Shown here in pieces: positions 1-64,000 of a stretch of DNA of 64,000 nucleotides. A program made the translations under genes and the position numbers. Below the pieces are notes generated by a model, which did not search any database, was not told where the DNA came from, and was given only the letters and a program-made list of their open reading frames with translations. This stretch comes from Streptomyces avicenniae (GTDB taxonomy: Bacteria > Actinomycetota > Actinomycetes > Streptomycetales > Streptomycetaceae). The first letter of the stretch is position 1, and each line of letters begins with the position of its first letter. Location: NCBI RefSeq assembly GCF_000719135.1, contig NZ_JOEK01000005.1, positions 186,001 through 250,000 on the forward strand, given 5' to 3'.

Positions 1-321
1 CAGGCCGCGCCGGGCCAGCTCGCGGTAGACGCGGGCGGCGGTCGAGGGAGCGATGGCGTGGCGGCGCGCGAAGTCCCGCTGCGTCGGGAGCCGGTCACCC
101 GGCCTCAGCTCGCCGCGCCGGATCCGGGCGGCGACGAGATCGGCGACCTGGTGGAAGTCCCGACCGCCCGTGTCGCGCCCGCCCGGATCCCTGCGGCCCG
201 GATCATCCCGTCGGCCCGGAGCCCACGCGTCGAAGTCCTGCCTCGCACCATCCCGACCCGCATCATCCCGACCCGCATCATTCTGGCCTACACGCTCCAT
301 CCCGGCATCGAACCACATCAT
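1..321 (-). CDS. GntR-family regulator, MocR-like (partial)
   Basis: Only the N-terminal part is present; the gene runs off the left edge of the window. After a low-complexity lead (repeated Asp-Asp-Ala-Gly-Arg) the reverse strand reads a GntR winged helix-turn-helix, with the blocks RRGELRPGDRLPTQRDFARR and IAPSTAARVYRELARRGL. The wording resembles MocR/PdxR regulators, in which this DNA-binding domain is fused to an aminotransferase-like domain, but that part lies outside the window. The start is uncertain: in-frame ATGs lie at 321, 318 and 300, none with a strong ribosome site. A 13-nt direct repeat overlaps the 321 start, which suggests autoregulation. It is divergent from the DinB-like/LysE pair. 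Confidence 0.7.
   Translation of the reverse strand, partial: MMWFDAGMERVGQNDAGRDDAGRDGARQDFDAWAPGRRDDPGRRDPGGRDTGGRDFHQVADLVAARIRRGELRPGDRLPTQRDFARRHAIAPSTAARVYRELARRGL
250..279. repeat. 15-bp tandem repeat, two copies, in the GntR coding lead
   Basis: Two perfect head-to-tail copies of ATCCCGACCCGCATC. They encode the Asp-Asp-Ala-Gly-Arg repeat in the variable N-terminus of the GntR-like protein. The repeat keeps frame, so it is probably slippage in a tolerant linker. Confidence 0.7.
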
Positions 322-355
322 TGCACCGAGATCAATAGAAAGCATTGCACCGAGA
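319..355. promoter_or_regulatory. Tandem direct repeat, candidate GntR/MocR operator
   Basis: CATTGCACCGAGA occurs at 319-331 and again at 343-355, a 24-bp period. It lies between the divergent GntR-like gene and the DinB-like/LysE pair, in a patch less GC-rich than its surroundings. MocR regulators typically bind direct repeats in divergent promoters, which makes this the best operator candidate. Function is inferred from position and repetition only. Confidence 0.45.
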
Positions 356-410
356 AAAGTGCGTCCATAGACTCATATTGCTTCGTAGCAGTCAGCAGAC
401 CGAGGGGCCG

Positions 411-887
411 ATGCCCGTGTCCCCGCACTCCGGATGCCCGCCACCACCGCACCACCTCCCGCCGTTCGACCGCGCGGACGCACCGGCCGTCCTGCGCCGG
501 TACGCGGCACGGACGCACCGGCTGCTCACCCACCCGCACGCGGCCCCGGGGCGCCCCGGCTCGCCGCTCGAACGGGCCTGCCACGCCCGCGACATCTGCC
601 TCGCCTTCCACACCCGGCTCGGCATCACCCTCGGCCTCCCGGCCGCCCCGCTCCCCATCGCCCCGCCCCCGCCCGTCCCCTACCGCGACGAGAACCCCCG
701 CACCGTGGCCCACGAACTGCGCGCCGCCGCCGAAGCACTCGCCGACCGCCTCGCCCTCCTCTCCCCCGCCGACTGGGCCCGACACGACCCCCGCCCCGCA
801 GCCGCGCCCTTCACGGTCGAGACCCTCACCGACCAGCTGCTGCGCACCCTCGCCCACCTGCTCACGGAAGTAGCACTCCCCGCATGA
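411..887 (+). CDS. DinB-like helical bundle protein
   Basis: A protein of 158 residues. The middle (ERACHARDICLAF) and the C-terminal half (AHELRAAAEALADRL, then FTVETLTDQLLRTLAHLL) look like the amphipathic helices of DinB/mycothiol-dependent isomerase-like four-helix bundles. Those proteins bind a metal through histidines, often to act on thiol adducts. Assignment to the superfamily rests on helical pattern and His placement only, so it is tentative. The start at 411 follows a GAGGGG ribosome site; longer upstream readings lack one. The stop overlaps the LysE start (ATGA), so the two are translationally coupled. Confidence 0.6.
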   Translation: MPVSPHSGCPPPPHHLPPFDRADAPAVLRRYAARTHRLLTHPHAAPGRPGSPLERACHARDICLAFHTRLGITLGLPAAPLPIAPPPPVPYRDENPRTVAHELRAAAEALADRLALLSPADWARHDPRPAAAPFTVETLTDQLLRTLAHLLTEVALPA

Positions 888-1534
888 TCAGCACACACGG
901 CATACTCGGCGTCGCCATGGTCGCCCTCGGCATGGTCCTCACCCCGGGGCCGAACATGGTGTACCTCGTCTCCCGCAGCATCACCCAGGGGCGCCGCGCG
1001 GGGATCGTCTCCCTCGGCGGCGTCGCCGTCGGCTTCCTCTGCTACCTCCTGGCCGCGAACCTCGGCCTGTCCGCCGTCCTCGTCGCCGTACCCGAGCTGT
1101 ACACCGCCGTGAAACTGGCCGGAGCCGCCTACCTCCTGTGGCTCGCCTGGCAGGCCGTCAGGCCGGGCGGGCACTCCGCCTTCAGCCCGCGCGACCTGCC
1201 CGCCGACTCCACCCGGCGCCTGTTCACGATGGGCCTGATGACGAATCTGCTGAACCCCAAGATCGCGATCATGTACCTGTCGCTCATCCCGCAGTTCATC
1301 GACCCGGACGCCGGGCACGTCCTGCTCCAGGGCATCGTGCTGGGCAGCGCGCAGATCGCCGTCGCCGTCACCGTGAACCTCGCCATCGTCCTCGCCGCCG
1401 GGACCATCGCGGTCTTCCTGGCCCGCCACCCGGGCTGGCTGCGCGTGCAGCGCTACCTGATGGGCACGGCGCTCGGCGCCCTCGCGGTGGGGCTCGCCAC
1501 CGACACCTCGGGCCCGTCCACCGCACGGGGCTGA
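884..1534 (+). CDS. LysE/RhtB-family exporter
   Basis: A 216-residue inner-membrane protein with about six hydrophobic segments. The N-terminus carries the family signature: a hydrophobic helix, then TPGPNMVYLVSRSI and a G-rich second helix. MTNLLNPKIAIMYLSLIPQF in the middle matches the conserved NPK block of LysE/RhtB transporters, which export amino acids or similar small metabolites by proton exchange. The length is normal for the family. The substrate cannot be read from sequence. It is coupled to the DinB-like gene by a four-base overlap and probably controlled by the divergent GntR-like regulator. Confidence 0.88.
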   Translation: MISTHGILGVAMVALGMVLTPGPNMVYLVSRSITQGRRAGIVSLGGVAVGFLCYLLAANLGLSAVLVAVPELYTAVKLAGAAYLLWLAWQAVRPGGHSAFSPRDLPADSTRRLFTMGLMTNLLNPKIAIMYLSLIPQFIDPDAGHVLLQGIVLGSAQIAVAVTVNLAIVLAAGTIAVFLARHPGWLRVQRYLMGTALGALAVGLATDTSGPSTARG

Positions 1535-1566
1535 GCGGCGCCGGGCGTCCGACCGCCCGGCGCCGC
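1535..1566. terminator. Hairpin terminator between convergent genes
   Basis: A perfect 13-bp GC-rich stem (arms 1535-1547 and 1554-1566, 6-nt loop) immediately follows the LysE stop and precedes the end of the convergent oxidoreductase gene. Probably works in both directions. No U-tract, as is common in Streptomyces. Confidence 0.7.
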
Positions 1567-1579
1567 CCGGCCCCCGCCG

Positions 1580-2467
1580 TCAGCGGCGGCCGATGACCTC
1601 CGCGATCCGCACGAAGCCGTCCGCGCCGTGCCCGAGCCCCACCGCACGCCGCGCCATCCCCTCGGCCGCCCGCATCACGCCCGCGTCGATGCCGTGGGCC
1701 TCCGAGGTGTGGACGATGTGCGCCATGGACGAGACCGCCGACGTCAGCGGGTTGCCCTCCCCGGAGAACGTGCCGTCCGCCACGTCCGCGGCCGTCTCCT
1801 CGAAGAGCGGCGGCAGGATGGCGGCGATGCCCTGGGCGAACGGCGCCAGCTCGCCCGGCGTGACGCCCTCGGCTCCCGCCACGGCGAGGGCGTGCGCCCA
1901 GCCCGCCATCGCGGTCCAGAAGATGTCGAGCAGCGCGACGTCGTACGCCGCCGCGCGCCCGGGGTCCTCGCCGAGGTGGGTGTGGCTGCCTCCCAGCGTC
2001 TCCAGGACGGGCGCGTGCTCGGCGTGGAGGTCGGCCGGGCCGCTGAAGAGGAGGACGGCGTGCGGCGTGCCGATGGTCGGCGTGGGCGTCATGATCGCGC
2101 CGTCGAGGTAGCGGACGCCGTGCTCGTCCGCCCAGCGCGCCGTGTCGCGGGCGCGGTCGGGGGTGTCGGCGGTGAGGTTGACGAGGGTGCGGCCCTTCAG
2201 CGCGGCGGCGACGGGCTCGCGGCGCAGGACGGCGTCCGAGGCGTCGTAGTTGACGACGCAGACGACGGTCAGCGGGCTCGCGGCGACGGCGGCCTCGGGC
2301 GAGGGCGCGACGGCCGCGCCGCGCGCGACCAGCTCCCCGTCCCGCCCTGGCGTACGGTTCCAGACGGTGATCCGCAGCCCGGCGCCGAGGAACGCCCCGG
2401 CCAGTGCCCGGCCCATCGGTCCCAGACCGATGACCGTGACGTCAGACTGTGCGGTGTGCGAGGACAT
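1580..2467 (-). CDS. NAD(P)-dependent oxidoreductase, imine reductase-like
   Basis: A protein of 295 residues with an N-terminal Rossmann fold (VIGLGPMGRALAGAFLGAG, near residues 12-30) followed by WNRT, the usual NADP-preferring variant of the 6-phosphogluconate/3-hydroxyisobutyrate dehydrogenase superfamily. The C-terminal half is helical (LLDIFWTAMAGWAHALAVAG), as in the imine reductase-like branch. That branch reduces imines or related C=N/C=O substrates and acts as a domain-swapped dimer. It is divergent from an HxlR regulator gene with only 58 bp between them, so that regulator probably controls it. Substrate unknown. Confidence 0.82.
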   Translation of the reverse strand: MSSHTAQSDVTVIGLGPMGRALAGAFLGAGLRITVWNRTPGRDGELVARGAAVAPSPEAAVAASPLTVVCVVNYDASDAVLRREPVAAALKGRTLVNLTADTPDRARDTARWADEHGVRYLDGAIMTPTPTIGTPHAVLLFSGPADLHAEHAPVLETLGGSHTHLGEDPGRAAAYDVALLDIFWTAMAGWAHALAVAGAEGVTPGELAPFAQGIAAILPPLFEETAADVADGTFSGEGNPLTSAVSSMAHIVHTSEAHGIDAGVMRAAEGMARRAVGLGHGADGFVRIAEVIGRR

Positions 2468-2490
2468 CTCTCAACCCCTGCATGAAGAGC

Positions 2491-2504
2491 GACAATTATT
2501 GACA
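2491..2504. promoter_or_regulatory. AT-rich near-palindrome in the divergent HxlR promoter region
   Basis: GACAATTATTGACA is a near-palindrome in the 58-bp gap between the oxidoreductase gene and the HxlR gene, and is conspicuously AT-rich for this genome. Its position fits an HxlR operator or a shared -10 region. No further support. Confidence 0.35.
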
Positions 2505-2525
2505 GGACCGAAAAAGGGGACAGCA

Positions 2526-2879
2526 ATGACACGGAGTCGTGCCCAGGACCCGAACGTGTGCGGGGTGACCGCCGCGATCGCGGTGATCGACGGCAAGTGG
2601 AAGACGGCGCTCCTGTGGCTGCTGGAGTCAGGACCGCGACGCCCCGGCGAGCTGCGCAGGCGCCTCCCCGGCCTCACCGAGAAGGTGCTGACCCAGGCGC
2701 TGCGCGAGATGGAGGGCGACGGCCTGGTGCACCGCGAGGTGTACGACGGCCTGCCGCTGCGGACCGAGTACTCCCTGACCCCGTTCGGCCAGGACCTCGC
2801 CGACGCCCTGGCCCCGCTGTCCGCCTGGGGTCACCGGCGTCTGGACACGCTGTCCGGCGTCCAGCAGCCCGTCATGTGA
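2526..2879 (+). CDS. HxlR-family transcriptional regulator
   Basis: A 117-residue winged helix-turn-helix protein. It shows the HxlR layout: a Cys near the N-terminus (NVCGV), the GKWK motif followed by a hydrophobic helix (IDGKWKTALLWLLESG), then RRPGELRRRLPGLTEKVLTQ as the recognition region, and YSLTPFGQDLADALAPLSAW as wing and dimer helix. HxlR proteins often sense aldehydes or electrophiles, and the N-terminal Cys fits a sensing residue. The ATG at 2526 follows AAAAAGGGGA. It is divergent from the imine-reductase-like gene, its probable target. Confidence 0.88.
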   Translation: MTRSRAQDPNVCGVTAAIAVIDGKWKTALLWLLESGPRRPGELRRRLPGLTEKVLTQALREMEGDGLVHREVYDGLPLRTEYSLTPFGQDLADALAPLSAWGHRRLDTLSGVQQPVM

Positions 2880-2982
2880 ACCCACCACCACTCGCCTCCC
2901 GACCGCTCCCCTCCACCCTGACCCGGCGCCGCGCGCACGCCAAGTACCCACAAAAAAGTGGGTAGGACGGCGCGCACCCCCG

Positions 2983-4197
2983 TCAGTCGGTGGCCGCGGC
3001 GACCTCGGGCGCACCACCACGGCGGACGGTCGGCGCCCGCCCGTCGCGCCCGCCCAGCACCACCAGCGTGAGCGTGACGGCGATCGACCCGGCGGCCATC
3101 AGCGTCATCGCCGACGCAGGGGACGTCAGCTGCGCCAGCGTCCCCGCGAGCACCGCGCCGACGGCTTGCAGGGCGGCCACGCCGGTGGCGTGCAGGCCGA
3201 GCGCCTGCCCCGCCAGGTCGTCGGGTGTGAGGGACATCAGGCGCTCCTGGAGCACCAGGCTCGCGGCGAAGCCCACGGAGGCGACGGTGACGGCCACCAC
3301 CGACAGCGCCACCCCTGGCCGCAGGAAGAAGAACAGGTAAGGGACCGCCAGCAGCAGCCGCAGCGGCGTCGCGAGCCGGGCGCGCACCACGGGCGGGACC
3401 AGGCGGCCCACCACCAGGTCGCCCACGAACATGCCCAGCGCCCCGCACGCGTACAGCGTCCCGGCGGCCTGGGGCGCGTACGAGACGTACAGCGAATCGC
3501 TCCCCACGATCAGCCCGTTGGGCACCCACAGGCCCAGGTACGCCAGGCGCCTGGGGCGCGAGGACCACAGCAGGGCGTTGGTGCGCCAGGTCGCCGAGAC
3601 GGACGGACGGCCTGAGGCGCGCGGCGGGCGGGCCGTGAGCCCCAGGCGGGTGACGAGGGCGGCCACGACGTACAGCGCCGCCGCGAGGAGCAGGCAGGCC
3701 CGTGGGGACAGGAGCGTCAGCAGTACGCCGCCCGTGGCGAACCCGGCCATCTGCGTGAGGCCCCAGAGCATGTTGTACACCGAACGGCCGAGGACGTACC
3801 CGTCCTTGGTCAGGATCTCGTTCATCATCCCGCCGCGCACGCCTCCGCCGAGCGACGCGACCAGCCCTTGGAGCAGCAGGACGGCGAAGACCGCCTGGAG
3901 CGGCAGCCCTGGCAGCGCCAGCACCGCCGTACCGGCCGCGAAGGCCAGGGCGAGGCCGGTCAGGATCGCGCGCGGGGGCAGGCGGTCGGCGGCCGACAGG
4001 AGGAACGCGCCCCCCAGCAGCTGCGCCAGCTGCGGGCCGAACATGCTCACCGCCGACAGGAGCGGGGAGCCGGTCGCCCGGAAGACCAGCGTGCCGAGGG
4101 CCAGGGAACCGATCGTCTGGGCCCCCGCCGAGGCGGCGAAGGAGAGCAGGAACGGGGTGAACTCCGGTGTGCGGAAAAGGCTGCGGTAGCTGCGCAT
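2983..4197 (-). CDS. MFS transporter
   Basis: A 404-residue integral membrane protein with about 12 hydrophobic segments. N-terminal MRSYRSLFRTPEFTPFLLSF is typical of actinobacterial drug/metabolite exporters of the major facilitator superfamily. The central loop (ARPPRASGRPSVSATWR) separates two six-helix halves. Substrate unknown. It is divergent from an ArsR-like regulator (67 bp apart), with a perfect inverted repeat between them, the usual arrangement for regulator-controlled efflux. Confidence 0.85.
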   Translation of the reverse strand: MRSYRSLFRTPEFTPFLLSFAASAGAQTIGSLALGTLVFRATGSPLLSAVSMFGPQLAQLLGGAFLLSAADRLPPRAILTGLALAFAAGTAVLALPGLPLQAVFAVLLLQGLVASLGGGVRGGMMNEILTKDGYVLGRSVYNMLWGLTQMAGFATGGVLLTLLSPRACLLLAAALYVVAALVTRLGLTARPPRASGRPSVSATWRTNALLWSSRPRRLAYLGLWVPNGLIVGSDSLYVSYAPQAAGTLYACGALGMFVGDLVVGRLVPPVVRARLATPLRLLLAVPYLFFFLRPGVALSVVAVTVASVGFAASLVLQERLMSLTPDDLAGQALGLHATGVAALQAVGAVLAGTLAQLTSPASAMTLMAAGSIAVTLTLVVLGGRDGRAPTVRRGGAPEVAAATD

Positions 4198-4236
4198 ACG
4201 CCGGAGTCTGCGAGCCGCGCGCGGCCCTGTTTACTG

Positions 4237-4254
4237 TTTCGCCGACACGCGAAA
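4237..4254. promoter_or_regulatory. Inverted repeat TTTCGC-N6-GCGAAA, candidate ArsR-like operator
   Basis: A perfect 6-bp inverted repeat with a 6-bp spacer sits in the short gap between the MFS gene and the ArsR-like gene, ten bases before the regulator start. ArsR-type winged-helix dimers bind short imperfect palindromes of this size. It could repress both genes. Confidence 0.5.
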
Positions 4255-4264
4255 GGTCGTACGC

Positions 4265-5245
4265 ATGGGCTTGTGGCAGATCGACACGGACACCCTCGCC
4301 CGCAGCCGTTTCCTGCTCTCGCCTTTCGCCGAGACCTTCGCGAGCCTCAAGCTGCTGCACGCGGGGGCCGGTGCCCATCCGGGCGAGGACGCCTGGCTGC
4401 GCGCGCACCTGCCCCGCTACCGCGCGTACCTCGCGGACGACCCGGTGGCCGCGCCACTCGTGCGGGCGGCGCTCGGCCCGGCCTGGATCGCCGACTTCTT
4501 CTGCCCGACCTCGTGCGAGGGCGAGGGCTTCGAGGAGACGGTGGCCCGGGTGCGGGCGGCGGGGGCCGCGGAGGCGCGGGCCGATCTCCGCGTGTCCCTG
4601 CGCGGCCCGCTGCCCGCGGCGCTGGAGCGGGACGACCTGCCGGAACGGGCGACGGCGCTCCTGACGTTCGTCTGGCGGGAGACCGTACGGCCCTCCTGGG
4701 AGCGGCGGCGGCGCGTCCTGGAGGCCGACGTGGTCGCGCGGACCGCGCGCGTGAGCCGGGGCGGCTGGGCGGCCGTGCTGGACTCACTGCGGCCGGGGAT
4801 GCGGTGGCTCGGGGAGAGCCGCATCCAGGTCAACGGGAACGCGTACCCGCCGCGGGAGATCGCCGCCGGGGCCGACCTGCTGTTCATGCCGGTGACGCCG
4901 CGGGCCGGCTGGGCATCGTGGGAGGGACGGGAGCGGTACGCCGTCGTCTACCCGTGTCTCGGCGTGCTCGCCGAGGACCACGACCGCCGCCCCGTCCCCG
5001 CCGGGCTCGGCGCGCTCGTCGGGACGGCGCGGGCCGGGCTCCTCGTGCTGCTCGGGACCCCCCTGAGCACGACGCAGCTGGTCGCCGTGACCGGGCGGGG
5101 GCTGGGGTCGGTGGGGCGGCACCTGCGGGTGCTGCTGGACGCGGGGCTGGTGGAGCGGCGGCGGGCCGGGCGGTCGGTGCTGTACGTGCGGACGGCGGCC
5201 GGGGAGGCGCTCGTGGCGGCGTCGGGGGGCGCCCCGGGCGGGTGA
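4265..5245 (+). CDS. ArsR-like winged-helix regulator (DUF5937 type)
   Basis: A 326-residue protein with a large N-terminal domain and a C-terminal ArsR-type DNA-binding domain. The latter reads LLVLLGTPLSTTQLVAVTG, then GSVGRHLRVLLDAGLVERRR and a wing ending GRSVLYVRTAAGEAL (about residues 260-320). The N-terminal part begins with MGLWQIDTDTLARSRFLLSP, typical of the actinobacterial DUF5937 proteins. There is no evident metal-binding CxC motif, so it probably senses something other than arsenic-type metals. Divergent from the MFS exporter, its likely target. Confidence 0.8.
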   Translation: MGLWQIDTDTLARSRFLLSPFAETFASLKLLHAGAGAHPGEDAWLRAHLPRYRAYLADDPVAAPLVRAALGPAWIADFFCPTSCEGEGFEETVARVRAAGAAEARADLRVSLRGPLPAALERDDLPERATALLTFVWRETVRPSWERRRRVLEADVVARTARVSRGGWAAVLDSLRPGMRWLGESRIQVNGNAYPPREIAAGADLLFMPVTPRAGWASWEGRERYAVVYPCLGVLAEDHDRRPVPAGLGALVGTARAGLLVLLGTPLSTTQLVAVTGRGLGSVGRHLRVLLDAGLVERRRAGRSVLYVRTAAGEALVAASGGAPGG

Positions 5246-5294
5246 CGACATTCGTACAAGACCGACGGCCGACGGCCCAGGCATCGTCCGTGGC

Positions 5295-6104
5295 ATGGGA
5301 AACGTAGACGCCGCGCAGGTGCACGGGATGCATGTGGTCCAGGACGGCCCGCGGGAGGCGCCGCCGCTGCTGCTCGTCCACGGGTCGGGGGCGGCGGGCG
5401 GCTGCTGGGGCCCGGTGGTGCCGACGCTCGCCGAGGGGTTCCGCGTCATCCGGGTCGATCTGTCGGGTCACGGCCAGTCCCCGCCCGCGCCGTCGTTCGA
5501 CGTGCCGGAGCAGGCGGGCCGCGTGGCCGCGGTGCTCGACGAGCTGGGCGTCCGTCCCGGCACCGTGGCCGGGCACTCCAGCGGAGGGTACGTCGCCACG
5601 GCGCTCGCCGAACTGCGCCCCGACCTCGTCGGTTCGCTGGCGCTGATCAGCAGCGGCCCGCGCCCGGACGCGCTCCTCCCGCAGCCCGCCGTCCTGCGGG
5701 CGATGCTCGCCCCGCCGCTGGGCCCGCTGCTCTGGTCGATCCGTTCGGACGGCATGCTGCGCAAGGGGATGACGGCGGTGTGCAACCGCCCGGTGGACAT
5801 CCCGGACGACCTGGTCGCCGAGATGCGCGGCATCGACTACCGCACGTTCAGGACGGTGCTGCGCCGCAACACCGCGTACATCGCCGAGCGGAGCATGCCC
5901 GCGCGCCTCACCGCGCTCGGGGTCCCCGTCCTGGTGATCTTCGGCGACGCAGACCGCCGCTGGGACCCGTCCTCGGCGCACGACTACGACACGGTGCCAG
6001 GCGCGCGCGTCGAGCAGCTGGCGGGCGTCGGGCACCTCCCCATGTTCGAGGCGCCAGGGGCGACGGGCGAGCTGCTGCGGGCCTTCGCCACGGGGGCCCG
6101 CTGA
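5295..6104 (+). CDS. Alpha/beta hydrolase
   Basis: A protein of 269 residues with the alpha/beta-hydrolase layout: oxyanion-hole strand LLLVHGSGAAGGCW near residue 25, nucleophile elbow GHSSGG with Ser95, a late acid strand (VPVLVIFGDADRRWDP) and the C-terminal catalytic His in VGHLPMFEAPG. The substrate is unknown; family members include esterases, lactonases and C-C hydrolases. It lies 22 bp upstream of an AraC-family regulator in the same direction, so the two are probably co-transcribed. Confidence 0.85.
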   Translation: MGNVDAAQVHGMHVVQDGPREAPPLLLVHGSGAAGGCWGPVVPTLAEGFRVIRVDLSGHGQSPPAPSFDVPEQAGRVAAVLDELGVRPGTVAGHSSGGYVATALAELRPDLVGSLALISSGPRPDALLPQPAVLRAMLAPPLGPLLWSIRSDGMLRKGMTAVCNRPVDIPDDLVAEMRGIDYRTFRTVLRRNTAYIAERSMPARLTALGVPVLVIFGDADRRWDPSSAHDYDTVPGARVEQLAGVGHLPMFEAPGATGELLRAFATGAR

Positions 6105-6126
6105 CGCCGGTGGCTACCCTGGTGGC

Positions 6127-6987
6127 GTGCGTGTCACCGGGGGGCCCGTCCTGACGTCGGTGGAGGTCGCGACCCCGCGGCGGTCGCAGCGGCTTCCCGG
6201 CGTCGGCATGGCCGGGTTCGGGCAACGTGCCCCGGGCATCGTGGACATCGCGATGGTCCCGCACCCGGCGGTCACCCTGCTCGTGGACCTGGGCGACGGG
6301 GACGGCCTCCTCCACGACGCGCACGGCCGACGCGAGCGCGGCAGCGTGGCCGTCGGGCTCCTCCCGGGCGACCTCCGGGTCAGCGGCCGGACGGCCGAGG
6401 GCGTCAGGTGCCTCCAGATCCGGCTGTCGCCTGTCGTCGCGACCGCCGTGCTCGGCGCATCGACCGACCTCGTCGGCACGGTCGCCTCCCTCGCGGACGT
6501 CTGGGGCCGCGACGCCGCGCGCACCGAGGACCGGCTGCGCGCCGCGACCTCGTGGGACGAACGGTTCGCCGTCGCGGCCGACGTCCTCGGCCGACGGCTC
6601 GACGCCCGCCGTGCGCCCGATCCCGAGGTCGCCGCCGCCTGGCGGCGGATGCGCGCCGACCGGGGGCGGGTGCGGATCGACGGGCTGGCCAGGGAGGTGG
6701 GGTGGAGCCGTAAGCGCCTGTGGTCGCGCTTCAGGGCCCAGGTCGGCCTCAGCCCGAAGCGCGCCGCCCAGCTGGTGCGCTTCGACCACGCCGCCCACCT
6801 CTTGGCGGCGGGCGGCGACGGCGCCCGGGTGGCGGCCGTGAGCGGCTACACCGACCAGTCGCACCTGCACCGCGAGGTGAGGGCGTTCACCGGGACGACA
6901 CCGAGCGCCGTCGCCACCGCGCCCTGGCTCGCGCTCGACGACACCGCATGGCCGTCGTACGCGCCCCGCCCGGGTGCGCGGGGATAG
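6127..6987 (+). CDS. AraC-family transcriptional regulator
   Basis: A protein of 286 residues starting at GTG 6127. The C-terminal third carries the AraC/XylS double helix-turn-helix: DGLAREVGWSRKRLWSRFRA, GLSPKRAAQLVRFDHAAHLL, then AVSGYTDQSHLHREVRAFTG, which is the conserved second HTH. The N-terminal part is a presumed ligand-binding cupin-like domain. It follows the hydrolase gene closely and may regulate it. Whether it activates or represses is not visible. Confidence 0.88.
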   Translation: MRVTGGPVLTSVEVATPRRSQRLPGVGMAGFGQRAPGIVDIAMVPHPAVTLLVDLGDGDGLLHDAHGRRERGSVAVGLLPGDLRVSGRTAEGVRCLQIRLSPVVATAVLGASTDLVGTVASLADVWGRDAARTEDRLRAATSWDERFAVAADVLGRRLDARRAPDPEVAAAWRRMRADRGRVRIDGLAREVGWSRKRLWSRFRAQVGLSPKRAAQLVRFDHAAHLLAAGGDGARVAAVSGYTDQSHLHREVRAFTGTTPSAVATAPWLALDDTAWPSYAPRPGARG

Positions 6988-7040
6988 CCTGGCGCAAGCG
7001 GGCGCTTGCAATAGCTAGCACGCGGGTGCATGCTGGGGGC

Positions 7041-7403
7041 ATGGCTTCGATCGGTATGGGGGATCTCGGGGCGTTTCTCCGGGAGCAGCGGCGGCAGGCG
7101 AAGCTGTCGTTGCGGCAGCTCGCGGAGGCCGCGGGCGTCTCGAATCCGTATCTGAGCCAGATCGAGCGCGGGCTGCGCAAGCCGAGCGCGGAGATCCTCC
7201 AGCAGATCGCCAAGGGCCTACGGATCTCCGCCGAGACGCTCTACGTCCAGGCGGGAATCCTCGACGAACGTGTGCAGGACGCCGCCGTGGGGCAGCCGCC
7301 GGGCGGGGTGAGGGAAGCGGTGCTCGCCGATCCCGCCCTCACCGAGCCGCAGAAGCAGGCACTGCTCCAGATCTACGAATCGTTCCGCAAGGAGAACCCC
7401 TGA
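7041..7403 (+). CDS. XRE-family helix-turn-helix regulator
   Basis: A 120-residue protein with a complete HTH_3 domain at residues 7-65: FLREQRRQAKLSLRQLAEAA, then SNPYLSQIERGLRKPSAEIL, in which SQIERG is the classic recognition-helix end. The C-terminal part (LTEPQKQALLQIYESFRKE) is a short helix. The stop overlaps the next start (TGATG), so it is coupled to the repeat-tailed protein that follows. This small regulator just upstream of the DUF2516, DUF47 and Pit genes is part of a commonly conserved Streptomyces block. Confidence 0.88.
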   Translation: MASIGMGDLGAFLREQRRQAKLSLRQLAEAAGVSNPYLSQIERGLRKPSAEILQQIAKGLRISAETLYVQAGILDERVQDAAVGQPPGGVREAVLADPALTEPQKQALLQIYESFRKENP

Positions 7404-7954
7404 TGCCTCTGACCGACGACTTCCGCAAGTCCCTGTCCAACGCGACGCCGCTGTACTTCGCGGCGGGCACGGCCGACCTGGCCGCGCAGAAGCTGCGTGA
7501 CCTGCCCTCGACGTTCGAGCGGCTGCGCAGCGAGGCTCCCGAGCGGCTGCCGAAGCTGCGCGAGCAGGCCCAGACGATCGCGCTCCAGGGCGTCGGCCTG
7601 GCGCTGGAGTACGCCGTCAAGGCGCGCGAGACGTACGACGGGCTGGCCGAGCGCGGCCGGACGGTCGTGGAGCGGCGGCGCGCCGAGGAGGCGGAGGACG
7701 CCGGGGTGCGCGTGGAGCGGGCCGAGCCCGTCACGGAGCCGGTGGTCACCGAGCCGGTGACGGAGCCCTTCGCCGCGCCCGCCACGCCCACCGCGACGGC
7801 CGAGCCGGTTTCCGAGCCCGTCACGGAGCCCGTCGCCGAGCCGGTCACCGGGTCCGTCACGGAGCCCGCCGCCTCGACGGAGAAGGCCGTCCCGCGCCAG
7901 CGGCGCGCCGCGCCGCGCAAGTCCGCGGCGAAGAAGACTCCCCCGCAGGCATGA
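7403..7954 (+). CDS. Coiled-coil protein with Glu-Pro-Val/Thr repeats and basic tail
   Basis: A hypothetical protein of 183 residues with three parts. Residues 1-100 are helical and charged, starting PLTDDFRKSLSNATPLYFAA and continuing as a probable coiled coil. Residues about 110-155 are a degenerate EPVTEPV repeat rich in Glu, Pro, Val and Thr. The last 25 residues are Lys/Arg/Ala/Pro-rich (APRKSAAKKTPPQA). This helix plus basic Ala/Pro/Lys tail recalls mycobacterial heparin-binding hemagglutinin and histone-like proteins, but that is a compositional likeness only. Coupled to the XRE regulator by a one-base stop/start overlap. Confidence 0.75.
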   Translation: MPLTDDFRKSLSNATPLYFAAGTADLAAQKLRDLPSTFERLRSEAPERLPKLREQAQTIALQGVGLALEYAVKARETYDGLAERGRTVVERRRAEEAEDAGVRVERAEPVTEPVVTEPVTEPFAAPATPTATAEPVSEPVTEPVAEPVTGSVTEPAASTEKAVPRQRRAAPRKSAAKKTPPQA

Positions 7955-8063
7955 GCCCCGTCACGCATGGGTACCGGCCGGTTGAAGCGGGCATTACGCA
8001 CCGAGGCATCCGGCCGGTAGCGTGGATGAGGACGGTCAGGCCAATCGACATGGTGGTGACGGA

Positions 8064-8408
8064 ATGCTGTTGGTGAGCTTCGGCTCCGTAGTGAGCTTCA
8101 TCTTCCTCGGTCTCCTGCTCCTCAGCATCTACGCCCTGGTGAACGCGGCCATCCAGCGGGAGGACGCCTACCGCGCGGCCGACAAGCAGACGAAGCCGTT
8201 CTGGCTGCTCGTCCTCGGGGTGACGGTCGCGGTGCAGCTGTTCCTGGGGATGCTGCTGCTGGTCCTGGCGGGGACGGTGGCGACGATCGTGTACCTGGTG
8301 GACGTACGACCGGCCCTGCGCGCGGTGAGCGGTGGCGGGCGCGGCAACAGGGGTGGAGGCTGGAGCAGCAGCGACGGGCCGTATGGTCCGTACAACGGCA
8401 ACCGCTGA
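8064..8408 (+). CDS. DUF2516 family membrane protein
   Basis: A 114-residue protein with two membrane segments (about residues 7-27 and 47-75) separated by a charged loop (AAIQREDAYRAADKQTKPFW). The second segment ends in YLVDVRPALRAV, as in the actinobacterial DUF2516 family. The last 28 residues are Gly/Asn/Ser-rich and probably cytoplasmic. Function unknown. The ATG at 8064 gives the usual family start. Confidence 0.85.
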   Translation: MLLVSFGSVVSFIFLGLLLLSIYALVNAAIQREDAYRAADKQTKPFWLLVLGVTVAVQLFLGMLLLVLAGTVATIVYLVDVRPALRAVSGGGRGNRGGGWSSSDGPYGPYNGNR

Positions 8409-8525
8409 GGTCCGCTCCCACACGGCGCGGATGAGAAAAAGCCCACGTACCGAGGGTTAGCCGTGGCCGGAAACAGCCCTTAGCATCAGCGGGGACACCC
8501 GCTGATGAACGCCAGAGGAACAGTA

Positions 8526-9146
8526 GTGCGCTTTCGCCTGACCCCACGGGAGACAAGCTTCTACGCACTTTTCGCCGCAGCGGCAGACAATGTGCTCAGT
8601 GGCTCGAAACTGCTCATGGAGCTGCTCGGCGCCGAACCCGCTACGCGCGTGGAGATCGCCGACCGGATGCGCGCCGCCGAGCACGCGGGGGACGACACGA
8701 CCCACGCGATCTTCCACCAGCTGAACTCCAGCTTCATCACCCCGTTCGACCGCGAGGACATCTACCGGCTCGCCTCCCGGCTCGACGACATCATGGACTT
8801 CATGGAGGAGGCCGTCGATCTGGTCGTCCTCTACGAGATCGACGAGCTGCCCAAGGGGGTCGAGCAGCAGATCGAGGTCCTGGGCCGGGCGGCCGAGCTG
8901 ACGGCCGAGGCGATGCCGAACCTGCGCACCATGGAGCGGCTGAACGAGTACTGGATCGAGGTCAACCGGCTGGAGAACCAGGCCGACCAGATCCACCGCC
9001 GCCTCCTCGCGCACCTCTTCAACGGGACCTACGGCCCGATAGAGGTCATGAAGCTCAAGCAGATCGTGGACGTGCTGGAGGAGGCCGCGGACGCGTTCGA
9101 GGCCGTGGCCAACACCGTAGAGACGATCGTCGTCAAGGAGTCCTGA
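8526..9146 (+). CDS. DUF47/PhoU-like protein, Pit accessory subunit
   Basis: A protein of 206 residues made almost entirely of helices with the PhoU-related DUF47 pattern: RFRLTPRETSFYALFAAAAD at the start, DDTTHAIFHQLNSSFITPFD near residue 60, and EDIYRLASRLDDIMDFMEEA. DUF47 proteins accompany Pit-type transporters and are thought to gate or regulate low-affinity phosphate (metal-phosphate) transport. The GTG at 8526 follows AGAGGAAC and gives the usual family N-terminus; an in-frame ATG lies 21 bases earlier. Seven bases separate it from the Pit gene. Confidence 0.9.
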   Translation: MRFRLTPRETSFYALFAAAADNVLSGSKLLMELLGAEPATRVEIADRMRAAEHAGDDTTHAIFHQLNSSFITPFDREDIYRLASRLDDIMDFMEEAVDLVVLYEIDELPKGVEQQIEVLGRAAELTAEAMPNLRTMERLNEYWIEVNRLENQADQIHRRLLAHLFNGTYGPIEVMKLKQIVDVLEEAADAFEAVANTVETIVVKES

Positions 9147-9153
9147 ACCTTCC

Positions 9154-10152
9154 GTGGACACCTTCGCCCTGGTCGTCGTGGTGCTGACCGCGCTCTTCTT
9201 CACCTACACCAACGGCTTCCACGACTCCGCGAACGCGATCGCGACCTCCATCTCGACCCGGGCGCTGACGCCCCGCGTGGCCCTCGGCATGGCGGCCGTC
9301 ATGAACCTGGCCGGGGCCTTCCTCGGCAGCGGCGTGGCGAAGACGGTCAGCGAGGGGATCATCGACACGCCGACCGGCAAGCAGGGCATGACGATCCTGT
9401 TCGCCGCGCTCGCCGGGGCGATCGTCTGGAACCTGATCTCCTGGTACTACGGGCTCCCCTCCTCGTCGTCGAACGCGCTGTTCGGCGGCATGATCGGCGC
9501 GGCCCTCGCGGGCAGTTCCGGGGTGCACTGGGACGGGGTGCTGACGAAGATCGTCATCCCGATGTTCGCGTCGCCGCTGATCGGACTCGTCCTCGGCTAC
9601 CTCGTGATGGTCGGCATCCTGTGGATCTTCCGCCACGCGAACCCGCACCGGGCGCAGCGCGGCTTCCGTATGGCGCAGACGGTCTCGGCGGCGGGCATGG
9701 CGCTGGGGCACGGCCTCCAGGACGCGCAGAAGACGATGGGCATCGTGGTGCTGGCCCTGGTCATCGCGGACGTGGAGGACGAGAGCGACGCCATCCCGAT
9801 CTGGGTGAAGCTGTCCTGCGCGGCGATGCTGTCGCTGGGGACGTACGCCGGTGGCTGGCGCATCATGCGGACGCTGGGCCGGCGCATCATCGAGCTGGAC
9901 CCGCCGCGCGGTTTCGCGGCGGAGACGACGGCGGCCTCGGTGCTGTACTCGGCGTCGTACGTGTTCAACGCGCCGATCTCGACGACGCACGTCATCACCT
10001 CGGCGATCATGGGCGCGGGGGCGACGCGGCGGGTCAGCGCGGTGCGCTGGGGCGTGGCGAAGAGCATCGTGGCCGGGTGGTTCGTCACGATGCCCGCGGC
10101 GGGGGCCGTGGCGGCGCTGTGTTACCTGGTGGTCCACGTCACCATCGGCTGA
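9154..10152 (+). CDS. pit: Pit-family inorganic phosphate transporter
   Basis: A 332-residue membrane protein of the PHO4/Pit family, which imports phosphate as a metal-phosphate complex by proton symport. The two inverted family signatures are visible: TNGFHDSANAIATSISTRAL near residue 20 and GHGLQDAQKTMGI near residue 185. A third block, APISTTHVITSAIMGAG, comes near residue 275. About ten hydrophobic segments. Starts at GTG 9154 directly after the DUF47 gene. Complements the high-affinity PstSCAB system at 34.9-38.9 kb. No PHO-box repeat was seen upstream of this pair. Confidence 0.93.
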   Translation: MDTFALVVVVLTALFFTYTNGFHDSANAIATSISTRALTPRVALGMAAVMNLAGAFLGSGVAKTVSEGIIDTPTGKQGMTILFAALAGAIVWNLISWYYGLPSSSSNALFGGMIGAALAGSSGVHWDGVLTKIVIPMFASPLIGLVLGYLVMVGILWIFRHANPHRAQRGFRMAQTVSAAGMALGHGLQDAQKTMGIVVLALVIADVEDESDAIPIWVKLSCAAMLSLGTYAGGWRIMRTLGRRIIELDPPRGFAAETTAASVLYSASYVFNAPISTTHVITSAIMGAGATRRVSAVRWGVAKSIVAGWFVTMPAAGAVAALCYLVVHVTIG

Positions 10153-10429
10153 TCCCGTCACTTTCCGGCCGGTTCCGGTCAGCCGTGATCACTGTTCGGA
10201 CATCCCACGCCGGTGAAGATCACTCTCGGTCGCCGACCGGTGTCTCAAACCGGCATTGACGCTTGCCGCACCACCTCGCCGACACTTCCCCATCCTCCGG
10301 ACCGCCCGCACACCCGTGCGGGCCGCGCCGCGCACCGCCACACAACTCTCACCCTCCCCCGTACACCCGGGGCGCCCGCGTGATGCGTGAATCGATGCGG
10401 AGCGCGGACCGACGAGACGAGGGGACACG
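10153..10429. other. Intergenic region upstream of first subtilase
   Basis: 277 bp with no supportable gene. It holds a small GC-rich hairpin CCCGCAC-N3-GTGCGGG, which may end the pit transcript, and the presumed promoter of the subtilase. GACGAGGGGACACG before 10430 is the ribosome site for the TTG start. No clear sigma-factor consensus was recognised. Confidence 0.4.
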
Positions 10430-13400
10430 TTGAGAACACCACGACACCGTTCACGTATCGCCGCCGTGGCCGCCTGCGCGGCCTTGGCCGCCGCACCGGC
10501 GGGACCGGCGGGCGCGGCCGACGGCGCGGCCACGGCCGGGACCGCTCCCGAGGGGCCGTCCACGACGGTCACGCTCGTCACCGGCGACCGCGTCGTCGTC
10601 CGGGCGGACGGCACGGCGGGCCGCGTCCTCCACGGCGAGGGCCGGGAGGACGTCCCGTTCCGCGTCTTCGCCGACGACGGCACGACGTACGCCGTCCCGG
10701 CCGACGCGCTGCCGATGCTCGCGGACGGCACGCTGGACCGCCGCCTGTTCGACCTGAAGGAACTGAGCCGTGACGCGTACCTGCGCGCCGACGGTCTCCC
10801 GCTGATCGTCACCTACACCGGCGACCGCCCGGCGACGCTGCGCGCGGCCGACGTCCGCGCCGACCTGCCCGCCGTGGACGGCGAGGCCCTGACCGTCGCG
10901 GCGGACGAGACGGCCGCCCTGTGGCGGCAGCTCACCGGGCCGCGCACCCTGGCGTCCGGCATCGAGACCGTCGCGCTCGACGGGATCGCGACGCGGACGC
11001 TCGCGGAGAGCGTGCCGCAGATCGGCGCGCCCGAGGCGTGGGAGGCCGGTTACGACGGCGAAGGCGTCACCGTGGCCGTCCTCGACACCGGGATCAGCAG
11101 CACGCACCCCGACGTCGCGGATCACGTCGTGGCGGCGCAGAACTTCTCGGACGCGGCCGACGCCGAGGACCGCGACGGCCACGGCACCCACGTCGCCTCC
11201 ACCGCGACCGGCACGGGCGCACAGTCCGGCGGCACCTACACCGGCGTCGCCCCGGGCGCCGACCTGCTCAACGCCAAGGTCCTGGACGACACCGGCTCCG
11301 GCTGGGAGTCCGACATCATCGAGGGCATGCAGTGGGCCGTCGATGAGGGCGCCGACATCGTGAGCCTCAGCCTCGGCGGCACGGCCACCGGCGAGGTGGA
11401 CCCGCTGGAGGACGCGGTCAACAGCCTCTCGGCGGAGTCCGACGCGCTGTTCGTGGTCGCGGCGGGCAACGAGGGGCCCGGCAGCGGGACCATCAGCAGC
11501 CCGGGCACCGCCGAGGCGGCCCTCACCGTCGGCGCCGTGGACAAGCAGGACGCCCTCGCCGACTTCTCCTCCACAGGACCGACGGCCGGGGACGGCCTCG
11601 TGAAACCGGACGTGACCGCCCCGGGCGTGGACATCGCCGCAGCGGGCGCCGAGGGCGCCGCCATCTGGGACTACGGCACGCCCGTCACGGACGGCTATGT
11701 CGCCATCAGCGGCACCAGCATGGCGACCCCCCACGTCTCCGGCGCCGCCGCCCTCCTCGCCCAGGCGAACCCCGACTGGACCGGCGAACAGCTCAAGGCC
11801 GCGCTCACGTCGTCCGCCGTCCCGACCGGCACGTACGGCGCCTTCCAGCAGGGCACGGGCCGCATCGACGTCCCCGCCGCCCTCGCCCAGAGCGTCATCG
11901 CCGAGACCGGACCCCTCAGCTTCGGCGTCGTGCAGTTCCCGCACGACACGGCGGAGCCCGTCGTCCGAGATCTGACCTACCGCAACCTCGCCGAAGCCGA
12001 CGTCACCCTCGCCCTCACCACCGAGACGACCGGCCCGGACGGCGCCCCCGCGCCCGAGGGCCTGTTCACCCTCTCCACCGACACCGTCACCGTCCCGGCG
12101 GGCGGCACCGCCACCGTCCAGGCGACGGCAAGCACAGCAGCAGGCGACGCCTACGGCACCCACAGCCTCACCGTCACCGCCACCACCGAGGACGGCACCA
12201 CCACCCGCACCGTCGGCGCCGTCGAACGCGAGGAGGAGAAGTTCGACCTCACCCTCGCCCCGACCGGCCGCGACGGCGCGGCGGCGACCGCCTGGAACGG
12301 GCTGGTCTACGACCTGGAGCGCGGCACGTTCAACGACGTCACGCCCGGCGCGGACGGCACCGCGTCCCTGCGCCTGCCCGCCGGTGAGTACGTCGTGGAC
12401 GTCAGCGTCCCGTACGCCGCCGAGGGCGCGGCCGAGCCGACCGGCTGGGACTGGCTGCTCCACCCCGCGCTGGCGCTGACCGAGGACACGACCGTCGCCG
12501 CCGACGCGGCGGACGCGCTGCCGATCGACATGACAGGCCCCGACGCCGAGACCGTGCAGACCGACCTCACCGTCGGCATCGACCTGCTCTCCCCCGAGGG
12601 CGTCGCCTTCGGCACGACCTGGATCGCCCCCGGGCTGCCCGACGGTCTGCGCACCGCCGCGCTCGCCGACCTCCCCGACGACTGGACGGGCACCGCGTAC
12701 GCCGGCGCGACCTGGGAGCGCGAGGGTGTCCGCTACCACCTGGCGGACAGCCGCTCCGGCACGCTCTACACCGGCCTGGAGCACCACGCCGACGCGGGCG
12801 ACCTGGCGCGCATCGCGACCACGGCGGGCTACTCGCTGCCGGGCCGCAGCGGTTCCCTGTTCACCTCGGCGGCGGTCATCCCCTGGACGGCGGCGAGCAG
12901 CGAGCCGTTGCCGATCAGGACGGACGTCCTGGTGGAGGCCGGGCCGAGCGAGTGGAGCCTGGACGTGTGGCAGGTCGCCCCCGACGGGACGCCCGAGACG
13001 TTGCAGAGCACCGGCTACCAGCCGTACGAGGCGGGCGGGAGCTACGAACAGGTGCTCAACGTCGGCGTGTTCGGCCCCCGCCTCGGCCAGGACGAGGGCC
13101 TGTTCCGCACGGGCGACACGCTGTTCGCCGTCGTCCCGCTGTTCTCGGACGGCGCGGGCAACAGCGGCGACAGCTCGTACGCCTCGGCCTCCACGGTCCT
13201 GCGCCGCGACGGGGCGGAGTACGCGTCGAGCGACGGCCCGCTCGGCTCCGAGCAGTTCACGCTGCCCGCCGGGGAGGCGGACTACGAGCTGGTGACGACG
13301 GTTGACCGCGCGGGGCTGGCCTCCTCGGTCAGCACGAGCCTCACGGTCTCCTACACCTTCACGTCGGCGTCGGTCGGGCCCGACGAGACGGTGGCGCTGC

Positions 13401-13690
13401 CCGCGTCCGCCGTGCGGTTCACGCCGGAGCTGGCCCTCGACAGCACGGGCCCGGCCGGGGAGACGGTACGGGTGCCGGTCGCGGTGCAGGGCTCGGCGAC
13501 GGGGACGACGCCCGTCGTGGAGGTGTCCTTCGACAGCGGCGCGACCTGGGCCGAGGCGCCGGTGGCGGAGGGCGCCGTGACGGTGGAGAACCCGGCGGCC
13601 GGCGGCAGCGTCTCGTTCCGCGCCACCGCGACGGACACGGCGGGCAACGCGACCACGCAGACGCTCATCGACGCCTATCTGACCCTCTGA
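10430..13690 (+). CDS. Secreted S8 family serine peptidase, copy 1
   Basis: A protein of 1,086 residues. A twin-basic N-region and hydrophobic segment ending in Ala-rich sequence form a Sec signal peptide (about residues 1-29). A propeptide-like domain follows, then the subtilisin domain with catalytic Asp219 (AVLDTGISSTHPDV), His251 (DGHGTHVAS) and Ser430 (SGTSMATPHVSG). The remaining 600 residues are beta-rich repeats of the kind found in large Streptomyces subtilases. Start is TTG with a strong GAGGGG ribosome site. The protein is a close paralogue of the next gene. Probable role is extracellular protein degradation. Confidence 0.93.
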   Translation: MRTPRHRSRIAAVAACAALAAAPAGPAGAADGAATAGTAPEGPSTTVTLVTGDRVVVRADGTAGRVLHGEGREDVPFRVFADDGTTYAVPADALPMLADGTLDRRLFDLKELSRDAYLRADGLPLIVTYTGDRPATLRAADVRADLPAVDGEALTVAADETAALWRQLTGPRTLASGIETVALDGIATRTLAESVPQIGAPEAWEAGYDGEGVTVAVLDTGISSTHPDVADHVVAAQNFSDAADAEDRDGHGTHVASTATGTGAQSGGTYTGVAPGADLLNAKVLDDTGSGWESDIIEGMQWAVDEGADIVSLSLGGTATGEVDPLEDAVNSLSAESDALFVVAAGNEGPGSGTISSPGTAEAALTVGAVDKQDALADFSSTGPTAGDGLVKPDVTAPGVDIAAAGAEGAAIWDYGTPVTDGYVAISGTSMATPHVSGAAALLAQANPDWTGEQLKAALTSSAVPTGTYGAFQQGTGRIDVPAALAQSVIAETGPLSFGVVQFPHDTAEPVVRDLTYRNLAEADVTLALTTETTGPDGAPAPEGLFTLSTDTVTVPAGGTATVQATASTAAGDAYGTHSLTVTATTEDGTTTRTVGAVEREEEKFDLTLAPTGRDGAAATAWNGLVYDLERGTFNDVTPGADGTASLRLPAGEYVVDVSVPYAAEGAAEPTGWDWLLHPALALTEDTTVAADAADALPIDMTGPDAETVQTDLTVGIDLLSPEGVAFGTTWIAPGLPDGLRTAALADLPDDWTGTAYAGATWEREGVRYHLADSRSGTLYTGLEHHADAGDLARIATTAGYSLPGRSGSLFTSAAVIPWTAASSEPLPIRTDVLVEAGPSEWSLDVWQVAPDGTPETLQSTGYQPYEAGGSYEQVLNVGVFGPRLGQDEGLFRTGDTLFAVVPLFSDGAGNSGDSSYASASTVLRRDGAEYASSDGPLGSEQFTLPAGEADYELVTTVDRAGLASSVSTSLTVSYTFTSASVGPDETVALPASAVRFTPELALDSTGPAGETVRVPVAVQGSATGTTPVVEVSFDSGATWAEAPVAEGAVTVENPAAGGSVSFRATATDTAGNATTQTLIDAYLTL

Positions 13691-13704
13691 ACCCACCCCC
13701 CACA

Positions 13705-13737
13705 GGACGGCCCGCGCCCCCTCGGCGCGGGCCGTCC
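13705..13737. terminator. Hairpin terminator after subtilase copy 1
   Basis: A perfect 14-bp GC-rich stem (13705-13718 with 13724-13737, 5-nt loop) 15 bases after the stop. It separates the two subtilases into independent transcription units. Confidence 0.8.
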
Positions 13738-13848
13738 GCATTCTTCACAGGATCTCCACACGGAGTGGCGCGGCCGAACTGCCCTGTAGCGCGTGTGTAG
13801 TTGCGGACATGTAGTGCACGAAGCGTCCTGCGCGACACCAGGAGAGAT

Positions 13849-16800
13849 GTGACAACGAAACGACACCGCACGCGCGTCGCCGCCGTCGCGGCCTGCGCCG
13901 CCGTGGCAGCCGCCCTCACCGCTTTACCGGCAGGAGCCGCCGCACCGGCGGAAGGCACGGGCGGAAGGACCGCCACCGAGGGGCCGTCCACGACGGTCAC
14001 GCTGGTCACGGGCGACCGCGTGGTGACGAACGGGCCGGAGGGGACCGTCCGTCTCATACCCGCCGAGGGCCGCGAGGGGATACCCTTCCGCGTCCTGCGC
14101 GCGGAGGGCGCGGTCTTCGTCATACCGGCGGACGCCCAGCCGCTCGTGGCGGACGGCACGCTGGACAGCCGCCTGTTCGACGTGACCGAGCTGAGCCGTG
14201 ACGCGTACCGGCGCGCGGACGGCCTGCCGCTGATCGTCACCTACACCGGCGACCGCCCGGCGACGCTGCGCGCCGCCGAGGTCCGCGCCGACCTGCCCGC
14301 CATCGACGGCGAGGCCCTGACCGTGGACGCGGAACGGGCCGGGGCGCTGTGGCAGCAGCTCACCGCACCGGCGTCCGGCGAGGCGTCGGCCCTGGCCGCC
14401 GCGCCGGGGATCGCGTCGATCGCGCTGGACGGCATCGCCACCAAGACCCTGGCCGAGAGCGTGCCGCAGATCGGCGCGCCGGAGGCGTGGGAGGCGGGCT
14501 ACGACGGCGAGGGCGTCACCGTCGCCGTGCTCGACACCGGGATCAGCAGCACGCACCCGGACGTCGCCGACCACATCCTCGCGGCCGAGAACTTCTCCGA
14601 CGCCGAGGACGCGGAGGACCGTGACGGCCACGGCACCCACGTCGCCTCCACCGCGACGGGGACGGGCGCCCTGTCGGACGGCACCTACACCGGCGTCGCG
14701 CCCGGCGCCGACCTGCTCAACGGCAAGGTCCTGGACGACACGGGGTCCGGCTGGGAGTCGGACATCATCGAGGGCATGCAGTGGGCCGTCGATCAGGGCG
14801 CCGACATCGTCAGCCTCAGCCTCGGCGGCACCGCCACTCCTGAACTCGACCTGATGGAGGAGGCCGTCAACACGCTGTCGGCCGAGTCCGACGCGCTGTT
14901 CGTCATCGCGGCGGGCAACGAGGGCCCCGGCAGCGGCACGGTCGGCAGCCCGGGCACGGCCGAGGCGGCCCTGACGGTCGGCGCCGTGGACAAGCAGGAT
15001 CTCCTCGCCGACTTCTCCTCGACCGGCCCGACCATCGGCGACGGCTTCGTCAAGCCCGAGGTCACGGCCCCGGGCGTGGACATCGCCGCAGCGGGCGCCG
15101 AGGGTGCCGCGATCTGGGACTACGGGACGCCCGTCACGGACGGCTATGTCGCGATCAGCGGCACGTCCATGGCGACCCCGCACGTCTCCGGCGCCGCCGC
15201 CCTCCTCGCGCAGGCCAACCCTGACCTGACGGGCGAGCAGCTCAAGGCCGCGCTCACGTCGTCCGCCGTCTCGACGGGCGACTACTACACGCCGTTCCAG
15301 CAGGGCACGGGCCGCATCGACGTCCCCGCCGCCCTCGCCCAGAGCGTCATCGCCGAGACCGGACCGCTCAGCTTCGGCGTCGTGCCCTACCCGCAGGACG
15401 AGTCGGAGCCCGTCACGCGGGACCTGACCTACCGCAACCTGGGCGACGCCGACGTCACGCTCGACCTGGCCACCACCACCATCGGCCCTGACGGCGCCCC
15501 GGCACCCGAGGGCCTGTTCACCCTCTCCGCCGACACCGTCACCGTCCCGGCGGGCGGCACCGCCACCGTCGAGGTCACGGCGGACGCCCGTGTCGGCGAC
15601 GCCTTCGGCGGCTTCGGCCTCTGGGTCACCGCCACCGGCGAGGACGGCACCACCGTCCGCACGGCGGGCGGCGTCGAGCGCGAGGCGGAGCGCCACGAGC
15701 TGACGATCACCGCGAACGGCCGCGACGGCGAACCCAGCACGGACTGGAGCGCCACGGTCTACGACCTGACCAGGAACGAGATGTTCTGGATCGGTCCCGG
15801 CGAGGACGGCACGGCCACCCTCCGCCTGCCTGAGGGCGACTACGTCGTGGACAACACGATCTACGACTGGGCGGACCCCGAGGAGCCGCCGGTCGGCGTG
15901 GACTTCCTCGCCCTCCCCCACCTGCGGCTGACCGAGGACACCACCGTCGCGACCGACTCGGCCGACGCACGCCCGATCGACGCCACCGTGCCCGACCGGA
16001 ACGCCGAACTCACCGACGTGACGCTGGGATACGACGTCGCCTCGCCGGACGGCTACAGCTTCGCCTCCAGCCTGGGCACCGGCAACCCGGCCGAGGGGCT
16101 GCGCTCCGGAGCGCTCGGTGACGCCCCCGAGGACTGGTACACCAGCACGTCCTTCTCCGGCACCTGGGAGACCGCGGGCGCCCAGTACCACGCGGCCGAC
16201 TTCCGCGAGACCCCGCTCTACACCGGCCTGGAGCACCACCTCCGCAACCGCGACCTGGCCCGTATCCGCACGACGCTGGGCTCGCCGGCCCCTGACGCGG
16301 CCGGGCTGCTGTTCACCATGAACGAGAACCAGTGGATGGCGTGGGCCGAGACGCGTCCGGTCCCGGAAACCCTGGACGTGTACGTCGAGGTGGACGCCGG
16401 TGCCTGGTTCCAGTCGTTCGAGGTCCTGACGCCCGAGGGGTATCCGGGCGCCACGCTGGAGGGGCTGCCCACCGAGTACGCGCCACGTGAGCGGGCCAGC
16501 GCCACCTTCAACGTCGGCGTCCTCGGCACCACGCTCGACACCGACGCGGACGAGGGCCTCTACCGCAGCGGCGACACGATCTTCACCACCTTCCCGACGA
16601 TCCGCGACAGCGGCGGCCACTCCTACATCGGCTGGGAGGACGGCCACACGACCACGCTCTACCGCAACGGCGAGGAGTACGCGTCCAGCAGCGACCCGCT
16701 GGACTGGTCGGCGTTCGAACTGCCCGCCGAGGAGGCCGAGTACGAGTTGGTGACGACCGTGGAACGCGGCGCCCCCGGCTCGACCACCAGCTCCACCGTC

Positions 16801-17157
16801 ACCTCCGCCTGGACGTTCACCTCGGCGCGGACCGGCGAGGACGAGCAGGAACTCCTGCCCGCCTCGGCGATCCACTTCACGCCGCGCCTGGACGCCCGCA
16901 GCACGGCCCCGGCCGACCGGACGTTCCACGTCCCGGTCACGGTCGAAGGCCCGGCCGCCGGGCGGCAGTTGGACGAGCTGACCGTCGAGGTCTCCTTCGA
17001 CAGCGGCGAGACGTGGGACGACGTCCGCGTCCGCCACGGCAAGGTCAAGGTCCACAACCCGGACGCGGGCGGCAGCGTCTCCTTCCGGGCGACGGCGACC
17101 GACCGCGCGGGCAACACCAGCACCCAGACGATCATCGACGCCTACCTGACCAGGTAG
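13849..17157 (+). CDS. Secreted S8 family serine peptidase, copy 2 (TTA codon)
   Basis: A 1,102-residue paralogue of the preceding gene, with identical spacing of the catalytic residues: Asp229, His261, Ser440. Long stretches around the active site are nearly identical, while the C-terminal beta-rich half has diverged (for example the LDLMEE and EMFWIG segments). The GTG at 13849 follows CAGGAGAGAT; an ATG 48 bases earlier lacks such a site. Codon 26, inside the signal peptide (TALPAG), is TTA, which copy 1 does not have. This copy is therefore a candidate for bldA-dependent, growth-phase-linked expression. It has its own promoter region after the copy 1 terminator. Confidence 0.93.
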   Translation: MTTKRHRTRVAAVAACAAVAAALTALPAGAAAPAEGTGGRTATEGPSTTVTLVTGDRVVTNGPEGTVRLIPAEGREGIPFRVLRAEGAVFVIPADAQPLVADGTLDSRLFDVTELSRDAYRRADGLPLIVTYTGDRPATLRAAEVRADLPAIDGEALTVDAERAGALWQQLTAPASGEASALAAAPGIASIALDGIATKTLAESVPQIGAPEAWEAGYDGEGVTVAVLDTGISSTHPDVADHILAAENFSDAEDAEDRDGHGTHVASTATGTGALSDGTYTGVAPGADLLNGKVLDDTGSGWESDIIEGMQWAVDQGADIVSLSLGGTATPELDLMEEAVNTLSAESDALFVIAAGNEGPGSGTVGSPGTAEAALTVGAVDKQDLLADFSSTGPTIGDGFVKPEVTAPGVDIAAAGAEGAAIWDYGTPVTDGYVAISGTSMATPHVSGAAALLAQANPDLTGEQLKAALTSSAVSTGDYYTPFQQGTGRIDVPAALAQSVIAETGPLSFGVVPYPQDESEPVTRDLTYRNLGDADVTLDLATTTIGPDGAPAPEGLFTLSADTVTVPAGGTATVEVTADARVGDAFGGFGLWVTATGEDGTTVRTAGGVEREAERHELTITANGRDGEPSTDWSATVYDLTRNEMFWIGPGEDGTATLRLPEGDYVVDNTIYDWADPEEPPVGVDFLALPHLRLTEDTTVATDSADARPIDATVPDRNAELTDVTLGYDVASPDGYSFASSLGTGNPAEGLRSGALGDAPEDWYTSTSFSGTWETAGAQYHAADFRETPLYTGLEHHLRNRDLARIRTTLGSPAPDAAGLLFTMNENQWMAWAETRPVPETLDVYVEVDAGAWFQSFEVLTPEGYPGATLEGLPTEYAPRERASATFNVGVLGTTLDTDADEGLYRSGDTIFTTFPTIRDSGGHSYIGWEDGHTTTLYRNGEEYASSSDPLDWSAFELPAEEAEYELVTTVERGAPGSTTSSTVTSAWTFTSARTGEDEQELLPASAIHFTPRLDARSTAPADRTFHVPVTVEGPAAGRQLDELTVEVSFDSGETWDDVRVRHGKVKVHNPDAGGSVSFRATATDRAGNTSTQTIIDAYLTR

Positions 17158-17181
17158 GCAGGACACGCACACCGCACGACG

Positions 17182-17216
17182 CCGGGCCCGCCGCGGATTT
17201 CCCGTGGCGGGCCCGG
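17182..17216. terminator. Hairpin terminator after subtilase copy 2
   Basis: An 11-bp perfect stem (17182-17192 with 17206-17216) extended inward by one G-U and three more pairs, with a small AT-containing loop. It follows the subtilase stop by 24 bases. Confidence 0.75.
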
Positions 17217-17241
17217 CCCGTGCCGGGCGAGGATCGGACGC

Positions 17242-17802
17242 ATGGATCCTCTCCTCACCACGGTCCGACTGGAGTTGCGCCCGGTCGCCGACGCGGACGC
17301 CGACGACCTGGCGGCGCTGCACGGCGACCCGGAGGTGATGCGCTTCCTCACCGGCGGCAGGCCCGAGCCCCGCGCCGACGTCGTCGCCGCCACCCTCCCC
17401 CGGCTGCGGCGGCCCCACCCCCTGACCGGCAGGCCCGGATACTGGACCGCACGCGAGCGGGCGGGCGGCGCGTACGTCGGCTGGTTCGCGTTCCGGCCGC
17501 TGAGCGACGAGGACCCGGGGGTGGTCGAGCTGGGGTACCGGCTGCGCCGCGCAGTCTGGGGTCTCGGCTACGCCACCGAGGGCGCGCGGGCCTTGGTGGA
17601 CAAGGGGTTCACGGAGTGGGAGGTGCGGCGCGTGACGGCGAACACCATGACGGTCAACGGCGGTTCGCGGCGTGTGATGGAGAAGACGGGCCTGTCGTTC
17701 GTCGGCGCGTACACCGGTGAGTGGGACGAGCCGATCCCCGGCGCCGAGTTCGGCGACGTGGAGTACGGGCTGACGCGGGACGCATGGGAGGCGGCGCGAT
17801 GA
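17242..17802 (+). CDS. GNAT acetyltransferase (RimJ/RimL-like)
   Basis: A protein of 186 residues of the Acetyltransf_3 type. It begins with TTVRLELRPVADADADDLAA, and carries VELGYRLRRAVWGLGYATEG as the beta4 strand and acetyl-CoA pyrophosphate loop, then VTANTMTVNGGSRRVMEKTG, the conserved Asn/Ser-rich block of this subgroup. Such enzymes acetylate N-terminal or small-molecule amines; the target is unknown. Overlaps the next acetyltransferase by four bases (ATGA), so both are co-translated. Confidence 0.88.
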   Translation: MDPLLTTVRLELRPVADADADDLAALHGDPEVMRFLTGGRPEPRADVVAATLPRLRRPHPLTGRPGYWTARERAGGAYVGWFAFRPLSDEDPGVVELGYRLRRAVWGLGYATEGARALVDKGFTEWEVRRVTANTMTVNGGSRRVMEKTGLSFVGAYTGEWDEPIPGAEFGDVEYGLTRDAWEAAR

Positions 17803-18260
17803 CCGAGGGCGTACGGATCAGGCCCGCCCGCCGGGACGAGGGCCCCACGCTCTCCGCCCTCGCGATGCGTTCCAAGGCGCACTGGGGCTACGACGCGGCG
17901 TTCATGGCCGCCTGCCGCGCCGAGCTGACGATCACGGCGGCCCGTACGGAGCGGTCGGCGATCGCCGAACTGGACGGCGCGCTCGCCGGGTTCGTCACGC
18001 TGGACGGCGGGCCGCCCGAGGGGGAGATCGGCATGATGTTCGTCGCACCCGAGGCGATGGGCCGGGGCATCGGCCGCCTCCTGTTCACCCATGCCGCCGA
18101 CACGGCACGGGCGGCGGGCTGCACGAGTCTGCTCATCGACGCCGACCCCCATGCCGAGGGCTTCTACCGGGCGATGGGCGGCGTACGGATCGGCGAGATG
18201 CCGTCCGAGTCGATCGCAGGACGCATGCTGCCGCTGCTCAGGCTGGACCTTCACCCGTGA
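17799..18260 (+). CDS. GNAT acetyltransferase
   Basis: A 153-residue protein of the GNAT family. The acetyl-CoA site reads MFVAPEAMGRGIGRLLFTHA (Arg/Gly-X-X-Gly loop), preceded by strand GFVTLDGGPP and followed by CTSLLIDADPHAEGFYRAMG, the typical C-terminal strand and helix. Substrate unknown. Its last 23 bases overlap, tail to tail, the end of the convergent phosphotransferase-like gene. Confidence 0.86.
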   Translation: MTEGVRIRPARRDEGPTLSALAMRSKAHWGYDAAFMAACRAELTITAARTERSAIAELDGALAGFVTLDGGPPEGEIGMMFVAPEAMGRGIGRLLFTHAADTARAAGCTSLLIDADPHAEGFYRAMGGVRIGEMPSESIAGRMLPLLRLDLHP

Positions 18261-19293
18261 ACCGCCCGGCGGACGGCGGAATGTCGGCCGCCGGGTAGAG
18301 GGCGGACGCGCCCTCGGCGAGCTGCCGCCGGTAGAAACCGTTGATGGCGCGCACGGGGCCGACGTGCCGGTCGAGCATCGCCGCGACCTGCGGCGGCACC
18401 CACGGCGGCCGGACGCCCGCCGCCCAGCCGTCGAAGAACGCGCGGCGTTCGTCGGGGCCGTGCAGGCCGTCGAGCACGGGGTGGCGCAGCAGTTGGGTGG
18501 CGACGGTGGCGCGGTCGTAGCCGAGGTGGGCGGTGAGGAAGGCGCGTTCGTCCGGCGTGAGGGTGAACCGGTCGCTGAGGGAGAGGCCGTAGTCGGCGAA
18601 GGAGACGGTGCGGCCGTCGGTGAGGATGTTCTCGAAGTGGGCGTCGAAGTGGACGAGTCCGTGCGCCGCCATGAAGTCGGCGCCACGCACGACGTCCTGT
18701 TCGACCCGCGCCCACACCGCCGGGTCGCGCTGCCCGGCGAGCCAGGCGGCGAGGGTGTGGGGGACGTGTTCGAGGAACAGCACGAGGCTGTGCTCCGACC
18801 GTCCGATCCCCTCAAGGCGCCGCCGCACGGCGGGTGATCCGTCCCAGCGCGCGACCGCCCCGTCGATGCCGCCGAACTCGTCGGCGAAGCCGGTGGGCGG
18901 CGTGTCCGGCAGGATCCGCCAGTGGTACGTCAGCGGGAAGCCGCCGTACGCGCCGTCGAGGACCCAGCGGGTCGTCATCCGGTGCACGGCCAGCTCGCGC
19001 CAGGCGCCGAGGCCCGCCGAGCCGATCCGGTAGTGGTAGGCGGGCGGGAGGCCGAAGAGGTTGCGCGTGGAGTGGACGTTCTCCGGGCGCAGTTCGAGCG
19101 CGGTCAGCGGCAGGCGCTTGACGAACACCCGCTCCCCGCCCGCCTCAAGCGTCGCCGACCGTCCGCCGATCCCCGACCCGAGCGGTTCGGCGCCGCGCAC
19201 CACGTCGGCGAGCTTCCGGTCGTCCATCGTGGCCAGTTCCAGCGCCACCCGCCGGAACATGGCGAACTGCCCGTCCCTCGTCAGATCCCTCAA
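18238..19293 (-). CDS. Kinase-like/phosphotransferase-fold protein
   Basis: A protein of 351 residues with a eukaryotic-kinase/aminoglycoside-phosphotransferase fold. A nucleotide-binding Lys lies in GGERVFVKRLPLTALEL (about residue 57). The catalytic loop is HGLVHFDAHFENILTDG, where HFDAHFEN replaces the kinase HRDxxxxN, followed by VSFADYGLS as a DFG-like metal loop. Start is TTG 19293, preceded by AAGGAGAGG. An internal Met (MFRRVALELATMDD) eleven codons later is the alternative start. Substrate unknown; it might phosphorylate a small molecule or a protein. Confidence 0.8.
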   Translation of the reverse strand: MRDLTRDGQFAMFRRVALELATMDDRKLADVVRGAEPLGSGIGGRSATLEAGGERVFVKRLPLTALELRPENVHSTRNLFGLPPAYHYRIGSAGLGAWRELAVHRMTTRWVLDGAYGGFPLTYHWRILPDTPPTGFADEFGGIDGAVARWDGSPAVRRRLEGIGRSEHSLVLFLEHVPHTLAAWLAGQRDPAVWARVEQDVVRGADFMAAHGLVHFDAHFENILTDGRTVSFADYGLSLSDRFTLTPDERAFLTAHLGYDRATVATQLLRHPVLDGLHGPDERRAFFDGWAAGVRPPWVPPQVAAMLDRHVGPVRAINGFYRRQLAEGASALYPAADIPPSAGRFTGEGPA

Positions 19294-19307
19294 CGGCCTC
19301 TCCTTGC

Positions 19308-19508
19308 CTACTCCTCCGGGGAACGAACGAGGCGGGCCGCCTGCGCCGCTCCCCACAGGATGAGCGCGCCTCCGACCCACATCAGCACGACTCCCACACT
19401 CGTGAGGGTGACGACGGGCGTCTCGACCCCCTCGGTGAACAGCCGGAGCGCCAGCCCGGCAAGGAAGGTCAGCACGCCTTCGACCAGGTTCTTTCCTGCG
19501 CTGCTCAT
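19308..19508 (-). CDS. Small two-helix membrane protein
   Basis: A 66-residue hypothetical protein. Two hydrophobic segments (about residues 9-23 and 33-58) include TSVGVVLMWVGGALILWGAA. The ATG at 19508 follows GGAGGCCGGA, a good ribosome site, which supports a real gene rather than the longer open frame. Function unknown. It lies upstream of the phosphotransferase-like gene in the same direction with 14 bases between them, so they may be co-transcribed. Confidence 0.65.
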   Translation of the reverse strand: MSSAGKNLVEGVLTFLAGLALRLFTEGVETPVVTLTSVGVVLMWVGGALILWGAAQAARLVRSPEE

Positions 19509-19623
19509 TCCGGCCTCCAGGTTCTCGGTCGGCCTCCACGGTAGGAACCGCGCCGCGTACGACCGTCCCCCGACCGGACGACCTGGGCTGCACCCTTCGT
19601 CGTACGCGGCCTCGCCGTCCGCG

Positions 19624-19827
19624 TCAGCCGTCGGGGAACATGCGGCGGAAGAGCGCTTCCTCGGTGGGGATGTTGATGACGGCCGGGGGCGGGAAAGTGG
19701 CCGGGCCGGGCGTGGGGGGCGGGTCACCGGCGTAGGCCGGGCGGCGGGTACGAGCCTGGCGACGGCAGGCGTACAGGGCCGCTGCCATGGCCGTCACGGC
19801 GGCGGTCGCGAGCAGTGCGCGTCTCAC
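19624..19827 (-). CDS. Small membrane-anchored hypothetical protein
   Basis: A 67-residue protein with an N-terminal hydrophobic segment (ALLATAAVTAMAAALYACRR) ending in a Cys followed by Arg residues, then a Pro-rich stretch and the C-terminal IPTEEALFRRMFPDG. It starts at GTG 19827 preceded by GGAGGCTGGCT and overlaps the stop of the DUF7848-like gene by four bases (GTGA), so it is the third gene of a coupled set. Function unknown. Confidence 0.6.
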   Translation of the reverse strand: MRRALLATAAVTAMAAALYACRRQARTRRPAYAGDPPPTPGPATFPPPAVINIPTEEALFRRMFPDG

Positions 19828-20057
19828 AGCCAGCCTCCGGGGACGGCGCGGTAGGGGCGGGTGATGCGTTCCCGGTAGGCGTGGTGCTCGGGATTCGCCC
19901 GCAGGTGGGCGAAGACCCAGCCGAGGGCGGACTCGGAGGACTCCTCCTCAGGACCGTACTGGTCGCACACCACACACTCCATCGAGAAGCCGAACGGGCC
20001 GCTCTCCGGCTGGACGCGCCACTCGCGGAACCTGAACACCCGCCCCCGCGCCGTCAC
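19824..20057 (-). CDS. DUF7848-like small Cys-motif protein
   Basis: A protein of 77 residues. It contains FSMECVVCDQYGPEEESSES (a CxxC pair), then LGWVFAHLRANPEHHAYRER and ITRPYRAVPG. This is the pattern of the Streptomyces DUF7848 proteins, which are usually encoded beside RsbW-like ATP-binding and XRE/DUF397 genes. The CxxC and His residues may bind a metal. The GTG start at 20057 overlaps the stop of the ATP-binding protein gene, so translation is coupled. Confidence 0.75.
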   Translation of the reverse strand: MTARGRVFRFREWRVQPESGPFGFSMECVVCDQYGPEEESSESALGWVFAHLRANPEHHAYRERITRPYRAVPGGWL

Positions 20058-20479
20058 TTCACGACCTCCCCGAGATCGCAGGCGAACCAGACGGCCTTGC
20101 CTCGCCTGAACGGCAGCGTCTGCACACCGAATTCGCCCGCCATCTCCCGCAGCAGCCACAGACCGCGTCCGGTCGCCGACTCCCAGTCCGGCTCCTCGCT
20201 CCTGGGCATGCGCCGCGACGTGTCGATGACGAGGACGACGGCCTGCCCGGCCTCGCGTGCCACCTGGAGGTAGCAGTGCGGGTCCTCGACGTGGCGGACG
20301 ACGTTGGTCAGCAGCTCGGAGACACCCAGCCGCGCGAGGTCCACGACCTCGGCCGGTGCCCCCCACCCGCCGAACACATCAGCGACCACACGCCGCCACA
20401 GCTCGATGTCCCGCTCCCGGGCCGTTAAGGCCCACCCGTACGCCTGCTGGCTCGGCGGGACATACGCCTGAACGGTCAT
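20054..20479 (-). CDS. RsbW-like ATP-binding regulator (TTA codon)
   Basis: A protein of 141 residues of the anti-sigma/HATPase_c_2 type. The N-box ATP site is VSELLTNVVRHV and the G-box region DTSRRMPR ... GRGLWLLREMAGEFG. Such proteins bind ATP and act as partner-switching kinases or anti-sigma factors in Streptomyces regulation. The ATG at 20479 follows CTGGAGGAAAC. Codon 18 (in GWALTARERD) is TTA, so expression may depend on the bldA tRNA. First gene of a coupled set with the DUF7848-like and small membrane proteins, divergent from the XRE/DUF397 pair. Confidence 0.85.
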   Translation of the reverse strand: MTVQAYVPPSQQAYGWALTARERDIELWRRVVADVFGGWGAPAEVVDLARLGVSELLTNVVRHVEDPHCYLQVAREAGQAVVLVIDTSRRMPRSEEPDWESATGRGLWLLREMAGEFGVQTLPFRRGKAVWFACDLGEVVK

Positions 20480-20572
20480 GTTTCCTCCAGGGCTGCTCAC
20501 AAAGGAGTTGAGTCCTTGCGTCGCGGTACGGCTACGTAAGGTAGTGTCCAGCCAGGATGACAGAGCAGCAAA

Positions 20573-20584
20573 CTTGCTCGCAAG
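20573..20584. promoter_or_regulatory. Inverted repeat CTTGC-TC-GCAAG in divergent regulatory region
   Basis: A 5-bp perfect inverted repeat about 90 bp upstream of the XRE gene, with another CTTGC half-site at 20602-20606. The region between the ATP-binding gene and the XRE gene (20480-20676) is less GC-rich than the genes. An operator for the XRE protein is plausible but unproven. Confidence 0.3.
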
Positions 20585-20676
20585 CTCAAGACAATCGAAA
20601 ACTTGCGCACCGGGGAATCTGGCATATGCCGCAGCGCGACAAGGCCGATAAGGTACGCGCCCAGGGAGGGGTACGC

Positions 20677-21540
20677 GTGACAGACGCTCAGCCGAACATC
20701 CATCGCCGCAGGCTTGGACTCGCGCTCAAGGGGCTGCGAACCGCCGCCGGTCTGACACTCAAGGAAGCCGCCGAACAGCTCGCCCTGTCCGGCGAATCGG
20801 CGCTCAGCCGCATAGAGCACGGTCGGCAACGCGTACAACCGACCGCTGTCCTGGGCTACTTCGAGGTCTACGGCCTGCGTGACCAGGAGCGCAGGAACTA
20901 CCTGATGTACCTGGCCAAGCAGGCGGCGTCCGGCAAGCAGAGCAACCTCTTCGAGGAGTACCGCACGGCGATCCGTGACCCCTTCGCCGACTACCTCCAA
21001 CTGGAGGAACTCGCCTCGCGGTCGGAGACATTCGCGAGCATCGTCCCTGGGCTGCTCCAGACCGAGGCTTACGCTCGGGCTGTCGTTCAGGGCAGCAGGA
21101 AGTGGCAGACCGGGCGGGAGATCGACAATTTCATCCGACTACGGATGGCACGGCAGGCTGTGCTCACGCGGGAAACGCCGATGCACCTGTGGTGCGTGCT
21201 GGACGAGTCGGCTGTCCGAAGGCAGGTGGGCGGCCCGGAAGTCATGCGTGAACAGCTGAGATACCTGCTCGACGTCTGCGAAGCCCAGCCAAGCATCACC
21301 CTGCAAATCCTGCCGTTCGACCGAGGCTCGCATGCCGCGATGGATGGCGGCTTCCACCTGCTTCATTTCCCGGCCGGACCGCCCGTCGTGGTCGTCGAGC
21401 CGATGACAACCACCCTGTTCCTGGAGGAAGATAGCGACATCGGGCGCTACGAGACGTGCTTCAACCATCTACGCTCCGAAGCTCTCGACGGCGAGGCGTC
21501 CCTCGGCTTCATCCACGATGCGATCAAGGAACAGGACTGA
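20677..21540 (+). CDS. XRE regulator with DUF5753 domain (WhiJ-like)
   Basis: A protein of 287 residues. The N-terminal HTH reads RRLGLALKGLRTAAGLTLKE, then ALSGESALSRIEHGRQRVQP. The C-terminal DUF5753 domain is recognised from FASIVPGLLQTEAYARAVVQ, LTRETPMHLWCVLDESAVRR and ITLQILPFDRGSHAAMDGGF. Streptomyces carry many paralogues, of which WhiJ is the best known; they influence development and secondary metabolism together with DUF397 partners. The GTG at 20677 follows GGGAGGGG. The stop overlaps the DUF397 start by one base. Third-position GC is lower than in the core genes. Confidence 0.9.
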   Translation: MTDAQPNIHRRRLGLALKGLRTAAGLTLKEAAEQLALSGESALSRIEHGRQRVQPTAVLGYFEVYGLRDQERRNYLMYLAKQAASGKQSNLFEEYRTAIRDPFADYLQLEELASRSETFASIVPGLLQTEAYARAVVQGSRKWQTGREIDNFIRLRMARQAVLTRETPMHLWCVLDESAVRRQVGGPEVMREQLRYLLDVCEAQPSITLQILPFDRGSHAAMDGGFHLLHFPAGPPVVVVEPMTTTLFLEEDSDIGRYETCFNHLRSEALDGEASLGFIHDAIKEQD

Positions 21541-21764
21541 TGATCAAGAAGGTTGACCTCACCAATGCCGCGTGGGCCAAGAGCAGCCTGAGCAACGGCG
21601 GCGACAACTGCCTTGAGGTCGCCTTCATCGACGGCGTCGTGGCCCTGCGCGACTCGAAAGACGTCGGTGATCCTGACGCCGCCGTTCTGATCCTCTCCGA
21701 GGACGACTACCGCGCCTACACCGGCGGCATCCGCAACGGACAAGCCAACCTCCTCCTCCCCTGA
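21540..21764 (+). CDS. DUF397 domain protein
   Basis: A 74-residue protein matching the DUF397 pattern closely: WAKSSLSNGGDNCLEVAF, VALRDSKDVG, then a hydrophobic strand and EDDYRAYTGGIRNGQ. DUF397 proteins are small partners that pair with neighbouring XRE/DUF5753 regulators in Streptomyces, possibly as antagonists. Coupled to the upstream regulator by TGATG. Confidence 0.92.
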   Translation: MIKKVDLTNAAWAKSSLSNGGDNCLEVAFIDGVVALRDSKDVGDPDAAVLILSEDDYRAYTGGIRNGQANLLLP

Positions 21765-21880
21765 CCACATCTCCGCCGAGCCGACGCGAGCCAGCCACAC
21801 GCAGTGGCGGCGGCAGCCGGACGCCGGACGGATGATCGTCTACTTGCTGGGCTGCTGCGCGCTCTTCCACGGTTATCCGC

Positions 21881-22267
21881 ATGGATCCCGCACAGTTCGA
21901 CGGTCATGTCCGCCGAGGGGCGGTGGACACCCTCTCCGTCCCGGACGCCGCCCGGCAACCGGGGGCGATCACCCGCTACGTCGCCCAGACCCGGGAGGAC
22001 CTTTCCCAACAGGAGAAGGACGGCGAGCCCCCGGCTCTCGACGCCGGGAAGGCGCTGAACTTCGCCCACGAGGCCAAAGCGCTGTCGCTGACCGACGCCG
22101 ACGCCGACGGTGAGACCGTCGCGGTGATCGTCTTCTCCGCCGTCCTGGAAGTGCTGGAAGACGCCCTCGGACTGCTCCAAGGGGAGCTGGACCGCCGACG
22201 CGGCACCGCCACCCCCATCACCAGCGAGGACCTGCGGAACGACCTCAAGGGCCGGACGACTTCATGA
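21881..22267 (+). CDS. Hypothetical helical protein
   Basis: A 128-residue reading frame with normal Streptomyces codon bias and a coherent helical, acidic composition: DLSQQEKDGEPPALDAGKAL, then AVIVFSAVLEVLEDALGLLQ. No known motif was recognised. The ATG at 21881 has no good ribosome site, which lowers confidence. It is bounded on the right by degraded sequence and may be a remnant of a mobile or regulatory locus. Confidence 0.45.
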   Translation: MDPAQFDGHVRRGAVDTLSVPDAARQPGAITRYVAQTREDLSQQEKDGEPPALDAGKALNFAHEAKALSLTDADADGETVAVIVFSAVLEVLEDALGLLQGELDRRRGTATPITSEDLRNDLKGRTTS

Positions 22268-22432
22268 GCCAGGAGGATCCGACCGGCGTGATCAATACCT
22301 CGACTGCGTCAACCTGCCGCTGTCCAACCCCCCGCCCCTTCAGCGTGCTGAACTGCGGTGGTGGCAGGTATCCGCCCGCGCCTCGGTCGCTGTCGCGCCT
22401 CGTACACGATCACAAGTAACACGCGGTCGTGA

Positions 22433-22552
22433 TCGCTATCCCCTTGGTCGGCCGCAAGACAGACATGGCCTGGCGTTCGCTGGATGCCGGATGGAAGATC
22501 ATCCACGAACCGGACCTTCCCTCTCGCCACGTACCTCACCAGTCGGGGTGAT
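22433..22552 (+). pseudogene. Glycosyltransferase 2 fragment (remnant)
   Basis: In one frame the sequence reads TDMAWRSLDAGWKIIHEPDL (22460-22519) and stops at about 22552. The intact glycosyltransferase at 25521-26390 has TDLAWRALDAGWKIVYEPGL. A hand alignment of 19 codons from 22463 gives 49 of 57 identical bases, with most differences in third positions. The rest of the gene is missing. It is a leftover of a diverged paralogue rather than a fresh copy. Confidence 0.65.
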
Positions 22553-22814
22553 CGCCGTGGACCCACCGTGTCGCAACCGCCAGATCGGGGGCGACGCCGA
22601 CCACGACGTAGGCGAAACCGTCCCATTCCTCCAGAACCCGGGATTCGGTCGGCCGTAGGTGGCCTGCACCACCCAAGAGCGGACGCTGCCGTCGCCACGT
22701 ATCCCCGGGCGGGCGACGGCGCCGTTCATAGGGCCCGAGAGGATCGGCCGGGTTGTGGACGGGCACCGCACGCGACGGTTGATTCGGAGGGCCGGGTCTG
22801 CGATGCCTACCCAT
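22536..22814 (-). pseudogene. DUF6087-like fragment
   Basis: The reverse strand keeps an open frame ending in VLEEWDGFAYVVVGVAPDLA followed by VATRWVHGDH. This matches the C-terminal pattern of small Streptomyces DUF6087 proteins (a WDG-F/Y core, then a helix). The N-terminal part does not look like the family and has no credible start, so it is probably truncated or frameshifted. Family assignment is from memory of the pattern. Confidence 0.4.
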
Positions 22815-22893
22815 CCCTCATCCCTCCGGCCCGCTGGTCAATCAACTCCACCGGCCTGCAGGCGGCCCACTCGCCGCCTTGGGCGTGTGCTCT

Positions 22894-22907
22894 GTCTCAA
22901 ATGAGAC
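22894..22907. promoter_or_regulatory. Palindrome GTCTCA-AA-TGAGAC upstream of tgmA
   Basis: A perfect 6-bp inverted repeat with a 2-bp centre, 61 bp upstream of the RiPP precursor start. It stands in AT-richer sequence, where a promoter is expected. Likely an operator or part of the promoter; no cognate regulator can be named. Confidence 0.4.
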
Positions 22908-22968
22908 GAGTCAGCATGATGCGAAAGGGCAGCCATTCATTGCCTCGCACTACGGCAAGGAGCGATGA

Positions 22969-23235
22969 ATGGAACGGTCCGAGCACAGCACCCCATGGGC
23001 GATGAAACTCGTCACCGACCGGCTGCCCACGCCCCCACCAGCCTACGGGAGGGTGACGCTCGACGGGAAGACGCAGATGGCCGTCTACACCGACTGGAGA
23101 GGCCACGTCGTGGAGATGGGAAGGCACGGTACTTCCAAGACGAAAGGCACCGCGTCGATGTCCGGAGGAAGCGACGGGCAGACGCCGCAGACTCAGACGC
23201 AGGACGATCACACGACCGACTACGAATCGGACTGA
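22969..23235 (+). CDS. tgmA: Graspetide-type RiPP precursor (ATP-grasp target peptide)
   Basis: An 88-residue precursor. The leader has STPWAMKLVTDRLPTPPPAY, a Pro-rich block, then RVTLDGKTQMAVYTDWRG and HVVEMGRHGTS, the conserved pattern of the putative ATP-grasp target RiPP family. After residue 54 comes a hydroxyl-rich region with Thr/Ser at 55, 56, 58, 61, 63, 65, 68, 72, 75, 77, 82, 83 and 87, and acidic residues at 69, 79, 80, 84, 86 and 88. These are donors and acceptors for omega-ester links. Asp69-Gly70 is an aspartimide-prone pair. The ATG at 22969 follows AAGGAGCG. First gene of a three-gene operon. Confidence 0.88.
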   Translation: MERSEHSTPWAMKLVTDRLPTPPPAYGRVTLDGKTQMAVYTDWRGHVVEMGRHGTSKTKGTASMSGGSDGQTPQTQTQDDHTTDYESD

Positions 23236-23241
23236 CACACG

Positions 23242-24234
23242 GTGCGCTCCACCGTCCTGGTCGTCACGTCTCTGGAAGACGTCACTTCCGACCAGGTCAT
23301 CGACGTGCTCAACAAGCGGGGTTCATCCGTCGTACGGGTCGATCCGGCAGACATCGGTCGGGGCCTCTCCTTCGAGGCTCACATCGATGCGGCAAGTGGG
23401 GAATGGAGCGGACGCCTCTGCACGCCCACGCGGAGTGTCAGGCTGGAGGAGATCAGGGCTGTCTACTATCGGCGTCCCACGCCGTACGCCAACCGATTCG
23501 CGCACCTGTCCAAGCAGCAGCAAGCATTCGCCACCGCCGAGGCCAAGCATGGACTCGGCGGTGTACTGGCCAATCTGCCAACGGCCAGGTACGTGAATCA
23601 TCCGCAGGCTGTGACCGCGGCGGACTTCAAGCCGACCCAGCTACGGATCGCCGCTCAGCTGGGCTTCGCCATTCCCCGCACGTTGATCACCAACGAGGTC
23701 CAGGCGGCAGGAGAGTTCGCCCGCGAACACGGTCCCGTCATCTACAAGACGTTCCGTGGCCTCCCCCTTTCGGAGGACGGCACAACCGGTGCCATCTGGA
23801 CACAACGCGTCGCGCCCTCCTCCTTCGACAGTTCACTTTCTGTCACGGCCCATCTGTTCCAGAAGGAGATCCCGAAATCCGGCGACGTCCGCGTGACGGT
23901 GGTCGGAAGAAGGGCCTTCGCCACGCGCATCACAGCACCGCACGACGAACTCGACTGGCGACGCGGCCACTGGGACGAGCTGACGCACGTGGCGGTCCGG
24001 CTTCCGCCGTCGATCGAAACGGCTCTGTTTCACTATCTGGCAGCCTTCGATCTGGTCTTCGGATGCTTCGACTTCGCCCTCACGGGGCCGGCCGATGACC
24101 CGGGGCACTGGATCTGGATCGAATGCAACCCGAACGGACAGTGGGGCTGGCTGCCCGAGGCGACGGACATCGCGGAGGCGTTCGCCGATGTCCTCATGGA
24201 GAAGGAGACCGGCGGTGAGCACGTCACCCGCTGA
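23242..24234 (+). CDS. tgmB: ATP-grasp ribosomal peptide maturase
   Basis: A 330-residue ATP-grasp ligase. Early VLVVTSLEDVTSDQVIDVLN and IRAVYYRRPTPY are typical of the graspetide ligases of the SAV_5884 type. VNHPQAVTAADFKPTQLRIA followed by GFAIPRTLITN starts the ATP-grasp core. VIYKTFRG carries the ATP-binding Lys, and WIWIECNPNGQWGWLPEAT near the C-terminus holds the metal-binding Glu and Asn. It is expected to activate Asp/Glu side chains of the precursor as acyl phosphates and form esters with Thr/Ser. Starts at GTG, six bases after tgmA. Confidence 0.9.
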   Translation: MRSTVLVVTSLEDVTSDQVIDVLNKRGSSVVRVDPADIGRGLSFEAHIDAASGEWSGRLCTPTRSVRLEEIRAVYYRRPTPYANRFAHLSKQQQAFATAEAKHGLGGVLANLPTARYVNHPQAVTAADFKPTQLRIAAQLGFAIPRTLITNEVQAAGEFAREHGPVIYKTFRGLPLSEDGTTGAIWTQRVAPSSFDSSLSVTAHLFQKEIPKSGDVRVTVVGRRAFATRITAPHDELDWRRGHWDELTHVAVRLPPSIETALFHYLAAFDLVFGCFDFALTGPADDPGHWIWIECNPNGQWGWLPEATDIAEAFADVLMEKETGGEHVTR

Positions 24235-25414
24235 CGAGTCGGAGGCCACACGGCTGCGCCAACGCCTGGCGGAGGCTCTCGTGGAAGCCGGGGTCGTCGG
24301 CGACGAGCGATGGGGCGACGCGGTCCGCGCGGTCCCCCGGCACCGGTTCACCCCCGGTTTCTACCTGCCGTCCGGCGCCGCCGACGAGCACGGCCTGCCG
24401 GTCTGGGAGCCGGTCACCGCCGCCCTCGACCGGCCACGGTGGCTCACGGCGGCCTACTCGGACATCTCGCTGATCACCCAGTTCGACGGCGAGGAGCCCG
24501 ACTGGGCGGCGCCCCGCGCGCGGCACGGCGGCGCGCCCACCTCGTCGTCCACGCTCCCGTCCCTCGTCCTGCGCATGTGGCGCGACGCGGAGGTCACCGA
24601 GGAACACGACATCCTGGAGATCGGCACGGGCAGCGGATACTCCACCGCCCTCGTCGGTGAACGTCTCGGCTCCACCCGCCTGACCAGCATCGACGTGGAC
24701 GACCACCGGCTCGCCGTGGCAGCCGACGCGCTCCACGACTGCGGCTACACACCCACCCTCGCGGTGGCCGACGGCCGCCATGGGTACTGGCCGGAGTCGC
24801 CCTTCGACCGGATCGTCGCCGCCTGCTCCTTCCGTACGGTACCCCCCGCTCTCGTCGCACAGACACGCCCCGGCGGCAAGATCCTCGTGACACTGGGCGG
24901 TTGGCTGCACGGGTACGCGCGCGTCCTGCTCACCGTCGCCACCGACGGCACGGCGGCGGGCCCCTTGCTGCCCGGGACGGTCTCGTTCATGTCGGCCCGC
25001 ACCGACGCCCCGCCCCCCTTCGGCAACCCGGCGCACTGGGCAGCCGAGGTCCCCGCCGCCCGACGAGACGCACGGCACAGCCCGGCACGGATCACGGACG
25101 CGACCGAGGAGGCGTTCTTCCTCCGCTTCCTCGCCCAGTCCTCCGTACCCACCGCGCAACTGACCGCGACCGGCGACGACGCCCTCCATCTCATCGACGT
25201 GGCGACCGGATCAGCAGCGGTTCTCACCCGGGGCGAGGGAGCCTGGCGCGTGGGTGAGAAGGGGCCCGTCCGCCTGTGGGAACGCGTCGAGGAGACGCTG
25301 GACGCCTACGACGCGGCCGGTAGGCCGGGCCAGCAGGAGTTCGGCCTCCACGTCAACGGCCGGACGCAGTACGTGTCTCACCCCCGGATGCCGGACCTGC
25401 GCCTGGGCGTCTGA
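24215..25414 (+). CDS. tgmC: PIMT-like methyltransferase of the ATP-grasp peptide system
   Basis: A 399-residue SAM-dependent methyltransferase related to protein-L-isoaspartate O-methyltransferase. RAVPRHRFTPGFYLP near residue 35 and TSSSTLPSLVLRMWRDA match the PIMT substrate region, ILEIGTGSGYSTALVGERLG is the SAM-binding motif I, and FDRIVAACSFRTVPPALVAQ follows. In characterised graspetide clusters such enzymes methylate a core Asp, which cyclises to aspartimide. The roughly 180-residue C-terminal extension is typical of the subfamily. GTG 24215 follows GAAGGAGACC and overlaps tgmB by 20 bases. Confidence 0.9.
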   Translation: MSTSPADESEATRLRQRLAEALVEAGVVGDERWGDAVRAVPRHRFTPGFYLPSGAADEHGLPVWEPVTAALDRPRWLTAAYSDISLITQFDGEEPDWAAPRARHGGAPTSSSTLPSLVLRMWRDAEVTEEHDILEIGTGSGYSTALVGERLGSTRLTSIDVDDHRLAVAADALHDCGYTPTLAVADGRHGYWPESPFDRIVAACSFRTVPPALVAQTRPGGKILVTLGGWLHGYARVLLTVATDGTAAGPLLPGTVSFMSARTDAPPPFGNPAHWAAEVPAARRDARHSPARITDATEEAFFLRFLAQSSVPTAQLTATGDDALHLIDVATGSAAVLTRGEGAWRVGEKGPVRLWERVEETLDAYDAAGRPGQQEFGLHVNGRTQYVSHPRMPDLRLGV

Positions 25415-25520
25415 GGCGTCCGCCGACCGTCACGCCCTCACGGCGCGGTCGGGCGGCGCGGGGGGAGTACGCTCCGGTTCTTCCGTGTTCATCTCCCGTT
25501 TCCCCGGCAGGACGGTCCGG

Positions 25521-26390
25521 ATGGCCCTGACGCTGGGCGTCGCGATCCTCACTATGGGGACGCGCCCCGAAGAACTGGCCGCGCTGCTCGCCTCGGTCCG
25601 GGCGCAGACGGCACCGGCGGCACGCACCGTGGTCATCGGGAACGGCTGCTCCCTGGCGGACCTGGCGCTGCCGTCCTGGGTGCAGGCGGTGGAACTGCCG
25701 GAGAACCTCGGGGTGACCGGCGGGCGGAACGTCGCCCTGGCGCATCTGCGGGACGTGAACCTGGTGCTGGACCTGGACGACGACGGACTCCTCGTCGCCG
25801 ACACCGACTTCGCGCGCATCGTGCGGATGTTCGAGGCCGACCGGGAGTTGGGGATCGTCGGGTTCCGGATCGCGGACGAGACCGGGTTCACCCAGCGCCG
25901 CCATGTCCCGAGACTGCGGGCTGGTGACCCGCTGCGCGGTGGGCAGGTGACGACGTTCCTCGGCGGGGCGCACGTGCTGTCGCAGCGGATGCTGGCGCAG
26001 GTCGGGGGCTGGCCGGACGCGTTCTTCTTCTCCCACGAGGAGACGGACCTGGCCTGGCGCGCGCTGGACGCCGGATGGAAGATCGTCTACGAGCCGGGCC
26101 TTCTGCTGCAGCACCCCCGCACCTCGCCGGCCCGGCACGCCGTCTTCCACCGGACCACCGCCCGCAACCGCGTCTATCTGGCCCGGCGCCACCTGCCGAC
26201 CGCGCTGGTGCCCCTCTACCTGGGCGTCTGGACGGCGTTGACGCTCGCGCGCACGCGGGACACGGCCGGACTGCGGGCGTGGTTCGGCGGCTTCGCGGAA
26301 GGCTGGCGCACCCCCTGCGGAACACGCCGCCCCCTGCGCTGGTCCACCGTGTGGACCATGACCCGCCTCGGACGGCCGCCGGTGCTGTGA
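25521..26390 (+). CDS. Glycosyltransferase family 2 protein
   Basis: A protein of 289 residues with a GT-A fold. The N-terminal strand VAILTMGTRPEELAALLAS and VELPENLGVTGGRNVALAHL bind the nucleotide sugar. The DxD-like motif is LVLDLDDDGLL, and the acceptor/catalytic region is HEETDLAWRALDAGWKIVYE, with the ED/ETD motif of family 2. The C-terminal third resembles membrane-associated rhamnosyl- or cell-envelope transferases. The acceptor is unknown. It follows the RiPP cluster by 106 bp but has its own spacing and codon use, so a role in peptide glycosylation is speculative. A fragment of a paralogue lies upstream of the cluster. Confidence 0.85.
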   Translation: MALTLGVAILTMGTRPEELAALLASVRAQTAPAARTVVIGNGCSLADLALPSWVQAVELPENLGVTGGRNVALAHLRDVNLVLDLDDDGLLVADTDFARIVRMFEADRELGIVGFRIADETGFTQRRHVPRLRAGDPLRGGQVTTFLGGAHVLSQRMLAQVGGWPDAFFFSHEETDLAWRALDAGWKIVYEPGLLLQHPRTSPARHAVFHRTTARNRVYLARRHLPTALVPLYLGVWTALTLARTRDTAGLRAWFGGFAEGWRTPCGTRRPLRWSTVWTMTRLGRPPVL

Positions 26391-26408
26391 GACCGTCCTG
26401 ACGGCCGT

Positions 26409-27179
26409 CTACCGGCGGCCGGTGTCCGGCCCTGAGTCGCCCCCGGCGCCGTCCTCGCCCGGCGGGGGCGTGGGTTTCGTGAACAGCACCTCGCGGGCCT
26501 GTTCGGCCGCGCGGGCCATGCTCTCGCTGACGAAGTCCATGAACCGGGCGATGTTCTCCAGGCGCACGGCGGCCGGGGTGCCGTGGCCGAGGACGCCGAC
26601 GCCCTGCCGCGCGGTCTCGATGAGCTGGGCGTTGGACCGGGCGCTGGCCTTCATCGCGTCGTACCAGATGTCGTCGTCCACGATGTAGCGCTCGCGGCGG
26701 CGGTCGTCGCGCTCGCGGCGGGCGAGGCCCTGGCTCTCCAGGAACGTGATCGCCTTGGAGACGGACGCCGGGCTGACCTGGAGGCGCTGGACGAGTTCGG
26801 CCGACGTGAGGCTGCCCGCGTCCGTCATGCAGATGGCGGCCATCACGCGGGCCATCATCTTGGGCAGGCCGGTCTGCATGAGGACGGTCGTGAACACCTC
26901 CTCGTACGCGCGCACGGCCTCGGCGTCGCGCCCGTCGGCCCGCGCGGGGGCCGCCGCCCCCCGGGGCACGGCCTGCCTGCGCCGGTGGGCGCGGTGCTCG
27001 GTGGCGCGGTGGGCGAGGTCGGCGCGGTAGCCGCCGGGGCCGCCGTTGCGCAGCACCTCACGGGTGACGGTCGAGGTCGGACGGTCGAGCCCCCTGGCGA
27101 TCTCCGCGTAGGCGAGACCGTCGGCCAGGCCCAGCGCGATCTGCCGACGTTCCTGCTGGGTGAGCCTGCCTCCCGGCAT
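26409..27179 (-). CDS. Dual-HTH regulator: IS30-like HTH fused to MarR/GbsR-like domain
   Basis: A 256-residue protein with two DNA-binding regions. Residues 6-50 (LTQQERRQIALGLADGLAYA, then RPTSTVTREVLRNGGPGGYR) match the HTH_38 domain of IS30-type transposases. Residues about 95-160 (MAAICMTDAGSLTSAELVQR, ASVSKAITFLESQGLARRER) form a MarR/GbsR-like winged helix, followed by a dimerising helical tail. No transposase catalytic domain is present. The ATG at 27179 follows AAAGGGGACGGCG. Divergent from the DUF4097-ABC transporter operon, its probable target through the ATTGCAAC repeats between them. Confidence 0.85.
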   Translation of the reverse strand: MPGGRLTQQERRQIALGLADGLAYAEIARGLDRPTSTVTREVLRNGGPGGYRADLAHRATEHRAHRRRQAVPRGAAAPARADGRDAEAVRAYEEVFTTVLMQTGLPKMMARVMAAICMTDAGSLTSAELVQRLQVSPASVSKAITFLESQGLARRERDDRRRERYIVDDDIWYDAMKASARSNAQLIETARQGVGVLGHGTPAAVRLENIARFMDFVSESMARAAEQAREVLFTKPTPPPGEDGAGGDSGPDTGRR

Positions 27180-27233
27180 CGCCGTCCCCTTTCCTGTCCG
27201 AGGTGCCGCCCACCTTAGCGTCAACCACCATCC

Positions 27234-27283
27234 ATTGCAACGACAAGTCTCGCCTGTTGCTTTGGCTTCAGACCCATTGCAAC
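27234..27283. promoter_or_regulatory. Paired ATTGCAAC sites in divergent promoter
   Basis: ATTGCAAC occurs at 27234-27241 and 27276-27283, exactly 42 bp apart (four helical turns), with an opposing GTTGC half-site at 27256-27260 between them and a related TGTGCAAC farther on (27320-27327). The region between the dual-HTH regulator and the DUF4097 gene is strikingly AT-rich for this genome. Probable operator array for the regulator. Confidence 0.55.
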
Positions 27284-27397
27284 AGTTTCATGGCTCTGAG
27301 CTGCACAGATCACATTGCTGTGCAACGAGTTGATTGCCAGATCCCTGAACGCAACGTAGCTTTCTCGCATCGGAAAACAACGCCGAGGGAGAGCACG

Positions 27398-28069
27398 ATG
27401 CAGAAGTTCGCCACCACCGCCCCCGTCTCCGCCGTCCTCGACATCCCCGCGGGACGCGTCCGCCTCATCGCGGCCGACCGGTCCGACGTCACGGTCGAGG
27501 TCCTGCCAGCCGACGCCGCCAAGGGCCGCGATGTGAAGGCGGCGGAACAGGTCACGGTCGCCTACGACGAGGGCGTCCTGCGGATCGAGTCCGCGCCGCC
27601 GAGGAACCGGGCGCTCGGCAGCCCCGGATCGGTCGAGGTGACCGTCCAGCTGCCCGCCGGTTCCCGCGTCGAGGCGAAGGCGGCCGACGCCGAACTGCGG
27701 GGCGTCGGCCGCCTGGGCGAGGTCACCTACGAAGCCGCACGGGGCTCGGTCAAGCTCGACGAGACCGCGAGCGCCCGCCTCACCCTCCAGGACGGCGACA
27801 TCACCGTCGGCCGCCTGGACGGCCCCGCCGAGATCAGCACCCGCAGGGGCGACATCGGCGTCACCGAGGCCGTACGCGGCACGGTCGTGCTGCGCACCGA
27901 CTCGGGCGACGTGACGGTCGGCGCCGCCCACGGCGTCTCCGCCTCCCTCGACGCCGGTACCGCCCACGGCCGCATCCGCAACGCGCTCAGGAACAGCGAG
28001 GGCGCCGACGCCGCCCTGACCCTCCACGCGACCACCGCCCACGGCGACATCGTCGCCCGCAGCCTCTGA
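27398..28069 (+). CDS. DUF4097 family beta-repeat protein
   Basis: A 223-residue protein with the repeating strand-turn pattern of the DUF4097/adhesin-like fold. FDIP-like start VSAVLDIPAGRVRLIAADRS, then SVEVTVQLPAGSRVEAKAAD, and successive strands such as DGDITVGRLDGPAEISTRRG, GDIGVTEAVRG and SGDVTVGAAHG. There is no signal peptide or membrane segment, so it is probably cytoplasmic. Such genes are often the first in operons with DrrAB-type ABC transporters, as here (12 bp to the ATPase gene). Function unknown. Confidence 0.88.
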   Translation: MQKFATTAPVSAVLDIPAGRVRLIAADRSDVTVEVLPADAAKGRDVKAAEQVTVAYDEGVLRIESAPPRNRALGSPGSVEVTVQLPAGSRVEAKAADAELRGVGRLGEVTYEAARGSVKLDETASARLTLQDGDITVGRLDGPAEISTRRGDIGVTEAVRGTVVLRTDSGDVTVGAAHGVSASLDAGTAHGRIRNALRNSEGADAALTLHATTAHGDIVARSL

Positions 28070-28081
28070 GGAGCACCCACC

Positions 28082-29074
28082 ATGACGAACCCGGCCATCG
28101 CCGCGCACGGGCTGCGCAAGTCCTACGGCGACAAGACCGTCCTGGACGGTGTGGACCTGACCGTCCCCGAGGGCACGATCTTCTCCCTCCTCGGCCCGAA
28201 CGGCGCGGGCAAGACCACCGCCGTCAAGATCCTCTCCACCCTCGTCTCCCCCGGCCCCGGCTCCGGCCCGATCCGCGTCGGCGGCCACGACCTCGCGACC
28301 GACGCGCAGGCGATCCGCGCCACGATCGGCGTCACCGGGCAGTTCTCCGCCGTGGACGGCCTGATCACCGGCGAGGAGAACATGCTGCTGATGGCGGACC
28401 TGCACCACCTCCCCCGCCCCGACGGGCGACGGGTCGCCGCCGAACTGCTGGAGCGCTTCGACCTGGTGGAGGCCGCGAAGAAGCCCGCGTCCACCTACTC
28501 GGGCGGCATGAAGCGGCGCCTCGACATCGCCATGACGCTGGTCGGCGGCCCGCGGATCATCTTCCTGGACGAGCCGACCACCGGCCTGGACCCGCGCTCG
28601 CGTCACACCATGTGGGGGATCATCCGCGAGCTGGTCACCGGCGGCGTCACCGTCTTCCTCACCACCCAGTACCTGGACGAGGCCGACCAGCTCGCCGACC
28701 GGATCGCCGTCCTGAACGGCGGGCAGATCGCGGCCGAGGGCAGCGCCGCCGAGCTGAAACGGCTCGTCCCCGGCGGGCACGTCCGGCTGCGCTTCACCGA
28801 CCCGGACGTCTACCGGTCCGCCGCCACGGCGCTGGGCGAGGCCGCCCGCGACGACGAGGCGCTGTCCCTCCAGGTCCCCAGCGACGGCGGCCAGCGCGAC
28901 CTGCGCGCGCTGCTCGACCGGCTGGACGCCGCGGCCGTCGAGGCGGACGAACTGACCGTCCACACGCCCGACCTCGACGACGTCTTCTTCGCCCTCACCG
29001 GCTCCGCCGTGCCCACCCAGACCAAGACCGACCGGACCGACCGGACCACCCAGCCCGAGGAGACCGTCCGATGA
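28082..29074 (+). CDS. ABC transporter ATPase, DrrA-like
   Basis: A 330-residue ATPase of the daunorubicin-resistance (DrrA) type. Walker A SLLGPNGAGKTTAVKIL, Q-loop GQFSAVDGLITGEENM, signature TYSGGMKRRLDIAMTL and Walker B RIIFLDEPTTGLDPRSR are all intact, followed by H-loop region LTTQYLDEADQLADRIAVLN. The C-terminal regulatory tail (about residues 230-330) is the DrrA-specific DUF4162-like part. Together with the next gene it forms a multidrug or lipid/antibiotic exporter. Its stop overlaps the permease start by four bases. Confidence 0.93.
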   Translation: MTNPAIAAHGLRKSYGDKTVLDGVDLTVPEGTIFSLLGPNGAGKTTAVKILSTLVSPGPGSGPIRVGGHDLATDAQAIRATIGVTGQFSAVDGLITGEENMLLMADLHHLPRPDGRRVAAELLERFDLVEAAKKPASTYSGGMKRRLDIAMTLVGGPRIIFLDEPTTGLDPRSRHTMWGIIRELVTGGVTVFLTTQYLDEADQLADRIAVLNGGQIAAEGSAAELKRLVPGGHVRLRFTDPDVYRSAATALGEAARDDEALSLQVPSDGGQRDLRALLDRLDAAAVEADELTVHTPDLDDVFFALTGSAVPTQTKTDRTDRTTQPEETVR

Positions 29075-29862
29075 GCGCCCTCGCCCTCGCCGTCCGCGAC
29101 TCGAACACCATGCTGCGGCGCAACCTCCTGCACGCCCGCCGCTACCCGTCCCTCACCCTGAACCTGCTGCTCACGCCCGTGATGCTGCTCCTGCTCTTCG
29201 TCTACGTCTTCGGCGACGTGATGAGCGCGGGCATCGGCGGCGGGGGCGCGGACCGCGCCGACTACATCGCCTACATCCTCCCCGGCATCCTGCTGATGAC
29301 CATCGGCAGCACCGTCATCGGGACGGCGGTCTCCGTCTCCACCGACATGTCCGAGGGCATCGTCGCCCGCTTCCGCACGATGGCGATCCACCGCGGCTCG
29401 GTGCTCGTCGGGCACGTCGTCGGCAGCGTGCTCCAGTGCGCGATGAGCGCGGTCCTCGTCGGCGCCGTCGGCCTGGCCATCGGCTTCCGCTCCACGGACG
29501 CGACGGCGCTTGAGTGGCTCGCCGCGTTCGGGCTGGTCGTGCTCTTCGCCTCGGCGCTGACCTGGGTCGCGGTCGGGATGGGCCTGGTCAGCCCGAACGC
29601 CGAGGCGGCCAGCAACAACGCGATGCCGATGATCCTGCTGCCGCTCCTGTCCAGCGCGTTCATCCCGGTGGAGACCATGCCGGGCTGGTTCCGCCCGATC
29701 GCCGAGTACCAGCCCTTCACCCCGGCGATCGAGACGCTGCGCGGGCTGCTGCTCGGTACCGGGATCGGCCACAACGGCTGGCTGGCCCTGGCCTGGTGCC
29801 TCGGGCTCGCGGCGCTCGGCTACTTCTGGTCCACGGCCACCTTCGACCGCGACCCGCGGTAG
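29071..29862 (+). CDS. ABC transporter permease, DrrB-like
   Basis: A 263-residue ABC-2 type permease with about six membrane segments, starting with a cytoplasmic lead (RDSNTMLRRNLLHARRYPSL). It carries the ABC-2 signature region near the C-terminus (LLPLLSSAFIPVETMPGWFR, then PFTPAIETLRGLLLG). Partner of the DrrA-like ATPase, to which it is translationally coupled. Substrate unknown; the dual-HTH regulator upstream suggests induction by a toxic compound. Confidence 0.92.
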   Translation: MSALALAVRDSNTMLRRNLLHARRYPSLTLNLLLTPVMLLLLFVYVFGDVMSAGIGGGGADRADYIAYILPGILLMTIGSTVIGTAVSVSTDMSEGIVARFRTMAIHRGSVLVGHVVGSVLQCAMSAVLVGAVGLAIGFRSTDATALEWLAAFGLVVLFASALTWVAVGMGLVSPNAEAASNNAMPMILLPLLSSAFIPVETMPGWFRPIAEYQPFTPAIETLRGLLLGTGIGHNGWLALAWCLGLAALGYFWSTATFDRDPR

Positions 29863-29900
29863 GCGTCGTGACGGCGCGGGCGATCCCCCGCGGCCCGTAC

Positions 29901-29951
29901 CACGCGAGGCGGCGCACCCCGACGTACGGTCGGCGTGCGCCGCCTCGCGTG
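29901..29951. terminator. Bidirectional hairpin terminator
   Basis: A perfect 17-bp stem (29901-29917 with 29935-29951, 17-nt loop) between the convergent ABC permease and hydrolase genes. Confidence 0.8.
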
Positions 29952-29961
29952 CGCGCGGGGG

Positions 29962-30921
29962 TTACTTGGACTCGACGCGTCCGAGCGGGCCCGGCTCCGA
30001 GGCCAGCGCGTCGCGCGCGTCCTGCCAGGCAGGGTCGCCGGGGAAGAGGCGGCTGCGCAGGTAGGCGGCGGTGAGGCGGGCGACGGCGGCGACCCGCTCG
30101 GGGCTCTCGTCCGTGGTCTCGGCGGCGTCGAATCCGGGGATTCCGCCGAGCGCGTGCCCCGCGTCGAAGAGGGTGAGCAGGGACGTGGGGCCGGGGGCGA
30201 GGGTGTAGGGGTCGGCGTGCCAGGCGGGGCCCACGTCCGTGAAGTGCCGGGGGTCGTCCGCGTCGCCGACGACGACCAGCGCGGGGGTGGTCATCGTGGA
30301 GAAGTCGAGGGTCGTGAGGACGGGCAGCGCGCCGCCCATGGGCCCGTTCAGGACGTCGCCCCTGCCGGGCGCGGCGAGGAGGACGCCCGTCGCGATCCGG
30401 GGGTCGCGCAGGTCCACGCGCGCGCCGGTGTCGGGGTCGGTGAGCCCGGCTCCGAGCAGGGTGGCGGTGGTGAAACCGCCGAAGGAGTGCCCGGCGGCGG
30501 CGATCCTGCCATGGTCGATCCGGCCGGCCAGCAGCGGGACGGCCTTCTCGATCGCGTCGAGCCGGTCGAGGAGGTGGGTCATGTCCTCGGCGCGCGAGCG
30601 CCAGAAGAACGGCGCCCCCGGGGCGTCGGCGACCAGGTGGGTCAGCGTCCTGGAGGAGAGGTGGGTGGGCTGGACGACGACGAAGCCCTGGGCGGCCCAG
30701 CGGGCGGCCAGCGGCGCGTAGCCGTCGAGGGAGGAGAGGTGCTGGGACGGCCCCTGTCCGTGCGAGAGCAGGACGACGGGCAGTCCTGTCCCTGACTCGG
30801 GCGCGGTGACGCGGACCTGGAGGTCCACGGGACGGCCCGGCACCGGCAGCGTGACCGGGCTGTAGGACAGGACGGGGACGGGCGCGCCCGGGGTGGCGGC
30901 GGTGGCGGAGGATGTGCTCAT
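29962..30921 (-). CDS. Alpha/beta hydrolase, chlorophyllase/PAF-hydrolase-like
   Basis: A 319-residue serine hydrolase. Oxyanion-hole motif VVLLSHGQGPSQHLSSLDGY near residue 55, a strand FVVVQPTHLSS, nucleophile GHSFGG with Ser146, acid region VVVGDADDPRHF and the late His in FDAGHALGGIPGFD. This arrangement is typical of the chlorophyllase-like/dienelactone hydrolase group of predicted esterases. No signal peptide. Divergent from the TetR gene, which probably represses it through the repeats at 30992-31033. Start chosen at ATG 30921; a longer reading to 31023 would run across the operator. Confidence 0.82.
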   Translation of the reverse strand: MSTSSATAATPGAPVPVLSYSPVTLPVPGRPVDLQVRVTAPESGTGLPVVLLSHGQGPSQHLSSLDGYAPLAARWAAQGFVVVQPTHLSSRTLTHLVADAPGAPFFWRSRAEDMTHLLDRLDAIEKAVPLLAGRIDHGRIAAAGHSFGGFTTATLLGAGLTDPDTGARVDLRDPRIATGVLLAAPGRGDVLNGPMGGALPVLTTLDFSTMTTPALVVVGDADDPRHFTDVGPAWHADPYTLAPGPTSLLTLFDAGHALGGIPGFDAAETTDESPERVAAVARLTAAYLRSRLFPGDPAWQDARDALASEPGPLGRVESK

Positions 30922-30991
30922 GAGGCGGTGGCTGCCCTTTCTGCGGACCGACGGGGCGGTCAGGAGTTCTCCGCTTCGGCCGAGCTGAAGT

Positions 30992-31033
30992 GGAGCATTG
31001 CTCCGTTTCAGCATCCGGAACACCGCTCCGTTT
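30992..31033. promoter_or_regulatory. Two 17-bp repeats, candidate TetR operator
   Basis: GGAGCATTGCTCCGTTT (30992-31008) and GGAACACCGCTCCGTTT (31017-31033) are related direct repeats 25 bp apart; the first contains the palindrome GGAGC-ATT-GCTCC. They fill the gap between the hydrolase gene and the TetR gene, where a TetR dimer pair would repress both. Confidence 0.55.
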
Positions 31034-31061
31034 TGTCAAGCCGCGCTGGAAGGATGGCGTC

Positions 31062-31673
31062 ATGCCCACCGAGAGTCCCGCCGACGAGCCGTCGCCCCGG
31101 AGCACGCGGGCCGACGCGCTGCGCAACCGCGAGGCGGTGCTCAGCGCCACGGCCGAGGTGTTCGCGACCTCGGGCGTGGACGCGCCGATCCGCCGGATCG
31201 CGGCACGGGCGGGGGTCGGCATGGCGACGGTCTACCGCCACTTCCCGACCAGGGCCGACCTCGTCACCGCCGTCTACCGGCACCAGATCGAGGCGTGCGC
31301 GCAGGCGGGCCCGCGTCTGCTGGCCGACGCCGACGCGCCGTTCGACGCGCTGACCGGGTGGATCGACCTCTTCACCGACTTCCTCGTCACGAAGCACGGG
31401 CTCGCGGACGCCCTCCAGTCGGACAGCGAACGCTTCGCCGCGCTCCACACGCACTTCCTCGACCGCCTGCTGCCGGTCTGCGCCGCGCTCCTCGACGCCG
31501 CGGCCGACGCCGGGGAGATCAGGGCGGACGTCCAGCCCTACGAACTCCTGCGCGGCATCGGCAACCTGTGCATCGGGCGGGACACCGACCCCCGCTACGA
31601 ACCGCGCCGCCTGATCGGGCTGCTGCTCGACGGGCTGCGCCGGGAGCCCCCGCCGGGCGGCGGCGCGGCGTGA
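31062..31673 (+). CDS. TetR-family transcriptional regulator
   Basis: A 203-residue protein with a TetR HTH at residues about 17-63: NREAVLSATAEVFATSGVDA, then IRRIAARAGVGMATVYRHFP, which is the classic recognition helix. The C-terminal half is the ligand-binding helical domain. The ATG at 31062 follows GGAAGGATGG. Divergent from the hydrolase gene, its likely target. Confidence 0.9.
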   Translation: MPTESPADEPSPRSTRADALRNREAVLSATAEVFATSGVDAPIRRIAARAGVGMATVYRHFPTRADLVTAVYRHQIEACAQAGPRLLADADAPFDALTGWIDLFTDFLVTKHGLADALQSDSERFAALHTHFLDRLLPVCAALLDAAADAGEIRADVQPYELLRGIGNLCIGRDTDPRYEPRRLIGLLLDGLRREPPPGGGAA

Positions 31674-31801
31674 CCGCCCGCCCGCGGCTCCGCTCCCCTC
31701 CGCTCCTGGCGAAGCCGCGTTTCCGGCCCGCGCCCGGTGATACAAGAGGGACGGTGCGGCCGGACGGGACGGGCGCGGGGGCAGAAGGGGGCTGGCGGGC
31801 G

Positions 31802-32764
31802 ATGGCGCGGCGCGGACGAGGGTGGTACCGGGGCGACTGCCATGTGCACTCGGTCCATTCGGACGGCGAGCTGACGCCGGAGCGGCTCGCGGCGGAGGCA
31901 CGGGCCGCCGGGCTCGACTTCATCGCGACCACCGAGCACAACTCGGCCGCCCCGCAAGGCGCCTGGGCGCCGTACGCGGACGACGACCTGCTGGTGGTGC
32001 TCGGCGAGGAGGTCACGACCAGGACCGGGCACTGGCTCGCGCTCGGCATCCGCGCCGGGCAGCTCGTGCCCTGGGACCACGGCGTGCGCGACGGCGTCAT
32101 CGGGCGGCACCTGGACGACGTGCACCGCGCCGGAGGGCTGTGCGTCGCCGCGCATCCGCACGCGCCCTACCCGTCCGGCACCTTCCTGTACCCCTACGAC
32201 GGCTTCGACGCCGTCGAGGTCTGGAACGGCGCCTGGTCGTCCGACGTGCCGTGGCAGGCGGACAACGAGGCCGCGCTCGCCGAGTGGGGCCGCCTCCTCG
32301 CCGCCGACCTGCACCGCGGCGGACGCTGGCGGCCCGCGATGGGCAACAGCGACGCGCACCTCCCCGGGCAGCTCGCCACCCCGCAGACCGTCGTCCTCGC
32401 CGAGGACCTGACCACGGCCGCCGTCCTCGCGGGCATCCGCGCCGGGCGCAGCTGGATCGCGGCGTCGGCCGACGTCGAACTCGCCGTGTCGGCCGAGGCG
32501 GACGGCCGCACGGCCGGGATCGGCGAGCGGCTGGACGCCGGGGACGGCGAGGCGACGGTGCGCGTCACCGTCCGGGGCGTCCCGCACGGCACGGTCACGC
32601 TGCGCACGGAGCGCGGCCCGGCGCACCGCGCCACGCTGCCGCCCGCCGGGGCGGACACCGTCGAGTGGCGCGGGGACGCGGCCGAGGCGGCGTTCGTCCG
32701 CGTCGAGGTGCGGTACGCGGACGGGCTGATGGCCGCGCTGAGCAACCCCGTCGTCCTGCTCTGA
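31802..32764 (+). CDS. PHP-domain metallohydrolase, CehA/McbA-like
   Basis: A 320-residue protein with the metal-binding motifs of the PHP superfamily: RGDCHVHSVHSDGELT (His14, His16), FIATTEHNS, VAAHPHAPYPSG and MGNSDAHLPGQ. The C-terminal 90 residues form a beta-sandwich-like part (GEATVRVTVRG onwards), as in CehA-type enzymes. CehA members hydrolyse carbamates or phosphoesters; the substrate here is unknown. There is no signal peptide. It stands alone between the TetR and MBL-fold genes. Confidence 0.85.
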   Translation: MARRGRGWYRGDCHVHSVHSDGELTPERLAAEARAAGLDFIATTEHNSAAPQGAWAPYADDDLLVVLGEEVTTRTGHWLALGIRAGQLVPWDHGVRDGVIGRHLDDVHRAGGLCVAAHPHAPYPSGTFLYPYDGFDAVEVWNGAWSSDVPWQADNEAALAEWGRLLAADLHRGGRWRPAMGNSDAHLPGQLATPQTVVLAEDLTTAAVLAGIRAGRSWIAASADVELAVSAEADGRTAGIGERLDAGDGEATVRVTVRGVPHGTVTLRTERGPAHRATLPPAGADTVEWRGDAAEAAFVRVEVRYADGLMAALSNPVVLL

Positions 32765-32945
32765 CCCGCCTCGACCGGCGGTACGGCGCGGGACGGTGGC
32801 CACCGGGCCGCCAAGAGGGCGGAAGCCCAACAGGTGCTGGAGCAGCAGTAATTCGCGGCGGCCCGCCGCTCCGTCCGTCTACGATCGGCCGACCATGATC
32901 ACGGTGGACGCCCGGTCCGCCCGCGGACGTCCAGGAGACGCGGCC

Positions 32946-33902
32946 ATGACGAACCCTCCCGCACGGCTCGAACGCGGGCACCCGTTCCGCCAGTGGAAGA
33001 CGTGGGAGATGCCCGGCACCGGGCTCACCCTCACCGGCTACTCGCGCGCCAACGACAAGACGTTCCTCCACATCCCCGAGCTGCGGTGCGCGCTGGACGC
33101 CGGGCTGTGCGAGGGACGCCAGGCCGACACGGTGCTGCTCACCCACACCCACGCCGACCACGTGAAGGACCTCGACTTCCTCGCCTCCAGGCCGGGCACC
33201 GACATCTATCTGCCCGCCGAGGCCGTGCCGTTCGCGGAGTCCTTCCTGCGGGCGTCGGCGGAGTTGAACCACGGCGCGGCGTACGACCCCGGCCTCGGCG
33301 GGGGCCACCGGCTGCACGGGGTGCGGCAGGGCGACGAGTTCACCTTCGGGCGAGGGCGGCGCCACCACGTACGGGTCGTGGAGTGCGTGCACAAGGTGCC
33401 CTGTGTGGGGTACGCCGTCTCCGAGGTCGGCAAGGCGCTGCTGCCCGAGTACGAGGAGCTGCGCCGCTCGCTGGCCGGGCAGGGACGTGGCGGCGAGTTC
33501 GGGCGTCTCGTGGCCGCGCGGCGGAAGGCGGGCGTCGCGGTCGAACAGGAGGTGCGGCGACCGCTGTTCGCCTTCCTCGGCGACACGCACGTCAGCGTGT
33601 TCGCGCGGAACCCGTGGCTCTTCGCGTATCCGGTGATCATCACCGAGTGCACGTTCCTGCACGACAGCGAGCGGGAGCGGGCCGACCGGGTCGGGCACAC
33701 CCTGTGGAGCGACCTGCGGCCGGTGGTCGAGGCCCACCGGCACACCCTGTTCGTCCTGACCCACTTCAGCCTGCGCCACTCGGACCGGGAGGTCCTCGAC
33801 TTCTTCGCGCGGGAGGCGGACGGCGGGCGCCTCGGCAACGTCCTGCCCTGGGCCCACGCCGGGAGCCTGCTGCCCGAGCAGCACCAGCACGACGGCCGCT
33901 GA
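32946..33902 (+). CDS. MBL-fold metallohydrolase, RNase Z-like
   Basis: A protein of 318 residues. The metal-binding signature LLTHTHADHVKDLDFLAS (HxHxDH) lies near residue 65, with further ligands at FLGDTHVSVFARNPW and LTHFSLRHSD near the C-terminus. The layout, with a long middle region and a late His, resembles RNase Z/ElaC-like phosphodiesterases, but the tRNA-processing exosite is not evident, so the substrate is open. The ATG at 32946 follows CCAGGAGACG; an earlier ATG at 32895 lacks a good site. It precedes the convergent aldo/keto reductase gene by eight bases. Confidence 0.82.
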   Translation: MTNPPARLERGHPFRQWKTWEMPGTGLTLTGYSRANDKTFLHIPELRCALDAGLCEGRQADTVLLTHTHADHVKDLDFLASRPGTDIYLPAEAVPFAESFLRASAELNHGAAYDPGLGGGHRLHGVRQGDEFTFGRGRRHHVRVVECVHKVPCVGYAVSEVGKALLPEYEELRRSLAGQGRGGEFGRLVAARRKAGVAVEQEVRRPLFAFLGDTHVSVFARNPWLFAYPVIITECTFLHDSERERADRVGHTLWSDLRPVVEAHRHTLFVLTHFSLRHSDREVLDFFAREADGGRLGNVLPWAHAGSLLPEQHQHDGR

Positions 33903-33910
33903 TCGCCGCG

Positions 33911-34783
33911 TCAGGACGCGACGGCCTGTGACAGGGCGGCGAACTCGTCGTCGGACAGGCGCACTTCGGCCGCCGCCGTGTTCTCCTCCAGGTGCTTCAC
34001 GGACGACGTGCCGGGGATCGGGAGGAGGACGGGGGAGCGGCGCAGCAGCCAGGCCAGCGCGAGCTGGGAGGGCCGCAGCCCGCGGTCGGCGGCGATCCGG
34101 CCGAGCGGGCCGTTCTCCGCGACCAGGCCGCCGGTGGCCAGCGGGTGCCAGGGGATGAACGCGATGCCGTTGGCCTCGGCGTACGCGAGGACGTCCTCGT
34201 CGTCGCGCTCGGCCAGGTTGTAGCGGTTCTGGACGGAGACGATCGGGGCGATCTCCCGCGCCTGCGTCAGCTGGGCCACGCTCACCTGGCTGAGGCCGAT
34301 GTGCCGGACCTTGCCCTCGTCGCGCAGGGCGCCCAGCTCGCCGATCTGGTCGGCGAGCGGCACCTCGGCGTCGATGCGGTGCAGCTGGAGCAGGTCGATG
34401 CGCTCGACGCCGAGGTGGCGCAGGTTCAGCTCGGTCTGCTGGCGCAGGTACGCGGGGCGGCCGACCGCCGCCCACTGCCCGGGGCCCTGCCGGACGAAGC
34501 CGACCTTCGTGGCGATGACCAGCTCGTCGTCGTACGGGTGCAGGGCCTCGCGCAGGAGCAGGTCGGCGGTGAAGGGGCCGTAGGCGTCGGCGGTGTCGAT
34601 GAGCGTGATGCCCAGGTCGCGCGTGCGGCGCAGGACGCGCAAGGCCTCGTCCCGGTCGCGCGGCTCGCCCCAGACGCCGGGCCCCGGCAGCTGCATGACG
34701 CCGAAGCCGAGGCGGGTGACGGGCAGGTCGCCGCCGATCAGGAAGCTGCCGGAGGCGGTGGCGGGACGCTGGTCGTCGGTCAT
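33911..34783 (-). CDS. Aldo/keto reductase
   Basis: A 290-residue NADPH-dependent oxidoreductase with a TIM-barrel fold. The catalytic Asp and Tyr are in LIDTADAYGPFTADLLLREA, the Lys in LVIATKVGF, and the His in RIDLLQLHRIDAEVP. The NADPH-binding C-terminal end is VLLPIPGTSSVKHLEENTAA. All four catalytic residues are present. Substrate unknown. The ATG at 34783 follows GAGGGGAACGACC. Confidence 0.9.
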   Translation of the reverse strand: MTDDQRPATASGSFLIGGDLPVTRLGFGVMQLPGPGVWGEPRDRDEALRVLRRTRDLGITLIDTADAYGPFTADLLLREALHPYDDELVIATKVGFVRQGPGQWAAVGRPAYLRQQTELNLRHLGVERIDLLQLHRIDAEVPLADQIGELGALRDEGKVRHIGLSQVSVAQLTQAREIAPIVSVQNRYNLAERDDEDVLAYAEANGIAFIPWHPLATGGLVAENGPLGRIAADRGLRPSQLALAWLLRRSPVLLPIPGTSSVKHLEENTAAAEVRLSDDEFAALSQAVAS

Positions 34784-34802
34784 GGGTGGTCGTTCCCCTC
34801 GT

Positions 34803-34819
34803 GTGGTGGCTGCCACCAC
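34803..34819. promoter_or_regulatory. 17-nt perfect palindrome upstream of aldo/keto reductase
   Basis: GTGGTGGC-T-GCCACCAC, two perfect 8-bp arms around one base, 20 bases upstream of the aldo/keto reductase start and downstream of pstB. The one-base centre suits an operator better than a hairpin, although it could also help end the pst transcript. Confidence 0.45.
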
Positions 34820-34897
34820 GCAACGTAACGACCGCCCGCCCCGATCCGGTGGAGCAGCGCGCCGGTGCGCCCGTACGCCGCCGGACGCGTGCGCCGG

Positions 34898-35677
34898 TCA
34901 GCCGAAGCGGCCGGAGATGTAGTCCTCGGTGGCCTGCACGGACGGGTTGCGGAAGATCTTCTGCGTCGCGTCGATCTCGATGAGCTTGCCCGGCTGGCCG
35001 ATCGCCGCGAGGTTGAAGAACGCCGTGCGGTCCGAGACGCGGGCGGCCTGCTGCATGTTGTGCGTGACGATGACGATCGTGTAGCGCGTCTTCAGCTTGT
35101 CGATCAGGTCCTCGATGGCCAGCGTCGAGATGGGGTCGAGCGCGGAGCACGGCTCGTCCATCAGCAGGACGTCGGGCTCCACGGCCGTGGCGCGGGCGAT
35201 GCACAGGCGCTGCTGCTGGCCGCCGGACAGTCCGGCGCCGGGGCGGGCGAGGCGGTCCTTGACCTCGTTCCACAGGTTGGCGGCGCGGAGGTTCTTCTCC
35301 ACGATGTCGTCCAGCTCGGACTTCTTGTAGCGCGTGCCGTTCAGCTTGAGCCCGGCGGCCACGTTGTCGTAGATCGACATGGTGGGGAACGGGTTCGGCC
35401 GCTGGAAGACCATGCCGACCGTGCGGCGCACGGAGACGGGGTCCACGCCCGGGCCGTACAGGTCCTCGTTGTCCAGGAGCACCTTGCCCTCGACCCGGCC
35501 GCCCGGCGTGACCTCGTGCATGCGGTTGAGGGTGCGCAGGAACGTGGACTTGCCGCAGCCCGACGGGCCGATGAAGGCCGTCACCGCGCCGGGCTCCACG
35601 TGCATGGTGATGTCCTCGATCGCCCGGTGCGTCCCGTAGTAGGCGGTGAGGCCGTTCACGTCGATGCGTTTGGCCAT
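34898..35677 (-). CDS. pstB: Phosphate ABC transporter ATPase PstB
   Basis: A 259-residue ATPase of the high-affinity phosphate importer. Walker [22 protein letters not shown]-loop [17 protein letters not shown], signature [15 protein letters not shown] and Walker [17 protein letters not shown] match PstB exactly, and the protein ends with the usual [10 protein letters not shown]. Last gene of pstSCAB, 69 bp after pstA. Confidence 0.97.
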
Positions 35678-35746
35678 GATCGGTGTCGCTTCTCTCTGTC
35701 TCTCGGGGTGACTCGTGCGGCGGGCGGGGCGTCGGCGGGTGGGGCC

Positions 35747-36823
35747 TCAGCGGCTGGCCTTCGGCGCCTTCCAGCGGGCGACGGCGCGGGCGGCCAGGTT
35801 GAGGATCATGACGAACGCGATGAGCACCAGCGCCGCCGCCCACGCCCGGTCGTACGCGGCCTCGGTGCCGAACGACCACTGCTCGTACACGTACAGCGGC
35901 AGGGACGACTGCGCGCCCTCGAACACGTTGCCGTTGATCATGTTGGTGCCGAAGACCAGGAGGATTATCGGCGCCGTCTCGCCCGCGATGCGCGCCAGCG
36001 CCAGCATCACGCCGGTCGCGATGCCGCCGATGGCCGTCGGCAGGACGACCCGCAGGATCGTGCGCCACTTGGGCACACCGAGCGCCAGCGACGCCTCCCG
36101 CAGCTCGGCGGGCACCAGCTTCAGCATCTCCTCGGTGGAGCGCACGACGATCGGCATCATCAGGATCGACAGCGCCATGGCACCGGCGAAGCCCGAGTAG
36201 CCGAAGTCCAGCATCATGATCCACAGGCTGAGGATGAACAGGCCGGCGACGATGGACGGGATGCCCGTCATGACGTCCACGAAGAACGTGATCGCCTTCG
36301 CCAGCCGCCCCCGCCCGTACTCCACCAGGTAGACGGCGGTCAGCAGGCCGATCGGGATGGCGATGACCGAGGCGATGGCCACCTGTTCCACCGTGCCGAG
36401 GAGCGCGTGGTAGATGCCGCCGCCCGCCTGCCAGCTGAGGACGCCGTTCATGGAGTGGGTGAGGAAGTACCAGTCCACGTGCGGCACTCCGCGCCGCACC
36501 GTCTCGTACAGCAGCGACGCCAGCGGCAGCAGCGCGACGAGGAAGCACGCCCAGACGAGGAGCGACGCGAGCCGGTCCACGGCGTGCCGTCTGCCCTCCA
36601 CGCGCCAGGCGAGGCCGAAGGTGGCGGCGACGAAGACGACGGCCGCGATCAGGCCCCACTGGAGATGGCTGTGCAGGCGGCCCACGACGCCCACGACCAC
36701 GGCGAACGCGACCGAGCCGACCAGCAGCGCCCCCGGCGCCCAGCGTGGCAGGCGCGGCGGACGCAGCGTGGCCAGGGGCACGGCGGTGCCGCGCTCGGTG
36801 GTGTCCAGGTGCTGCTCGCTCAT
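35747..36823 (-). CDS. pstA: Phosphate ABC transporter permease PstA
   Basis: A 358-residue membrane protein. The BPD-type permease domain covers about residues 140-345 and includes IVAGLFILSLWIMMLDFGYS and the EAA loop ELREASLALGVPKWRTILRV that contacts PstB. A longer N-terminal part (about 120 residues with extra hydrophobic segments, ALLVGSVAFAVVVGVVGRLH) precedes it, as in other actinobacterial PstA. It overlaps pstC by four bases. Confidence 0.95.
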   Translation of the reverse strand: MSEQHLDTTERGTAVPLATLRPPRLPRWAPGALLVGSVAFAVVVGVVGRLHSHLQWGLIAAVVFVAATFGLAWRVEGRRHAVDRLASLLVWACFLVALLPLASLLYETVRRGVPHVDWYFLTHSMNGVLSWQAGGGIYHALLGTVEQVAIASVIAIPIGLLTAVYLVEYGRGRLAKAITFFVDVMTGIPSIVAGLFILSLWIMMLDFGYSGFAGAMALSILMMPIVVRSTEEMLKLVPAELREASLALGVPKWRTILRVVLPTAIGGIATGVMLALARIAGETAPIILLVFGTNMINGNVFEGAQSSLPLYVYEQWSFGTEAAYDRAWAAALVLIAFVMILNLAARAVARWKAPKASR

Positions 36824-37779
36824 GCGGCTGTCCCCGAGTACTCCTTGCGGCGCGCGATGATCAGCCGCGCCGCGCCATTGACGAGCAGGGTGAGGAGGAA
36901 GAGCACCAGACCTGACGCGATCAGCGCGTCACGGCCCATGGAGCCCGCCTCCTTGAACTGGCTCGCGATGTTCTGCGCGAAGGTCGCGCCGCCCGACTCC
37001 AGCAGGCTGGCGTTGATGAGGAAGCTGGGCGAGAGCACCGTCGCCACCGCCATCGTCTCGCCCAGCGCGCGCCCGAGGCCCAGCATCGAGGCGCTGATGA
37101 TGCCGGAGCGGGAGAACGGCAGGACGGTCATGCGGATGACCTCCCAGCGGGTCGCGCCCAGCGCGAGCGCCGCCTCCTGGTTGCTCTTCGGCGTCTGCCG
37201 GAACACCTCGCGGGTCACGCTGGTGATGATCGGCAGGATCATGATCGCCAGCAGGATGCCGACCGTCATCAGGGAACGGGCGGGCGTCCCGTCGTAGGCG
37301 AAGATGCCCGTCCAGCCGAAGAACTGGTCCAGCCAGTCGTACAGCCCGCCCATGCGCGGCACCAGGTACAGCGCCCCCCACAGGCCGTAGATGATGCTCG
37401 GCACGGCGGCCAGCAGGTCCACGAGGTAGCTGAACGTCGCGGCGACGCGGCGGGGCGCGTAGTGCGAGATGAACAGCGCGATCCCGGTCGCCACCGGCAC
37501 GGCGATCGCCATCGCGATGACGGAGCTGACGACCGTGCCGAACAGGAGCACGGCGATGCCGAAGACCGGCGGATCGGCGTTGGCGTCCCACTCGAAGGTG
37601 GTGAGGAAGTTCCCCTCGTCGCGGGAGATGGCGATCGCGGCCCTGATGGCGAGGAAGACGGCGATGGCCGCCATGATCACCAGCAGGGCGATGCCGGAAC
37701 CCCGGGACAGCGCGCTGAAGATCCGGTCGCCAGGACGTTCCGCGGTCCGCTCGGCGGCGCGCTCGGCGGTCCGCGTCAT
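36820..37779 (-). CDS. pstC: Phosphate ABC transporter permease PstC
   Basis: A 319-residue membrane protein with six hydrophobic segments. It shows the PstC pattern SIIYGLWGALYLVPRMGGLY and the EAA loop SNQEAALALGATRWEVIRMT, and the C-terminal ESGGATFAQNIASQFKEAGS. The N-terminus carries an unusual Thr/Ala-Glu-Arg repeat (TAERAAERTAER) before the first helix. Overlaps pstS by four bases (ATGA), so the operon is tightly coupled. Confidence 0.96.
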   Translation of the reverse strand: MTRTAERAAERTAERPGDRIFSALSRGSGIALLVIMAAIAVFLAIRAAIAISRDEGNFLTTFEWDANADPPVFGIAVLLFGTVVSSVIAMAIAVPVATGIALFISHYAPRRVAATFSYLVDLLAAVPSIIYGLWGALYLVPRMGGLYDWLDQFFGWTGIFAYDGTPARSLMTVGILLAIMILPIITSVTREVFRQTPKSNQEAALALGATRWEVIRMTVLPFSRSGIISASMLGLGRALGETMAVATVLSPSFLINASLLESGGATFAQNIASQFKEAGSMGRDALIASGLVLFLLTLLVNGAARLIIARRKEYSGTAA

Positions 37780-38879
37780 GACAGCTCCTCCACGCGCGCG
37801 CGGACCTGCTCGACGATGTCGGGCGACAGCGGCGCGTAGTCGATGTCGGCGAGGTCGCGCTGCCCCTGCTCGCCGGCGGTGTATTCGAGGAAGGCCCTGG
37901 TCAGCGGCAGGGTGCCGGGGGCGTTGCCCCGGTCGCAGACGATCTCGTAGGTGACCAGGACGATCGGGTAGACGTCCGGTTCACGGGTCGCGAAGTCGAG
38001 GTCGAGGACCAGGTCGCCGTCCTCCCCGACGACGTCCGCCTGCGCGAGGGCGTTGGAGGCGGTGTCCACGTCGGCGGCGACGGGCTGCCCGCCGCCGGTG
38101 TCGATCCGCGCGGTGTCCACCCCGTTCTGGTGGGCGTAGGACAGCTCGAAGTAGGAGATGGCGCCCTCGGTCTGCTGCACCTGCCCGACGAGGCCGGAGG
38201 AGCCGTCAGCCGACTGCCCGCCCCGGCCGCGCCACGCCTTGTCCGGCTCGTGCGGCCAGGCGTCGGGGGCGGCGGCGCGCAGGTAGGAGGTGAAGTTGTC
38301 GGTGGTGCCCGAGCCGTCGGAGCGGTGGAACGCGGTGATCGGCAGGTCGGGCAGCGCCACGTCCGGGTTCAGGCGGGCGAGGGCCGGGTCGTCCCAGCGG
38401 TCGATCGCGGAGTCGAAGATCGCGGCGAGCGTGGGGGCGTCGAGCACCAGGCCGTCCACGCCCGGCAGGTTGTAGCCGATGGCGATCGGCCCGGCCAGCA
38501 TCGGCAGATGGATCGCGCGGCCCTCGTCCTGGCAGACGGAGCGCGACTCCTCGATCTCCCCCTCGGACAGCTCCGAGTCCGAGCCCGCGAACGCGGTGGT
38601 GCCCTGGAGGAACTCCTGGACGCCCGCGCCGGAGCCGGTCGCCTTGTAGTTGATCCGGCCGCCGTCACAATTGGCCTGGTAACTGTTCACCCAGACCTCC
38701 ATCGCGTTGGCCTGCGCGCTGGAGCCCGACGCCAGGAGCGTGCGGTCGCCCGAGGCGCAGTGCACGTCCTTCGGGGAGAAGCGCACGGCACCGGGAAGGC
38801 CGGAGTTGTCGTCCGATCCGCAGGCAGTGAGGCCCAGCGCACTCAAGGCCAGGACCGCCGCGCCGAGGCGTAGCTTCAC
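37776..38879 (-). CDS. pstS: Phosphate-binding lipoprotein PstS
   Basis: A 367-residue periplasm-side lipoprotein. The lipobox LGLTACGSDD ends a short signal peptide. The phosphate-binding residues fall in ASGSSAQANAMEVWVNSY, SGAGVQEFLQGTTAFAGSDS and AFHRSDGSGTTDNFTSYL, all PstS signatures. GTG 38879, behind GGAAGGAACG, is the preferred start; a GTG nine codons earlier is possible. First gene of pstSCAB, under a PHO box at 38931-38972, and therefore expected to be induced by PhoP at low phosphate. Confidence 0.96.
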   Translation of the reverse strand: MKLRLGAAVLALSALGLTACGSDDNSGLPGAVRFSPKDVHCASGDRTLLASGSSAQANAMEVWVNSYQANCDGGRINYKATGSGAGVQEFLQGTTAFAGSDSELSEGEIEESRSVCQDEGRAIHLPMLAGPIAIGYNLPGVDGLVLDAPTLAAIFDSAIDRWDDPALARLNPDVALPDLPITAFHRSDGSGTTDNFTSYLRAAAPDAWPHEPDKAWRGRGGQSADGSSGLVGQVQQTEGAISYFELSYAHQNGVDTARIDTGGGQPVAADVDTASNALAQADVVGEDGDLVLDLDFATREPDVYPIVLVTYEIVCDRGNAPGTLPLTRAFLEYTAGEQGQRDLADIDYAPLSPDIVEQVRARVEELS

Positions 38880-38930
38880 TGTCGTGTCGTTCCTTCCCGT
38901 TGCCACTTACGTTCGAAAGTAGGCAGCCAA

Positions 38931-38972
38931 GGTGAAGTGATCGAAGGCCGTAAGTGAAGTGGAGATGAACCC
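38931..38972 (-). promoter_or_regulatory. PHO box (PhoP-binding direct repeats) of pstS
   Basis: On the strand read toward pstS, TTCA-containing units recur at 11-nt steps: TTCATCTCCAC, TTCACTTACGG, a degenerate unit, then TTCACCTTGG. The TTCA cores on the plus strand are the TGAA at 38966, 38955 and 38933. This 11-nt direct-repeat architecture is the known Streptomyces PhoP operator. It lies 52-93 bp upstream of the pstS start. Confidence 0.85.
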
Positions 38973-39037
38973 CAGCGGACGGACAGGTTGCCCGGAAGCT
39001 GCACCTTACTGCCTGCCCTCGCGCGCATTCGTTACGC

Positions 39038-39056
39038 TATACCCATCAGGGGTATA
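39038..39056. promoter_or_regulatory. CsoR-type copper operator
   Basis: TATACCC-ATCAG-GGGTATA, perfect 7-bp arms, matches the known copper-operon repressor box (GTATACCC...GGGTATAC type). It is located 20 bp upstream of csoR, as expected for autoregulation. Confidence 0.88.
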
Positions 39057-39075
39057 AGAGTCCGGGAGTACCGAT

Positions 39076-39438
39076 ATGACCAGTTCGAGCGCTTTCGCGG
39101 CGTCGGGTACGGCGGCCGGGGCGGAGACCGACGCCGAGGCGGCGGCGCCGTCGGGGCCGCACGGGTACAGCAAGGACAAGGACGCGCACCTCAAACGGCT
39201 GCGCCGCATCGAGGGCCAGGTCCGTGGCCTCCAGCGGATGGTCGAGGAGGACGTGTACTGCATCGACATACTCACCCAGGTCTCCGCCTCCACCAAGGCC
39301 CTCCAGTCGTTCGCCCTCCAACTCCTGGAGGAACACCTGCGGCACTGCGTCGCCCACGCCGCCCAGGAGGGCGGGCCCGGCATCGACGCCAAGGTCGAGG
39401 AGGCGACGGCCGCGATCGCACGGCTGCTGCGCACCTGA
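39076..39438 (+). CDS. csoR: Copper-sensing repressor CsoR
   Basis: A 120-residue protein of the CsoR/RcnR family. The Cu(I) ligands have the canonical spacing: Cys62 (EDVYCIDILTQ), His87 and Cys91 (EEHLRHCV). The conserved helix KRLRRIEGQVRGLQRMVEED and the C-terminal helix are present. A 30-residue Ala/Ser/Glu-rich lead is longer than in Mycobacterium CsoR. Apo-CsoR represses, and Cu(I) releases DNA. A consensus box precedes the gene, but no copper ATPase or copper chaperone gene is in the window, so the regulon lies elsewhere. Confidence 0.94.
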   Translation: MTSSSAFAASGTAAGAETDAEAAAPSGPHGYSKDKDAHLKRLRRIEGQVRGLQRMVEEDVYCIDILTQVSASTKALQSFALQLLEEHLRHCVAHAAQEGGPGIDAKVEEATAAIARLLRT

Positions 39439-39465
39439 CACGCCGCCGCCCGGCGTGCTGAACCG

Positions 39466-40302
39466 TTACACCACCGCTCCCGCGAACACGTCGTCCGACG
39501 CGGGCAGCACCACGTCCACGGGTGCCCCGAAATCGCGCAGGGTCACCGTGGACGCCACCTCGACACCACCGCCGGGGCCCGTGCCCCCGCCGCCACCGCC
39601 GCCCCCGGCGAAGCTGAACTGATGCCTGACCTTCCGCAGCAGCCCCCGCGCGTCCAGGTAGACGTCGAACGGCACCTGCGTCCGCGTGAAGCCGCCCACG
39701 GCGGTCGCCAGCTGCTCCCGCGCCCCGCCGGTCGCCCGCTCGGCGGCCGTCGCGATGTCGGTGACGCCCCGGTAGTGCCGCAGCCGCTCGCCGTCCACCT
39801 CGGCCCAGCCGAGATCGGCGGCGTACGTCACCCCGCGCAGCAGCTCGGCGGCCGTGATCGGGTCGGTGGCGCCGCCGGTGACCAGGTTGCCGTCCCGCAC
39901 GGCGCCGGTGTCGATGCGGACCCACTTGTCGGCGGGCACGCCCGCGCCCCGGTTCTTGATGTAGAGCAGCCCGGGCACGAACACCTCCGTGACCCGCTCG
40001 CCCTCCGGCAGCGTCAGGCGCAGCTCGCCCGTCCGCTCCCCGTAGTCGAAACGGCCCTCGCCCTCGATCGTGATGCGCGTCCCGCCCGACGCCATGCGCA
40101 GCGCCGTGAACGCGTGCGAGGTGCCCGACCCCGCGAGCACGTCGGGGGCCCGCCTGACGACCTCCCGCGCGTCCGCCGCGCCTCCGGCGCCACCGCCGCC
40201 CTCGGCCGCCGCGCCGGTGCCGGAACACCCGGAGGCCGCCAGCGTCACCCCGGCCGCGAGCAGGGCGACCGTGCCGTTCCTGAGTGTGCGCCGCGCAGCC
40301 AT
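39466..40302 (-). CDS. Conserved lipoprotein, LppX/LprAFG-like
   Basis: A 278-residue lipoprotein with a signal peptide ending in a lipobox (LAASGCSGTG). The body alternates strands such as GTRITIEGEGRFDYGERTG and KWVRIDTGAVRDG, and ends with ASTVTLRDFGAPVDVVLPAS, the DFG-type C-terminus common in actinobacterial LppX/LprG-related and LpqX-like lipoproteins. A Gly-rich loop (FAGGGGGGGGTGPGGG) interrupts the C-terminal part. Probable role in lipid or envelope homeostasis, inferred from fold likeness only. Convergent with csoR. Confidence 0.75.
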   Translation of the reverse strand: MAARRTLRNGTVALLAAGVTLAASGCSGTGAAAEGGGGAGGAADAREVVRRAPDVLAGSGTSHAFTALRMASGGTRITIEGEGRFDYGERTGELRLTLPEGERVTEVFVPGLLYIKNRGAGVPADKWVRIDTGAVRDGNLVTGGATDPITAAELLRGVTYAADLGWAEVDGERLRHYRGVTDIATAAERATGGAREQLATAVGGFTRTQVPFDVYLDARGLLRKVRHQFSFAGGGGGGGGTGPGGGVEVASTVTLRDFGAPVDVVLPASDDVFAGAVV

Positions 40303-40382
40303 GGCCTGCCGACACCCCCATAACCGTCGTATCGGACTCGTCACGCCTAACGAGACCCTGGGACGGCCGTTACGGTGGAGAC

Positions 40383-40568
40383 GTGGAGGACCAGGGTGAA
40401 GACAGCACACCGTCGGCACCGGACCGTGGGCACCGCGTCGTGCTGACGGAGCGTGGCCCGTTCCTGGCGCCGCGGTGCAGCTGCGGCTGGTACGGGGCGG
40501 CCCGCCGCTCCCGCCCGCTGGCGCGGAACGAGGCGGCGGCCCACGTGGCGGCGGCGGCCGTGCCCTGA
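40383..40568 (+). CDS. Small conserved protein with CxCGWYG motif
   Basis: A 61-residue protein starting at GTG 40383. It contains HRVVLTERGPFLAPRCSCGW followed by YGAARRSRPLARNEAAAH. The Cys-x-Cys-Gly-Trp-Tyr-Gly motif resembles a half zinc-binding site and recurs in small Streptomyces proteins of unknown function. Normal codon bias supports it. Function unknown. Confidence 0.65.
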   Translation: MEDQGEDSTPSAPDRGHRVVLTERGPFLAPRCSCGWYGAARRSRPLARNEAAAHVAAAAVP

Positions 40569-40580
40569 GCCGCGCCGCCG

Positions 40581-40608
40581 GGCGGCGGGCGTCAGGCGGC
40601 GGGCGTCA
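40581..40608. repeat. 14-bp tandem repeat in the convergent gap
   Basis: GGCGGCGGGCGTCA is repeated head to tail (40581-40594, 40595-40608), followed by a partial third copy that runs over the end of the PAP2 phosphatase gene. Probably slippage; no terminator-like hairpin was recognised. Confidence 0.7.
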
Positions 40609-40612
40609 GGCG

Positions 40613-41302
40613 TCAGGCGGCGAGGCCCGGGTCGGCGGTCTTCTGGCGCGGCTCGGGCCGCGAGTCGTCCTCCGCCACGCCGCCTGACGCCGGACGCGGC
40701 GTCAGCCAGGCGAACGCGCGCGTCCGTCCCGCCCCGCGCACCAGCGGCGTCAGCACCGCCATGGCGGCCGGGGCGAGCAGCAGCGCGACGGCCATGCCGA
40801 GCGCGAAGCCGCCGATCACGTCGCTCGGGTAGTGCACGCCGACGAAGACGCGCGTGAAGCCCTGGCACAACGCCAGGGCGAGCGCGACCAGACCGACGCC
40901 GCGGTGCACCAGGAAGAGGGCGATGGCGACGGCCATCGCGGCGGACGCGTGGTCGCTGACGAAGGACCAGCCGCCCTTCCCCTCGACCAGCACGGTGAGT
41001 TCGCCCGGGTGGTCCACGAACGGGCGTGGCCTGGCGACGAAGTCGGCGATCGGGATGTTCACCAGCCGCGCCACACCGGCCGCGATGCCCGCCCACAGCA
41101 GCCCGGCCACGGCGGTCGCCGCGTCGGCGTGACGGCGCACGAGGAACCAGGCCCAGCAGACGAGGGCGACGAGCGCGAGGGGGATGCCGTACTCGCCGAG
41201 GAACGCGACCGTGTCGGCGACCGGTCCGGGTAGGCGGTCGGCGAGACCGTTGATGCCGTGGAGGATGTCCAACTCGACGTCGGGGTTATCGAGTGCAGCC
41301 AT
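40613..41302 (-). CDS. PAP2-family phosphatase
   Basis: A 229-residue membrane protein with about six hydrophobic segments. The three PAP2 motifs are visible: RPRPFVDHPG (KxxxxxxRP-type), SFVSDHASAAMAVAIALFLV (SGH-like with catalytic His) and HRGVGLVALALALCQGFTRV-FVGVHYPSDVIGGFALG (SRxxxxxHxxxD-like). These enzymes dephosphorylate lipid phosphates such as undecaprenyl pyrophosphate or phosphatidic acid. The ATG at 41302 is preceded by GAAGGGG; an earlier ATG at 41323 is possible. Confidence 0.88.
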   Translation of the reverse strand: MAALDNPDVELDILHGINGLADRLPGPVADTVAFLGEYGIPLALVALVCWAWFLVRRHADAATAVAGLLWAGIAAGVARLVNIPIADFVARPRPFVDHPGELTVLVEGKGGWSFVSDHASAAMAVAIALFLVHRGVGLVALALALCQGFTRVFVGVHYPSDVIGGFALGMAVALLLAPAAMAVLTPLVRGAGRTRAFAWLTPRPASGGVAEDDSRPEPRQKTADPGLAA

Positions 41303-41475
41303 GTGCCGATGCGGCCCCTTCATGCTGTGGGGGAACCCTGCCGGGGGGTGGCAGGGCGAGGAGCCCCTGTTACCACTGGAGGTAACGCCAAGTACGTCCC
41401 CGTTCGTGCCGCCCGCCACCGAAGGAGCGCGACAGCGTTATCGAACAGCAACGGGGGCGTCGCGCGACGTGTGCG

Positions 41476-42465
41476 TCAGGCGGACGTCGGGCGGGTCGCC
41501 CCAAAGTAATCGGGGGAATCAATCGGGTCAAAACGGATCACGGCCCCGGTGTAGGGGGCGTTGATCATGTACCCGCCGCCGACATAGATGCCGACATGGT
41601 GGATGCTCCGCGAATCGCGTAGATCATACGCGAAGAACACCAGGTCACCCGGCAGGAGTTCGTCCCGCGAGGGGTGAGGGCCCGCCGTCCACTGGTCGTT
41701 GGCGACGCGGGGCAGCTCGATGCCGACCGACTCGTAGGCGGCCTTGGTGAGCCCGGAACAGTCGAACCTGCCGTCCTGCTCCGGCGTTCCGTTGCCGCCC
41801 CACAGGTAGGGGGTGCCGAGCCGGTCCTGCGCGAAGATCACGGCGCCCGCGGCCTGTTCGAGGGGCGGGACGCCGGTCTCCGCGTCGGGGGCGGCGAAGC
41901 TCGCGGCGGAGCTGGTGATGACCTCCACGTAGTGCTGCGTCTCCTGGTACGGCGGCACCCCGTTGTAGCGGATCACGGCGTAGGGGCCCGCGTTGTAGGC
42001 GGCCAGCATGTTCGCGACCGGGTCGCCCGGCACGTCGGCGACGTTCTCGGCGAGGGCGCAGTCGTAGCGGGCGGCGGAGGCGATGGCGTCCGCCGGGTCC
42101 CAGACGTTCGCGACCCCGTCGCCGTTGGCGTCCACGCCGTAGGCGGCCCAGGTGGAGGGGATGAACTGCGCGATGCCCTGGGCGTTGGCCGAGCTGGTGA
42201 CGGTCGCGTTGAAGCCGCTCTCCTGGTTCAGCTGCGCGGCCAGCAGCGCGGGCGAGAGCGTCGGACAGGAGGAGCCGTACCGCTGGACGAGCGGGGCGTA
42301 CGCGGCGGGCACCGTGTTCGGCGCCAACCGCCCGCCGCCCGCCCCGCCGTTGCCGCCACCGCCGAGCAGACCGGCGGCGGCGCCGTACACGCCGACGACG
42401 AGCAGCGCCATGAAGCCGGCCAGCAGCCCGACGCCGCCGCCCACCACCAACAGGACCTTCCGCAT
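41476..42465 (-). CDS. Lytic transglycosylase / NlpC-P60 bifunctional cell-wall hydrolase
   Basis: A 329-residue protein with an N-terminal membrane anchor or signal segment (VLLVVGGGVGLLAGFMALLV). An SLT domain at about residues 50-180 has its catalytic Glu in QLNQESGFNATV and GIAQFIPSTWAAYG. A C-terminal NlpC/P60 peptidase carries the catalytic Cys in RFDCSGLTKAAYE and the His in IHHVGIYVGGG. It should cut glycan strands and stem peptides. This domain pair is typical of VirB1-like hydrolases in conjugation loci and of secretion-linked hydrolases in Streptomyces. The ATG start lacks a strong ribosome site. Confidence 0.9.
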   Translation of the reverse strand: MRKVLLVVGGGVGLLAGFMALLVVGVYGAAAGLLGGGGNGGAGGGRLAPNTVPAAYAPLVQRYGSSCPTLSPALLAAQLNQESGFNATVTSSANAQGIAQFIPSTWAAYGVDANGDGVANVWDPADAIASAARYDCALAENVADVPGDPVANMLAAYNAGPYAVIRYNGVPPYQETQHYVEVITSSAASFAAPDAETGVPPLEQAAGAVIFAQDRLGTPYLWGGNGTPEQDGRFDCSGLTKAAYESVGIELPRVANDQWTAGPHPSRDELLPGDLVFFAYDLRDSRSIHHVGIYVGGGYMINAPYTGAVIRFDPIDSPDYFGATRPTSA

Positions 42466-42513
42466 GCGTCAACTGTCGCCTACGGAAGGGGGGATGCGCT
42501 ACCGGCCCGGGAA

Positions 42514-44115
42514 CTACGGCGCCGTGAAACCGTTGCAGCCGACGGTGGTGATGCCGTCGGTGCCCGGGTGCAGGAACAGGACCGTCCAGTCGCCGGGCGC
42601 CGAGAGGAGCGGCGCGGCGCCGGGGAAGTCGTCGGGGTAGGTGAGTTCGCGCTCCGCGCCCGGCTCGACGGACAGGTCGTCGGGCGCGGACATCGCGAAC
42701 GTCGGCGTGCCGGGCGGGCGGACGGCGACCAGCAGGTGGTACGGGGACTCGGGCACGCCGCCGTCGTGGGTGATCCGCCACTGGATCGACACGTCGGGCT
42801 CGCCCGCCTGGTGCGAGACGGTCGTGGACAGGCCGCCCAGGAGGTCGTCCGGCATGCTGTCGCACGTGTAGTCGTCGGACAGCCACGTCAGATCGCTGAG
42901 GAAGTCCGCCGGGTCCTGCGCGAGCGGGGGCCGGGTGGGGATCACGACGTCGGGCAGCTCCGTCTCCTCGACCTGCTGGCCGTCCGGCTGCGCCCCCTGC
43001 CCCTGCCCCGGCCCCTGCGTGCCGTCGTCGTCGAGCAGGCGGGGGACGAGGAAGGCGGCCGAGCCGAGGACGACGGCGAGCAGGGCGAGCGTGGCCAGCA
43101 GCGCCCGGGAGCGGTGGCGGGGCTGCTGCGGGACGGGGGGCGGGAGGTAGTCGTTCGGCGAGCGGGGCGGCGGCGCGTCCTGCGGCACGGCGTCCTGCGG
43201 GGTGGCGTCCCGCGGCGGCGGCGCGGCCCGGGAGGTGTCGGGCTCCGGCACGTCGGGCGGCGGCGTCTTCGCGACGACGCGCACGTACGCGGGCAGCAGC
43301 GCCAGCGGCCGGTCCACGGCGCAGCGGCGCACGACCTCGTCGGGCGGCGGGCGTTCGGCCGGGTCCTTGGCCACGCAGGCGCGGATCAGGTCGGCGAGCG
43401 GCGCGGGCACGCCGTCCACGTCGATCTCGCCGTGCACGACGCGATAGCCGATCGCGGCCCAGTCACCGGCGCCGAACGGGGGCCGGCCGGTGGCCGCCGC
43501 GGCGAGCGTCGCGCCCAGCGCGAACACGTCCGCCGGGGGCCCGGCCCGGCCGCCCGACATGGCCTCGGGCGCGGCGTACCCGGGGGTGCCGGGGGTGTGG
43601 CCCGTGTCGGTGAGCGGGGTGAGGTCGGCGGCCCAGGCTATGCCGAAGTCGATGAGCCGCGGGCCGCCGGACGCCAGGATGACGTTGTGCGGCTTCACGT
43701 CGCGGTGCACCACGCCCACGCGGTGCACGGCGGCGAGGGCCTCGGCCAGCGCGGCGAGGACGCCGGTGCACACCTCGGGCGGCAGCGGCCTGTCCCGGCT
43801 GGCCGCCAGCAGCGTCGGGCCCGGCACGTACTCGGTCGCGAGCCAGAACGGCGGCGCGTCGAGCCCGGCGTCCACGAAGTGCGCGGTGTAGGGGCTGCGT
43901 ACGCTCCCCAGCAGATCCACCTCGCGCCGGAACCGCGCGAGCGAGTCCGGCCGTTCGGCGATGTCCTCCCTGATCACCTTGACGGCGGTCAGCACCCCGC
44001 CGGGCGAGCGGGCGAGATACACCCGCCCCATCCCCCCGGCTCCCAACCGCGCGAGCAGGCCGAACGGCCCTACGGCGGCGGGATCGTCCCCACGCAACGG
44101 CTCCACGCGGCTCAC
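42514..44115 (-). CDS. Membrane Ser/Thr protein kinase (PknB-like)
   Basis: A 533-residue kinase. The catalytic domain is complete: glycine loop LGAGGMGRVYLA, Lys46 in AVKVI, catalytic loop VVHRDVKPHNVILASG, DFG in LIDFGIAWAADL, and the activation-loop end PGTPGYAAPEAM. After residue about 275 comes a Pro-rich linker, one membrane helix (ALLATLALLAVVLGSAAFLV) and a 180-residue extracellular domain without PASTA repeats. GTG 44115 is preferred; GTG 44106 is possible. It probably senses an external signal. Divergent from the WXG-like/DUF1023 set, which it might control. Confidence 0.92.
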   Translation of the reverse strand: MSRVEPLRGDDPAAVGPFGLLARLGAGGMGRVYLARSPGGVLTAVKVIREDIAERPDSLARFRREVDLLGSVRSPYTAHFVDAGLDAPPFWLATEYVPGPTLLAASRDRPLPPEVCTGVLAALAEALAAVHRVGVVHRDVKPHNVILASGGPRLIDFGIAWAADLTPLTDTGHTPGTPGYAAPEAMSGGRAGPPADVFALGATLAAAATGRPPFGAGDWAAIGYRVVHGEIDVDGVPAPLADLIRACVAKDPAERPPPDEVVRRCAVDRPLALLPAYVRVVAKTPPPDVPEPDTSRAAPPPRDATPQDAVPQDAPPPRSPNDYLPPPVPQQPRHRSRALLATLALLAVVLGSAAFLVPRLLDDDGTQGPGQGQGAQPDGQQVEETELPDVVIPTRPPLAQDPADFLSDLTWLSDDYTCDSMPDDLLGGLSTTVSHQAGEPDVSIQWRITHDGGVPESPYHLLVAVRPPGTPTFAMSAPDDLSVEPGAERELTYPDDFPGAAPLLSAPGDWTVLFLHPGTDGITTVGCNGFTAP

Positions 44116-44252
44116 TGTAGGCCGTAACCCCACGGGACGGGCGGGCCCGTCGCCGGTGTGATCACACCGCAAGCCGGGAAGTACCTGGCGTGACGCCGTG
44201 GTGACAGCTACGGCGGACAGTTGCTGCGCACGCGTACCTGGGGAGGGGCGTG

Positions 44253-44705
44253 ATGTCAGACCTGTACCGACTCGCCTACGGCGAGGAAGGACCACCGGCC
44301 CCGGCGGTCCACACCCGACTGAACCAGGACGACGGCGGGGGCGGGGCGCTGGCGGACCTCGACATCGACACCGACGCGCTGTACGAACTCGCCTCGGAAG
44401 CGGCCCGGTTGTTCGAACTGCTCGGCCAGGCGTTACCCGACCTGCGTCCGGACGACAGCGAGCCGCAGGGCCTGCGCCCGCTGGCCTCCGTGACGCGCCT
44501 GCGGGACGTCGCCGACTCCTGGGGCCGACGGCTGCGGGACGTCCAGGACGAGTGCATGCGGCTCCAGTCGCTCTTCACCGAGAGCGCGGACAGCTTCTCG
44601 GAGACCGAGGCGGCGAACCGGGAGCGTATGCGCGACGGGCAGTACGGCCCGTATGCCGCGCCGTCAGGACAGCCCGGCTGGCACACCGCCGGCGATGCCA
44701 GGTGA
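44253..44705 (+). CDS. WXG100/ESX-like helical protein (TTA codon)
   Basis: A 150-residue protein. The central part, ALYELASEAARLFELLGQAL and VADSWGRRLRDVQDECMRLQ, forms two long amphipathic helices around a Trp-Gly turn, like the WXG100/ESX-type or PE-like partner proteins of type VII secretion. The final part is Gly/Pro-rich. No signal peptide. The start codon at 44253 follows GGGGAGGGG. Codon 61 is TTA. The stop overlaps the DUF1023 gene start by four bases (GTGA), so the two proteins are made together and may form a pair. Confidence 0.65.
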   Translation: MSDLYRLAYGEEGPPAPAVHTRLNQDDGGGGALADLDIDTDALYELASEAARLFELLGQALPDLRPDDSEPQGLRPLASVTRLRDVADSWGRRLRDVQDECMRLQSLFTESADSFSETEAANRERMRDGQYGPYAAPSGQPGWHTAGDAR

Positions 44706-46486
44706 TCACCGTCGAGGAACTGGACGCCGTCAGACCGGAGATCATCCGCACCAGGGCGAGCCACTGGGGCAGGGTGAGCCGCGCCGCGCGGTCGGCGTGG
44801 GAGGTGGTCGATCACCGCATGGCCGCGACGGTCCGCACGCAGACGGGCGACACGGCCGCCGCGGCGGAGCTGAGCCTCACGCGGCTGGCCGAGAACTTCG
44901 AGTACGCCCGCGTGCAGTGCGGCCTCGTCGAGGTGGCGCTGTACACCCTGGCGGACGAGTTACAGGGCGTCCGTACGCGGCTGTCCGCCCTGTGCGACGA
45001 AGCGGCCGAGTACGGACTCACGGTGCACGCGAGCGGTCGCGTCACCTATCCCGCGTCCCCCTACGGGGAGGGCGCCGACCCGGTCCCGGGCGGGTCGGTC
45101 TCCCCCGAGCCCGGCGCGGAGTGGATGCCGCCGCTGGAGCAACACACCGAACTCTCCTTACCGTTGGTCAACCCACTGCGACAGGTGGCCCAGCGCCTGG
45201 CGAACGGCATCGGCGGCGTCCTCCTCAACGCGGAGTCCATCGACAGCGAGTACGCGGCGGCGCTGGGCGAACTGGCCACGGAGGCGGGCCTGTCCGTCAC
45301 CGACGCCATGTGGGCCGACGCGCAGGACGACCAGGGCACGGTCCTCGACGCCTCGGTCGGGGCGCTGGACGACGACGCCGTGCCGACCGGCCTCACACCG
45401 GAGGAGAACCGCGCGTGGTGGGCCGGGCTCCCGCAGTCGGAGCGCGACACACTCCTCGCGCTGCACCCCGCCGCCATCGGCGCGCTGGACGGCCTCCCGG
45501 CGACCGTACGGGACACGGCGAACCGCACGGTCCTCGACATGGAACACGGCACGGCGACCACCGACCTGGCCGCCCTGCGCGCCGACGAACCCGCCGACCG
45601 CGACTCCGCGGCGTGGGAGACGTGGCATCAGGACCGGACCGCGCTCGAAAACCGGTTACAGGCCATGCAGCCGCTCTACGACCGCTTCGAGCAGACGGGG
45701 GTGGAGGGCCTGCCGGAGGCGTACCTCCTCGGCTTCAGCACGGAAGGCGACGGCCGCGCGATCCTCGCCAACGGCAACCCCGACACAGCCGACCACACCG
45801 CCGTCTTCGTCCCGGGCACATCGGCGGACCTGGACTCGGTGGGTGACCCGGTGACGCGGATGACGGATCTGTGGCGCGCGGCCGACGCACAGACCGGCGG
45901 GCAGGTCTCCACCATCACCTGGCTCGGCTACGACGCGCCGGACAGTGTGTTCCCCAACGCGGCGTCGGAAGGATACGCACGGGACGCCGCACCCGACCTG
46001 ACGGCGTTCACATCTGGGCTGCGGACGAGCCACGAGGGCCCGGAGGACAGTCACACGACCCTCATCGGCCACAGCTACGGGAGCACGGTCATCGGCGCAG
46101 CCTCCCAGCACGACTCGCTGTCCGTCGATGACGTCGTGGTCGCGGGCAGTCCGGGAATGTTGGTGAACGACGCGAGTGACCTGGCCGTGGGCAGCCGCCA
46201 CGTCTGGTCCCTGGCTGCGGGCGTGGGCGACGACCCTGTGCCCCTCATAGGAGCGCCCTTCCTCGGGTCCGACTGGATCGACATGGGGATGCGTCCCGGC
46301 CCCTTGGGCCTGCCGATCTTCGAAATCGAGACGGGCCCCCAGGTCCCGTCGATGGAGAGCTTCGGTGCGAACCGCGTCGTCACGGACTCGACCGGGCACG
46401 GCGACTACTGGCGCCCGGACTCCGAGAGCCTGCGCAATCAGGCGTGGATCGTTCTCGGGCAATACGACCAGGTTGGACTCGAATGA
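44702..46486 (+). CDS. DUF1023 alpha/beta hydrolase with helical WXG-like N-domain (three TTA codons)
   Basis: A 594-residue protein. Residues 1-115 are helical (HWGRVSRAARSAWEVVDHRM, VALYTLADELQGVRTRLSAL), of the kind seen in T7SS-associated proteins. The C-terminal DUF1023/Abhydrolase_8 domain has strand TAVFVPGTSADLDSVGDPVT, GYDAPDSVFPNAA, nucleophile LIGHSYGSTVIGAA (Ser458), and the late His in STGHGDYW. Codons 87, 153 and 319 are TTA, which is exceptional for Streptomyces and suggests bldA control. Likely a secreted or surface-acting hydrolase; substrate unknown. Coupled to both neighbours. Confidence 0.82.
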   Translation: MITVEELDAVRPEIIRTRASHWGRVSRAARSAWEVVDHRMAATVRTQTGDTAAAAELSLTRLAENFEYARVQCGLVEVALYTLADELQGVRTRLSALCDEAAEYGLTVHASGRVTYPASPYGEGADPVPGGSVSPEPGAEWMPPLEQHTELSLPLVNPLRQVAQRLANGIGGVLLNAESIDSEYAAALGELATEAGLSVTDAMWADAQDDQGTVLDASVGALDDDAVPTGLTPEENRAWWAGLPQSERDTLLALHPAAIGALDGLPATVRDTANRTVLDMEHGTATTDLAALRADEPADRDSAAWETWHQDRTALENRLQAMQPLYDRFEQTGVEGLPEAYLLGFSTEGDGRAILANGNPDTADHTAVFVPGTSADLDSVGDPVTRMTDLWRAADAQTGGQVSTITWLGYDAPDSVFPNAASEGYARDAAPDLTAFTSGLRTSHEGPEDSHTTLIGHSYGSTVIGAASQHDSLSVDDVVVAGSPGMLVNDASDLAVGSRHVWSLAAGVGDDPVPLIGAPFLGSDWIDMGMRPGPLGLPIFEIETGPQVPSMESFGANRVVTDSTGHGDYWRPDSESLRNQAWIVLGQYDQVGLE

Positions 46487-47061
46487 CTGACACGACCCGG
46501 GGAGAACACGCGCGCTCCCCGATGGCCCGCACCGCCGCCTGCGTGTGTGCGGTGCTCTCACTCGTACTGGGGTGCAGCATGACAGAAGGTGACGGAGGAA
46601 GCGGCGGACCCGCCGAGTCGTACCGGGTGCTCTCCGTGGACGATGCGAGGGCCGAGGTCCGTGAGCTGTCCAGTTCCGTCCTCGACCTCACCGGACTTGA
46701 GGGAACCTTCTCCGAACCCGGTCCCGGGGTCTCCACCTGTGAGGAGGACCCACGGAAGGAACGTCTCTACCTCGTCCGCCACATCTGGTCCGTCAGCGGG
46801 CTCCCCGAGCGCGAACTCACTGCGGGCATGGACCGGCTTCGCGAACAACTGCCGGGCGAGGGATGGGAAATCGTCGAAGACGGTTTCCGCGACAACCCGG
46901 CGAGGACGCCCCGTTTCATCGCCGACAACCATGCGGCCGGGTACGGGGTGAATGTCGAATTCATCCGGGCCTACGAGGACTCCGAGCCCATGCTGAGCGT
47001 CACCCTCGTCTCCGGCTGCCTCAGCACACCCGAGGGCGAGAGCCCCCGCGGAGAGTACTGA
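46483..47061 (+). CDS. Lipoprotein downstream of the DUF1023 gene
   Basis: A 192-residue lipoprotein: a charged lead, hydrophobic segment and lipobox LVLGCSMTEG. The mature part contains SVLDLTGLEGTFSEPGPGVS, VRHIWSVSGLPERELTAGMD and a late Cys (LVSGCLSTP). No known family was recognised. Its ATG overlaps the hydrolase stop by four bases. Position directly behind a hydrolase gene is that of an immunity or partner lipoprotein, but this is inference. Confidence 0.75.
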   Translation: MTDTTRGEHARSPMARTAACVCAVLSLVLGCSMTEGDGGSGGPAESYRVLSVDDARAEVRELSSSVLDLTGLEGTFSEPGPGVSTCEEDPRKERLYLVRHIWSVSGLPERELTAGMDRLREQLPGEGWEIVEDGFRDNPARTPRFIADNHAAGYGVNVEFIRAYEDSEPMLSVTLVSGCLSTPEGESPRGEY

Positions 47062-47109
47062 TCGGGCCCGCCACGAGGCCATGATGACGAGGAGTCACGA
47101 AGCTTGGCC

Positions 47110-47134
47110 AAGCGGCCCCGCCAGGGGGCCGCTT
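47110..47134. terminator. Hairpin after the WXG-like/DUF1023/lipoprotein operon
   Basis: AAGCGGCCCC-GCCAG-GGGGCCGCTT, a perfect 10-bp stem with a 5-nt loop, 48 bases after the lipoprotein stop. Confidence 0.7.
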
Positions 47135-47201
47135 CTGCCGTCCGGGCGTGGCACAATCCGATGGAGCAACGGCAACAGGCTTCTCCAGGGCGGTGAGTTC
47201 G

Positions 47202-47504
47202 GTGGATGAGAACGAGGAGAACATCGACAGCATCATCGGTGGGATCGCGCCCGACTGGGGACCGTTCGCCGCCGTGGGTGACCAGGCGCGGACCATGATC
47301 CAGGTGATCATGGCGCTCGCCATCCTGATCTGTCTCGGCCTCGCGATCTGGGGGGCCGCCCAACAGCGGATCGGCTCCACCGCGACGCGCGACAGCTTCA
47401 GCGCCGAGCAGGGCAAGGGCCTGATCGTCGCCGGGCTGACCGGGGTGTTCATCATCGGCTCCCTCGGCACGCTGTTCACCATCATCTACGGGATGTCGAT
47501 CTAG
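47202..47504 (+). CDS. Small TrbC/VirB2-like membrane protein
   Basis: A 100-residue protein with two membrane segments, MIQVIMALAILICLGLAIWG and LIVAGLTGVFIIGSLGTLFT, joined by a charged loop (ARDSFSAEQGKG-type). This is the shape of TrbC/VirB2 pilin-like or DUF6112-like proteins found in actinobacterial conjugation and secretion loci. GTG 47202 is chosen; GTG 47193 is possible. No T4SS ATPase lies in the window. The gene sits three bases before the sugar-dehydrogenase-like gene. Confidence 0.7.
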   Translation: MDENEENIDSIIGGIAPDWGPFAAVGDQARTMIQVIMALAILICLGLAIWGAAQQRIGSTATRDSFSAEQGKGLIVAGLTGVFIIGSLGTLFTIIYGMSI

Positions 47505-47507
47505 GGC

Positions 47508-48668
47508 ATGCGCGGTCCGGTACGAGTGGCGGCGGCGGCCGTGGTCGCCGTGCTGGCCGCGGGCTGCTCGGTCGGGCCCGCCTCGGACCGCGCCGCACGG
47601 GAAGGCACGGCCGTCGTCCCTCCGGACGACGGCGGCGGCGACAGCGGCGCCGATGCCCAAGGAGGTGGCAGCGGCGGGCCCACGCCCGATCCGCCCCCGC
47701 CGACCGAGGCGCCGGAACCACCCCCAGAGCCCGCGCCCGCCGAGGGAACCGCCGTCATAGCCGAGCGCCTCCCCGCGGGCGCCGACGCCTCCTGCTGCCT
47801 GGTGGCTCTCCCCGACGGGAGCGTGCTGACGGGCTCCGCGGACACCGGCGCCATCCAGCGCGTCACGGCAGAGGACGACGTCACCGCAGTCGGCAGCGTG
47901 AACGGTGTCACCTCCCTGCTCGGCCTCGCCGTCGAGCCGGGCTTCGACGTGACGGACAACGGCTGGCTGTACCTCTTCTACGCACAGGGCGGCAGCGCCC
48001 GCCTGGCCCGTGTCACCTACTACGGCGGGAACGACCCGGGCGCCCAGCTCGGATCGGCGACGGACTCGCTGCTCACGGGCATCCCCCTCGGCGCCGGGCG
48101 TGAGGGGGGGGCGATCGGGTTCGGGGGGGACGGGATGCTGTACGTCGGCACCGGTGACGCCGGGGACGCCGCGCAGGCCGCCGATCCCGAGTCGCTCGCC
48201 GGGAAGATCCTCCGCATGGAACCCGACGGCCGCGTCCCGCCGGGCAACCCGCAGGAAGGTTCCGTCGTCTGGTCGTCCGGCCACGGCGACGTCACCGGCC
48301 TCGCCTTCGACACCCTCGACCGGCTCTGGGCCGTGGACGCGGGCGGCGCGGACGGCGTCGAGCTGAACTCGATCGCCCCCGGCGGCGACTACGCCGCCAT
48401 GGACCCCGTCCACACCTGGCCCGCGGGCACGTTCGAGCCCGGCGCGCTCGCGTTCTCCGCCGGGTCCCTGTGGCTGCCCGCCGCGGGTGAGCCCGGCCTG
48501 TGGCGCCTCCCGCTGGACGGCGTCGCGCTGACCGCCGACCCGCAGCTCCTCCTCGCCGACGACGGCCTCACGGCCCCCGCCGCCGCGCAGCCGGGCCCCG
48601 AGGGCGACGGCAGCCTGTGGCTGCTCGACAGCGGCACGGGCGACCTGCTCCGCGCCGACGTGTCCTGA
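47508..48668 (+). CDS. PQQ-dependent sugar dehydrogenase-like lipoprotein
   Basis: A 386-residue secreted lipoprotein with lipobox LAAGCSVGPA and an acidic Pro/Gly-rich linker to about residue 80. The rest is a six-bladed beta-propeller of the soluble glucose/sorbosone dehydrogenase family: LLGLAVEPGFDVTDNGWLYL, LYVGTGDAGDAAQAADPESL, GKILRMEPDGRVPPGNP, then SSGHGDVTGLAFDTLDRLWA. The HGD block resembles the HR-N-QG motif but lacks the usual Arg-Asn pair, so quinone binding and activity are uncertain. Confidence 0.8.
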   Translation: MRGPVRVAAAAVVAVLAAGCSVGPASDRAAREGTAVVPPDDGGGDSGADAQGGGSGGPTPDPPPPTEAPEPPPEPAPAEGTAVIAERLPAGADASCCLVALPDGSVLTGSADTGAIQRVTAEDDVTAVGSVNGVTSLLGLAVEPGFDVTDNGWLYLFYAQGGSARLARVTYYGGNDPGAQLGSATDSLLTGIPLGAGREGGAIGFGGDGMLYVGTGDAGDAAQAADPESLAGKILRMEPDGRVPPGNPQEGSVVWSSGHGDVTGLAFDTLDRLWAVDAGGADGVELNSIAPGGDYAAMDPVHTWPAGTFEPGALAFSAGSLWLPAAGEPGLWRLPLDGVALTADPQLLLADDGLTAPAAAQPGPEGDGSLWLLDSGTGDLLRADVS

Positions 48669-48711
48669 TTCACACCGTCACCGTCCGTCACACCGAACCG
48701 CGGAGGCCGGC

Positions 48712-49620
48712 TCAGCCACGCAGCCCGCGCACCGCCAGGTCCAGCAGCGCGAAGACGAACAGCGCCATCCCCACGAACCCGTTCACCGCGAAGAACGCCC
48801 GGTTCAGCCGCGACAGGTCGTGCGGCTTCACGAGCGAGTGCTCGTAGACGAACGCCCCCGCCACGACCGCCAGCCCGATCCACAGGAACACCCCGCCGCC
48901 CGTCGCCGCCGCGTACCAGACGAACAGCGCCATCGTCACCGCGTGGCACGCCCCCGCCCCGTACAGCGCCCCCGCGACGCCGAAGCGCGCGGGCACCGAC
49001 CGCACGCCCTGCCCCCGGTCCGCCGCGACGTCCTGGCAGGCGTAGATCAGGTCGAAGCCGCCGATCCACAGCCCCACCGCCGCGCCCAGTATCACCGCGT
49101 CCCACGACCACGCGCCGGTCACCGCCAGCCAGCCGCCGACCGGCCCCATGGCCTGCGCCAGCCCGAGGATCGCGTGCGGGTAGTCCGTGAACCGCTTGCC
49201 GTACGGGTAGACGACCATCGGCACCACGGCGACGGGCGCCAGCACCAGGCACAGCGGGTTCAGCAGCGCCGCCGCGCCGAGGAAGACGACGAGCGCGACG
49301 GCCGCGCCCGTCCACGCCGTCCGCACGGACACCGCGCCGGTGACGAGTTCACGCCCGGCCGTCCGCGGGTTCCGCGCGTCGATCTCGCGGTCGATGATCC
49401 GGTTCGCCGCCATGGCGAACGTCCGCAGCCCCACCATCGCGACGGTGACGAGCAGCAGCGTGCCCCACTCGACGGTCTCGTCCCGCCCGTCCAGGAACAT
49501 CGCGGTGAGCGTCGCGATGTAGGCGAAGGGCAGCGCGAAGACCGAGTGCTCGATCATCACCAGCCGCAGGAACGCGCGGACCCGCCCCGCGTCGGGGGCG
49601 CCCGCCACAGTCGCCGTCAC
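48712..49620 (-). CDS. mqnP: UbiA-family prenyltransferase, menaquinone pathway
   Basis: A 302-residue polyprenyltransferase with about eight membrane helices. Both Asp-rich motifs are present: NRIIDREIDARNPRT near residue 70 (NxxxDxxxD) and DLIYACQDVAADR near residue 195. In Streptomyces the futalosine route needs a UbiA-type prenyltransferase (MqnP). It overlaps the UbiD-family decarboxylase gene by four bases (GTGA), which supports that role. GTG 49620 is the start. Confidence 0.88.
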   Translation of the reverse strand: MTATVAGAPDAGRVRAFLRLVMIEHSVFALPFAYIATLTAMFLDGRDETVEWGTLLLVTVAMVGLRTFAMAANRIIDREIDARNPRTAGRELVTGAVSVRTAWTGAAVALVVFLGAAALLNPLCLVLAPVAVVPMVVYPYGKRFTDYPHAILGLAQAMGPVGGWLAVTGAWSWDAVILGAAVGLWIGGFDLIYACQDVAADRGQGVRSVPARFGVAGALYGAGACHAVTMALFVWYAAATGGGVFLWIGLAVVAGAFVYEHSLVKPHDLSRLNRAFFAVNGFVGMALFVFALLDLAVRGLRG

Positions 49621-51068
49621 AGCCCGTACTCCTTCCACCGGCTGCTGACCCGCTCCGCCGTCCCCGGGTCGGGGACGATCATCCGCGGCCAGCCGCCGTC
49701 GCGCGTGTACCCCTCGCCCGGCCACTTCGCGGTCGCGTCGATCCCGGCCTTGCCGCCCCAGAACTGCTGGTACGAGGCGTGGTCGAGGTGATCGACGGGC
49801 CCTTCGGTGAGCAGCAGGTCGCGGCCGTAGTCCACGTTGCCGAGGGCGCGCCAGGCGACCTCGTGGAGGTCGTGGACGTCGCAGTCGGCGTCCACGACGA
49901 CGATCAGCTTCGTCAGGGACATCATGTGCGCGCCCCACACGGCCGACATGACCTTCTGGGCGTGTTTGGGGTATTTCTTGTCGATCGAGACGATCGCGCA
50001 GTTGTGGAAGCCACCGGCCTCGGGGAGGTGGTAGTCCACGATGTCGGGGATGATCACCTTCAGCAGCGGCAGGAAGAACCGCTCGGTGGCCCGCCCCAGC
50101 GGGCCGTCCTCGGTCGGCGGGCGGCCGACGACGATGGACTGGAACAGCGGCTTCTTCCGCATGGTGACGCAGTCGATGGTGAGGGCGGGGAACGGCTCCT
50201 GCGGCGTGTAGAAGCCGGTGTGGTCGCCGAACGGGCCCTCGGGCAGTTCCTGCCCCGGCTCCAGCCAGCCCTCCAGCACGACCTCGGCGTGCGCGGGCAC
50301 CTGGAGCGGGACCGTCACGCAGTCCACCATCTCCACGCGCCTGCCCTGCACGAACCCCGCGAACAGGTACTCGTCGATGTCGCCGGGCAGCGGCGCGGTG
50401 GCCGCGTACGTCACGGCGGGCGGGCAGCCGAAGGCGATGGCGACGGGCAGCCGCTCGCCGCGCCGCGCCGCGACCTGGTAGTGGTTGCGGCTGTCCTTGT
50501 GGATCTGCCAGTGCATGCCGATGGTGCGCCGGTCGTGGCGCTGGAGGCGGTAGAGGCCGAGGTTGCGGACGCCGGAGTCGGGGTCCTTGGTGTGGGTGAG
50601 GCCGAGGTTGAAGAACGCGCCGCCGTCCTCCGGCCAGGTGAACAGGGCGGGCAGCCGGGTGAGGTCCACCTCGTCGCCGCGCCGCACGATCTCCTGCACG
50701 GGCGCGTTCTTCACCTTCTTCGGCGGCACGTGCGCGACCGAGGCGAGCTTCCCGAACGCCTCGCGCACGCCGACGAAGCCGTGCGGCAGCTCCGGCTTGA
50801 GCAGCCCGGCGATCTTCTCGCCGATCTCCTGGTAGGAGGCGAGGCCGAGGGCCTTCAGCAGCCGCCGGTCCGTGCCGTACACGTTCATGGCGAGGGGGAG
50901 GTCGGAGCCCTTGACGTTCTCGAAGAGCAGGGCGGGGCCGCCCGCCTTGTTGACGCGGTCGGTGATCTCGCCCACTTCCAGGTGCGGATCGACCTCGGCC
51001 TTGACCCGCTTGAGGTCCCCGTCGCGTTCGAGGGCCTTCAGCAGGCCGCGCAGGTCGTCGTACGCCAT
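49617..51068 (-). CDS. UbiD-family menaquinone biosynthesis decarboxylase
   Basis: A 483-residue prenylated-FMN-dependent decarboxylase. It starts with YDDLRGLLKALERDGDLKRV and carries GGPALLFENVKGSDLPLAMN, IGMHWQIHKDSRNHYQVAAR (substrate and prFMN-binding block), PEGPFGDHTGFYTPQEPFPA (the catalytic Glu region) and VVDADCDVHDLHEVAWRALG. It decarboxylates the prenylated naphthoate in the futalosine route together with a UbiX-type flavin prenyltransferase, which is not in the window. Starts at ATG 51068 and is coupled to mqnP. Confidence 0.92.
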   Translation of the reverse strand: MAYDDLRGLLKALERDGDLKRVKAEVDPHLEVGEITDRVNKAGGPALLFENVKGSDLPLAMNVYGTDRRLLKALGLASYQEIGEKIAGLLKPELPHGFVGVREAFGKLASVAHVPPKKVKNAPVQEIVRRGDEVDLTRLPALFTWPEDGGAFFNLGLTHTKDPDSGVRNLGLYRLQRHDRRTIGMHWQIHKDSRNHYQVAARRGERLPVAIAFGCPPAVTYAATAPLPGDIDEYLFAGFVQGRRVEMVDCVTVPLQVPAHAEVVLEGWLEPGQELPEGPFGDHTGFYTPQEPFPALTIDCVTMRKKPLFQSIVVGRPPTEDGPLGRATERFFLPLLKVIIPDIVDYHLPEAGGFHNCAIVSIDKKYPKHAQKVMSAVWGAHMMSLTKLIVVVDADCDVHDLHEVAWRALGNVDYGRDLLLTEGPVDHLDHASYQQFWGGKAGIDATAKWPGEGYTRDGGWPRMIVPDPGTAERVSSRWKEYGL

Positions 51069-51156
51069 GCCGCTCAGTATTGCCGACGCATTACCCTGGT
51101 TGTGGTCAGGGGGCCCCACCCACCGGCCCCGGCCCACTTCACCCAGGGGGACTACC

Positions 51157-51567
51157 ATGCTCAGGGTGCTGTTGTTTCTGGTACCGCTAGCGCTGGCCAT
51201 CTACGCCCTGGTGGACTGCATCAGCTCCAAGGACGACGAGGTCAAGCACCTCCCTAAGCTGGTGTGGATCGCGCTGATCGCACTCGCGTGGGTCATCGGC
51301 CCCCTCGCCTGGATCCTGATCGGCCGCAGGCGTGGCGTCTCCGCGCGCAGGCGCGGTGGCGTGCAGTGGGTGGCCCCCGACGACAACCCGGAGTTCCTGC
51401 GCTCCCTCGGGGACGACTCCGCGTCCGATCCCGCCGCACGGCGTGACGAGGCGGAGCAGGACCGCGAGATGCTGGAGACGTGGGAGGAGGACCTGCGACG
51501 CCGCGAGGACGAGCTGCGGCAGCGGGACGACACCGACGACGACAACCCGGCGGGCGGCAAGGGCTGA
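51157..51567 (+). CDS. PLDc N-terminal-type membrane protein
   Basis: A 136-residue protein with two N-terminal membrane segments (VLLFLVPLALAIYALVDCIS and LVWIALIALAWVIGPLAWIL), the PLD_N pattern, ending in GRRRGVSARRR. The cytoplasmic tail is strongly charged, RRDEAEQDREMLETWEEDLR, and probably forms a coiled coil. Common next to the ccsB/resB genes in Streptomyces; function unknown. Confidence 0.85.
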   Translation: MLRVLLFLVPLALAIYALVDCISSKDDEVKHLPKLVWIALIALAWVIGPLAWILIGRRRGVSARRRGGVQWVAPDDNPEFLRSLGDDSASDPAARRDEAEQDREMLETWEEDLRRREDELRQRDDTDDDNPAGGKG

Positions 51568-51587
51568 GCCCCTCCCCCGTCCACGAC

Positions 51588-51632
51588 CACGAGGAACGGC
51601 CCCCTGCCACGCGGCGGGGGCCGTTCCTCGTG
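51588..51632. terminator. Bidirectional hairpin terminator
   Basis: A perfect 17-bp stem (51588-51604 with 51616-51632, 11-nt loop) between the convergent PLD_N protein gene and ccsB. Confidence 0.85.
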
Positions 51633-51647
51633 CGTGCGCCGTGCGGC

Positions 51648-52750
51648 TCAGACGCCGCCGTAGCCGTGGAGGCTGTCGAAGAAGATGTTCACGCCGAAGT
51701 AGTTGATCAGGAAGCAGATCACGCCCGCGATCGCCAGGTACGCGGCGCGCCGCCCCTTCCAGCCCGCCGTGGCCCGCGCGTGGAGGTACGCGGCGTAGGC
51801 GACCCAGGTGATGAACGCCCAGGTCTCCTTCGGGTCCCAGGCCCAGTAGCGGCCCCAGGCGGTCTCGGCCCAGATGGCGCCCGCGACGATGGTGAACGTC
51901 CACACGGGGAAGACGGCCGCGTTGATCCGGTAGCTGAACCGGTCCAGGGTCAGGGAGGACGGCAGCCGCTCCATGACGGAGGTGGCCAGCCGCCCCGGCT
52001 GCCCGCCCGTGGCGAGCTTCGTCTCGTACCGGTCGCGGAACAGGTAGAGGACGGCGCTGATGGCGCCGAGGTAGAACAGGCCGCCGCAGACGATGGCCAG
52101 CGGCACGTGGATCCACATCCACACGGAGTCGAGCGCGGGCACCAGCTGCGTCTGCTCGTTGTAGAGCACGGTGACGGCGAGGCCGAGGTCGAGCAGCACG
52201 GTGGTGACCAGCGGCAGGCCGAGCCAGCGGACCGGGGTGCGGGCGGCGAGGAAGCCGAGGTACCCGGCGATGCCGACGACGGCGAGCGCCACGGAGAACT
52301 CGTACATGTTGCCCCACGGCCCGCGCCCCACGGCCACGGCCCGTGTGATCACGGCCCCGAGGTGCAGCAGGAACGCGAGGACCGTCAGCGAGACGGCGAT
52401 GCGCCCGTACGTGTCGCCCTGCTCGTCCTCGCCCGCCGCGCCTGGCCCGTCGGGGACGGCGTCGCGCGCCGGTGTCGTGGAGCGGCTGACGATCCTGGGC
52501 CGCTCCAGCACGCTCGTGCCACCGGCCTCGCGGACCGTGACGGCGGGGCGCTGCGCGGGCACGGCGGCCTCGGCGTCGTCCTGCCCGGCGCGCTCGGCGG
52601 TGAGGGCCGTCGCCGTTCTCGCCACCTTGCTGCGGCTGCCGAGGATCCACTCGGCCGTGTAGGCGAGGAACGTCAGGGCGTACACGGCCATGGCCGCGTA
52701 GACCAGCGTGTTGCTGAGGTCGGCCAGCCCTTCGTTGGCGGCGGCGAGAG

Positions 52751-52754
<4 letters not shown>
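51648..52754 (-). CDS. ccsB: Cytochrome c biogenesis protein CcsB (system II)
   Basis: A 368-residue membrane protein. Helices include YAAMAVYALTFLAYTAEWIL; then comes a 60-residue charged loop, the WGNMYEF motif near residue 145, and the Trp-rich heme-binding motif WGRYWAWDPKETW near residue 310. CcsB with ResB exports heme and attaches it to apocytochrome c outside the membrane. It overlaps resB by four bases and is the last gene of resA-ccdA-resB-ccsB. Confidence 0.95.
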
Positions 52755-54559
<1,805 letters not shown>

Positions 54560-54564
54560 GGCGG

Positions 54565-55308
54565 TCAGACCCCTGGGGTGAAGTTGCTGGTCCAGTAGCG
54601 CAGTTCTGACGTCACGTCGTTCCAGATCCCGGTGACGAGCAGCAGCCCTGTGACGATGAGCATGCCGCCGCCGATCCGCATCACCCACACGTAGTGCTTC
54701 TTGATCCAGGTGAAGGCGCCGAGCGCCCGGCGGAAGGCGAGCGCGGTGAGGATGAACGGCAGTCCGAGGCCGACGCAGTAGGCGAACGTGAGCAGCGCGC
54801 CGCGCTCTGCCGTGCCCTGCTGGAGGGCGAGGAACTGGACGCTGCTGAGCGTCGGCCCGATGCAGGGCGTCCAGCCGATGCCGAAGACGACGCCGAGCAT
54901 CGGCGCGCCCGCGAGCCCTATCGACGGCCTGCGGTGGAGGCGGAACTCGCGCTGTCCGAGGCGCGGCAGGACGCCCATGAAGATGATGCCGAGCACGATC
55001 GTCAGGGCGCCGAAGATCTGCTGGAGCCCGGTCTGGTGGCGCAGCAGGTTGCGGCTGAACTCGCCGAACAGGGCGCCCGAGGAGATGTAGACGGCGGAGA
55101 AGCCGAGGACGAAGAGCGAGGCGCCCGCGACCATCCGGCCGCGCTTGGCGTTCTCCAGGTCGGCGCCGCCGACGCCCGTCACGTAGGAGAGGTAGCCGGG
55201 CACGAGCGGGAGGACGCAGGGTGAGAAGAACGACACCAGGCCGCCGAACGCCGCCAGGGGGATCGCCAGGAGCAGCGCGCCGGTGACGATGGTCTCGTTC
55301 GGGTCCAT
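54565..55308 (-). CDS. ccdA: Thiol-disulfide interchange membrane protein CcdA
   Basis: A 247-residue protein with six membrane helices. The two redox Cys lie in FFSPCVLPLVPGYLSYVTG (helix 1) and IGWTPCIGPTLSSVQFL (helix 4), the conserved pair of CcdA. It passes electrons from cytoplasmic thioredoxin to ResA-type proteins that reduce apocytochrome c. Six bases from resA on one side and six from resB on the other. Confidence 0.95.
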   Translation of the reverse strand: MDPNETIVTGALLLAIPLAAFGGLVSFFSPCVLPLVPGYLSYVTGVGGADLENAKRGRMVAGASLFVLGFSAVYISSGALFGEFSRNLLRHQTGLQQIFGALTIVLGIIFMGVLPRLGQREFRLHRRPSIGLAGAPMLGVVFGIGWTPCIGPTLSSVQFLALQQGTAERGALLTFAYCVGLGLPFILTALAFRRALGAFTWIKKHYVWVMRIGGGMLIVTGLLLVTGIWNDVTSELRYWTSNFTPGV

Positions 55309-55314
55309 GGCCGG

Positions 55315-55905
55315 TCAGCCCTCGGCGATGATCGGGTCGAGCGCGTCGCGCAGTTCCTGCTCGGTGAGGGCCTTCAGCGCGCGGACGGCGATGCGGCCCT
55401 CGCGGTCCACGATGAGGGTGGACGGGACGCCCTGCGGGTTGAGGCTGCCCTCTGGGAAGTCGAGGAGGATCTGGCCGTCCGGGTCGTACAGGCTCGGGTA
55501 GGGCACGTCGAACCGTTCCTCGAAGGCGTTGGCCTGGTCCTTGGAGCGGTCCTGGAGGTTGAGCCCGACGAACGAGACGCCTTGGTCCGCGGTGTCGTTG
55601 GCGACGCTCACGAGGTGCGGCATCTCGGCGCGGCAGGGGGCGCACCAGGAGCCCCACACGTTCAGCACGAGGACGTCGCCCCGGTAGTCGGCGAGGTCGA
55701 GCTGATCGCCGTCCACGGTCTCGCCGCCGATGTCCGGCAGTTCCTGCCGGTCGGACTCGGCGACCTGGATGACCTCGCCCGTGCCGTGGACGATGTTGGT
55801 GTTGTCACCGGAGGAACCCGCCTGCTCGCCCGTGCAGGCCGTGAGCGTCAGCGCACCGGCCGCGAGACCGGCGGCGCCCATGGCCAGGGACCGGAACTGG
55901 ATCAT
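55315..55905 (-). CDS. resA: Membrane-tethered thioredoxin ResA/TlpA
   Basis: A 196-residue lipoprotein. Signal peptide with lipobox TLTACTGEQ, then a thioredoxin-fold domain with active site VWGSWCAPCRAEMPHL and the cis-Pro region NPQGVPSTLIVDREGRI. It keeps the CXXCH motif of apocytochrome c reduced, receiving electrons from CcdA. First gene of the cytochrome c operon. Confidence 0.94.
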   Translation of the reverse strand: MIQFRSLAMGAAGLAAGALTLTACTGEQAGSSGDNTNIVHGTGEVIQVAESDRQELPDIGGETVDGDQLDLADYRGDVLVLNVWGSWCAPCRAEMPHLVSVANDTADQGVSFVGLNLQDRSKDQANAFEERFDVPYPSLYDPDGQILLDFPEGSLNPQGVPSTLIVDREGRIAVRALKALTEQELRDALDPIIAEG

Positions 55906-56007
55906 GTGAAAAGTTTCCCATGCGGGGACGGGCGATCTTTGGCGCCCCCCTTGTCCGGATGTTTGCCCAGGTGGGAGGGGCTGTCCGAGAGGTCGGGCCA
56001 GGGCGCG

Positions 56008-56781
56008 TCAGGCGCCGAAGCCCTTGGCCCCCTTGACGGGGCGCGCTCCGGCCCTTAGGTGGGCGGGCAGCAGGTCGGCGGCCGGCTCCGCGTAGGTGAC
56101 GGCGACGAGGTCGTCGCCCTCGAAGAGGAAGCTGGTCAGCGAGGCGAGGGTGCACTCGCGGGAGCGCGGGTCGTGCCACAGCTTGCGGTGCTCGACCTGG
56201 CAGCGCAGCACCCACACGGGCAGCTGGTGGCTGACGAGGACGGCCTCGTGGCCGCGCGCCGCGTCGCGGGCGGCGTCGAGCGCGTCACGCATCCGGGCGG
56301 CCTGCTGGACGTACGGCTCGCCCCAGGAGGGGCGGAAGGGGTTGCGGAGGTGGCGCCAGTTGCCGGGGCGGCGCAGGGCGCCGTCGCCGACGCCGAAGGT
56401 CTTGCCCTGGAAGACGTTGGCCGCCTCGACGAGCCGCGCGTCGGTGCCGACCGGCAGGTCGTGGGCCGCCGCGATGGGGGCGGCGGTCTCCTGCGCGCGT
56501 TCCAGGGGGGAGGCGACGACGACGGTGATGTCGCGGCCGGTGAGGTGCTGCGCGACGCGCTCGGCCATCCGTACGCCGAGGGCGGAGAGGTGGAAGCCGG
56601 GGAGGCGCCCGTAGAGGACGCCGGTCGGATTCTCCACCTCGCCGTGGCGCATGACGTGGACGACGGTGCGCTCACGCACCGCGCTCTCCGGCGCCGTGCT
56701 CTCCGGTGCCGCCTGGTCTTCCGCTGTGGGCTCTTCTGCTGTGCTCATCTGTTCGTCCGGTATTCCGTTCTCGTTCCGCAC
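56008..56781 (-). CDS. Histidine phosphatase family protein
   Basis: A 257-residue phosphoglycerate-mutase-like phosphatase. RHG motif VVHVMRHGEVENPTGVLYGR near residue 45, PLERAQETAAPIAAAHDL as the second Arg region, the catalytic Glu in LVEAANVFQGKT, and the second His in AVLVSHQLPVWVLRCQ. GTG 56781 follows GCGGAGGACG; the ATG at 56748 is possible. The gene lies between hemL and resA as in most Streptomyces. Substrate unknown. Confidence 0.9.
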   Translation of the reverse strand: MRNENGIPDEQMSTAEEPTAEDQAAPESTAPESAVRERTVVHVMRHGEVENPTGVLYGRLPGFHLSALGVRMAERVAQHLTGRDITVVVASPLERAQETAAPIAAAHDLPVGTDARLVEAANVFQGKTFGVGDGALRRPGNWRHLRNPFRPSWGEPYVQQAARMRDALDAARDAARGHEAVLVSHQLPVWVLRCQVEHRKLWHDPRSRECTLASLTSFLFEGDDLVAVTYAEPAADLLPAHLRAGARPVKGAKGFGA

Positions 56782-56794
56782 CGTCGTCCTCCGC

Positions 56795-58108
56795 TCACAC
56801 CTCTGCGGCGGCTCGCGCGGCGGCGGGCAGCGCGGCGGCGACGCGCTCCATCGCCTGCCCGTCGTGCGCCGTCGAGACGAACCACGCCTCGAACGCGGAC
56901 GGCGGCAGGTACACGCCCTGTTCCAGCATCGTGTGGAAGAAGGCCGTGTAGCGGTCGGTGCGCTGGGCCTTCGCCCCCTCGAAGTCGGTGACGGGCGCGT
57001 CGGAGAAGAAGACGGAGAACATGTTGCCCGCCGCCGACACGACGTGCGGCACGCCCTCCTTGGTGAGCGCCGCGCCCGCGAGGCCGCGCAGTTCCGCTGC
57101 GGTGGCGTCGAGCCGCGCGTACGCCGCGTCGTCGAGCAGCCGCAGCTGCGCGAGCCCGGCGGCGGTGGCCACCGGGTTCCCCGACAGCGTGCCCGCCTGG
57201 TAGACCGGCCCCTCGGGCGCGAGCCTGGCCATGACGTCCGCCCGGCCGCCGAACGCCGCCGCGGGGAAGCCGCCGCCCATCACCTTGCCGAACGTCATCA
57301 GGTCGGGGACGACGCCCTCGACGCCGAACCAGCCCGCGCGGCTCTGCCGGAACCCCGTCATCACCTCGTCGGAGACGAGCAGCGCGCCCTCGGCCGCGCA
57401 CAGGTCCTTCAGCCCCTGGTTGAAGCCGGGCAGCGGCGGGACGACGCCCATGTTCCCCGGCACCGCCTCGGTGATCACGCAGGCGATCTCCCCGGGGTGC
57501 GCGGCGAAGGCCGCCCGCACGGCGTCGAGGTCGTTGTACGGCAGCACGACCGTCTCCCCCGCCTGCGCGCCGGTGACGCCGGGCGTGTCCGGGAGGGCGA
57601 ACGTCGCGGCGCCGGAACCGGCCGAGGCGAGCAGCGCGTCCACGTGCCCGTGGTAGCAGCCCGCGAACTTGACGACCTTGGCCCGCCCGGTGAACCCACG
57701 TGCGAGCCGGATCGCCGACATGGTCGCCTCGGTGCCCGAGGAGACGAGCCTGACCTTCTCCACGGGCGTCACCCGGGCGGTGATCTCCTCGGCCAGCTCG
57801 ACCTCGCCGACGGTGGGCGTGCCGAAGGACGTGCCCCGTCCGACGGCCTCCCGTACGGCGGCCAGGACCTCGGGGTGGGAGTGGCCGAGAATCATCGGCC
57901 CCCAGGAGCAGACGAGGTCCACGTACTCGTGTCCGTCCGCGTCCGTGAGGTAGGGACCGGCACCCGACGCCATGAACCGGGGCGTACCGCCCACCGCCCC
58001 GAAGGCGCGGACCGGCGAATTCACGCCGCCCGGCGTCACGGCGGAGGCGCGGGCGAACAGCGTCTGCGAGACTGGGGCTTCTGCGTAGGATGGCGTCACG
58101 CGATCCAT
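56795..58108 (-). CDS. hemL: Glutamate-1-semialdehyde 2,1-aminomutase
   Basis: A 437-residue PLP enzyme of the C5 heme pathway, converting glutamate-1-semialdehyde to 5-aminolevulinate. It opens with [20 protein letters not shown], has [20 protein letters not shown] as the cofactor phosphate-binding block, [20 protein letters not shown], and the Schiff-base Lys in [20 protein letters not shown]. Complete and of normal length. It is 13 bases upstream of the histidine phosphatase gene, and probably co-transcribed with it. Confidence 0.97.
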
Positions 58109-58225
58109 GGTGACAGAGCCGCGTACAGGTCCGTCTCAGGGCGTTTCGCCGCGGTCTGACGGGGGAGGTCTTCCGAAACGATGATCGGGTCGCGCGGCGG
58201 GGGTCGCGAGTAGTCAGGTGGTGAC

Positions 58226-58810
58226 ATGCAGCGCGGTGGCGAAGTGGGCGAGGGAACCGGGGACCTGGGGCCGGAGCCTGCCGGACCGCGCGCGCGGGGC
58301 CGCCGGGGCCGTCATCGCCGCAAGGCCGCGGACGGCGCCACGGGCGAGTTCGAGCTGCGGGGCCGGAGCGCGCGGATGTCCGTGACCTACAAGTACTTCG
58401 GCGCCCCTGACGGCGCGACCGCCGCGCGCGTGCCGCTGTCGATGCGGCCGGAGGAACTGGGCGGCGACGAGCTGGGCCAGGGCATGTTCACCCGCATCAA
58501 GCCCGAGACGATGGCCGCCATGGTCCTCACCGGCATCGAGGGCATCCCGCTGCACCGCGTCCCCCCGCTGGAACTGGTCGTGCTGCACCCCGACTACGCG
58601 GTCGTGAAATTGCCCACAACGGCGGTTGACCCCCTGCGCGGCATCGGCGACGAGACGGTCGGCGCCGCGGCGTTCATCTGGTCCACGGTCCCCGACCGCA
58701 GCGGCCCCAGCGACGCGTTCGGCGTCTACCGGCTCCTCAACGAGTGGCAGGACTTCTCCCGGCGGCTGCACGAGGCCGGGCACCAGCCGTACTGCCTGGT
58801 CTGGCCCTGA
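58226..58810 (+). CDS. Conserved actinobacterial hypothetical protein
   Basis: A 194-residue protein. The conserved part begins at residue 51 (MSVTYKYFGAPDG) and includes MFTRIKPETMAAMVLTGIEG, LHRVPPLELVVLHPDYAVVK and LLNEWQDFSRRLHEAGHQPY, ending in CLVWP. The first 50 residues are basic and low-complexity, so translation may really begin at ATG 58376. Divergent from hemL. No known function; conserved in Streptomyces. Confidence 0.8.
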   Translation: MQRGGEVGEGTGDLGPEPAGPRARGRRGRHRRKAADGATGEFELRGRSARMSVTYKYFGAPDGATAARVPLSMRPEELGGDELGQGMFTRIKPETMAAMVLTGIEGIPLHRVPPLELVVLHPDYAVVKLPTTAVDPLRGIGDETVGAAAFIWSTVPDRSGPSDAFGVYRLLNEWQDFSRRLHEAGHQPYCLVWP

Positions 58811-58862
58811 CGCCATGCGGTAGACATGGTGGCCCTGCCGATGCGACCGAGGGGGGCGACCG

Positions 58863-59549
58863 GTGCAGCGCGCCGCGACCATCACGAAGGCGGTCCTCGC
58901 GGGCCTGACGGCCGTGGGCCTCGCCGCGTGCTCGCCCGGCCTCGGCGGTGACGAGACGCCGGAGAGCGGCGACGCGCCCGCCGCCTCCACCGCCCCCGAG
59001 CCCGCCCCCGGACGGTTCACCGGCCTGCCCGAGCCCTGCGGCGCCGTGCCGCCCGAGACGCTCCGCGAGCTGCTGCCCGGCGGCGCCGAGGAGGACTACG
59101 CGGGCCGCAGCCGCGTGACGTACGACACGGGCCGCCGCGTCGGCTGCTCCTGGGGGACGGCGGACGGCGCCGAGACGTACCGGCTGACGGTGGACCTCCT
59201 GCGCGTCGTCTCCTACGACCCCGCCGTCAGCGACGAGGCCCAGGCCGAGGAGGACTTCGGGGAACGCGCCGCCGACGCGGGCGTCCCCGCGCAGCCCCCG
59301 GCGGACGGCGCGACCGGGCCGCGGATGCTCGACGGCGTCGGCCAGGCCGCGTTCCTCGACGACCGGCTGATCGCGTCAGACGGCGGCCCGGCGCGCGAGA
59401 TCGATCTGACCTTCAGGACCGCGAACGTTATCGTCGCTGTGAAGTACGCCGTCGCGACGAGCACACCGGACGCCGTGCCGGAGAGCGGGCTGCTCCAGCA
59501 GCGCGCCGGTGGCGTCGCCCGGCGGCTCGCCGAGGGCCTCGACGCCTGA
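58863..59549 (+). CDS. DUF3558 lipoprotein, first copy
   Basis: A 228-residue lipoprotein with signal sequence ending in lipobox LAACSPGL and a low-complexity Ala/Pro/Glu linker. The DUF3558 pattern is seen in RFTGLPEPCGAVPPETLREL, VGCSWGTADGAETYRLTVDL (paired Cys) and VIVAVKYAV. Starts at GTG. Tandem with a second copy; function unknown. Confidence 0.85.
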   Translation: MQRAATITKAVLAGLTAVGLAACSPGLGGDETPESGDAPAASTAPEPAPGRFTGLPEPCGAVPPETLRELLPGGAEEDYAGRSRVTYDTGRRVGCSWGTADGAETYRLTVDLLRVVSYDPAVSDEAQAEEDFGERAADAGVPAQPPADGATGPRMLDGVGQAAFLDDRLIASDGGPAREIDLTFRTANVIVAVKYAVATSTPDAVPESGLLQQRAGGVARRLAEGLDA

Positions 59550-59616
59550 CGCGTCACGTCCGGCGGCCCGCCGCCGCGGACCGGCCCGCCACCGAACCAC
59601 AGGAGCGAGACACCTC

Positions 59617-60420
59617 ATGGACCGAAACCCCAAGCGCCGCGCCGCGCGGGCGATGGCCTGGGCCGCCGTGCCCGTGCTGCTGGCCGCCGGCTGTTCCTCG
59701 GACGCGTCAGAACCGGACGACGACGCGGGCGCCGAGACCTCGGCCGAGGCGGCGCCGACGCCGGAGCCGGTCAGGTTCACCACGCTGCCCGAGTCCTGCG
59801 CGACGGTCAGGGAGAGCACCGTCGAGGAGTTCGTGCCGGAGGCGGACCCGGTGGCGGGTCAGACGCTCACCTCCTCCGACGTCACCAGCTCGGCGACCTG
59901 CCTGTGGAACGGCCTCGACGGCTACCAGTACCGCTCGCTGACGGTCGCGCTGCGGCGCTACGACTCCGACCTCGCCATCGGCAGCGGCGACGAGCGCGCC
60001 GCCGGGTACGCGGAGCAGGTCGTCGAGGAGATCACCGGCGACGACGCCAACCAGGACGTGGACGCGGGCCCGCTGGACGAGACGGGCGAGGAGGCCACCT
60101 CCCTCGCCTGGACCGTCACCAAGACGGACGACGACCAGGAGCAGGACTACCGGCAGCACCGCGTCGTCGCGCGCCTCGGCAACGTCGTCGTGACCGTGGA
60201 CTACAACGGCGCGGGCCTGGAGGGCGACGACATGCCGGGCGCCGACGGCATCGCCTCGGGCGCGATCGCGGTGGCGCGCGAGGCCGTGGCGGCGCTGGAC
60301 GCCTCGGGCGACGGGACGGGCGCGGAGGCCGAAGGCGGCGACGACACGTCCGGCGGCGACGAGCCGCCGGGCAACGAGCAGGACGCCCCCGCCGAGGACG
60401 GTGGCGGCGACAACGGGTGA
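59617..60420 (+). CDS. DUF3558-like lipoprotein, second copy
   Basis: A 267-residue lipoprotein with lipobox LLAAGCSSDA. The core repeats the pattern of the first copy: RFTTLPESCATVRESTVEEF, ATCLWNGLDGYQYRSLTVAL, then VVVTVDYNG. A highly acidic Gly/Glu/Asp-rich tail of about 35 residues ends the protein. ATG 59617 follows AGGAGCGAGA. Together with its neighbour it looks like a diverged tandem duplication. Confidence 0.85.
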   Translation: MDRNPKRRAARAMAWAAVPVLLAAGCSSDASEPDDDAGAETSAEAAPTPEPVRFTTLPESCATVRESTVEEFVPEADPVAGQTLTSSDVTSSATCLWNGLDGYQYRSLTVALRRYDSDLAIGSGDERAAGYAEQVVEEITGDDANQDVDAGPLDETGEEATSLAWTVTKTDDDQEQDYRQHRVVARLGNVVVTVDYNGAGLEGDDMPGADGIASGAIAVAREAVAALDASGDGTGAEAEGGDDTSGGDEPPGNEQDAPAEDGGGDNG

Positions 60421-60546
60421 CGCCCTGGCCCGAATTCGCTCAGATGTGCGGATGCGCCGCCGCTCCCTCTTGACGCATGTGCCAGTCTGGCGGCCGGAGT
60501 TCGCTCCGGTCGTTCAGACGCCCATTCGACTCGGGAGGGACCGCGG

Positions 60547-61869
60547 GTGGCCGCGATCAAGCTCACACGCGCACACCGCATACTCGTCGGCATCGTCATG
60601 GCCGGCGCCGTCGTCATCGCGGCGATCGGCTTCGCGGGGTCGTACGCCTCGGTGCGTGACCTCGCCGAACGCAAGGGCTTCGGCGCCTTCTCGCCCTTCT
60701 TCCCGATCGGCGTGGACGCGGGGATCGTCGTCCTGCTGGCGCTCGACCTGCTGCTGACGTGGCTGCGCATCCCGTTCCCGATGCTGCGGCAGTCGGCGTG
60801 GCTGCTGACGGCGGCGACGATCGCGTTCAACGGCGCCGCGGCCTGGGGCGACCCGCTCGCGGTCGGGATGCACGCGATCATCCCGCTGCTGTTCGTCATC
60901 ACCGTGGAGGCCGCGCGGCACGCCATCGGGCGCATCGCGGACATCACGGCGGACAAGCACATGGAAGGCGTCCGCGTCTGGCGCTGGTTCCTCTCGCCGC
61001 TGCCGACGTTCCGCCTGTGGCGGCGCATGAAGCTGTGGGAGCTGCGCAGCTACGAGGAGGTCATCGGGATGGAGCGCGACCGTCTCGTGTACCAGGCGCG
61101 GCTGCGGGCCGACTACGGGCGGGGCTGGCGGCGGCGGGCACCCGTCGAGGCCAGGATGCCGCTGAAGCTGGCGCGGTACGGCGTGCCGCTGCACGAGACG
61201 GCGCCGGTGGGCCTCGCGGCGGCCGGGCTGCCCCCGGCGGCTGCGGTGGAGCGCGAGGCGCTGCCCGCGGGCGGCGCGGGCGTACCGCAGCAGCGGACGT
61301 ACGGGCCGCCCGTGCCGCACGCGCAGGCGGCCCCGGCCGAGCCCGCGCCGACGCCCGCCGACGCCCCCGCCCCGGCGCCCGCGCCCGTGGAGGAGGGCGG
61401 TCCCGGCGAGCCGTGGTGGGTGGACAACCAGCCGCCGGTGGCGGTGCCGGTGGGCTCGGGCGGCCGGACGCGCCCGCTGGGCAGCGTGCCGGTCAACGGC
61501 CGCGCGCAGTACTACCGTCCGGCGGCAGGTCCCGAGGCCGAGCCCGTGGAGCGGCGGCCGGAGCACGTCGTGGCGCAGGAGCGGTTCGAGCAGCCCGCGC
61601 CGCCGCCCGTCGCGCAGCCGGAGGCCCAGGAACCGGCCACCGAGCCCGCGCCCGCGACCACGGCCGACGTCGAGCTGTACTACACGGCCTACCGCCAGTA
61701 CGCGCTGGAGAACGGCGAGTTCCCGAACGCGCGGCTCCTCTCCCGCTTCCTGAACGAACGTTTCAGCGTCACGGACGAGCGGGGCGCGCTGCTGAGCGAG
61801 CAGTACCTGCGCGAGTTCACCCGCGGTTTCAAGGAGCGCTACAGCGGCGAGATGGGCACCGGCGTCTGA
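60547..61869 (+). CDS. DUF2637 domain protein (SpdB-like membrane protein)
   Basis: A 440-residue protein. Residues 1-150 hold four membrane segments of the DUF2637 type (HRILVGIVMAGAVVIAAIGF, FPIGVDAGIVVLLALDLLLT, then SAWLLTAATIAFNGAAAWGD and MHAIIPLLFVITVEAARHAI). A basic stretch and a long Pro/Ala-rich cytoplasmic linker follow, then a C-terminal helical domain (LYYTAYRQYALENGEFPNAR, SEQYLREFTRGFKERY). Related domains occur in Spd proteins of Streptomyces plasmids, but chromosomal copies next to lysK/argS are common. The GTG at 60547 follows GGGAGGG. Confidence 0.85.
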   Translation: MAAIKLTRAHRILVGIVMAGAVVIAAIGFAGSYASVRDLAERKGFGAFSPFFPIGVDAGIVVLLALDLLLTWLRIPFPMLRQSAWLLTAATIAFNGAAAWGDPLAVGMHAIIPLLFVITVEAARHAIGRIADITADKHMEGVRVWRWFLSPLPTFRLWRRMKLWELRSYEEVIGMERDRLVYQARLRADYGRGWRRRAPVEARMPLKLARYGVPLHETAPVGLAAAGLPPAAAVEREALPAGGAGVPQQRTYGPPVPHAQAAPAEPAPTPADAPAPAPAPVEEGGPGEPWWVDNQPPVAVPVGSGGRTRPLGSVPVNGRAQYYRPAAGPEAEPVERRPEHVVAQERFEQPAPPPVAQPEAQEPATEPAPATTADVELYYTAYRQYALENGEFPNARLLSRFLNERFSVTDERGALLSEQYLREFTRGFKERYSGEMGTGV

Positions 61870-61904
61870 CGTACGCCGCGCCGGCGCCCACCCCCGGCGG
61901 CCGG

Positions 61905-63623
61905 TCAGCCGCCGAGCAGCCTCCTGACCCGGTCGGCGCCGACGGCGAGCAGCAGCGTCGGCAGCCGGGGCCCCGTCTCGCCGCCGACCAGCAGCCGGTA
62001 CAGCAGGGCGAAGAACGCCCGCTGGGCCGCCTTGAGTTCGGGCGTCGGCCTGGCGTCGGGCGTGAGCCCGGCCAGCACCTTCGGCACGCCGTAGACGAGC
62101 GACGTGAGCCCGTCGAGCGACCAGTGGCTCCCCAGCCCGGCGAGCAGCAGCCCCAGGGACTCGCGCTCCCGGTGGTCGAGCGACGCGAGCAGGGTCTCGT
62201 CCGGCTCGGTCCGCACGCGGGTGCGTGCCTCGGGCGGCATCTGCGTCGCGACCCAGCGCGCCGCCCGGTCGAGCCGCGGCCTGACCTCGGCGAGCGCGCG
62301 GACGGGGTGCTCCGGGTCGAGGTCGGCGAGGATGCGGAGCGTCTGCTCCTCGTCCCCCGTGGTGATGTCGAGGACGGACGTGAGCGTGCGGTACGGCAAC
62401 CGCCGCGGCGTCGCGGGCAGTTCACCGGCCGCCGTGCCGACGGCGCGGACCCAGGAGGCGAGGTCGCCGGGCTGCGCCGTGCCGTCCGTGACCTTGCGGT
62501 CCAGCGCGTCCCACTCGTCGTAGGTGCGCTGGATCTCGCCGTCGAAGGCGATCTTGAACGACTGGTTGGGCCGCCGTCGCGCGTACAGCCAGCGCAGCAG
62601 CGGCGCCTCGATGATCTCCAGGGCGTCGGCCGCCGTCGGCACGCCGCCGCGCGAGCTGGACATCTTCGCCATGCCGGTGATGCCGACGAAGGCGTACATC
62701 GGGCCGAGGGGCCGCTCGCCGCCGAAGATCTCCTTGACGAGCTGCCCGCCGACGACCCAGGACGAGCCGGGCGAGTGGTGATCGACGCCCGCGGGCTCGA
62801 AGATCACGCCCTCGTACGTCCAGCGCATGGGCCAATCGACCTTCCACACGAGCTTGCCGCGCGTGTGCTCGGCGAGCTTCACGGTCTCGTGGTGGCCGCA
62901 GGCGCAGTCGTAGGACAGCTCGGTGGTCGCGTCGTCGTAGGCGGTGACGGTGGTCGTGTCGCGCCCGCAGACGGAGCAGTACGGCTTGTACGGGTAGTAG
63001 TCGCCGCTGCCGCCGCTGCCGTCGTCCTCGACGGCGGCGCCCGAGCCCTCGACCGCCGCCTGTTCGGCCGCGTCGCCTGACGCCTCGGGGCCTTCCTTGG
63101 CCTGCTTGGTGCGGTAGCGGCCCAGGACGGCGTCGATCCGGCGCCGCTCGCGCATGGCGAAGAGGATCTGCTCCTGGTAGGCGCCCGAGGTGTACTGCTC
63201 GGTCTGGCTGATCGCGCGGACGTCGATGCCCAGTTCGTCCAGCGCGGCGACCAGCGGCGCCTTGAAGTGCTCGGCCCAGCTCGCGTACGGGCTGCCGGGC
63301 GGCGGCGGGACGGCGGTCAGCGGCTTGCCGATGTGCTCGCTCCAGGACGCGTCCACGCCGACCCCGGCAGGGACCTTCCGGAAGCGGTCGTAGTCGTCCC
63401 AGGAGAGCAGGTGGTCGCAGGGGATGCCGCGGCGCCTGATCTCGTCGGCGACGAGGTGCGGGACCATGACCTCGCGCAGGTTGCCGAGGTGGATGGGGCC
63501 CGAGGGGCTCAGCCCGGAGGCGCAGACGACGGGTTTGCCGGGGGCACGTCGCTCCGCCTCGGCGATGACCTCGTCCGCGAGTCGGGAGACCCAGTCTGCG
63601 GTCTCCGGGGTGGTCTGGGCCAC
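61905..63623 (-). CDS. lysK: Class I lysyl-tRNA synthetase
   Basis: A 572-residue class I LysRS. HIGH-like motif [20 protein letters not shown] near residue 35 and KMSKS-like motif [20 protein letters not shown] near residue 325. Zinc-ribbon Cys pairs appear as [12 protein letters not shown] and DCACGHHE. A Gly/Ala/Glu/Asp-rich insert (about 30 residues, near position 185-215) interrupts the domain before the zinc ribbon. GTG 63623 follows GAGGAAG; the longer open frame runs into the argS promoter. Divergent from argS. Confidence 0.94.
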
Positions 63624-63758
63624 GGTGGGAACACTTCCTCGGTTGGGATGAGCGGTGGGGTCGGCGGACAGGCTCGGGACCTGGGGTGCCCGGCGCGCGC
63701 CGACGGCCCCCATTCTTCCACCCGTGGAGCCCGGGACGCCCATGGGATACTGGCGCCC

Positions 63759-64000
63759 ATGACCGCGGTCCCCTCCCTCAGCGCCTCAGTCCACCGGCTC
63801 CTGTCCGCCGCCATCGACGCCGCCCTGCCCGACGCGGCCGGCGCCGATCCGCTGCTGCGACCGAGCGACCGAGCGGACTTCCAGGCGAACGGCCTGCTGG
63901 CCCTCGCCAAGCGGCTGAAGGGCAACCCGCGCGAGCTGGCCGCCACGGTCGCCGCCGGGGTGGGGCGTGACGGGATCATCGGCGGCATCGAGGTGTCGGG
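63759..64000 (+). CDS. argS: Arginyl-tRNA synthetase (partial, N-terminus)
   Basis: The first 80 codons only, cut by the right edge. The N-terminal additive domain reads [20 protein letters not shown] and [20 protein letters not shown], then LAATVAAGV, as in bacterial ArgRS. The catalytic HIGH motif lies outside the window. Divergent from lysK, the usual Streptomyces arrangement. Confidence 0.9.

Follow-up and report, generated by a model that had tools for sequence, protein, structure and literature searches.

A probable graspimiditide operon of Streptomyces avicenniae with a widespread core family that nearly lacks the Thr-Asp ladder

Overview

The window, that is the whole stretch of 64,000 nucleotides of Streptomyces avicenniae DNA analysed here, contains an operon formed by a precursor gene, an ATP-grasp ligase gene and a PIMT-type methyltransferase gene, all three with intact frames (Table 1). 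It is very probably a graspimiditide (group 13 graspetide) cluster in which Asp69 of the precursor is the site of the aspartimide. This kind of product is already known and the version found here, whose core family we have named family II, is widespread. An earlier note on this DNA had taken the core to be new, which does not hold: the precursor has 138 matches in the protein database at E ≤ 0.001, its own protein counted, and its core sequence is almost identical throughout the family. What distinguishes family II is the near absence of the mirrored Thr and Asp residues of other families, and its ring pattern probably departs from the Thr-Asp rule.

Table 1. Position of the operon, of the neighbouring regulatory genes and of the other graspimiditide operons of the host
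Feature	Position	Strand	Basis
HTH regulator with DUF5753	20557..21540	+	PF13560, PF19054
DUF397 partner of the DUF5753 regulator	21537..21764	+	PF04149, 49.7 bits
Graspetide precursor, TgmA type, 88 aa	22969..23235	+	TIGR04186, PF14408
Precursor parts: leader, core, Asp69-Gly70 in the loop	residues ~1-52 (leader), ~53-88 (core)		
Asp69-Gly70 codons, predicted aspartimide site	23173..23178	+	conservation among 99 distinct cores
ATP-grasp graspetide synthetase, TgmB type, GTG start, 330 aa	23242..24234	+	TIGR04187
PIMT-type O-methyltransferase, extra C-terminal domain, TgmC type, GTG start, 399 aa	24215..25414	+	TIGR04188
Further host graspimiditide operon (L001-L003)	C12:230283-232589		
Further host graspimiditide operon (L005-L007)	C9:571246-573561		
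Further host graspimiditide operon (L009-L011)	C6:195098-197435		

The operon and its gene products

Each of the three proteins scores above the curated cut-off of its family, and the three-gene operon originally described is confirmed. In the profile search, the precursor reaches 60.6 bits with TIGR04186 (cut-off 25, E = 1.2e-16) and 63.2 bits with PF14408 (cut-off 25), both graspetide precursor families; the ligase reaches 390.6 bits with TIGR04187 (cut-off 350, E = 4.8e-117) and the methyltransferase 396.7 bits with TIGR04188 (cut-off 380, E = 1.1e-118). These three E-values, together with a gene order that recurs in named relatives, indicate that the operon is not a product of chance. The sequence AAGGAG is located 6 nt 5′ of the precursor ATG. 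The start of the methyltransferase is placed at the GTG at 24215, which gives a 20-nt overlap with the ligase stop; its longest open reading frame begins at the ATG at 24095 and has a far larger overlap with the ligase.

A canonical repair PIMT was considered for the methyltransferase and rejected, with 61.3 bits for TIGR00080 (cut-off 159.05) and 80.9 bits for NF001453 (cut-off 188). The predicted fold of the protein aligns with 1dl5 over 308 residues (model residues 14-390), including the C-terminal extension, and an extra C-terminal domain has been described for RiPP PIMT homologues (PMC13001092).

Conservation of the family II core

The residue numbers given in the earlier note for the core (Asp69-Gly70 and the acids at 79, 80, 84, 86 and 88) are correct, and the Asp-Gly that it called single is indeed so within the core, a second one lying at residues 32-33 of the leader. 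The comparison of 99 distinct family II cores of the same length shows that T61, S65, D69, D80, D84 and D88 are invariant (99/99). Residue 63 is Ser in 98 cores and Thr in one, residue 55 is Thr in 95 and Ser in four, and T58 is kept in 98. Among the acids, residue 79 is Asp in 98 cores and Glu in one, while E86 is kept in 94. Residue 70 is Gly in 97 cores, Ser in one and Glu in one, so that Asp69, with its following Gly, is the best candidate for the predicted aspartimide, in agreement with the earlier proposal. Residue 59, a Lys in the window, is Thr in 63 cores, Lys in 24, Ser in eight, Arg in two, Asn in one and Ala in one. Further along, residue 72 varies freely (Thr in 8/99), residue 75 is Pro in 83 cores, Ser in eight and Thr in five, and residue 77 is Thr in 86 and Ser in six. 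Hydroxyls situated after the loop are conserved too (T82 in 96 cores, T83 in 98) and have no role in the model proposed below. Covariation among residues 57, 59 and 86 was sought in the family II cores and none was found.

As the hydroxyls from 55 to 65 are invariant or nearly so and positions 72 and 75 vary, the donors of the stem most likely lie within residues 55-65. The range of 55-77 put forward before is therefore sustained for residues 55, 58, 61, 63 and 65, and unsupported in its full extent. In four relatives (P0098, P0103, P0109 and P0118) all the extra residues fall between S65 and D79, as a loop would predict. Altogether, the three family matches and the conservation of the core bear out the assignment to the fuscimiditide and amycolimiditide type, with predicted esters between N-terminal hydroxyls and C-terminal acids.

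Two natural variants are of interest at this point. The precursor of Yinghuangia soli (L080, 4001-4240, the same sequence as L284) has a TAG at residue 86, its core ending at Tyr85 without E86-D88, and strong ligase and methyltransferase matches adjoin it; this shortened core is a natural test of the need for E86-D88. The sister core family E (L264, L278; ...SADSYDSDDSSDSDHD) has a dense Ser/Thr and Asp core without Asp-Gly, and no methyltransferase was found in the approximately 2.3 kb downstream of its ligase, which, in two loci only, fits the idea of a methyltransferase tied to the presence of Asp-Gly in the loop. A methyltransferase does, however, accompany those family I cores in which Asp is followed by Ser.

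The methyltransferase motif and the enzyme trees

The PIMTs of lassimiditide, graspimiditide and imiditide have the motif WXXXGXP in common (PMC13001092). The window methyltransferase reads YDAAGRP at residues 365-371, the Trp being replaced by Tyr. Among 40 methyltransferases of family II, 29 have Tyr and 10 have Phe at the first position of the motif, and one has a gap there, whereas all 32 methyltransferases of the comparison set (from L090-L125) have Trp. Trp is also found in 25/25 rows outside family II, comprising 21 of other graspetide core families (five from L090-L125) and four PIMT-like proteins of the host. The latter four (L013-L016) score 220-331 bits with TIGR04188, below the cut-off, have no ligase match in their locus and possibly belong to other RiPP types.

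Family II ligases form one clade (9 rows, support 100/100) on a stem of 0.63, and family II methyltransferases another (9 rows, support 100/100) on a stem of 0.77, both including the window and its own genome copy. The long stems, along with a core of their own and the Tyr/Phe motif, indicate that core, ligase and methyltransferase changed together, a joint change that may reflect a different product. The exchange of Trp for Tyr or Phe offers a natural test of substrate recognition by RiPP PIMTs.

The same exchange has to be weighed in favor of a graspetide cluster whose methyltransferase installs either isoaspartate, with the aspartimide as an intermediate, or a stable methyl ester, the product carrying no aspartimide. 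The related SsfA was purified as a mixture of Asp and isoAsp (PMC10787088; PMC13001092), which points in the same direction. On the contrary, three of the four characterised relatives were purified as the aspartimide (PMC13001092) and the Asp-Gly is kept in 97/99 family II cores, so we regard a product of this sort as rather unlikely and retain the aspartimide at Asp69 as the preferred assignment.

Ring register

In the other core families of the genus, the Thr residues before the loop Asp tend to mirror the Asp residues after the loop, the arrangement needed for an antiparallel stem held shut by nested Thr-Asp esters. The published links of fuscimiditide, Thr3-Asp22 and Thr7-Asp18, follow this pattern (PMC12291112). 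At least three Thr-Asp pairs in one register are present in 119 of 124 distinct cores of other families, versus 2 of 105 in family II; for this split P0051, which had been filtered among the others, was recognized as family II and moved by hand. The five exceptions among the 124 are L156 (its core start was misread by the script), L233, L237 and L241 (family I2), and L245 (another precursor type). Distinct-core counts were drawn from 347 collected precursors, including 120 of the 138 database matches; L072, L117, L174 and L252 were left out (broken frame, or another family), and from L126-L138 only L126-L128 were used, the remainder being other short precursor families.

The host itself illustrates the contrast: in its cores on contigs C12, C9 and C6 (families I, III and IV) all four post-loop Asp are matched by Thr in one register, while no register of the window core contains more than a single Thr-Asp pair (shuffle p = 1.0). 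Part of this contrast is a matter of composition, since by their representatives family II has only three or four pre-loop Thr and the other families three to seven; family J, with only three pre-loop Thr, still matches all three. For 11 representative families combined, which share ancestry and are not independent, the Thr-Asp excess has a p of 1.5e-7 in simple shuffles and of 0.0125 with residue parity kept, and p ranges from 0.0025 to 0.73 in single families. With Ser/Thr as donors and Asp/Glu as acceptors the mirror is weak in these 11 families (combined p = 0.03; parity-preserving, 0.07). An earlier and cruder split gave single-family values of 0.03 to 0.99 for this wider pairing, with 0.89 for the window core; family I2, the one at 0.99, has an ambiguous loop Asp and for that reason was not among the 11.

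Admitting Ser and Glu leaves a tie at three pairs between four registers in the window core and between six in the family II consensus, so no single register is claimed for the family. In a weak ranking, S65-D80 with T61-D84 is tentatively put first, short of an even chance; the points that speak for it are weak ones, namely that both pairs are invariant, that they follow steps of 4 as in fuscimiditide, and that the Yinghuangia relative lacks E86-D88. In the window core this register comprises those two pairs and no more, against three in each of four other registers. An arrangement of S63-D80, residue 59-D84 and T55-D88 is unlikely, a mixed or bulged register equally so, and S65-D84 with S63-E86 and T61-D88 would be quite improbable.

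The arrangement that includes residue 59 raises the possibility that Lys59 itself is a donor, forming an amide with D84 or E86, while the relatives with Thr59 would make an ester, in a natural ester-to-amide swap. Thr, Ser and Lys, which together account for residue 59 in 95/99 cores, are the residues reported as graspetide donors (PMC13097080), and the register with sum 39 sets 55, 59 and 63 opposite D88, D84 and D80, in fuscimiditide-like steps of 4. Nevertheless, four of the 99 cores have Arg, Asn or Ala at this position, residue 59 shows no covariation with 86, and position 57 is basic too, so the Lys may serve for charge only. A Lys59 amide is therefore improbable, and donors among the conserved hydroxyls are preferred.

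The near absence of the Thr-Asp mirror, together with the Tyr/Phe motif, suggests that the ring pattern of family II may use Ser donors; judged from its cores, the family probably departs from the Thr-Asp rule, and it is plausible that its ring pattern has been undescribed so far. A more specific proposal, which we consider rather unlikely, is that the lineage has evolved a different stem with Ser donors (S63, S65), possibly with a Glu acceptor or the Lys59 amide, and has lost the methyltransferase Trp; the signature Trp would then have been lost because the enzyme reads a differently closed, longer loop. A ring pattern that does differ would show that Ser donors and longer loops are within the reach of graspimiditide ligases when they close a stem.

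Distribution and relatives

The family II core is found in 23 of 295 Streptomyces genomes of an evenly drawn genus sample (E ≤ 1e-15) and in 11 of 297 genomes of a wider family draw, the own genome being counted in both. The precursor, the ligase and the methyltransferase occur together in 40 of the 44 loci with a family II core (L046-L089). A ligase match lies at or adjoining the precursor in all 44, although in L065, L072 and L074 it is weak (E 1e-15 to 1e-35). Relatives of the operon are named in Streptomyces, Actinoallomurus, Streptomonospora, Yinghuangia and Wenjunlia. This patchy distribution and the nearly fixed core suggest that the cluster has spread horizontally and that its product is under strong selection. 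The near invariance of the core across several actinomycete families also suggests that the product may have a fixed target; in the literature consulted, none of the graspimiditides is assigned a biological role.

The host genome has four such operons on four contigs, all three proteins being over the cut-off in each, with four different cores. TIGR04186 matches occur in 214 of the 295 genus genomes, and some of them belong to another family of short precursors, whose sequences end in THFDD (nine loci: L129-L133, L135-L138). In genome G090, two equal-scoring precursor copies (C1:720-965 and C1:9238166-9238411) lie on opposite strands at the ends of a 9.24-Mb contig, as if inside the terminal inverted repeats of a linear chromosome.

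The ring pattern would already be described if albusimiditide of S. albidoflavus J1074 belonged to core family II, and two S. albidoflavus records with a family II precursor (P0010 and P0064) are among the matches listed. The rings of albusimiditide reportedly comprise 22, 46 and 70 atoms, sizes that, by our reckoning, are unobtainable from the spacing of the family II core. Furthermore, albusimiditide is described as having Thr-Asp esters (PMC13001092), while family II has almost no Thr-Asp ladder, which makes this identity improbable as well. Finally, a decayed or silent cluster with no product in S. avicenniae, to which the fairly long branches of the window enzymes within their own clade (0.32 and 0.42) might point, is very unlikely given the open frames, the family cut-offs passed and the invariant core residues kept.

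Genomic neighbourhood

A DUF397/DUF5753 gene pair is present 1.2-2.4 kb upstream of the operon. Such pairs have been reported near group 11 and group 13 graspetide clusters (PMC13097080), and the HTH/DUF5753 protein, approximately 1.4 kb upstream, is a possible candidate for the regulator of the operon; its homologues appear in only a minority of the 44 family II loci and in varying places. Clustering of the frames that flank these 44 loci revealed no recognizable protease or transporter conserved beside the operon, and the commonest cluster was present in 20 loci.

Approximately 6 kb upstream, on the same strand as the operon, a large open reading frame (window 13801-17157) encodes what we take to be a secreted subtilisin-type protease, a possible and unlinked candidate for leader removal. 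About 0.1 kb downstream, also on the same strand, there is a family 2 glycosyltransferase (window 25521-26390), weakly similar to MftF.

Proposed biosynthesis

We infer every chemical step of the following pathway by analogy with the chemistry described for the graspimiditide type (PMC13001092, PMC12291112, PMC10787088). The ligase would bind the leader of the precursor and phosphorylate carboxylates near the C-terminus, most likely those of D80 and D84 and then those of D88 and/or E86. The conserved hydroxyls of T55, T58, T61, S63 and S65 would attack the phosphorylated carboxylates, and two to four side-chain esters would close the stem around a long loop (approximately residues 66-79). The methyltransferase would then recognize the closed loop and methylate Asp69, whose methyl ester would collapse onto the amide of Gly70 to give the aspartimide, which might later open mainly to isoaspartate. 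Removal of the leader and export would depend on proteins encoded outside the operon.

Comparison with known systems

Group 13 graspetides, or graspimiditides, are numerous, with 1326, 962 and 1432 clusters in the surveys of three groups, and the four characterised members are described as Thr-Asp stem-loops with a Gly after the methylated Asp (PMC13001092). Like the window operon, graspimiditides at large bring together TIGR04186, TIGR04187 and TIGR04188 proteins. A text search with three core strings and graspetide terms tied no paper to the family II core, in a literature where such sequences stand mostly in figures and supplements, and comparison of the precursor and two typed cores with solved structures found no graspetide.

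SsfA of Streptomyces sp. F-3 comes from a three-gene cluster like that of the window, and its Asp-Gly site is reported to become an efficient substrate only once cyclisation is complete (PMC10787088). The residue numbering of SsfA (a fragment 66-97, Asp81, and a final stretch of 12 residues containing four Asp but lacking Glu) would place it, by deduction, in core family I′ (e.g., L116) and not in II. The window core differs from it by the presence of Glu86 and by having no matching register.

Amycolimiditide and albusimiditide are stem-loop graspimiditides with an Asp-Gly aspartimide (PMC13001092), and the Asp-Gly of the window is alike. Amycolimiditide has four nested Thr-Asp esters (PMC12291112). 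Family II, in which the Thr-Asp ladder is absent in 103 of 105 distinct cores, is set apart from both by their descriptions.

Fuscimiditide of Thermobifida fusca (ThfA/ThfB/ThfM) also arises from a precursor, one ATP-grasp ligase and one PIMT homologue, and has a C-terminal core with the aspartimide in the loop (PMC12291112; PMC13003496), as is predicted for the window. Its 22-residue core is described as closed by Thr3-Asp22 and Thr7-Asp18 esters around a 10-residue loop (PMC12291112). By that description, the window core is longer, at about 36 residues, carries Ser at both 63 and 65, and would have a loop of 13 or 14 residues with S65 and either D79 or D80 as the closing pair.
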